Virus record (IMG/VR): IMGVR_UViG_3300009124_000085 | Span: 1 to 26,223 of that record | Strand: one strand, 5' to 3' | Source: a virus | Length of the DNA stretch: 26,223 nucleotides | Shown here: positions 1-26,223 of the stretch, in pieces | How the letters are laid out: each line of letters opens with the position of its first letter | How positions within the stretch are numbered: the first letter of the stretch is position 1 | Translations under genes and position numbers: made by a program | Notes under the pieces: model-generated | Database searches by the model: none | Told to the model about the DNA's origin: nothing | The model's input: only the letters and a program-made list of their open reading frames with translations

Positions 1-1091
1 AACAGGTCGCCCTGTATAACCTTTGCGCCACAGAGTACGTCGATGCTGATCGTATCGGTCTTGGTCGATCCGTCATAGTCAAAAACGATACGCAGACCCA
101 AACCACGGTCGGCGATGTATTCGGCACGAGCCGCACCCGAAGGCAGTTCCAGGGGAACAACCGCGTAAGACAGCCCGTTCGGATGACCGGCAATATTGAT
201 CTGGTGGTCAGTCGTTTGAAACGTCAGAGCGGCGTTGTCAGCAACAGCGGCACCCAGACCCGTCTCCTCAATCGTGATGGAGGTCGAGCCGTTGGTTGAA
301 AGCACAACGTGTTGCTTACTATCACCTGCAACCGTAAAGACATCACCGGCAACGATGGTATTGCTACCCGTGTCAACGGTCAAGGTTGTTGCGCCTGCGG
401 CAAAACCGGCTCCGTTGTTGACGAGGTAACCCGTCGGCCCGTTGGTGTCATGCGTGGCGACATTCTGGTCCATGTAGTAATCCATGCCCAAGATGCGGCC
501 CATGCTCGCCTCACGGAGCGCAGAACCATCATCGCCGCGCTGATCGGCCTGTAGAACCTGCGTCACGTTGCCGAGCATATCAGCCTTCGCTTGACTGTCG
601 AGGATGCACATACGGCCTCTGGTCGGGACCTTGAGGTCGTCGAGCTTCTTGACAACGCCAACCATGTCAGCCAGTGAGTCGGGCGGGTCTCCGGCGGTCC
701 CAACAAAGTTGGGAATCTGGGAACCCTTGCCGAGGATGTAGCTGTCGATGCTCTGCGCGATAGCGGCCACGGCAGGTTCAAGCAACTGCTGACGGAAGTT
801 TTCAAGGTCGAGCGTCCACTGCTTCGACGTAACGGCAAAGGTCACGTCAAAATGCTTCTCAAGCGTCAAGTCGCGGCTCGATTCGGTCGCGTCTTGCGTT
901 GTGGTCGTGGTCGTGAACTCTTGGGCCGTAAAGCTCGCAGGGCCACGGACGGCGATTGTATCGCCAACTTTCGCGCCACGAAACTCGTCGGCATAGGAGC
1001 GGTTGAACAGATTGGCCGCAACCAGTTCGTTTTCAAGAATCAACAAAGCCTCGCGGCCGATTATACTTGGGGTCAGAAACGTGTTAGCCAT
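1..1091 (-). CDS. Major capsid (coat) protein, P22 gp5-like, 3' end outside window
   Basis: The reading frame opens at ATG 1091-1089 and stays open for 363 codons to the left edge, so the C-terminus is missing. The N-terminus (MANTFLTPSIIGREALLILE) and the following segment with VAANLFNRSY are, from memory, typical of the P22 coat protein family, an HK97-fold shell protein that assembles on a scaffold. P22-type coats are about 430 residues, so most of the protein is present. A Shine-Dalgarno AAGAGGA lies about 10 nt upstream. The gene directly follows the putative scaffold gene, which is the classical order portal, scaffold, coat. It would form the icosahedral shell. Family assignment is by motif recall, not by search. 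Confidence 0.85.
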   Translation of the reverse strand, partial: MANTFLTPSIIGREALLILENELVAANLFNRSYADEFRGAKVGDTIAVRGPASFTAQEFTTTTTTQDATESSRDLTLEKHFDVTFAVTSKQWTLDLENFRQQLLEPAVAAIAQSIDSYILGKGSQIPNFVGTAGDPPDSLADMVGVVKKLDDLKVPTRGRMCILDSQAKADMLGNVTQVLQADQRGDDGSALREASMGRILGMDYYMDQNVATHDTNGPTGYLVNNGAGFAAGATTLTVDTGSNTIVAGDVFTVAGDSKQHVVLSTNGSTSITIEETGLGAAVADNAALTFQTTDHQINIAGHPNGLSYAVVPLELPSGAARAEYIADRGLGLRIVFDYDGSTKTDTISIDVLCGAKVIQGDL

Positions 1092-1139
1092 TTCCTAAAA
1101 TCCTCTTGTTAGTGATGGCACTGCACAGGGGTCCGCTCT

Positions 1140-1934
1140 TTATGCGGGAATGAGTCCCTGCTCTCGCGCCTGTCTATATTCGTTTAACGACATTGACGAA
1201 ACCTCGTCCGGCGTGTATTCACGCCGTGCACCACCCTGCTGAGTCGTGCTATCTGGTGTTGTTCCACCTCCAGAGTGACCGTTGGCCTTGAATGCCACCG
1301 CGAGGTCTGGGTCGTTCCTTCGCTCGGCTACGAGGTCAGCAAACCCCATAGGAGTCAAGTCTTGTCCCTTTATTCGCGGCGTTCCTTCGCCGTCAACGAT
1401 CTCCACAACAACTTTCCCCTCTTCGTCAGTTCGTGCGCGGACTTCGTTCTTGAGTATCGGCATCAAAAGGCGCGGATTTCCTCCCGCCTCTATGATTGCA
1501 TTTTGCAACTGGCTGTCAATCAATAAATCTTTGATCTGCTCCATGCGAGCGTCGGCAAGGCTTTGTATGGGCGCGGTCGCCTTTTCGACATTCTCGCGAG
1601 CGGATCGCTTGACGCTCTCAAGTTCGGCCTTCATCCGAGAAATAGCCTCGGACTCTTCGCCTTGTGAGATTTGCATTGACTCCAGTTGGCTCAACGCCTC
1701 GGCCAACTCTTGTGGGCTTCGCCCTATTGCAGAGAACTGCTTAAGGCCGTCCTCTGCCTTAGTCGCCCGGTCTTTGAGTTTGCCGAGCGTGGATTTAAGC
1801 CCTTGCACATTTTCCAACGCGTATCCGTTCTCGTCGGACACTGACAAAATATAACCACCCGCGTCTGATTCCGCATAATACTCTTTTAAGTTCTCCGGTA
1901 TATCGTCGGCGGTTTGATATGTAGGTTTAAGCAT
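1140..1934 (-). CDS. Putative capsid scaffolding protein
   Basis: This 264-residue protein is predicted to guide coat assembly and then leave or be degraded. The start is placed at ATG 1934, because AAGGGGAT sits about 5-11 nt upstream there. A longer frame from 1976 has no such site. The protein begins MLKPTYQTADDIPENLKEYY, then has a long Lys/Glu/Gln-rich stretch (about residues 45-115) that looks helical or coiled-coil. It ends with a short polar tail containing SMSLNEYRQAREQG, a type of ending I associate with phage scaffolds. Position between the head morphogenesis and coat genes is the main support. No protease domain is seen, so maturation would depend on another route. The function is inferred from composition and synteny. 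Confidence 0.7.
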   Translation of the reverse strand: MLKPTYQTADDIPENLKEYYAESDAGGYILSVSDENGYALENVQGLKSTLGKLKDRATKAEDGLKQFSAIGRSPQELAEALSQLESMQISQGEESEAISRMKAELESVKRSARENVEKATAPIQSLADARMEQIKDLLIDSQLQNAIIEAGGNPRLLMPILKNEVRARTDEEGKVVVEIVDGEGTPRIKGQDLTPMGFADLVAERRNDPDLAVAFKANGHSGGGTTPDSTTQQGGARREYTPDEVSSMSLNEYRQAREQGLIPA

Positions 1935-2009
1935 TGTATCCCCTTCGGTGATACCTGCAACTCGGCAGGGTTTCAAGTGATACGGGCGACTCGCGCCTGT
2001 ATTATTTTA

Positions 2010-3122
2010 CTAAGCCCGTTTTCTTTTTTCAAGGGCTTTTAATTGCGGGAGTGTTAGCAGTTTCCCGTTGTTATTAGTGAACTCACTTATTTTTATCTTA
2101 TTCCCCCTAAAAAGGGCCGCTCGACTTGGGCCAAGTATCTGGTCTTGCACCTCTTTCGGTTGTCGCCGGAGCCATTTGTTGTATGTAACATCCGACGGCA
2201 CCGCGCCGTTCATTGATGCGCGAGCACCGACCGGCGCGTCGGCCACATCAAGCCCCAACTCGCGGTAGCTTTTTAAGACCGGGGTCATTGTGCACCGGCA
2301 ATTAATGTGGGCCGGTGGCTGACGGTGCGCCGTGCTGGGCTTGAATACTTTCCCGTCCAGACCCCCACAGACGGGACAGGTGCGCGTGTCTAATGTCGCC
2401 ACCCATTTGATACCCTTTATAATGTCGTCGTTCTGGGCGAAGGTCTCTTGTCGGGCCGCGTTCGATACGTTGTTTATTGAAGTGCGAACAATCGCCTCGG
2501 CCTTGCGCCGCGTCGTGTAGAGGATGCCGTCGGTAAATTTATTGGCCCTTGTTCCGCGCACCCGTTGCACCATCTGCCCGACCGTCTGCCCCTCTGCCGC
2601 GCCCAATCTTATAGCGCGTTCAAGTTCTTCCTGTGTTGAGCGTTGCAGTTTGCTAAACCATCCCGACAGGGGAGTTCCGTCCATCGGCGTATTGATTGCG
2701 ATAGACCGCAACAACTCAGCCGAAGGGATGGTTGTATCCAAGACAATCGGAGACGCTTCTTCAAGGAGGTCGGCCACCCATTCAGCCTCGTCCCGCGAAA
2801 GCTCTGCGAGTAATGGAGTCAAGCCCTGCCGTGCCTCGCGGAATCGTCGCTCGTTTATTACGCGTAAATATCCAAACAACTTTTTCATTCGCGCCGTCGT
2901 TGCCACGCCCGGGTCAACTCCCAACTGCCCGATCTTCTCATAGCGGCGAATCAACTGCGCGAGGATATCTTGCTCCATGTCGTCAAGCAGTGCGTTGATC
3001 TTCTTGACCTCCGTCCCGCCCAACTGTTGCAAATATGCTTGATGCCGGATAACCCGGTCCATGACCTCTTCGTTGAGCGTCAACGATTCGCCGAGGTCGC
3101 GGATGTCAACTTGCTTATTCAA
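2010..3122 (-). CDS. Phage head morphogenesis protein (SPP1 gp7 / Mu F-like)
   Basis: A 370-residue minor head protein, expected inside the procapsid near the portal and needed for correct head assembly or DNA ejection. The first 200 residues are largely helical. The diagnostic part is the C-terminal half: RKAEAIVRTSINNVSNAARQ, then WVATLDTRTCPVCGGLDG, and PPAHINCRC. This is the Cys-x2-Cys...His-x-Asn-Cys-x-Cys signature of the SPP1 gp7/Mu gpF domain, probably a metal site. The ATG overlaps the portal stop codon by four bases (ATGA at 3122-3119), so translation is probably coupled to the portal. The tail after residue 290 is basic and ends KALEKRKRA. Confidence 0.85.
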   Translation of the reverse strand: MNKQVDIRDLGESLTLNEEVMDRVIRHQAYLQQLGGTEVKKINALLDDMEQDILAQLIRRYEKIGQLGVDPGVATTARMKKLFGYLRVINERRFREARQGLTPLLAELSRDEAEWVADLLEEASPIVLDTTIPSAELLRSIAINTPMDGTPLSGWFSKLQRSTQEELERAIRLGAAEGQTVGQMVQRVRGTRANKFTDGILYTTRRKAEAIVRTSINNVSNAARQETFAQNDDIIKGIKWVATLDTRTCPVCGGLDGKVFKPSTAHRQPPAHINCRCTMTPVLKSYRELGLDVADAPVGARASMNGAVPSDVTYNKWLRRQPKEVQDQILGPSRAALFRGNKIKISEFTNNNGKLLTLPQLKALEKRKRA

Positions 3123-4609
3123 GCAGATTCCTCAACGGCATCGGGTTCTTCTACAAAGGGAGGTCCATCCACCATAAATGGATTTTCTGTTTCAAGTCCC
3201 GCCAATATTTCCTCAACATCGACAGCCTCATGATATAACCCCCTTCGCTTGCGCTCGGCCAGATACGTTCGGCGATCCAATACGCCGAGCTTGTAGTCCT
3301 CGCGGATTTCTTCCAGTTCGCGGCCCGTCGCCGCACTATAGCCCAAGTCTTCGCTAATAGAGACCGCCGGAGCGTCTAAGTTGCGTCCGGCCCACTCTGC
3401 CGAGAGTGCAAGGGCTTGCTGTAGTCCGTCCTCCAATAGCATGACGTATGCTTCAAGGTCGCTGATCTCTCGGCTTGCCTCTATCGCCAGTTCTGTGGCT
3501 GTTGGGTTGCCGCTCTTACGCTCGACCGGAGCCAATGCGAGGCTTTGCATCTGTTGCTCTAACTGCCGGAGCGCATCGGAGCCAACCTTGACGGCTGACC
3601 CGTCGGTCTCTATCACTTCGACATCGCTTTGGGGGTCTTTGTTTCCAAAAACTTTATACGGCCCAATCTCCACAGAGGCGACATCTTCCTTGCTAAATCC
3701 ACGGAAGAACAGCATAGGCACACGCGCCACGGACTCAATATTGTCTTGGTCGGATTGGTTGCGCCAATGTTTTGCGTTTAGATGCGCCAAGCCTTCAAGG
3801 GGCGGCTCGCATTCAAGCAACCCCTTGCGGTTTGCGTAGACCGTCACAAGCGGAATCTTGCCGAGCGTGTTTGGGTATTCGGCGACCTGTTCCCACTGTT
3901 CTTCTTCCTCGTCGCCGGAGATCCGTTCCCAAAGTTCGATCATGTCCGGCATCCAGACGACAACGTAATGCACTGGGCGCGTCGCCCATCGGTTCGTCTG
4001 GGACGGCACGTCCACAACGTGGCGGACCTGCAAACGGGTTAGTTGCTCAACACCTCCGACGCGCTCGCCCTGCCAGTTGATAACCGAAGGCGGTGAGATG
4101 CCGACCATATAGGGCCGGAGTTGTAGCTCTTGCTCGTCGGCCAGTGTTAGCTCGCGTCCGAGCATATCCTGTAGCTTTGTCGTGTTCGGGTATTCGACGA
4201 GGATATGCGTCTTGCCGTAGACGAGCAGGTCTTGCAGTCGCTCTTTGGCGAACGTCGTAAGATTGCGCCCGGTCAAGTCTACGTTCTGCGAAAGCATCTG
4301 GAAAAATATGTCTGCATCTTCGGCCAACTGGACCGGAGCCGAGAAGGGCCGCGCCGAGTAAGTCGTCACTATATCTCGATACATATCATAAAGGACCGAA
4401 TTGGCGAGGCGCGTCTGGTAGCGGTCATCCGACTCTTTCGGATACTGCGGCAGGTATTGCCGCCCTGCGTCTCTCATGGCGAGCGTTCCCTCCATGAGGA
4501 TTTGCGGCAAGGCCCACCGTCGCGCCATGCGTTTATAGGCCGCGTTCGGGGTTGCTACCGTTGCGCTATCTGCCGCCTCGTCGTCGTGTGCAAAGTCGAA
4601 ATAATTCAT
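3119..4609 (-). CDS. Portal protein (DUF4055-like)
   Basis: A 496-residue protein expected to form the dodecameric DNA channel at one capsid vertex and to dock the terminase. The N-terminal part (residues about 30-110) contains YLPQYPKESDDRYQTRLANS and a YDMYRDIVTTYSARPF segment, characteristic of the DUF4055 portal-like family as I remember it. A helical region near residues 350-420 holds a QMQSLALAPVERKSGNPTAT motif, which is common in portals near the clip or stem helix. Size fits the family. GAGGG lies 6-10 nt upstream of the ATG. It sits between terminase and head morphogenesis genes and overlaps the latter by four bases. The C-terminus is acidic. Confidence 0.87.
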   Translation of the reverse strand: MNYFDFAHDDEAADSATVATPNAAYKRMARRWALPQILMEGTLAMRDAGRQYLPQYPKESDDRYQTRLANSVLYDMYRDIVTTYSARPFSAPVQLAEDADIFFQMLSQNVDLTGRNLTTFAKERLQDLLVYGKTHILVEYPNTTKLQDMLGRELTLADEQELQLRPYMVGISPPSVINWQGERVGGVEQLTRLQVRHVVDVPSQTNRWATRPVHYVVVWMPDMIELWERISGDEEEEQWEQVAEYPNTLGKIPLVTVYANRKGLLECEPPLEGLAHLNAKHWRNQSDQDNIESVARVPMLFFRGFSKEDVASVEIGPYKVFGNKDPQSDVEVIETDGSAVKVGSDALRQLEQQMQSLALAPVERKSGNPTATELAIEASREISDLEAYVMLLEDGLQQALALSAEWAGRNLDAPAVSISEDLGYSAATGRELEEIREDYKLGVLDRRTYLAERKRRGLYHEAVDVEEILAGLETENPFMVDGPPFVEEPDAVEESA

Positions 4610-4633
4610 CTGTTGCCCTCTATAGTAGAAACT

Positions 4634-5968
4634 TTATATCTCGTCTAAATCCCATGACGAAATTTTCTCCGGTGCGTCTATCGGATGCTCTGCCACAATA
4701 TAATAACCCAACGCGTCCGACGCATGAGACAGTCGCGGGTCAAAGCGTTTGTCGATCTCGCCAGACCCGCCCTCCAATACGCGCACCCCTTCAAGGTCTT
4801 TGTGGAGGTTTGGGGCCGCGTCGGGGTTAACATACAAGTTAACCTCTCCCTCACCGTCAACCAGTCGCGTGTTGACTGCGTTGACGCGTGAACGCTCCGA
4901 AGGGTTCGCCCTCGGGACGCGCATATATACGTCAAAGAACTGCCCAAGCTCGGACTGGACTATATCCCAGTCGCTACCCGAAGTCTTGGCCGTCCCTCGC
5001 GCCCCGCCTGTAGCGTCCCCGTAAATATAGACAATTCCCTCATGATTCGCCCAATCGTTTATAAGCCGCCCACAGACGGCGATGGTATTGCTGTTGCGCG
5101 GTATATGCACCTCGCCAATAACGACCGTCACCTCGGCCCCTGTTGCCGGGTCGTCCAACTCTTGGCAGACGACCGCCACGCCGGGCGAGACGTTGAAGTC
5201 GAAGCAGAAGATCAGCGGCTCACGCGGGTTATATTGGAGGTCCGTCCGTAGGTGGTCCTCGCAATACGCATAATACGCTTGACCTTGAAAATTTATAAAA
5301 CTTGCTTCGTATTCTTGGGCGAACGTCAACGCGTCCATGTGCCGCCGTGCGGCTTCTATCTCGCCCCCTGGAAGGACTAACGCGCTCACCCAATGATAGG
5401 ACCCCCATTCGCTCTCTGGCCCGTGTGCGAGCATTTGAGCCTTCGCATATTGGTCGAGGTCATAATAGTGGTTCCGGCCTTCCGGCACACCCGTAAAATC
5501 GCACCATCCATTGCGGTCTGATAGGGCCGGACGAATATGCTCTTGCCAGACGGTCGGCTTCATGTTGGCGTATTCGTCAAGCACGCCACCGTCCCACCCG
5601 ACCCCCTCAATCCGCTCCGGCTTGTCGAGTCCGAGGACATGAATCTCTGCGCCGTTGGCCAGTCGTATAATCAACTCGCTCTCGCTCGGCTCGGTCGCTC
5701 GCCATTCGGGTGCGACCAGTGCCTTAAGATCAGACCAGAAAATGCGCTTGGCCTGGTCGCGGGTCGGTGCGGCGGCGAAGTAGCGCGGGGTCGGGTAGTC
5801 GCTCCCGCGCAATGCCCGGTGTATCAGTCGCCGCTTGCCGATCAGTTCCGTCTTGCCGGAGCGTCGGCCACAAGGAAACGTGTTAAAGCGATGTGTGCCG
5901 CGATACGCCTGTATCTGCACATCTATTGGCCGGAGCGGGGTCCATCGCTTAGGAAGGACTCCCGTCAA
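4634..5968 (-). CDS. terL: Terminase large subunit (ATPase-nuclease)
   Basis: This is the DNA packaging motor, cutting concatemers and pumping DNA into the procapsid through the portal. The 444-residue protein has a Walker A-type loop GRRSGKT at residues 34-40 and a Walker B segment GGVLDEYANM with acidic pair D131-E132. The C-terminal RNase H-like nuclease has acidic candidates at D257 (FCFDFNVSPG), E286, D318 (IYGDATGG) and D418 (SHASDALGYY). Length and domain order fit a compact terminase_6-type subunit. The first codons overlap the stop of the small subunit by four bases (ATGA at 5968-5965), indicating coupled expression. Whether packaging is headful or cos-based cannot be told from the window. 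Confidence 0.93.
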   Translation of the reverse strand: MTGVLPKRWTPLRPIDVQIQAYRGTHRFNTFPCGRRSGKTELIGKRRLIHRALRGSDYPTPRYFAAAPTRDQAKRIFWSDLKALVAPEWRATEPSESELIIRLANGAEIHVLGLDKPERIEGVGWDGGVLDEYANMKPTVWQEHIRPALSDRNGWCDFTGVPEGRNHYYDLDQYAKAQMLAHGPESEWGSYHWVSALVLPGGEIEAARRHMDALTFAQEYEASFINFQGQAYYAYCEDHLRTDLQYNPREPLIFCFDFNVSPGVAVVCQELDDPATGAEVTVVIGEVHIPRNSNTIAVCGRLINDWANHEGIVYIYGDATGGARGTAKTSGSDWDIVQSELGQFFDVYMRVPRANPSERSRVNAVNTRLVDGEGEVNLYVNPDAAPNLHKDLEGVRVLEGGSGEIDKRFDPRLSHASDALGYYIVAEHPIDAPEKISSWDLDEI

Positions 5969-6342
5969 TCGCTCCCGCCGATCTGGTCGTCAATAGCGTC
6001 GAGGGCTTTGCGAAACTCTGACGCGATGTCTGCGCCGGTGCGTGTCGTTTCTACGCGGTCGGTCTGGTTCAAGCGATTCTTGCCAAGCCAGATCAGCATC
6101 GCCGACTTGCCCGACATCGCCGCGTCATACTGCGCCCGACGGATGGAAACGTCGCCTTCCGACAGGCCGCGCTCGTAGGCCTCGCGCACGTCCTTCTGTT
6201 TTAGTTTGTTGCCAAACGTAGAGCGAGCCATGCCGAGAACGTCGGCGATCTCGTCGTATGTGCAACCAAGCCGCGCCAACGCCCGAACTTGTTCTATATC
6301 GACCTTTTTGACCGGTCGCCCTTTTTTGGGTGCCTTGTCCAT
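5965..6342 (-). CDS. terS: Terminase small subunit (HTH DNA-binding)
   Basis: A 125-residue protein expected to recognise the phage packaging site and hand DNA to the large subunit. After a basic start (MDKAPKKGRPVKKVD) comes a helix-turn-helix, residues about 18-50, containing LGCTYDEIADVLGMARST. Next is a helical segment and then SGKSAMLIWLGKNRLNQTDR, a stretch I know from many small terminases where it precedes the oligomerisation region. It lies 18 bp downstream of the peptidase gene and overlaps the large subunit by four bases. The ribosome site is weak (AAGG only about 2 nt from ATG), so coupling to the upstream gene is likely. Confidence 0.85.
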   Translation of the reverse strand: MDKAPKKGRPVKKVDIEQVRALARLGCTYDEIADVLGMARSTFGNKLKQKDVREAYERGLSEGDVSIRRAQYDAAMSGKSAMLIWLGKNRLNQTDRVETTRTGADIASEFRKALDAIDDQIGGSD

Positions 6343-6360
6343 TACCTTATAGCCAATCTA

Positions 6361-6753
6361 TTAAAATTTCGTCCTCTCGTCCCACCTGGTCACGTTGGGC
6401 CGCATATCCAAATGGATAAATATATCATATCGACCGATGCCGGTAAAACCAAGCTCTTCGGCTTTATCGGCAATGAGATCGAGAGCCTCCGGCAGTATCG
6501 GTTGCGGTAGGTGCGGAGACTTGACCGACGGCACTATATCCGTCGCAAAGATCATATGCTGAGACCTACCGGCCCCGCCTATTGCCTCGTTATGTTTCGG
6601 GGACCGAAAGCCGGAAGTGATTCGCAACGGAGCTTCCCACCAATCGCGCAATTTTTGCAGGTTCTTCATGTGCGCCCAGAAACGCGCATCCGGTGCGAAA
6701 CCCGACAACACTTCCTCCCAACTAAAATTTGGTATATCCTCGCGTAGTTGCAA
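6361..6753 (-). CDS. M15-family peptidase, candidate endolysin (TTG start)
   Basis: A 130-residue protein resembling Peptidase_M15_3 (VanY/D-Ala-D-Ala carboxypeptidase-like) enzymes, zinc peptidases that cut peptidoglycan cross-bridges. Visible motifs are LRITSGFRSPKHNEAIGGAG, then SQHMIFATDI and GIGRYDIFIHLDMR. The metal ligands would be His and Asp in SQH...ATD and the His of IHLD. The usual Gly in the S-x-H-x2-G-x-A-x-D motif is replaced (here SQHMIFATD). I chose TTG 6753 as start because a perfect AGGAGG (6766-6761) lies 7 nt upstream. The longer ATG frame from 6807 reads through the promoter and has no ribosome site. It is the first gene of the leftward late block, an unusual place for a lysin. 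No signal peptide is seen. Confidence 0.8.
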   Translation of the reverse strand: MQLREDIPNFSWEEVLSGFAPDARFWAHMKNLQKLRDWWEAPLRITSGFRSPKHNEAIGGAGRSQHMIFATDIVPSVKSPHLPQPILPEALDLIADKAEELGFTGIGRYDIFIHLDMRPNVTRWDERTKF

Positions 6754-6778
6754 ACAATTTCCTCCTATCGTTGTCAAA

Positions 6779-6807
6779 AATATATACAATGCCCTGTATA
6801 TTTTCAA
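6779..6807 (-). promoter_or_regulatory. Candidate late promoter (leftward)
   Basis: Reading leftward there is TTGAAA (6807-6802), a 17-bp spacer and TATATT (6784-6779), a good sigma70-type promoter. The predicted start near 6772 lies just upstream of the AGGAGG site of the peptidase gene. It would drive the packaging and head genes. Inferred from sequence only. Confidence 0.6.
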
Positions 6808-6822
6808 GTCTTATGTAAACCT

Positions 6823-6834
6823 TTCCACGTGGAA
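6823..6834. promoter_or_regulatory. 12-bp perfect palindrome TTCCACGTGGAA
   Basis: A perfect palindrome lies about 16 bp upstream of the -35 box of the candidate leftward late promoter, the usual position for an activator or operator site. One copy of TTATGTAAACC (6811-6821) lies between it and the promoter. The binding protein is unknown. Confidence 0.4.
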
Positions 6835-6890
6835 CACCTACAAGCCGAAGGGGAAAATATTTCCCACCTTGTTGGTCGGTGTACGAGTAA

Positions 6891-7217
6891 ACCAAGTATG
6901 TACCAAGTATATTTTTTTTACTTGGTGACCTTAACCCCATTTATAATAAAGCACTTACGAGCCGTGCACAGGTAAACAGGGTAAAAACCGTTGGTTGATT
7001 TTTTTTAGAGAAAAACCGCTTTTCTATACACGTGAGAAAGAAGGCGTTTTACTTGGTGACATTTGCATAAGTCCTATATTCTAAATGCACTTAAGGTCAC
7101 CAAGTAAGCTTTTTTTACTTGTACACAAAAAAGATAAAAGTATTATAAGTTATTAAAGAAACAAGAGGTTAAGTGTCACCAAGTAAAACCGCGTTTACTT
7201 GGTGCTTACTTGGTGAC
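6891..7217. repeat. Cluster of dispersed TTACTTGGTGAC sites in both orientations
   Basis: Five exact copies of the 12-mer TTACTTGGTGAC occur: forward at 6918-6929, 7049-7060 and 7206-7217, and reverse-complement at 7096-7107 and 7175-7186. A 10/12 copy lies at 7195-7206. Two more 8-bp ACCAAGTA cores lie at 6891-6898 and 6902-6909. Two copies extend to a perfect 17-bp inverted repeat (6918-6934 with 7091-7107). The stretch is AT-rich and carries no gene I can support. Possible roles are operators for a phage regulator, iterons of a replication origin, or a partition/packaging site. Nothing in the sequence decides between them. Confidence 0.8.
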
Positions 7218-7236
7218 CTATGGGGTATAGTCGGTA

Positions 7237-7314
7237 TTATGTAAACCAATAGGGTATAAGCTGTAGCTTATAAGCTATAGCTTATAGGGTATATGGCGTT
7301 GGATTATGTAAACC
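7237..7314. repeat. TTATGTAAACC repeats bracketing two overlapping 18-bp palindromes
   Basis: TTATGTAAACCAAT occurs at 7237-7250 and 7304-7317, and its first 11 bases also occur at 6811-6821. Between the first two lie TATAAGCTGTAGCTTATA (7255-7272, palindromic apart from the centre) and TATAAGCTATAGCTTATA (7269-7286, a perfect 18-bp palindrome), overlapping by four bases with a 14-bp period. This looks like a paired operator or origin element. No gene is supported here. Confidence 0.7.
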
Positions 7315-7335
7315 AATTAGGAGGGGCTACGCCAG

Positions 7336-7489
7336 AAAAGAACCTCCAAAACCTCCAAAAGCCCTTTTGAAGGTTTTGTCGGTTCGTTTTTTTGGATGAG
7401 TTAGGGTAAATAAAAAAGAACCTCCAAAACCTCCAAAAGCCCTTTTGAAGGTTTTGGAGGTTCTTTTTTAGGATGCGTTAGGGCAAATA
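7336..7489. repeat. Tandem duplication of a ~77-bp terminator-bearing unit
   Basis: Two direct copies lie head to tail, 7336-7412 and 7414-7489, each starting AAAAGAACCTCCAAAACC and ending GTTAGGG(T/C)AAATA. Each contains a hairpin. The right copy is perfect, while the left copy has mismatches in the right stem arm (TC for GA, and CG for CT further out). This suggests duplication followed by decay, or selection on only one copy. Confidence 0.85.
7412..7469. terminator. Strong bidirectional intrinsic terminator
   Basis: A perfect 21-bp stem (7412-7432 with 7449-7469) begins with six A and ends with six T, so either strand gives a hairpin followed by a U-tract. The loop contains a further CAAAAG/CTTTTG pairing. 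It lies between the repressor gene and the late promoter and would stop transcripts from either side. Confidence 0.85.
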
Positions 7490-7529
7490 AAAACCGCCCG
7501 ACCAGAACCGAGGAGAACTGGCCGAGCGG
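7485..7529 (-). terminator. Intrinsic terminator of the repressor gene
   Basis: On the minus strand, CCGCTCGGCCAG (7529-7518) pairs with CTGGTCGGGCGG (7505-7494) over 12 bp, including two G-U wobbles. It is followed by TTTTTATTT (7493-7485). The loop is 12 nt. It lies about 60 bp after the stop of the leftward repressor gene, so it ends that transcript. Confidence 0.7.
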
Positions 7530-7590
7530 ATTGTGCCGGAGTCCAAACCGGCGATACCCGAGGAGAGTATCAAGGAGGTATACGCTTAAT

Positions 7591-7830
7591 TTAGGGCCTC
7601 TGTAATGGCCCGTCAACGTCTTTGTGGCGGTATCCGATGATTGACTCGGGCCGACAGTTTAACGCGCTACAAAGCCGCCCAACGGTCCGTAGCGTCGGAC
7701 TATAGCGACCCGTCAGCATGTTAGAGATTAGAGCCGGATACGTTCCCGCTCTTTTGGCGAGTTCGCGGTAGCTGTCGATCTCTGCGTCGGCCATCGCTTC
7801 ATTAAGTTTTGTTCGGTCAATCATTAGCAT
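7591..7830 (-). CDS. Small Cro/cI-like HTH repressor
   Basis: A 79-residue protein (MLMIDRTKLNEAMADAEIDS...) made almost entirely of a lambda-repressor-like DNA-binding domain. The HTH covers about residues 18-45: SYRELAKRAGTYPALISNML, followed by GRYSPTLRTVGRLCSALNCR, the typical fourth and fifth helices of the HTH_3 family. There is no oligomerisation or protease-sensing C-terminal domain, so it is a short repressor or Cro analogue. I chose ATG 7830 because the predicted transcription start (about 7831-7830) falls on it. The frame from 7866 would include the promoter, and no ribosome site is seen. It faces the early promoter and probably binds the GTTAG...CTAAC palindromes. It is the best candidate for a lysis/lysogeny or early/late switch. 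Confidence 0.75.
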   Translation of the reverse strand: MLMIDRTKLNEAMADAEIDSYRELAKRAGTYPALISNMLTGRYSPTLRTVGRLCSALNCRPESIIGYRHKDVDGPLQRP

Positions 7831-7837
7831 ATATAGT

Positions 7838-7866
7838 AATATAGGGAGTGATGGGTAAAAATGCAA
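7838..7866 (-). promoter_or_regulatory. Candidate repressor promoter (leftward), leaderless
   Basis: TTGCAT (7866-7861), a 17-bp spacer and TATATT (7843-7838) read leftward. The expected start is at about 7831-7830, coinciding with the ATG of the HTH gene, so the mRNA would lack a leader. It is back to back with the rightward promoter at 7904, with 37 bp between the two -35 boxes. Confidence 0.55.
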
Positions 7867-7903
7867 TGGCTCAAACTATTTTTGATTATTATTAAAAAAA
7901 GTG

Positions 7904-7932
7904 TTGACATTAGAAGGCAACGATTGTATCTT
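7904..7932 (+). promoter_or_regulatory. Early rightward promoter 1
   Basis: TTGACA at 7904-7909, a 17-bp spacer and TATCTT at 7927-7932, preceded by an AT-rich tract that could act as an UP element. It fires away from the repressor gene into the early block. Confidence 0.8.
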
Positions 7933-7941
7933 GTGTATAGA

Positions 7942-7961
7942 CGTTAGTAATAACGCTAACG
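7942..7961. promoter_or_regulatory. Operator-like palindrome 1 (CGTTAG-8-CTAACG)
   Basis: CGTTAG (7942-7947) and CTAACG (7956-7961) are perfect inverted half-sites 8 bp apart, starting about 3 bp after the predicted start of promoter 1. A protein bound here would block initiation or escape. The adjacent HTH protein is the obvious candidate. Confidence 0.6.
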
Positions 7962-7981
7962 CGAAACGAGGAGAGAAGGAA

Positions 7982-8380
7982 ATGACACAGCCCATTAAAA
8001 ACATTAAAAAAGCTACTGCAATCATGGCCGACGGAACAAAGCACCGTGTCACCTTCTGCGGAATGGACGAATTAGGGAATTATATCGTCCGACGTGGAAA
8101 ATATAATTACACTTACACAGCAGGCACCGAATGCAAGGAAATCCGCATACAGGTTGCCGACACGATAACCGTCCAACAAGATCGGTTGAGCGGTGTCGTT
8201 ATATATGACCGCAAAGTCACTCGCACTGGCAAGCCATATCGTAGGAGCAACGGACAGCACTGGATAGAGTGCAGAGTATCAGAAGACGGCGGCACGGCAT
8301 ACGCGCATTACCAGATTGGTGTAGAAGCGCCCTTCGGTTGGGACTATGATGAATGGATAAACGAAGGGCTTGCGGCATAG
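7982..8380 (+). CDS. Early protein of unknown function (132 aa)
   Basis: First gene after early promoter 1. ATG 7982 follows a purine-rich leader with GAGGAG and AAGGA; an upstream TTG frame overlaps the promoter and is rejected. The protein is soluble, with no membrane segment. The first 60 residues look like a small beta-rich domain (TAIMADGTKHRVTFCGMDEL, then a Tyr-rich GKYNYTYTAGTECK). The C-terminal half has GKPYRRSNGQHWIECRVSED and ends with an acidic, aromatic tail (FGWDYDEWINEGLAA). I do not recognise a family. Position suggests an immediate-early factor, such as a host takeover or anti-defence protein, but that is inference from location only. A terminator follows directly, so it is probably transcribed as a single gene. 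Confidence 0.75.
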   Translation: MTQPIKNIKKATAIMADGTKHRVTFCGMDELGNYIVRRGKYNYTYTAGTECKEIRIQVADTITVQQDRLSGVVIYDRKVTRTGKPYRRSNGQHWIECRVSEDGGTAYAHYQIGVEAPFGWDYDEWINEGLAA

Positions 8381-8387
8381 CTCAGAA

Positions 8388-8419
8388 GGGAGGGGTTCCG
8401 GCCCCTCCCAACTTTTTTT
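8388..8419 (+). terminator. Intrinsic terminator after the first early gene
   Basis: GGGAGGGG (8388-8395) pairs perfectly with CCCCTCCC (8402-8409) around TTCCGG. The T-tract 8413-8419 follows and is also the beginning of promoter cassette copy 2. Confidence 0.88.
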
Positions 8420-8510
8420 GATTATTGTTAAAAAAAGTATTGACATTAAAAAGAAACGATTGTATCTTGTGTATTAGAAGTTAGTAATGACGCTAACGCA
8501 AACCGAGGAG
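8415..8510 (+). repeat. Promoter-operator-ribosome site cassette, copy 2
   Basis: Near-identical to 7879-7973. Differences are concentrated in the spacer (TAAAAAGAAA against TAGAAGGCAA) and around +1. The -35, -10, palindrome arms and ribosome site are kept, which argues for selection on these elements. Confidence 0.9.
8440..8497 (+). promoter_or_regulatory. Early rightward promoter 2 with operator
   Basis: TTGACA at 8440-8445, a 17-bp spacer and TATCTT at 8463-8468. The operator-like half-sites GTTAG (8480-8484) and CTAAC (8493-8497) have the same 8-bp gap as in copy 1. Confidence 0.8.
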
Positions 8511-8517
8511 CTTCAAA

Positions 8518-8964
8518 ATGACTTACGAAATCAACGAAATCAACATCGCAGACATCGAATGGATGGGCGGTTGCATGGAGGATGACGCAGGGTATCTAAA
8601 ATATAGCGCGGTCCATGCTTGGATCGGCGACGAAACGCTCTGCGGCGCAACGCCTCGCGGAGAAATCACCGACGTATCGCACGGCAACGAGTGCAAGCGT
8701 TGCCTCAAGAAGGTCGCAAAGATTGAAGCGTTAGAGGTCGAGGCCGAAGTCGAGCCGGTCGAGGCCGAGGTCGAGCCAGTCGTTGACATCGACTACCTAA
8801 TCGCCCACAACAGCGGCTTCTCAAGCCTCGACGATATGCTCAACGCTCGCGGCGGGTATCGCCCCTCATGCGATGTAAGCCGGTTAGAGATGGAATTGAT
8901 AGCTGACGCATACGACGCGGCACAGTCGGCCAGAGGCGACGAGAGAAGGGCTTTCCGCTACTAA
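8518..8964 (+). CDS. Early acidic protein of unknown function (148 aa)
   Basis: Driven by early promoter 2, with ACCGAGGAG at 8502-8510 placed 7 nt before ATG 8518. The N-terminal 70 residues have a possible metal site, with Cys in TLCGAT and the CKRC pair of HGNECKRCLKK. Residues about 77-90 are a duplicated VEAEVEP motif, encoded by a 21-bp tandem DNA repeat (8737-8757 and 8758-8778, two base differences). The C-terminal part (from YLIAHNSGFSSLDD) is a separate helical segment ending in ERRAFRY. The acidic repeat probably acts as a linker. I do not recognise the family. No membrane segment is seen. Confidence 0.72.
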   Translation: MTYEINEINIADIEWMGGCMEDDAGYLKYSAVHAWIGDETLCGATPRGEITDVSHGNECKRCLKKVAKIEALEVEAEVEPVEAEVEPVVDIDYLIAHNSGFSSLDDMLNARGGYRPSCDVSRLEMELIADAYDAAQSARGDERRAFRY

Positions 8965-8973
8965 GAGAGGAGG

Positions 8974-8991
8974 GAGGGGTTTCGGCCCCTC
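8974..8991 (+). terminator. Hairpin after the 148-aa gene, no T-tract
   Basis: GAGGGG (8974-8979) pairs with CCCCTC (8986-8991) around TTTCGG. It resembles the terminator at 8388 but lacks the U-tract, so it is probably a weak terminator, an mRNA-stabilising hairpin or a decayed copy. Confidence 0.45.
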
Positions 8992-9014
8992 GCCATAACC
9001 GAGGAGACTTGACC

Positions 9015-9254
9015 ATGACCTTTACGCATACCTTCGACGACCGCGACGAGAACGGCCCCGACCTTACGATTGAGGTCGGAACTGATGCAGGATCGCCCGC
9101 CTGCCGTTACAACGAATATCCGGCAGAACCGGCGGATTGGTGGATCGAGGAAATTACCGACGCAGACGGCAACCACTACGACGAGGAGTATTTCACGGCT
9201 CAAGAATGGGCCAATATCGAAAACGCCGCAGAGGCGGCACTGGAGGCGAACTAA
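9015..9254 (+). CDS. Small acidic protein of unknown function (79 aa)
   Basis: ATG 9015 lies 8 nt after ACCGAGGAG (8998-9006) and is preferred over an in-frame TTG two codons earlier. The protein is very acidic and Trp/Tyr-rich (MTFTHTFDDRDENGPDLTIE, ADWWIEEITDADGNHYDEEY) and ends AAEAALEAN. Strong negative charge on a small phage early protein is compatible with a DNA-mimic or inhibitor, but no family is recognised. Its stop overlaps the next start (TAATG), so the two genes are translationally coupled. Confidence 0.7.
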   Translation: MTFTHTFDDRDENGPDLTIEVGTDAGSPACRYNEYPAEPADWWIEEITDADGNHYDEEYFTAQEWANIENAAEAALEAN

Positions 9255-9532
9255 TGGAACAGGAAATAATCAAGCTCAGACGCGAGGGCAAGACAACGAC
9301 AGAGATCACCAGAACGACCGGCGTGAGCTACTACCGACAACGCCAAATCTACGACGCGCACAACGTCCCGACTCCGAGCAGATACGGCGCGACCCGTCGC
9401 CGGATTCTCGAACTCCTCGACGTGGGCGCAATGACCCAGAGCGAGATCGCTCGGACGCTCGGCGTATCGCGGCAACTCGTCAGTGAGGTCAAGCAAATCG
9501 AATTGACAAAAACAGGTGTTGACAAGGAGTAG
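9254..9532 (+). CDS. Small two-HTH DNA-binding regulator (92 aa)
   Basis: Begins at ATG 9254 inside the previous stop (TAATG). Residues 1-30 (MEQEIIKLRREGKTTTEITR followed by TTGVSYYRQRQ) read as one helix-turn-helix of the homeodomain-like resolvase/transposase type. Residues about 45-80 form a second, clearer one: RRRILELLDVGAMTQSEIAR then TLGVSRQLVSEVKQ. Two HTH units in tandem suggest a sequence-specific DNA binder, perhaps a regulator of early transcription or a replication accessory. There is no catalytic domain. Early promoter 3 begins inside its last codons (TTGACA at 9519), so it could control its downstream neighbours. Confidence 0.75.
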   Translation: MEQEIIKLRREGKTTTEITRTTGVSYYRQRQIYDAHNVPTPSRYGATRRRILELLDVGAMTQSEIARTLGVSRQLVSEVKQIELTKTGVDKE

Positions 9533-9547
9533 GCTTGTATATATCTT
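9519..9547 (+). promoter_or_regulatory. Early rightward promoter 3 (no operator)
   Basis: GTGTTGACA, a 17-bp spacer and TATCTT (9542-9547) reproduce the core of promoters 1 and 2, including the identical -10 hexamer. The GTTAG-CTAAC palindrome is absent, so this promoter should escape the control proposed for the other two. Another TTGACA lies at 9503-9508. Confidence 0.7.
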
Positions 9548-9580
9548 TAATAACATCACCAACAACCGAGGAGCTTGACA

Positions 9581-9691
9581 ATGAAAACATTTATGAACAA
9601 CGCGGCGGCATTTTTAGCGGTCGCCATCGGCTACTTGGCCGTCGAATGGTTCGCTGAGGCACTAAGCCACGCGATGGGAGCCGGACTATGA
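9581..9691 (+). CDS. 36-aa single-span membrane peptide
   Basis: ATG 9581 follows ACCGAGGAG (9565-9573) by 7 nt. The peptide starts MKTFMNNAAAFLAVAIGYLA and continues to an acidic/aromatic segment with EWFAEALSHAMGAGL. Residues about 8-26 form one hydrophobic helix, so it is probably an inner-membrane peptide. It is the first gene after promoter 3 and overlaps the next gene by four bases (ATGA). Function is unknown; small early membrane peptides in phages may act in superinfection exclusion or as host inhibitors, but nothing here is diagnostic. Confidence 0.65.
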   Translation: MKTFMNNAAAFLAVAIGYLAVEWFAEALSHAMGAGL

Positions 9692-9897
9692 AAGTCAAGG
9701 ACTGCCCGTATTGCACGGACCGCATGTATATCTACATGAAGCAAGAGCGGTGGGTCTGCGCCGACCACGCCCGATGCGGCTATACGCTCGACGCTACGCC
9801 CGACGAGATCGCCGCCGCCGTCAACGTCTATAGCAAGCGCATCCGGCGCGAGGTAACGGCTCAGACGGGCAACGTGGCCCCTGCTGTAGAGATATAA
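9688..9897 (+). CDS. Small zinc-ribbon protein (Lar-like)
   Basis: A 69-residue protein with C6-x2-C9 (KDCPYCTDRM) and C24...C30 (WVCADHARCGY), followed by DEIAAAVNVYSKR. The layout CPxC, a short beta hairpin with an aromatic-V-C pair, then an Ala-rich helix ending near W/YxxR resembles Lar-type restriction-alleviation proteins and related phage zinc fingers. Lar proteins modulate host restriction; that function is inferred from the fold only. Its ATG overlaps the stop of the membrane peptide, with GGGAG 7 nt upstream. It is the last gene before a 240-bp structured non-coding stretch. Confidence 0.68.
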   Translation: MKVKDCPYCTDRMYIYMKQERWVCADHARCGYTLDATPDEIAAAVNVYSKRIRREVTAQTGNVAPAVEI

Positions 9898-9902
9898 ACT
9901 AA

Positions 9903-10012
9903 TGGGGCGAGCGGCGGGAATAGCGGAGTGCAGACTGGGGAGTCGAATCACCGCGAAAAACTGCGAGAGCGATGGGGAGCATTCGCGACGACCGCAGGGG
10001 CCGCTCGCCCCA
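9903..10012 (+). ncRNA. Candidate structured RNA closed by a 13-bp stem
   Basis: TGGGGCGAGCGGC (9903-9915) is perfectly complementary to GCCGCTCGCCCCA (10000-10012), closing an 84-nt interior. Inside are a GACT-GGGG-AGTC hairpin (9933-9944) flanked by GCG..GTG/CAC-CGC pairings, and a second hairpin around GCGATGGGGAGCATTCGC (9969-9986). The two hairpin loops share GGGGAG. There is no T-tract, so it does not look like a simple terminator. The outer stem followed by A and CCA (10013-10016) recalls a tRNA end, but there is no T-arm or anticodon arm, so it is not a canonical tRNA. An 82-codon frame crosses it but has no ribosome site and Arg/Gln-rich composition. Confidence 0.5.
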
Positions 10013-10039
10013 ACCAACATACAACAGATTAAACCCTAT

Positions 10040-10067
10040 TCGCGGCAACGAGAGGAGAGGGCCGCGA
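10040..10067 (+). other. Hairpin in leader of the putative ssDNA-binding gene
   Basis: TCGCGGC (10040-10046) pairs with GCCGCGA (10061-10067) around a 14-nt purine-rich loop containing GAGAGGAGAGG. It lies 70 bp before the next ribosome site, within the stretch 9898-10137 that has no supported gene. It may stabilise or regulate the leader. Confidence 0.4.
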
Positions 10068-10137
10068 GAAATAAAACCAATCAATCAAATCACCGACAAC
10101 GACCAGAGTGTCAACGTCAACTTAGGAGATTAGAAAA

Positions 10138-10761
10138 ATGGGATTTTTGAACTTAAACAGCGAAAGAAAATATCTTCCCCGCCTTGATATGGACCTCCGC
10201 GCCGGACGATTCTTCGCCGTTGAGCGCACACAGAACGCCGCCGGAGAATGGGAGTCGGAGAAGATCGAAGTTGAAAAGCCGCGTTTCGTCGCCGACCTCG
10301 CCAATTGCGAAATCGGATGGACGGCCTTTATCGATAAACGCCCAGACTCCGTTATGCGTCACTGCGCCGACGGTATGCCGCCTCAACCCACGCCGGAACA
10401 TAAAGCGGCGTTCGGGATCAACGTCAAGATCGTCGGCGGCGACTTCGACGGTTCGCTTCGTAAATTCGGAAAACAGGGCATAACCATCGGGAAAGCGTTC
10501 GACGATTTGGTCGACGCGTGGCAAGCGTTGCCGGAAGCAACCGACCCGACGAAATGCCCCGTCGTAGCTGTCACCGGCACGACCCCCGTCAAAGCCGGTC
10601 AGTCAACAAATTACGCCCCTAAATGGGGGATTGTCGAGTTTGTCGAACGCCCCGCAGAGTTCGACGACCACATCCCTGCGCGTCGTGACATTGCCGCAGA
10701 GAAAGCGGCAGAGGAGGCCACACAGGCCGCCGTCGCCGCTGATGATGTAGAGTTTCTTTAA
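10138..10761 (+). CDS. Putative single-stranded DNA-binding protein (207 aa)
   Basis: ATG 10138 follows TTAGGAG by about 10 nt. The 207-residue protein has a compact N-terminal domain (MGFLNLNSERKYLPRLDMDL onwards), beta-rich with aromatic and Lys residues, and about 40 residues of Ala/Glu-rich linker. The C-terminus is acidic with a final hydrophobic pair (AADDVEFL), like the DDxPF tip of bacterial and T7-type SSBs that recruits partners. It precedes a RusA-like resolvase and a PrimPol-helicase, where an SSB is expected. I do not recognise the core domain, so the function is inferred from tail and neighbours. It could instead be another recombination accessory protein. Confidence 0.6.
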   Translation: MGFLNLNSERKYLPRLDMDLRAGRFFAVERTQNAAGEWESEKIEVEKPRFVADLANCEIGWTAFIDKRPDSVMRHCADGMPPQPTPEHKAAFGINVKIVGGDFDGSLRKFGKQGITIGKAFDDLVDAWQALPEATDPTKCPVVAVTGTTPVKAGQSTNYAPKWGIVEFVERPAEFDDHIPARRDIAAEKAAEEATQAAVAADDVEFL

Positions 10762-10772
10762 ACCCTTAAAAC

Positions 10773-10819
10773 GCCCGACGGCCCCCCCTCCTCTTGGGGC
10801 CGTCGGGCTATATTATTTT
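10773..10819 (+). terminator. Intrinsic terminator between SSB-like gene and RusA gene
   Basis: GCCCGACGGCCCC (10773-10785) pairs perfectly over 13 bp with GGGGCCGTCGGGC (10796-10808), followed by TATATTATTTT. It would reduce transcription of the replication genes relative to the SSB-like gene. The T-rich tail runs directly into the TTG start proposed for the resolvase. Confidence 0.85.
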
Positions 10820-11207
10820 GAATCAGACACTCATACTTGACGGCGAGCTACCCGCCCTAAACGAGATAATCGCGGCAAGTAAATCGCACTGGTCGCGCTA
10901 CTCTCGCGTCAAGCGCGGCAATACGCAGATCGTCGCGCTTGAGTGTCGAGCGCAAAAACTAAAACCCGTTGACGCGCCCGTTGAGGTCACGTTCCGTCAC
11001 TACAGACCCAACCGCCGGAAAGACCCCGACAACGTAGCCGGAGGCGCACAAAAGGCTATTCTTGACGGATTAGTCAAAGCGAAGATTCTCCCCGACGACA
11101 CAATGCGTTATATTAGTTCTCTCCATCACTTTTTCCAGATTGACCGCAAAAAACCGAGGATAGAGGTACAAATCAATGTCACAAATCAAGAGGAAATTCG
11201 CGCTTGA
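10818..11207 (+). CDS. RusA-like Holliday junction resolvase (TTG start)
   Basis: A roughly 129-residue endonuclease predicted to resolve four-way junctions in replicating or recombining phage DNA. The diagnostic stretch is NRRKDPDNVAGGAQKAILDG followed by LVKAKILPDDTMRYI, which carries the conserved Asp residues of the RusA family (RRKDPDN, ILDGL, ILPDD). The N-terminus LILDGELPALNEIIAASK also fits, since RusA proteins start at this beta strand. No ATG is available. TTG 10818 gives the family-typical start; an upstream TTG at 10794 lies inside the terminator stem and is less likely. The ribosome site is poor, so expression is probably low. The 3' end overlaps the PrimPol gene by 32 bp. Confidence 0.85.
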   Translation: MNQTLILDGELPALNEIIAASKSHWSRYSRVKRGNTQIVALECRAQKLKPVDAPVEVTFRHYRPNRRKDPDNVAGGAQKAILDGLVKAKILPDDTMRYISSLHHFFQIDRKKPRIEVQINVTNQEEIRA

Positions 11208-13506
11208 ATACGCACAAAGGGGTTGGCAGGTTTTTCCCTGCCATTTCATAACGACGAGCGGCACCTGCTCATGCGGCGAGGATTGCGACAGTGCGGGAAA
11301 ACATCCAATGACGTACGGCGGTCTAAACGACGCGACAACGGACGAGCAACAAATCCGAGATTGGTGGAGTCAATCGCCCTACGCGAATGTCGGCATACGC
11401 ACCGGCGAGGTTTCCGGCATCACTGCGATTGATATCGACCCACGCCACGACGGAGATGCGACATGGCGCGAACTGGAGCAGACCGTCGGCCCGATACCCG
11501 ACACACCAACCCAGACGACCGGCGGCAACGGGCAACATATTATAGTCAACTATACGCCGCGCCTTCATACACAGAACGATGTCGCGCAGGGTATCGACAT
11601 TAAAAACGACGGCGGCTATATCCTTGCTGAACCGAGCAACCACGCGAGCGGTGGGACATACGAGTGGGAACTGGCTTTGCATTACGACGACCACGCGCCC
11701 GTCGATCTGGCCGAGGCTTGGCCCAATGGCCTCGACAGGCTTGTTGAGCTACAGCAGGGCAATCGACCCCAGTTGACGCGCACGACGCGCCAGACAGCCG
11801 CAGAAGGCCAAATAGAGCGCGAGGCGGGGCAGAACCTCGCGGCGGGGCAGGTTATCGCCGAGGGGTCGCGGAACGCTACACTGACGAGCATCGCCGGATC
11901 GCTACGCCGTCGCGGTCTTGACGCGGAACAGATCGCCGCGATGCTCCATCAATACAATCAACAGTTCTGCTCGCCGGAATTAGACGCAACCGAAGTTGAC
12001 CGCATCGCGCAGGGCATGATGCGCTACGAACCCGCGCCCCCGCTCCCGTCAACCATCGACCCCGACCTCGGCGTGACCGCTGAGTCGGCTTCTGCGCCTT
12101 CGGGCGGCGGGTATAACGTTGTCGGTCTACCGATGACCGACGGAGGCAATAGGGACCGTCTGGTCGCTCGCTACGGCTCGCAAATACTCTACGTTCCCGA
12201 ACAGGGTTGGCACCTCTGGGATGGCGTGCGTTGGCGACTTGACAACGAGACCCGCATCCAAGAAATGGCCCTCGACACAGCGCGAACGATACGCGCAGAG
12301 GAGCGAACCGGTATCGTCGATAAGCAAGGCGTTGACATTGCCGAGAAATGGAGCCTGTCGAGCGAGTCCCTCGTTCGCGTAAACGCGATGATTAAGCTCG
12401 CGCAATCACACCCGTCAATCGTCTGCGGCGTATCCGACCTTGATACGCATCCGTTTCTCTACAACGCGGCGAATACTACGGTTGATCTGCTGACCGGCGA
12501 AACACTCGACCCCGACCCGACGCACCGCTTGACCCAACGCTCGCGAATGATCTACAAACCCGACGCGACCTGCCCTTACTGGTGCGAGTTTGTCGGTCAA
12601 ATCTTACGCGAAGATAAAGCCGTAATACGCCACCTTCAAAAATACCTCGGCTTGGCGTTGACCGGCGACATGACGAGCGAGGCCATGTTTATTTTATACG
12701 GCGAAGGGGCCAACGGTAAGTCAATCCTGCTTGAAGTCCTCGCGTATCTCATGGGCGATTATCTAAGCACTGCACCGGCCCACACGTTTCTTTCCTCTTC
12801 GCGTAACGAGTCGATCCGCAACGACCTCGCCATGTTGCGCGGTGCGCGGTTGGTGACGGTATCGGAAACCAACAAAGGGTCATCGCTCGACGAGGCTGTA
12901 ATTAAGCGCACGGTATCCGGCGACCAAGAAACGGCGCGGTTTCTCCATAAAGAATATTTCTCATTCCATCCACAGTATAAAATCCTTTTAGCGACCAACA
13001 ACAAGCCAGAAATCAAAGGCGGCACCCACGGCACATGGCGACGACTTCACTTGATAGAGTTCGGCGTAAAGTTCGGCAGTGCCGGACATCCGGCGGCAGG
13101 TAAAAAAGACGAGATAATCGCACGACTCAAAAGCGAGGCGAGCGGAATCTTAAACTGGCTTATTGAGGGGTATCAACTCTACCGCGCCGAGGGATTAGAA
13201 CAGCCGGACGCGGTGCGCGATTCCACTGCGAGCTACCGAGAGGACCAAGACCCACTAATAGATTTCTTCGGCACCTGTTGCGAGATCGGCAGTGACTACA
13301 CTGTGACCACGAGCGACCTGCGCGAAGCCTACAACGCACATACAGGCGAAGATCGGTCTGCGGTCTGGTTCGGTCGGCTTATGTCGGAACACGGATACAA
13401 GCCGGAAAGCGTTGGCGGCAGGGGCAACCGCACCCGCGTATATCGCGGGCTTATGTTGAGCGAGGACGGGCAAGCCCTGCTCGCCCGTAATGATTTCCAA
13501 TATTAA
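11176..13506 (+). CDS. PrimPol-D5 family primase-helicase
   Basis: A 776-residue replication protein that would synthesise primers and unwind DNA at the fork. Residues about 5-190 are the bifunctional primase/polymerase N-terminal domain: a Cys cluster (CSCGEDC, 31-37), the catalytic D86-I-D88 (TAIDIDPRHDG), GGNGQHIIV with H121, and the GGYILAEPSNHASGG strand. A central linker (about 190-420) connects to the P4/D5-type SF3 helicase: Walker A GEGANGKS at 509-516, Walker B-like RLVTVSE, sensor 1 LLATNNKP near 604-611 and an Arg finger GTWRRL near 618-623. ATG 11176 has GAGGT upstream and overlaps the resolvase gene. The fusion is typical of self-sufficient phage or satellite replicons and explains the absence of a separate primase or helicase gene. 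No DNA polymerase gene is visible. Confidence 0.92.
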   Translation: MSQIKRKFALEYAQRGWQVFPCHFITTSGTCSCGEDCDSAGKHPMTYGGLNDATTDEQQIRDWWSQSPYANVGIRTGEVSGITAIDIDPRHDGDATWRELEQTVGPIPDTPTQTTGGNGQHIIVNYTPRLHTQNDVAQGIDIKNDGGYILAEPSNHASGGTYEWELALHYDDHAPVDLAEAWPNGLDRLVELQQGNRPQLTRTTRQTAAEGQIEREAGQNLAAGQVIAEGSRNATLTSIAGSLRRRGLDAEQIAAMLHQYNQQFCSPELDATEVDRIAQGMMRYEPAPPLPSTIDPDLGVTAESASAPSGGGYNVVGLPMTDGGNRDRLVARYGSQILYVPEQGWHLWDGVRWRLDNETRIQEMALDTARTIRAEERTGIVDKQGVDIAEKWSLSSESLVRVNAMIKLAQSHPSIVCGVSDLDTHPFLYNAANTTVDLLTGETLDPDPTHRLTQRSRMIYKPDATCPYWCEFVGQILREDKAVIRHLQKYLGLALTGDMTSEAMFILYGEGANGKSILLEVLAYLMGDYLSTAPAHTFLSSSRNESIRNDLAMLRGARLVTVSETNKGSSLDEAVIKRTVSGDQETARFLHKEYFSFHPQYKILLATNNKPEIKGGTHGTWRRLHLIEFGVKFGSAGHPAAGKKDEIIARLKSEASGILNWLIEGYQLYRAEGLEQPDAVRDSTASYREDQDPLIDFFGTCCEIGSDYTVTTSDLREAYNAHTGEDRSAVWFGRLMSEHGYKPESVGGRGNRTRVYRGLMLSEDGQALLARNDFQY

Positions 13507-13517
13507 CCGAGGAGCGT

Positions 13518-14507
13518 ATGAGATACGGATCAGTTTGTAGCGGCGTAGAAGCCGCCAGTTTGGCGTGGGAGCCGTTAGGATGGCAACCGCAGTGGTTCAG
13601 CGAAATTGAGGCATTCCCCTCTGCTGTATTACAACATCATTGGCCCGATGTGGCGAACTTAGGAGATATGACGAATGAATACTTCCGAAACAACACAACA
13701 CCAGTTGACCTTCTCGTGGGCGGCACCCCCTGCCAATCCTTCTCCCTCGCCGGACTTAGAGAAGGACTGGATGACGAGCGTGGCAACCTCGCCCTTGAGT
13801 TTTGCCGCGTTGTTGATCGACTCACGCCCCGCTGGGTTGTCTGGGAAAACGTCCCCGGTGTCTTGTCATCACATGGAGGACGGGACTTTGGTACCATCGT
13901 CGGGGCGATGGCAGAACTCGGGTATAATCTCGCGTGGAGAATCTTGGACGCTCAACACTACGGAACACCACAAAGACGCAGACGAGTGTTCCTTGTCGGA
14001 CATCTTGGAGCCGATGAGCGAGGAGCTGCAGCGGTATTGTTTGAGTCCCACAGCTTGCAAGGGCATACTGCGCCGAGCAGAGAAAAGGGGCAAGGCACTA
14101 CCGTATACACTACATCAAGCATTGGCGGATACAGTCAAGGAGTCGGAACGTTAAGGGCAAGTGGGGGGGACTTAGGCGGTGGAAGTGAAAACCTTGTGGC
14201 CAAATGTATCACTGCAGGGCAGCGATATGATTTTGAGAGCGAAACTTTCCCTATTAGCTTTTGGGCGCAGTCTATGCGAGCGCGCCGGTTAACACCGCGC
14301 GAGTGCGAACGTCTGCAAGGAATGCCCGACGATCACACACGCATACCGTGGCGTGGGAAATCTGCTGAAGATTGCCCCGATGGGCCGCGCTACAAAGCCA
14401 TCGGCAACTCGATGGCCGTGCCTGTGATGCGTTGGATTGGCGAACGCATACAAATGGTTGATAATATTTTAAACCGAGGAGAAAAGCACAATGGACAACG
14501 TATATAG
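13518..14507 (+). CDS. dcm: DNA (cytosine-5) methyltransferase
   Basis: A 329-residue enzyme that transfers a methyl group from SAM to C5 of cytosine, probably protecting phage DNA from host restriction. Motifs are in canonical order: I GSVCSGVEAASLAWE, IV GGTPCQSFSLAG with nucleophile C72, VI WENVPG (E110), VIII PQRRRRVF (151-158), IX LTPRECERLQGMPDD and X YKAIGNSMAVPV. The stretch between VIII and IX (about 165-255) is the target recognition region; its sequence specificity cannot be read. ACCGAGGAG lies 3 nt before the ATG. No restriction endonuclease is seen nearby, so it is an orphan enzyme. An unusually long second frame overlaps residues 53-212. Confidence 0.95.
   Translation: MRYGSVCSGVEAASLAWEPLGWQPQWFSEIEAFPSAVLQHHWPDVANLGDMTNEYFRNNTTPVDLLVGGTPCQSFSLAGLREGLDDERGNLALEFCRVVDRLTPRWVVWENVPGVLSSHGGRDFGTIVGAMAELGYNLAWRILDAQHYGTPQRRRRVFLVGHLGADERGAAAVLFESHSLQGHTAPSREKGQGTTVYTTSSIGGYSQGVGTLRASGGDLGGGSENLVAKCITAGQRYDFESETFPISFWAQSMRARRLTPRECERLQGMPDDHTRIPWRGKSAEDCPDGPRYKAIGNSMAVPVMRWIGERIQMVDNILNRGEKHNGQRI
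13675..14154 (+). CDS. Overprinted ORF inside the methyltransferase gene (159 aa)
   Basis: This frame lies in +1 relative to the methyltransferase. ATG 13675 has a strong internal ribosome site, AGGAG at 13661-13665, spaced 9 nt. The protein reads like a normal soluble one: MNTSETTQHQLTFSWAAPPA, then GKTSPVSCHH, SSGRWQNSGI, ECSLSDILEP and CLSPTACKGILRRAEKRGKA near the C-terminus. From memory, very similar C-terminal motifs (SLSDILE...LSxxACxGILRRAEKRGKxLP) recur in hypothetical proteins of many phages that carry such methyltransferase genes. That would suggest a conserved overlapping gene rather than chance. The function is unknown. It may instead be a by-product of methyltransferase codon constraints, because the overlapped residues are themselves conserved. 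Confidence 0.5.
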   Translation: MNTSETTQHQLTFSWAAPPANPSPSPDLEKDWMTSVATSPLSFAALLIDSRPAGLSGKTSPVSCHHMEDGTLVPSSGRWQNSGIISRGESWTLNTTEHHKDADECSLSDILEPMSEELQRYCLSPTACKGILRRAEKRGKALPYTLHQALADTVKESER

Positions 14508-14919
14508 TTTTCTGCGTCAACTGGACGCTGTAGGGATCGGTCTTGAGTTGGCCGACGGCGAGCAACTCAAAATGTCGGGCGGGTCGAATCTAACGCCCGA
14601 CCAACGCGCCCATATCATCGCCAACAGGGGCGCGGTCATGGCGGCAATCAAAGCGCAATGCGTGGCGATGGGCGAGATGCTCAACCGCGTAGAACAGGCG
14701 ACAACGTGGTCAGCATTAGAGCAGATCGTCGCGGAGGGGTGTGAGGCGTGGAAAGCGGGCAGGCTCCAGACGGCCCACTACGAGCGCGTAACGGTCGCCG
14801 CGTGTAACCATGCGCGAGAGATACCGCCGAGCCATTCGATCATCAACAACGCGATAGTTCGCACCGCAGAGGTCAACGCGCAGGTCGTCGAGGTGTTCGA
14901 CGGGGAGCGCGTCGCGTGA
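14491..14919 (+). CDS. TubC-N-like domain protein of unknown role (142 aa)
   Basis: ATG 14491 lies 9 nt after ACCGAGGAG (14473-14481) and overlaps the end of the methyltransferase gene by 17 bp. Residues 4-54 (FLRQLDAVGIGLELADGEQL, then NLTPDQRAHIIANRGAVMAA) match the pattern of the TubC N-terminal docking domain, a small fold known from megasynthases and also found alone in phage and plasmid proteins. The remainder is helical (TTWSALEQIVAEGCEAWKAG and a VTVAACNHAREIPPS segment) and not recognised. No synthetase genes are present, so a docking role in natural-product synthesis is unlikely. A protein-protein or DNA-associated role near the replication genes is more plausible. Its stop overlaps the next start (GTGA). 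Confidence 0.6.
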   Translation: MDNVYSFLRQLDAVGIGLELADGEQLKMSGGSNLTPDQRAHIIANRGAVMAAIKAQCVAMGEMLNRVEQATTWSALEQIVAEGCEAWKAGRLQTAHYERVTVAACNHAREIPPSHSIINNAIVRTAEVNAQVVEVFDGERVA

Positions 14920-15485
14920 GCGAGGCTATATATAAATATTGGTCAAGCCGACTTGAGGGGCTAAATTTTGGTTGTTGTTTCCGTTGCAATTATAAGACAA
15001 AAAATTTACAACGAGCGCACATAAATGCGCGAGTAGCCGGAGGCAATGACACAGCCGAAAACTTGCATCTACTGTGCCGCCTATGCCATACTGGGTCTGA
15101 GTTATTAGAGGGAGACAAATATTGGGCATGGTTTAAATCTGATACCGCACCCATTAAATATTATCGTGAATTATTACAATTAAATGTATCGAGTCGAACG
15201 TCTACAGCGATGGCGCAGAAGCGTAAGCGAGGCGAGAAAACGGGTGGAGATGTTCCCTTCGGGTATCGCCTACTGGAGGGTGGACGGTTGGCCGTAGACC
15301 CCGACGAACAAGAGGTTATTTCTCTTATTCGCCAACGACGCGAAAACGGCGAGTCCTACCGTAAGATCGGAGCAGAGTTAGAGCGGCGAGGTATCTTGAC
15401 TCGTCGCGGGAAAAGCGTCTGGCATCCTCAGGTAATCAAACAAGTATTGAATCAGAAAATAACACCTAAGCATTGCGTCGCATAA
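14916..15485 (+). CDS. HNH nuclease fused to a serine-recombinase-type DNA-binding domain
   Basis: A 189-residue protein starting with GTG 14916 (GTGA overlap with the upstream stop; GGGAG upstream). Residues 18-70 form an HNH domain: C21/C24 (CCFRC), RAHINARVAGG with H35, DTAENLHLLCRLCH with N49, H51, C54, C57 and H58. Residues about 95-185 (KRKRGEKTGGDVPFGYRLLE, then DEQEVISLIRQRRENGESYR and KIGAELERRGILTRRGKSVW) are like the Recombinase domain that follows the catalytic domain of large serine recombinases, but no resolvase catalytic domain is present. The nuclease half is clearly AT-richer than the rest and than neighbouring genes. This suggests a recently joined or mobile homing-type endonuclease. 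It is the last gene of the early block. Confidence 0.75.
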   Translation: MSEAIYKYWSSRLEGLNFGCCFRCNYKTKNLQRAHINARVAGGNDTAENLHLLCRLCHTGSELLEGDKYWAWFKSDTAPIKYYRELLQLNVSSRTSTAMAQKRKRGEKTGGDVPFGYRLLEGGRLAVDPDEQEVISLIRQRRENGESYRKIGAELERRGILTRRGKSVWHPQVIKQVLNQKITPKHCVA

Positions 15486-15512
15486 CCGCGAGCAGGGAGG
15501 GACGCGGGACCG

Positions 15513-15553
15513 GTAGCAGGGGCGCAGATTGGCCCCTGCTACTTTTTTATTTT
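15513..15553 (+). terminator. Strong terminator ending the early block
   Basis: GTAGCAGGGGC (15513-15523) pairs perfectly with GCCCCTGCTAC (15532-15542) around an 8-nt loop, followed by TTTTTTATTTT. It separates the rightward early transcript from the convergent leftward late transcript. The last codons of the leftward 26-aa gene lie in the T-tract. Confidence 0.92.
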
Positions 15554-15627
15554 CTCGGCTTTCTTTTCTTCTTGGGCTTCGCTTTTTTCTTCCCGCCCAT
15601 TTTACCGTATCCAATCCCCTTCGGCAT
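15547..15627 (-). CDS. 26-aa very basic phage peptide (MPKGIGYGK type)
   Basis: ATG 15627 follows AAAGGA by about 8 nt. The ribosome site overlaps the stop of the phosphoesterase gene (TAAGAAAGGA), so translation is likely coupled. The peptide begins MPKGIGYGKMGGKKKAKPKK and is more than half Lys/Arg. I recall MPKGIGYGKK-like micro-proteins near the end of structural modules in many phages. Function is unknown; nucleic-acid binding or charge neutralisation in the virion are possibilities. It ends next to the early-block terminator and is the final gene of the right-hand late block. Confidence 0.65.
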   Translation of the reverse strand: MPKGIGYGKMGGKKKAKPKKKRKPRK

Positions 15628-15641
15628 AGATCAATCCTTTC

Positions 15642-16550
15642 TTATTCTGCCCTGCGTGGCGTGGCTTTATACGTCCAGATGTTGTTGACTTTATGGCGCG
15701 TCATATCGACAAACCACCCGCCCATTGGACGGGGAGCCTTGCCGGTCTCGTGCCACCATCCCGACCCATCTCCGGCAAACTCGTCTTTGTAAGTCGGTAG
15801 CTGTAGGTGATGCTGTGTCTCGGCATACGTCACGCCGTTTGAGTTGATCCGCTCTCGCCGCATCTCCATTGACCACGCCTCGTGGATATGGCCGGAGCAG
15901 ATTATATCCGCGTCGGGTAAAAACGTAGCGCGTCGGTTGGTGGCGATAACGCCTTTAGTCACTGGACCGCCACCGCCGGAGCCGTGCGTGAAATAGATTT
16001 TCTTGGTGTCGCTAATATAGCTGTTCGAGTGTTGGATATAGCGAAGAAACACCCACCCGCTATAGCCCATTCTCTGAATCTCTGAGCCGGTGCGTAGGTT
16101 CAACTCGTTGATCGTCGCGCCGAGCAGGTCAAACTCTGTATGCCGCAAAATAGAGGTCTCATGGTTGCCCTCGGCCCATCCTGCGATATACGGCGCGTAT
16201 GGCTCCAGAAACGCCACAGAATCCTCTACCAGCGCGTTCAAATAATCCGAGCGTTTATACTGCGGGAGCAGTGCGCTCTTTGATCCTCGGCGATCTGACG
16301 CGCCCTGCATCGAATCAAACCAGTCACCGAGAAAGAGCGCACGACCATTAGCCGCGACTACCTCGTCCAAGTGCTTTTTGATCAACTTCCGGTCGGCGTG
16401 GGCTGAGTCAAAATGTTGGTCCGACGCGAGCAGAACGGGAACCGTCCATTCTGCGCCCATCGGCGTAAACGAGACCGAGATGCACTTTTCGCTCAACCGC
16501 TCGACGGTCGGCCCGATGGGTCGGCGTTTTTTTGCCGCTTTAGTTCCCAT
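15642..16550 (-). CDS. Calcineurin-like metallophosphoesterase
   Basis: A 302-residue two-metal hydrolase. The five conserved blocks are visible: D44-x-H46 (LASDQHFDS), GDWFD (75-79), GNHE (128-131), THGSGGGG and SGHIHE, with a late HHLQL segment also likely near the active site. The first 35 residues are basic and not part of the core. The substrate cannot be deduced; relatives act on phosphoproteins, nucleotides, cyclic nucleotides or DNA. The ATG overlaps the end of the upstream membrane-protein gene by 11 bp, with only a weak ribosome site. Its place in the late block suggests late synthesis, for example in nucleotide recycling or removal of a host signal, but this is inference. Confidence 0.85.
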   Translation of the reverse strand: MGTKAAKKRRPIGPTVERLSEKCISVSFTPMGAEWTVPVLLASDQHFDSAHADRKLIKKHLDEVVAANGRALFLGDWFDSMQGASDRRGSKSALLPQYKRSDYLNALVEDSVAFLEPYAPYIAGWAEGNHETSILRHTEFDLLGATINELNLRTGSEIQRMGYSGWVFLRYIQHSNSYISDTKKIYFTHGSGGGGPVTKGVIATNRRATFLPDADIICSGHIHEAWSMEMRRERINSNGVTYAETQHHLQLPTYKDEFAGDGSGWWHETGKAPRPMGGWFVDMTRHKVNNIWTYKATPRRAE

Positions 16551-16773
16551 CGGCCAATCGTTTCGCGTATTCGAGCGCGGCTGTATAGTTGTCCAGTTTT
16601 CGCTCGACCCGCGTCAAGGATTGGTCTATTGACGCGAGGCGTTCGTCAACCTTCGCTTCTAACGCCGTTAAACGGTCGCTGTGGGAGATCGTCGCACTAA
16701 ACAGCCAACCAATCGCCGCCAAAATACAGCCCGTCAGAACGCTTTGTGAGTCGAATTTCACGCCATCGGCCAA
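16540..16773 (-). CDS. Small membrane-anchored coiled-coil protein (77 aa, TTG start)
   Basis: The frame from TTG 16773 is chosen because the preceding gene stops 5 bp upstream (TAG at 16780-16778). The nearby ATG is in another frame and stops at once. Residues 11-28 (SVLTGCILAAIGWLFSAT) form one membrane helix, followed by a heptad-like amphipathic segment (LTALEAKVDERLASIDQSLT onward). This topology fits a lysis accessory (holin/spanin-like) or a membrane tether, but no family is recognised. The start and end regions both carry the 13-bp direct repeat GATTGGCCGATGG. Confidence 0.6.
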   Translation of the reverse strand: MADGVKFDSQSVLTGCILAAIGWLFSATISHSDRLTALEAKVDERLASIDQSLTRVERKLDNYTAALEYAKRLADGN

Positions 16774-16777
16774 TCAG

Positions 16778-16936
16778 CTAAAACTCGACCATCTGGCTAA
16801 TTTCGATACCGACCTCTTTGGCGAGATCGGACGAGAGGCCGAGGCCGGATAGTCCTGCCGCGATTATCAACGCGACAACGCGCTTAGTCGCCTTTTTTGT
16901 TGCGACCTCTTCAAGTTTTTTCTTCAAAAAGTCCAT
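16778..16936 (-). CDS. Small one-helix membrane protein (52 aa), holin candidate
   Basis: A 52-residue protein starting MDFLKKKLEEVATKKATKRV, followed by a hydrophobic glycine-containing segment (VVALIIAAGLSGLGL) and a short acidic C-terminus ending VEF. The strongly basic amphipathic N-terminus plus one membrane helix is compatible with a small holin or antiholin. ATG 16936 lies 4 nt after the stop of the upstream gene, with only a GGTGAT-like ribosome site, so reinitiation is likely. It is followed 4 bp later by another membrane-protein gene. Confidence 0.6.
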   Translation of the reverse strand: MDFLKKKLEEVATKKATKRVVALIIAAGLSGLGLSSDLAKEVGIEISQMVEF

Positions 16937-16940
16937 ACCA

Positions 16941-17222
16941 TCACCATTTAACTTTATTAGCCCAATAGGCCGCCGAGGTCGGCCCTTTGGCTATGTTTTT
17001 CGCGTGGCGTGCTTTCCACGCCAAACGCCGCGCCCGATAGGCTTTAGACTCGCCTTTCTTTTTTGGCGAGCCAGAGACACCCTGTGACCCAAACCGAATA
17101 AGCTTCGGCCTCTTAGTCTGCGGGTCTTTTATCAAAACCGCATGGCTTTTCGTTTTGTGCTTTGGCGTTCGCTTCGGTTTGCTGTATCCGGCGAACCGTT
17201 CGCCCCTGTAATTTATCGCCAT
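16941..17222 (-). CDS. Conserved small basic phage protein (93 aa)
   Basis: A 93-residue, Lys/Arg-rich protein with MAINYRGERFAGYSKPKRTP, then RPKLIRFGSQGVSGSPKKKG and YRARRLAWKARHAKNIAKGP, ending SAAYWANKVKW. I remember the combination RFGxQGvxGxP...aFKARHAKNIAKGkxSAAYWAxKVKW as a recurrent small protein in phages of several groups, usually unnamed. No catalytic motif is visible. The basic Trp-ended tail suggests nucleic-acid binding or a virion-associated role. It lies 3 bp after the coiled-coil membrane protein gene. No clear Shine-Dalgarno precedes the ATG, so coupling is likely. Confidence 0.72.
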   Translation of the reverse strand: MAINYRGERFAGYSKPKRTPKHKTKSHAVLIKDPQTKRPKLIRFGSQGVSGSPKKKGESKAYRARRLAWKARHAKNIAKGPTSAAYWANKVKW

Positions 17223-17225
17223 AAT

Positions 17226-17675
17226 TTACTCGCAAACGTGAGTGGTGACTTGTAGGCTCAAAGCGTCGAGCCGTTTCTCAATATACTCAATGCGCGTATT
17301 TTGCACCGCGTCGTCCGGCAGTGCGCCGATAGTCCCTCTCGGCCAGTTGGTCGCAAAATGGGTATTCTCGTCGGTGTCTTTGCGGAGTAGCATAAGATCA
17401 ACCTCGTGCCGCGTTTTTGTTTTCTCTAATTCGGCAAGGCGGGTGCCGTGCTCTTTGATCGCGGTCTGCTGTTCGGCAACCTCTTCGACCGCTCGGCTCA
17501 ACTTCTGCTGTTGCTCAAATATTGCGCTTATCTGATCCCATCCCAAATACAACGCCGTCCCACCCGCCAGAAGCATTATCAACAGTATCCCCGCCTCTTT
17601 GGATAGCGTCGATATTGCTCCGGCAGTGTCTAACGGGTCGGAACTATTCGCCTGCTCCGTCGGTTGGTTGCTCAT
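17226..17675 (-). CDS. Membrane-anchored coiled-coil protein (149 aa), spanin-like topology
   Basis: A polar N-terminus of about 28 residues is followed by one strong membrane helix (AGILLIMLLAGGTALYLGW) and a long coiled coil rich in Gln/Glu/Lys (FEQQQKLSRAVEEVAEQQTA onward), then a C-terminal domain ending LSLQVTTHVCE. A single N-terminal helix plus coiled coil is the layout of i-spanins (lambda Rz type), so a role in outer-membrane disruption is possible. No overlapping lipoprotein Rz1 with a lipobox was found, so this stays tentative. It overlaps the upstream gene by 32 bp. Confidence 0.55.
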   Translation of the reverse strand: MSNQPTEQANSSDPLDTAGAISTLSKEAGILLIMLLAGGTALYLGWDQISAIFEQQQKLSRAVEEVAEQQTAIKEHGTRLAELEKTKTRHEVDLMLLRKDTDENTHFATNWPRGTIGALPDDAVQNTRIEYIEKRLDALSLQVTTHVCE

Positions 17676-17844
17676 TTTGTTTTAGTTGATATTTCCCATT
17701 AGCGTAGTCGAGCGCACCTTGCAACTGACAGCATTGCGGATCGTTAGCGACAACAAACTGCGCCCGTTCGCGCAGGGCTGTCTCGATCTCTTTTATAAGT
17801 TGCTCGTCGCTTGCCGGTGTCGGCTTGCTTTGGTCCTTGCTCAT
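17644..17844 (-). CDS. Small polar protein of unknown function (66 aa)
   Basis: ATG 17844 has AGGAG (17856-17852) spaced 7 nt. The longer frame from 17946 runs through the 8-bp repeat and overlaps the upstream gene, so it is rejected. The protein is soluble (MSKDQSKPTPASDEQLIKEI, then RERAQFVVANDPQCCQLQGA), with a helical core and a Cys pair. I do not recognise it. It lies downstream of the 119-aa gene and overlaps the spanin-like gene by 32 bp. Confidence 0.6.
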   Translation of the reverse strand: MSKDQSKPTPASDEQLIKEIETALRERAQFVVANDPQCCQLQGALDYANGKYQLKQNEQPTDGAGE

Positions 17845-17856
17845 CGTATAGACTCC

Positions 17857-17888
17857 TGTAGGATTGTAGGATGGTAGGGTTGTAGGGT
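17857..17888. repeat. 8-bp microsatellite (TGTAGGRT)4
   Basis: TGTAGGAT, TGTAGGAT, GGTAGGGT and TGTAGGGT follow each other with an exact 8-bp period, then a partial ATGGGT. The array fills the gap before the 66-aa gene. Its last base is next to the ribosome site, so copy-number slippage could change leader length. Confidence 0.8.
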
Positions 17889-17908
17889 ATGGGTATAATA
17901 TAACAAAC

Positions 17909-18268
17909 TTACGCGTTTGATGCACTCCACGGAGCAGTTTCTTCACGAGGTGCGTTGATGCGTCCGGCGAGTTGTTGCTCCAGACCGCCGCGCTGATCAG
18001 CGGCCCACTGGTCGAGGTAGGTCACGCACCGATCCGGTAGGGCCGTCATGTCGGCGAGAGGCTCAAAGTCTGCCGCAGTGCAAGAGTCGAGGTCAAGAGA
18101 AACCCACGGGTCCGTAGAAGCGACTCCGAGGTCGGGGTTGTCGCTATCTTCGCACCGACAGACCACCACCACGGCGGTAATGACGTTTTGCTGTACAGAC
18201 CCGTCGCCGATCTCCATCTCTGGGACCACGCGAAGTCTTTGCGTTATCTCATGCGTGTGGATGTACAT
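17909..18268 (-). CDS. Hypothetical structural-module protein (119 aa)
   Basis: ATG 18268 has AAGGAGAG spaced about 6 nt, the best ribosome site of this block. The protein starts MYIHTHEITQRLRVVPEMEI and contains a hydrophobic beta stretch (VQQNVITAVVVVCRCEDSDN), an acidic middle with DPWVSLDLDSC, and a helical C-terminus (ALPDRCVTYLDQWAADQRGG). It lies directly downstream of the tail fibre gene, a place often used for fibre assembly or small accessory proteins. No family is recognised. Confidence 0.65.
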   Translation of the reverse strand: MYIHTHEITQRLRVVPEMEIGDGSVQQNVITAVVVVCRCEDSDNPDLGVASTDPWVSLDLDSCTAADFEPLADMTALPDRCVTYLDQWAADQRGGLEQQLAGRINAPREETAPWSASNA

Positions 18269-18293
18269 TTTTTACTCTCCTTTTATGTTCTAA

Positions 18294-20201
18294 TTATGCC
18301 GCTTCAAGTGCTTCGATGCGAGCGGTTAGTTCTTGGATCGCTTTGGTCAAGACGGGTATCAGCGATTGATACGCTACGTTTAAATGCTCGGCATCGTCCT
18401 TGACAATGCCGTCAAGGTATTCCTTCCCTTGTAAAACCTCTTGCAAGTCCTGCGCTATAAATCCTACCTGCGTCGCTCTGTCGTCGCTGTAGCCCTCGAC
18501 GTATTCAAACGTGACGGGGCGCATCTGATTGACGAGATCGAGCGCGTTGTCGGTATAGGTAGCGATGGATTTTTTAAGGCGTTTGTCTGATCCGTTGACG
18601 TATGCCCCCGCGCCCCAGACGCCGGTGCCACCGACCTGTAGGTTGTAAGACCCTTGATCGCTCGTGTTTTTAATCCAAACCTCTCCGGCAGAGGTAGCGC
18701 GTAAAACCTCGGCAGGGGTTGAACCTGTGAAGATGTAGTAGTTGAGCGCGAAGTGTGCCGAGTCTACATAGGCCGAGGTTGAGCGGTTATAAACGACCGT
18801 ATTGACCCCGCCATTTAACCCGCCGACGTTGAACTCATACCCTGCCGCGCCGCCGTTAGATACGACGAGTTTGTATGTTGGGGATAGACTGCCGATGCCA
18901 AAATTACCGCTTGAATTTATTACAGCGCGAAGAGTGCCTCCGGTCTGAAAGTGCATACTATCAGCACCTCCACCCAACCCTGTGCCGTGGTCGTATGCAA
19001 CAGCACCTCTTGTGGCCGTCCCATCGCTAAACGACAACCCTGCATAGTGTGCACCTGTAGCAATTTCCAGAAATGTATTGGCATCGTTTTCAAGGATTAA
19101 TTGAGCCGAACCACTGTGGGACGCAGATGGGTCGCCATCACTGCCCATTATGTGTAAACGCGCCGCCGGTGAGGACTCACTCAATCCGAGATTGCCTGTC
19201 GATGTCAGCCACATTTTGTTGGATTGTCCTGTAGCGAACGCCATCTGATCGTTGCTGTGCGTGTAAAATATGCGCCCTGCCCACGCAGTTGCATCGCTAA
19301 ACAAGATACCAGAATCCGCACCTGCAATCTCTATCATTGAGGTGCTGTTTTCCTCAACTGCGAGATTTGTATTACCGTCTGGCGTAAATCCGCTCAACGT
19401 GCTTTCGCGGATGTGAGCGCGACACGCAGGCGAGTCCGTTCCGATGCCAACGTTAATACCCGAAGATGTGCTAATTGTAGAGGCATTGTAGCGGAATATC
19501 TCAGTGCCATCGTCGAGGAAAGTCATATTGCCGCCACGCGCATCGAAGAAGCCGTTGTCTGCGTTAGTGGGCGGCTGTATGCGTAACTGACGCGAGGACG
19601 AATTTGCTTCAAGAATTAGCATCCCTTCAGCGGGTGGTTCGCCTCCTTGTGATGCGTGGATTATGGTGTCGGGAGAAGTTTCATTAAACCCCACGTTGCC
19701 GTCTGATTTTATTCTCAGTGCCTCGTCAAAACCAGTAGCATTTTTATCACTGGCAATTGCGAATTTAAAACCCGTATTGCTAAAAATGCTAAACGGATCG
19801 GACGCTGTTGCACCGCTAAAAAATACCCCAAAATTATTACCGTTATCAGCCTCAATCGTAAGGTCAGCACCTGCACTACTGACCGCTTTAATATTTACTG
19901 TTCTTGCGCCTAATCCCGTTGGCGAATGAGTGCCAACACCTATATCACCTGCGGATGTTGCGAGGGTTGAGGTGTATAATCCTGTCGTGCCGCTGATCGT
20001 TCCGCCTGTGACGTTGCCGCTAAATGATGTTGCGGTAAGTGCAAAGTTTGCCGTGTCGTCGGGATCGCCAAGTAGTTGCTCTAACGTCCACCTGCTCGCG
20101 TCTGCTTTTACCCGCGAAACGTCAAGCAAAGATTTACTCGTTGGCTCGCCAACCGTCCACCGCTGTCCGAGACTTCCGTAGCTATAGGGATTTGTCGCCA
20201 T
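18294..20201 (-). CDS. Tail fibre with C-terminal S74 intramolecular chaperone
   Basis: A 635-residue receptor-binding fibre. The N-terminus (MATNPYSYGSLGQRWTVGEP) probably attaches to the tail. The shaft has at least five loose repeats of the form NxGxxxxSP...LxI (VGVGTHSP-like DIGVGTHSP, NVGFNETSP, NVGIGTDSP, NLGLSESSP, NFGIGSLSP), typical of trimeric beta-structured fibres. From residue 538, SDKRLKKSIATYTDNALDLV, then RATQVGFIAQDLQEVL and the AYQSLIPVLTKAIQEL coiled coil, is the Peptidase_S74 endosialidase-chaperone domain. It helps trimerisation and then cleaves itself off at S538, with the following Lys as partner. The ribosome site is weak (GCGAG). It lies 30 bp after the large tail-tip gene. 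Confidence 0.9.
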   Translation of the reverse strand: MATNPYSYGSLGQRWTVGEPTSKSLLDVSRVKADASRWTLEQLLGDPDDTANFALTATSFSGNVTGGTISGTTGLYTSTLATSAGDIGVGTHSPTGLGARTVNIKAVSSAGADLTIEADNGNNFGVFFSGATASDPFSIFSNTGFKFAIASDKNATGFDEALRIKSDGNVGFNETSPDTIIHASQGGEPPAEGMLILEANSSSRQLRIQPPTNADNGFFDARGGNMTFLDDGTEIFRYNASTISTSSGINVGIGTDSPACRAHIRESTLSGFTPDGNTNLAVEENSTSMIEIAGADSGILFSDATAWAGRIFYTHSNDQMAFATGQSNKMWLTSTGNLGLSESSPAARLHIMGSDGDPSASHSGSAQLILENDANTFLEIATGAHYAGLSFSDGTATRGAVAYDHGTGLGGGADSMHFQTGGTLRAVINSSGNFGIGSLSPTYKLVVSNGGAAGYEFNVGGLNGGVNTVVYNRSTSAYVDSAHFALNYYIFTGSTPAEVLRATSAGEVWIKNTSDQGSYNLQVGGTGVWGAGAYVNGSDKRLKKSIATYTDNALDLVNQMRPVTFEYVEGYSDDRATQVGFIAQDLQEVLQGKEYLDGIVKDDAEHLNVAYQSLIPVLTKAIQELTARIEALEAA

Positions 20202-20231
20202 TATATACTCGCTTTCTATTCTCTCTAATTA

Positions 20232-22916
20232 CTACCCAACAAAGGATATAGCTGACTCTGGGTCTAATTCGTTTACGCGCCCGTTGGGTAGTGTTCCCCA
20301 ACCAGAAGCAACCCGCTGTTCATCTGTTGCCGCGTCGTAGTCGGGATACCCCGGCGAGACGACCGTGCCAATAGGTTTATACCACGGCGGAGCTATCTGC
20401 GCCTCTATGCGGATGCGCGTGTCGTCTGGGGTCATCTCTTGCACCCCTAACACCACCCACTTCTGCGTGAGCCGGTAGATACTCGCACCCGTTGAAAATG
20501 CTTGAGCCTTTGATCCAAACTGTGCGCGACTAACGGTTATGCGAGCATTCACAGAATCAACTGCGGTGATTAGCATACCTTCGGGCGGGGTTGAATTTGA
20601 CTCTTGGAGGTAAATATAATCATTTACGCGGAGAAGTCCCGCCTCGCCCGGTGTTACATCAATCTCTGTCTCAACTGCGTCAACGGCCTCGGTCGTTTCT
20701 GTAATCTGTCGCGCTCTCTGGCTTGCTTTTAGCTTTGGATGGTCAAGAAGCATAAAGTCGCCGGGTTGCACCCGTATGCCGTCGTGCATCAATGAAAACG
20801 TGATACGGTCGCGTGGTTGCGAGAACCATTCAAGGCAGTGGTCTTTGAATAGTTCAGCGGTTGACTCGTCGCGCATGAACTGGCTTATATACCCGCCGTC
20901 ATCAAGAAAGGTTCTCTGTCTGTTCCCCCCTAATGCGTTTACGGCCTTGTAGGCTTGCTGAGATGAGAACGCCAAATCGTCTATATTAGGGCCGATATAA
21001 TACGCAACAGAGGAAAGCGTGGTCACTGCGCCGCCATCAACAGCGGTTAATGTCAAGACGGTCTCACTGACGATAGACGAAACTGTATAGAGCTTGTCGC
21101 CGGATACATATACATGCTCGCCAACAATTACGTCATCTGTCTGAAAAGTCGCAGACGCGTCGGTCAGTGTTGCGCCCGTCTCGGCGGTGTTTGCCGTTCC
21201 AGAAATCCTAAACTGGCCGCTTGCTATTTTTGCCCGTTGAGGCACTCCCGTGGCGGGATGGACAGCATACCGTATAGCAATCTCGTTGTAAATGTCGGAA
21301 GCGTTGACGGGTTCAACCTCAAGGTCGTATTGCTGTTGCATCGGGTTGTCAATCGGCCCGACTACGGGCGCGTGATACCCGCCAGTAAAAAAATGTTCCG
21401 GCGTTCTGTCCTTGTCCATTGCCGCGCAGTGGAACTTTCCGGCGGTGCTGTAGAGCATCAACCCCGCCTCGAAACAGAACGAGTCGAGAAACTGGTCGGA
21501 CACCTGTTGCCGCATCACAAAGTCAAAATACCAGTCCGTGCGAGATGCCGCCGCCGCCGCAAAAGAGGTCGCGTCAATCTTGGTTTCTTCAAGGTTGTTT
21601 AGATTCTTCCCGCGAAGCAGTGCCTCCAAAATATATACAGGGTTACGCAACACAGACCCGCCACCCCCGACGACCGCAGACCCGTCTTTGTAAAATGAGG
21701 ACGAGTCAACCCAACCCTGTAGCGTTTGGTATATTTCCGGCTCTTGCTCAACCAACGATAGGAAGTCGTCAAACTCAATCTTTATTGATGCTTCCTCAAT
21801 CCGGGTCTCTGGGAATGGCGACCGGCGGCGGATCTCTAAATGGAGATTGGCAACGCTTGACCAATCGCTATAATCTCCCAACGTGAGGGAATAGGTAGAG
21901 TCCCCCGATGCTGTAGCGTTGGATGCTATCGGGGTTACGTCCGAAACCGTAGTATCGTATAGGTACCACTCATAAACGCCCGTGCTTGATTTTATATATA
22001 GAGAGACACTTGTCATTGTGCCAATCTTAGGCAAGCCAGAAAACCACACGCGCAGGTTGTTGGAGTCTATAGAGACGTATGAGGAGTCGCCTGGAGGGAT
22101 ACAATCATACCAATTTGTATATCCGTTGCCGGGAAAAGGTCTGGTCGGTCGTGCGAATGTGATTCGCTCTGGATCGTCAAGCGTTATAACCCTGTCGGTG
22201 ATTGACGCGTTGACAATCTGCGCGAACTTTTCCGCTTGAGGATACCATTGATAAATATAATTCGTCCCCACAAGTTGATGCTCTGAGGCGATGGCCTTAA
22301 GCGCAAACTTGTCAACCATTCGCGCAGGGGCCAAGCTGACAATATCACCCGCCCGGAGATCGTCGGGCGTTTCGTTATGGTTGCCGAAGGCTTCTGGTAT
22401 CACTGCGCCGAGCGAGTAGGCGAACGGATACGTTACAGGGTCGAGGAGTTTGCTTGGTATTTGTTTTAGTTCGGCCTTGCTGTCGTCCTTTAGGCGTAAC
22501 GTCCACACGTTGTTCCGTGTGCTGTTCCGCTCAATAACGCCGCGAAAGACCTCTATGCGGTCGGCTTCAACCTCGGAGCCTGTCGGGAAGATGAAATAGA
22601 CATACACCTCGTCATTGCTTATTACGTGCGTGTCCGTTATGGTAGACTCGCCGCCCTCGTCGCGGAGTCGAATGGTAGAGGTGGCAACAGGGCCGAGACC
22701 GCCCTGCTCTTTCACGCGTAACATGCCGAGGTCGATTCCTCGCTCGGCTATGATGCCCTCGTAGGTGCTGGACGAGAGCGTATAGGGACGCGAAGCCCAC
22801 CGCTTTGTTGTCGTAGACGCACCGTATTGGTCAAGGGTCGCCACAACCATCCAAACGCCCTTGACCCCATCCTTGACGCGCTCGGCCTCCTGTGCGCTTG
22901 TTAGCGTCCGCGCCAT
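20232..22916 (-). CDS. Large tail-tip / baseplate hub-like protein
   Basis: An 894-residue structural protein between the small tail protein and the fibre, the usual place of the tail-associated hub. The N-terminal ~150 residues are beta-rich (KRWASRPYTLSSSTYEGIIA, GLGPVATSTIRLRDEGG). A middle part (SVADLHLEIRR-like stretch near 355 and FDFVMRQQVSDQFLDSFCFE near 480-500) precedes EVEPVNASDIYNEIAIRYAV, a pattern I associate with phage tail-tip proteins. An SH3-like insertion (SASVSGDKLYTVSS region) and a beta-rich C-terminus follow. It would link tube and fibre and may open the cell surface, but no lytic domain is visible. Its ATG overlaps the preceding stop by one base (TAATG). Confidence 0.75.
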   Translation of the reverse strand: MARTLTSAQEAERVKDGVKGVWMVVATLDQYGASTTTKRWASRPYTLSSSTYEGIIAERGIDLGMLRVKEQGGLGPVATSTIRLRDEGGESTITDTHVISNDEVYVYFIFPTGSEVEADRIEVFRGVIERNSTRNNVWTLRLKDDSKAELKQIPSKLLDPVTYPFAYSLGAVIPEAFGNHNETPDDLRAGDIVSLAPARMVDKFALKAIASEHQLVGTNYIYQWYPQAEKFAQIVNASITDRVITLDDPERITFARPTRPFPGNGYTNWYDCIPPGDSSYVSIDSNNLRVWFSGLPKIGTMTSVSLYIKSSTGVYEWYLYDTTVSDVTPIASNATASGDSTYSLTLGDYSDWSSVANLHLEIRRRSPFPETRIEEASIKIEFDDFLSLVEQEPEIYQTLQGWVDSSSFYKDGSAVVGGGGSVLRNPVYILEALLRGKNLNNLEETKIDATSFAAAAASRTDWYFDFVMRQQVSDQFLDSFCFEAGLMLYSTAGKFHCAAMDKDRTPEHFFTGGYHAPVVGPIDNPMQQQYDLEVEPVNASDIYNEIAIRYAVHPATGVPQRAKIASGQFRISGTANTAETGATLTDASATFQTDDVIVGEHVYVSGDKLYTVSSIVSETVLTLTAVDGGAVTTLSSVAYYIGPNIDDLAFSSQQAYKAVNALGGNRQRTFLDDGGYISQFMRDESTAELFKDHCLEWFSQPRDRITFSLMHDGIRVQPGDFMLLDHPKLKASQRARQITETTEAVDAVETEIDVTPGEAGLLRVNDYIYLQESNSTPPEGMLITAVDSVNARITVSRAQFGSKAQAFSTGASIYRLTQKWVVLGVQEMTPDDTRIRIEAQIAPPWYKPIGTVVSPGYPDYDAATDEQRVASGWGTLPNGRVNELDPESAISFVG

Positions 22917-23287
22917 TAGGCAACCTCTGCCAGTTGAACCTCAACCGCGTAGGAGTCATAATCGACGAGCCGCGCCCGTTCGATTCCACCTGTATATTTT
23001 ACGGTGTAGTCGTCGCCGTTTTCGTCGGTGTATGTCACCTCGGTAGATGCGCCGGAAACGGTCGTATACCAAAACGTCTTGAGGGTTGTATAGTTGCTCG
23101 CGCTCAAACTTTGCCACGCCAACGTCCACCGCTTAAGCTCGCCCGACCCGCGAGTGATTGACGTAATGCGCCCACCCATCGCTTGCTGTATGGACTGGTC
23201 GAGGAACGCGAACGCTTGCCCCGGATAGTCTGGAGCGGGTAGCGTGACGGACGGGTTGGTGCCGTCGTCAAAAGTTATGTTTGCCAT
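22916..23287 (-). CDS. Minor tail protein (123 aa)
   Basis: ATG 23287 follows GGAAGGG by about 9 nt. The protein is beta-rich: MANITFDDGTNPSVTLPAPD, ITSITRGSGELKRWTLAWQS, then TTLKTFWYTTVSG and YTVKYTGGIERARLVDYDSY, ending VEVQLAEVA. Its size and position (just downstream of the tape measure, upstream of the hub) match lambda gpM or a short distal tail protein. It probably sits at the tail tip between tube and hub. Stop and next start overlap (TAATG). Confidence 0.7.
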   Translation of the reverse strand: MANITFDDGTNPSVTLPAPDYPGQAFAFLDQSIQQAMGGRITSITRGSGELKRWTLAWQSLSASNYTTLKTFWYTTVSGASTEVTYTDENGDDYTVKYTGGIERARLVDYDSYAVEVQLAEVA

Positions 23288-23290
23288 CTG

Positions 23291-26223
23291 TTAAGCCCTT
23301 CCACTGGTAAAACCCAACCTTTGCGGCTCGTCATAGGAGCGGTCGCCTATGGCCTCTTTTACCGCGCTGTTGATCGCTTCACTAATTCCCGACGCGTCAA
23401 AGTCTATTAGATTTGTGACGTTTACAGGCACAACCGGAATATTATTTAATACAGAATTTAGGCCCGTTGTTATGTTCGGCACCATATCAGCAAATAGGGA
23501 AAAGAAATCAAGAGCCGAAGGGGGAGAAAATAGCTGGGCTGCTGTGAATTGTGCTTTGCCTGTAATCTCTATAAAGCCCGGAGTTCCGAAATTATACTCT
23601 AAAGGACGAAACCCAGCCTCTCGCGTGTTTTTGGAAATAAGCCACCCTCTAAAAATATCTGACCAATCATCAAGCGCGTATTTCCCTGTAATCTTTATGC
23701 GGTCGTTAAAATTGACAGGTAGTTTGTCGCGCCCATCGTAGACGGGGCCATAAAACATCTGGTCATAGTCGTCAATTTTACGCTTCCAGATATGCAACCT
23801 GTGGGAACCGTTGAAATCTATTTCTGGCTTTTCTGTCCCATCCCACACAGGGCCGTAAAGCATTTGGTCGTAGTCGTCAATCAAACGCTTCCAAATATGC
23901 AACTTATGCGAGCCGTTAAAATCTATCTCTGGCTTTTCTGTTCCATCCCATACAGGGCCGTAGAGGAGCTGATCCCAGTGATCTATTTCTTTTCGTATGA
24001 TTACGAGATTCTCGCCCGAATAGTCAACCGTTAGCGGTTGGGTCGTTGCTGTTGTAACCTGCGCCGCTGTTGTCGTCGCCGCAGTCCCCCCTGTGGTGGT
24101 CGTTGTCGCGGCTGTAGTCGATGCACCCGCACCGCCACCGCCGCCCGTTAGAGCGGCCCCTGCGCGGCCCATATACTGAAGTTGACGCACGGCCTGTTGA
24201 AAGCGGTTATACGCGGCGCGTTGTTCGAATACATCGCTCCCTGCGCGGCGAAACTCCTGCGACAACTGGGTGCGGAGCGCGATCTCTTGCGCGTTGATGC
24301 GCAGACGGGTCGCGGCTTGCTCTGCCGCACTGAGTCGGTCCACTGCGGTTGTGGCATCCTCTGCGCTGTCTCGCAGATGGTCAAAAGCCTCGGAAGTGTC
24401 AAAAAACTGTGTGGCGACCTCGGCAAACGATCCAGTATCCCCGAAGGTTTGCAGGAAAATCTTTTCAAACTCATCAAACGAACCAAAACTTGCCTCAACT
24501 GCCGCCACAAAACGCTGCTCACTATATGCTACACTATCCGCAAAATCTTCTAAGGTGCCACCCACGCCCAACACGTCAAACTCGGCCAAAATATCAAAGA
24601 TACGCCGCACCGCATCGGCTTGCGTTTCGGGCAAGTCGTTTATCGCTCCGGTCACATTGCCTATATCAATCGCACCTTGATTGAGTAGCGCGAAAAAATC
24701 TTCAAAGACCGTAAAGATTCTTTGCTGTCCCTGCGCTATATCTTCAAAGAAAAGACTTTCAATAACAGATTGAGCCGAGCGATCTGCTTGCTCTAATGCC
24801 CTATTTAAATCCTCCAACGCTCGCCTTGCTTTTTCTCCCGAGTCACTTATGCCGAAAAAAGTGTCGAGCAGTAGAAACAGGCCATTAGCTACCGAGGTGA
24901 TTTGTGCGGCAACATTGCCGGAGGTAAACGCGTCGTATATGTCTTGACCGGCATCAGCAAACTCGGCCAGTTCTGGGCTTATCCTACGCAGTGCGTCGAT
25001 AGTCGCATCTATTGCCGCTGACTCTATTTCTCGCGCCGTGCTGACGTTTTTTAAATTTTGCTCAAAGTCAAAAACGCGCTCATCGACTGAAACCGACGCA
25101 GGGCCAACAAGACTCGGCCCTGTTGCGGGCCGCCTTGTTGGACGCGGCCCCGTTGTAGCCGGTCGGGTTTTCAATCCTTCAATGAATGCTTCCTTTACAA
25201 GTTCCGTCTCTGCTTTCACTGTTGTGGCAAGGGCTTTAAATCCCTCACTCACCTCAAACGCTATTTGATCGGCGGTTGGCGGTTGCTCGCCTTCCGGCAG
25301 GGTTGTAGTTGCTTGGACGGCCCTGCCATATAACCCCGTCGCCCCGCCGGTTAGTAGCCCTAAAATACCTTGCAAGGCTATTTGCGGTCGGTCTGAGAGC
25401 GCATCTAAGCCCTCTGCAATACCTAACAGGGACGTTGCAAACTTATCACTAACCCCTGCCGACTCGTCAATCTTACTGACCAATTTAGTGAGGCTATTGG
25501 TAACAGTCGTCAACGACTGCCCAATGGTCGCGGAGGTTTGTCCGAACTCCGTCCGCACGGCCCCCTGTTGGGTCTGTATGGCCTTTACGACCGTCTCGCT
25601 TGTCAATGCCCCCTCTGCGCCTAACGCCCTCAGTTGGCCGATTGAGACCCCTATGCCGTCTGCTATGGCTCGCGCCAAGCGCGGGGTCTGCTCAAGGACC
25701 GAGTTTAGTTCTTCGCCGCGTAGCGTCCCCGACGCGATGCCTTGCCCTAACTGGAGCAGGGCCGCGCTCGCCGCATCCGCCGACGCGCCCGAGATCGTAA
25801 TAGCCTGTGAGATGGTTTCTGTAATATCAACAAGCTCTCTCTGGGTTAGCCCTAACTCTTCTGAGGACCGAGCGAGGCGCGAGTAGAGGTCAACCGTCTG
25901 GTCAAAACCCACGCGGCTCTTTTGCGAAACCTCAAAAAGTTGTTGTTGTGCCAAGCCGAGCGCATACGTCGAGTCCGTTACGAGTTTGAGCCTGTTATTT
26001 ATCTGGGTGGATACGTCGAGAAGATCAAAGAATTGTTTGACAACAACGGAAGTCCCAACAGCGGCAAACGCACCTTTCAGCGCGGTAAAGTTGCGACCCA
26101 TGCCGCCCGTGGCATCACTGGCCTTTTTCGCCTTCCCTGCGAGCGTGTCAAACTCGCGCCCGGCCTTGTCCGCACTGCGGCCCGTCTCTTTTAGTTCGTC
26201 CTTGAGGCGGTCAAAGTTGTCGT
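23291..26223 (-). CDS. Tape measure protein, 5' end outside window
   Basis: The frame is open to the right edge, so at least 976 residues are visible and the true start is missing; an ATG at 26101 is probably internal. The N-terminal part (FFDLLDVSTQINNRLKLVTD, GLAQQQLFEVSQKSRVGFDQ, GTLRGEELNSVLEQTPRLAR, IADGIGVSIGQLRALGAEGA) matches the tape-measure N-terminal domain (TIGR02675 type). A long helical middle follows. Then come an Ala/Thr/Gly-rich stretch, two near-identical 35-residue repeats with a diverged third, and a hydrophobic region near the end (SALDFFSLFADMVPNITTGL). It sets tail length inside the tube and probably inserts into the host membrane during ejection. The window holds no tail assembly chaperone, which should lie to the right. 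Confidence 0.9.
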   Translation of the reverse strand, partial: DNFDRLKDELKETGRSADKAGREFDTLAGKAKKASDATGGMGRNFTALKGAFAAVGTSVVVKQFFDLLDVSTQINNRLKLVTDSTYALGLAQQQLFEVSQKSRVGFDQTVDLYSRLARSSEELGLTQRELVDITETISQAITISGASADAASAALLQLGQGIASGTLRGEELNSVLEQTPRLARAIADGIGVSIGQLRALGAEGALTSETVVKAIQTQQGAVRTEFGQTSATIGQSLTTVTNSLTKLVSKIDESAGVSDKFATSLLGIAEGLDALSDRPQIALQGILGLLTGGATGLYGRAVQATTTLPEGEQPPTADQIAFEVSEGFKALATTVKAETELVKEAFIEGLKTRPATTGPRPTRRPATGPSLVGPASVSVDERVFDFEQNLKNVSTAREIESAAIDATIDALRRISPELAEFADAGQDIYDAFTSGNVAAQITSVANGLFLLLDTFFGISDSGEKARRALEDLNRALEQADRSAQSVIESLFFEDIAQGQQRIFTVFEDFFALLNQGAIDIGNVTGAINDLPETQADAVRRIFDILAEFDVLGVGGTLEDFADSVAYSEQRFVAAVEASFGSFDEFEKIFLQTFGDTGSFAEVATQFFDTSEAFDHLRDSAEDATTAVDRLSAAEQAATRLRINAQEIALRTQLSQEFRRAGSDVFEQRAAYNRFQQAVRQLQYMGRAGAALTGGGGGAGASTTAATTTTTGGTAATTTAAQVTTATTQPLTVDYSGENLVIIRKEIDHWDQLLYGPVWDGTEKPEIDFNGSHKLHIWKRLIDDYDQMLYGPVWDGTEKPEIDFNGSHRLHIWKRKIDDYDQMFYGPVYDGRDKLPVNFNDRIKITGKYALDDWSDIFRGWLISKNTREAGFRPLEYNFGTPGFIEITGKAQFTAAQLFSPPSALDFFSLFADMVPNITTGLNSVLNNIPVVPVNVTNLIDFDASGISEAINSAVKEAIGDRSYDEPQRLGFTSGRA
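23768..23977 (-). repeat. Two 105-bp tandem repeats inside the tape measure gene
   Basis: Units at about 23873-23977 and 23768-23872 encode nearly identical 35-residue blocks built around LYGPVWDGTEKPEIDFNGSH and LHIWKR. A third, diverged unit (YGPVYDGRDKLPVNFN) follows. The tandem arrangement suggests recent duplication and possible length variation between relatives. Confidence 0.85.

Follow-up and report, generated by a model that had tools for sequence, protein, structure and literature searches.

What is the function of the gene-free DNA that separates the two operons of a tailed phage, and which protein reads the repeated sites that it contains? The stretch of DNA analyzed in this work (hereafter the window) is a 26,223-base fragment of the genome of such a phage, and its gene layout was read against a near-complete, 32.5-kb relative (the L008/L087 contig; additional tail genes are on L133). 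The genes for head, tail, and lysis functions are transcribed leftward, from 26223 to 15642 and from 6735 to 1. The early operon runs rightward from 7983 to 15485 and includes genes for a 92-aa protein with two tandem helix-turn-helix (HTH) domains, a RusA resolvase, and a PrimPol/D5-helicase protein. The AT-rich stretch without genes (6736-7590) lies between the two operons, with a leftward gene encoding a Cro/CI-like protein at its right edge. At the far end of the early operon (14916-15485) an HNH endonuclease domain is fused to a serine-integrase 'Recombinase' domain that is devoid of the catalytic domain.

An earlier note on this DNA had described five exact copies of the 12-mer TTACTTGGTGAC, one 10/12 copy, two half-sites, and two inverted repeats within the control region, and had judged the arrangement to be far beyond chance. 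Recounting confirmed this description. The five exact copies (three on the plus and two on the minus strand) are all placed within 6918-7217, and none was found elsewhere in the whole 26,223-base record G000, which is identical to the window; a reversed control 12-mer has no exact copy in this record. The 10/12 copy is present at 7195 (plus strand), and both inverted repeats are real, i.e., one of 17 bp (6918-6934 and 7091-7107, 156 bp apart) and one of 12 bp (7049-7060 and 7096-7107, 35 bp apart), each sitting inside a longer imperfect inverted repeat. The two half-sites exist, but they turned out to be parts of full sites (6887-6898 and 6899-6910). When up to two mismatches were allowed, nine matches to the 12-mer were found in the window against 1.3 expected, and none of 100 shuffles reached nine; the matches outside the array (at 15999, 16323, and 20898) have two mismatches each. 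The stretch is AT-rich, as claimed (34% GC, compared with about 54% for the genome), and in the alignment with 11 other contigs the array is likewise non-coding. Counting of the 12-mer in the rest of the record and in relatives, which the earlier note had proposed as a check, revealed that the motif is neither scattered nor missing from relatives, and a local control function therefore stands. Single-strand folding of the array (z of -6.7) reflects the inverted sites only, Rfam gave no matches, and no tRNA was found.

Searches of the viral collection with the terminase, primase, and repressor sequences yielded 11 further contigs with an alignable control region. Together with the window they represent two array types. 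Type A (the window, L006, L088, L086, L017, and L089) is characterized by TTACTTGGTGAC-like sites, most of which are composed of TTACTTGG followed by TGAC, and type B (L009, L014, L023, L136, L096, and L122) has TTACTYGGACGK at the aligned positions, where the sites aligned with those of type A read TTACTYGG followed by ACGK. This comparison extended the array to about 12 sites over 6879-7217 (about 340 bp, both orientations), adding to the first list three sites with a second tail (6879-6890, 6964-6975, and 7115-7126) and one degenerate site (6972-6983); the frames of the sites at 6879 and 6964 were read straight from the sequence. The presence of this array in the relatives indicates that it is functional. 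The features of the control region are as follows.

6879 to 7217, both orientations: array of about 12 candidate protein-binding sites with fixed spacing and no gene.
6879 to 6890, minus strand: site 1, second tail, TTACTCGTACAC (TTACTTGGACGG-like in type B), from direct reading and alignment.
6887 to 6898, minus strand: site 2, TACTTGGTTTAC, third tail, much alike in types A and B.
6899 to 6910, minus strand: site 3, ATACTTGGTACA, forming an inverted pair with the site at 6918 around a T-rich spacer.
6918 to 6929, plus strand: site 4, exact TTACTTGGTGAC.
6964 to 6975, minus strand: site 5, second tail, TTACCTGTGCAC (TTACTTGGACGK in type B), from direct reading and alignment.
6972 to 6983, minus strand: site 6, degenerate in type A (TACCCTGTTTAC), TACTTGGTTTAC in type B.
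6999 to 7037, no strand assigned: conserved core, TTTTTTTTAGAG-AAAA..CGCTT...TATACACG.GA.AAA, kept in types A and B.
7049 to 7060, plus strand: site 7, exact.
7096 to 7107, minus strand: site 8, exact, forming an inverted pair with the site at 7115 around a T-tract.
7115 to 7126, plus strand: site 9, second tail, TTACTTGTACAC (TTACTTGGACGK in type B).
7175 to 7186, minus strand: site 10, exact.
7195 to 7206, plus strand: site 11, 10/12 copy, TTACTTGGTGCT.
7206 to 7217, plus strand: site 12, exact.
7110 to 7159, no strand assigned: 50-bp segment of lowest stability in the window (16% GC), adjoining and partly overlapping the pair of sites 8 and 9; a possible unwinding element.
6779 to 6807, minus strand: promoter-like TTGAAA-17-TATATT (a consensus match only), directed toward the peptidase-terminase-head operon.

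The 12-mer has no internal dyad over its full length; it is asymmetric, with a constant half and a tail, and the two halves differ sharply in their variation. The first eight bases of the sites are nearly unchanged between the types, whereas the tails (positions 9-12) are switched at nearly all sites. Amongst the eight sites scored, fixed A/B differences occupy 23 of 32 tail columns compared with 4 of 64 columns of the constant half (Fisher p = 3.4e-11) and 45 of 233 columns between the sites (p = 5e-9). Site 2, with the same tail in both types, is an exception to this switch. Moreover, the second tail (TACAC-like) is present at three type-A positions, at which type B has its common tail. Within one type, nucleotide identity reaches 96% in the sites, 89-93% between the sites, and 83-87% in the two flanking genes, and the higher identity of the sites indicates that they are under selection.

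The geometry of the array is rigid. In every fully covered array of both types the site-to-site distances are 17, 19, 50-51, 80-81, 46-47, 19, 60, and 20 bp; distances between successive sites are the same within 1 bp across all complete arrays, and the first-to-last site distance is 319-321 bp in the nine complete ones. Three inverted pairs (6899/6918, 7096/7115, and 7175/7195) are spaced 19-20 bp apart, the first two around a T-rich spacer. The array is separated from the leftward peptidase gene by 152-155 bp in all 12 contigs and from the repressor gene by 200-1069 bp. Between types A and B the array is 69% identical, while the Cro/CI-like gene is 84% identical, which is practically the value obtained within type A (83%). 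As the repressor gene is equally alike in A-A and A-B comparisons, the array type is not linked to its neighbor and behaves like an independently moving allele.

Several other elements were observed around the array. Three exact direct copies of TTATGTAAACC (6811-6821, 7237-7247, and 7304-7314) flank it; this motif is absent elsewhere in the window, nearly unchanged in both array types, and perhaps the target of a second reader. A parS-like palindrome (6821-6836, CTTTCCACGTGGAACA), matching TGTTCCACGTGGAACA at 14 of 16 positions, is located between the promoter-like site and the array and is conserved in nearly all relatives; the L023 version is one mismatch away from TGTTTCACGTGAAACA, and those of L017 and L089 have a CACATG center. 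After the repressor gene, a 56-bp terminator-like hairpin is duplicated (7336-7391 and 7414-7469), and its copy number appears to vary among relatives. In L009 (approximately 620-1340), an insert of about 0.8 kb, carrying a putative second methyltransferase gene (leftward, recognized by eye), is placed between the array and the repressor gene. Another methyltransferase-like gene was found between the peptidase and small terminase genes of L006 (1796-3020), L008, L009, L014, and L096, and it is absent from the window, L017, and L023. Its constant ParB-like N-terminus and constant C-terminus enclose a middle part that is very different in each genome, which points to an exchangeable modification gene.

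The conserved core (6999-7037), used for scanning the viral collection, retrieved only this phage group (13 contigs), and no third array type was present among the contigs examined, all of which were of type A or B. Scanning of the same collection with the pattern TTTACTYGGNNNTTACTYGG indicated 32 stretches, many of them probably due to chance. Its matches in L099, L102, L107, and L113, phage contigs for which no PrimPol or tandem-HTH relative was detectable, fall in ACTYGG-rich arrays; the non-coding region that these contigs have in common is rich in ACTYGG and ATGTTCT repeats and is reminiscent of the array of the window. L021 (7560-8330) and L022 (4160-4770), contigs with a 67% identical terminase, have a long run of ATTAGATAC, GATACAAAA, and GATGCAA repeats after the terminase gene. 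Neither megablast with most of the window nor distant blastn with the control region gave any match in 50,697 phage records, and searches including these records found no cultured relative.

In the next step, the proteins that could read the sites were considered.

9254 to 9532, plus strand: 92-aa early protein with two tandem HTH domains, the candidate reader.
11176 to 13506, plus strand: PrimPol/D5-type helicase replication protein, a possible partner or rival reader.
7591 to 7818, minus strand: Cro/CI-like HTH_26 protein, not favored as the reader.
5965 to 6342, minus strand: small terminase subunit (TerS), not favored as the reader.

A reader able to tell TGAC from ACGK would be expected to vary with the array type, and near-identical HTH proteins are therefore a poor fit. 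The adjacent Cro/CI-like protein was disfavored in this way, its HTH being essentially the same in nine genomes of both types (with a single L-to-F change in L014), and so was TerS, which occurs in two versions, each accompanied by both array types, with HTH regions identical or nearly so. These sequence comparisons leave an early-operon protein or a host factor. Of the two HTH proteins that the earlier note had suggested for a gel shift, the Cro/CI-like one is thus disfavored and the 92-aa protein is still the best candidate.

The predicted structure of the 92-aa protein comprises two three-helix HTHs (mean pLDDT 81, pTM 0.54). A profile comparison matched the second HTH to that of the TipsytheTRex repressor (7r6r; E = 0.0014). 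As a monomer, this repressor uses two domains to recognize an asymmetric 13-mer, and its residues R45 and Q46 make the contacts to guanines (PMC9283540). The stretch S-R-Q-L-V-S-E, aligned to the R45/Q46 region, does not vary among the five versions of the 92-aa protein, and the start of the C-terminal recognition helix is also identical in all five. The sequence of the N-terminal recognition helix is SYYRQRQIYDAHN or SYYHQRKLYNAHN in the type-A versions, compared with SYYQQRRIYARHN in L090; it is also altered, less than in L090, in the type-A contig L089. Searches for a type-B contig with the tandem-HTH gene gave only L090, so that the comparison of HTHs between the types involves a single, probable type-B protein from a contig whose own control region is missing. 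L090 and the type-B contig L009 originate from one sample and nearly meet at both ends, where just 99 and 178 bp separate them, and on this circumstantial link L090 is probably of type B; L096, considered as another partner of L090, showed no overlap with it. It fits these observations that the C-terminal HTH would read the constant half and the N-terminal HTH the tail. In tblastn against the phage records, the tandem-HTH protein had no matches, and a fold search of the PDB gave generic HTHs only (no E-value below 0.001, Z under 8). The top profile match, 8vd6, was discarded: it aligned through repeated short stretches and is apparently a designed repeat protein, coming from the protein-design paper that cites it.

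Taken together, we tentatively favor, as the likeliest single reading, a fixed-geometry docking array for an early two-half reader, most likely the 92-aa protein, that acts as a replication origin. An early DNA-binding protein of the phage would read the asymmetric 12-mer in two halves, with one module on the constant half (WTACTYGG) and another on the tail, which varies (mostly TGAC for type A and ACGK for type B). Several copies, often on inverted pairs 19-20 bp (two helical turns) apart, would assemble into one nucleoprotein complex, which could open the very AT-rich DNA beside the pair 7096/7115 and recruit the PrimPol/D5 helicase; the same complex may also gate the adjoining leftward late promoter, and a combined role of origin and late promoter is thus possible. 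What the sequences show directly is the array with its conservation, rigid spacing, and concerted tail switch, and its variation independently of the neighboring HTH genes; the identity of the binding protein, its oligomerization, and the origin function are what we infer here. As to the origin, the PrimPol, RusA, and tandem-HTH genes belong to one early operon, the array lies beside the start of this replication operon, its repeat density is origin-like, it contains the 50-bp segment of lowest stability (7110-7159), and two inverted pairs converge on a T-tract. Third-position GC skew gave no replication-switch signal at the array, and the change of raw GC skew there also follows gene direction. 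Also against this reading, the constant distance to the late promoter-like site would suit regulation of the late operon just as well, and one reader with a single specificity leaves the second tail at three type-A sites unexplained. A further, more doubtful proposal is that a fixed-geometry origin or control complex owes its specificity to an exchangeable pair, made up of the tail in about ten sites and one of the two HTHs of a small initiator.

The origin is ranked first and a late-gene switch second. In the latter case, which we regard as possible but rather unlikely, the two-HTH protein or another early regulator would bind upstream of the leftward peptidase-terminase-head promoter and either activate or repress it by means of a looped complex, with no role in replication. 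It is in agreement with this proposal that the closest solved HTH relative is a phage repressor, that the promoter-like TTGAAA-17-TATATT is present at 6807-6779 at a distance from the array that is fixed within 3 bp in relatives, and that the spacing to the peptidase gene is fixed as well, while the other side of the array varies by almost 900 bp. On the other hand, a dozen sites over 340 bp are many for one promoter, they reach more than 400 bp upstream, and the promoter is a consensus match of a kind for which shuffled sequence gives similar counts.

It is less likely still that the array is an origin whose tail is read by the C-terminal region of the PrimPol/D5 helicase, as in P4 alpha, in place of the tandem-HTH protein. 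Replication proteins of pRN1 and P4 have C-terminal winged-helix or origin-binding domains (PMC4234260), and the L090 protein carries five changed positions near its end relative to every type-A copy (E-to-D, ES-to-DR, one deleted R, and N-to-S), in a region that is otherwise nearly invariant. Against this, the protein is 95-98% identical overall, the AlphaFold model of its C-terminus is unusable (pLDDT 36), no Pfam domain was found there, and such proteins were proposed to use a stem-loop located 3' of the gene that encodes them (PMC4234260), a place where in the window the next gene follows after only 11 bp. A scan of the genome collection with the PrimPol sequence indicated one distant locus, in Nitrosomonas eutropha.

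The earlier note had named an origin, a looping regulator array, and a packaging or partition site as possible functions, and of these the last two fare worst. A centromere-like partition region of a phage persisting as a plasmid is improbable: no integrase was seen in the window or in the listed further stretch of one relative, and the parS-like palindrome, 40-60 bp from the array, is conserved in most relatives, but no ParA or stand-alone ParB gene was seen in the parts examined, the palindrome is a 14/16 match, and a role for host ParB is guesswork. Slightly more improbable is a packaging (pac/cos) site bound by the terminase. The array is indeed upstream of the terminase genes, and in L091, another PrimPol-encoding phage contig, a different array (GTAATCGTTCGG, both orientations, 14287-14630) is located directly upstream of an Sf6-like small terminase gene, but identical or near-identical TerS HTH regions occur with types A and B, which makes packaging by the phage small terminase unlikely. 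Finally, chance, a low-complexity artefact, or a functionless duplicated mobile repeat, for which the AT-richness of the stretch could speak, is negligible in view of the shuffles (0/100), the conservation, the fixed spacing, and the concerted switch of the tails.

Returning to the array as a docking site for a two-half reader, it was compared with known systems. Operators and stoperators of cluster A mycobacteriophages and their immunity repressors (L5, TipsytheTRex; PMC9283540, PMC6550527) share with it asymmetric sites (12-13 bp), a two-module reader (here a candidate), and a site sequence that varies between relatives together with the reader, and in the 92-aa protein the second HTH is similar to that of the repressor, including its R-Q pair. 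Unlike in cluster A, where more than 20 sites are distributed genome-wide in an orientation following transcription, the exact sites are confined here to one 340-bp region and occur in both orientations. The repressor combines an N-terminal HTH with a Stoperator domain of 107 residues; the candidate reader has 92 aa and carries a second HTH in place of that domain, and the match concerns the HTH alone (E = 0.0014). The array resembles the stoperator system in the mode of reading but, by the placement and orientation of its sites, is not a member of it.

Similarly to iteron origins (lambda O, RSF1010 RepC, P4 alpha), the array is a cluster of short repeats by an easily melted AT-rich stretch, with a replication helicase/primase encoded nearby; iterons, however, are arranged in one direction with regular helical spacing, while the orientations here are mixed and the spacing (17 to 81 bp) is irregular but fixed, and no known family of iteron-binding proteins was found. 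In RepA_N iterons (pSK41, PLE), inverted sub-repeats converge on an A/T tract (PMC7145576), as the pairs 6899/6918 and 7096/7115 do on a T-tract, but the other sites are single, direct, or not placed around a T-tract, and no RepA_N protein was matched among the window proteins scanned against Pfam. With PrimPol replicons of the pRN1 type (PMC4234260) the phage shares a replication protein with PrimPol and D5-like helicase parts, although the pRN1 origin is a stem-loop 3' of the rep gene (PMC4234260); here, the array is 4 kb upstream of the PrimPol gene, and the next gene starts 11 bp after it, unlike in the pRN1-type layout.

Types A and B may be seen as a natural experiment, in which a DNA-binding protein and about ten sites would have changed their specificity together: in a bipartite 12-mer, one half is constant and the other switched nearly everywhere, with hardly any shift in spacing. 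Should the tandem-HTH protein be the reader, its 92 residues would offer a simple model for how phage initiators or regulators change their specificity, and the origin or the late switch would be identified for a group of environmental phages (32 kb) to which none of 50,697 phage records gave a close match. If, furthermore, the tail and the HTH are an exchangeable pair, close relatives among these phages would fall into incompatible site types, i.e., immunity groups at the level of replication, between which alleles could be swapped by recombination.
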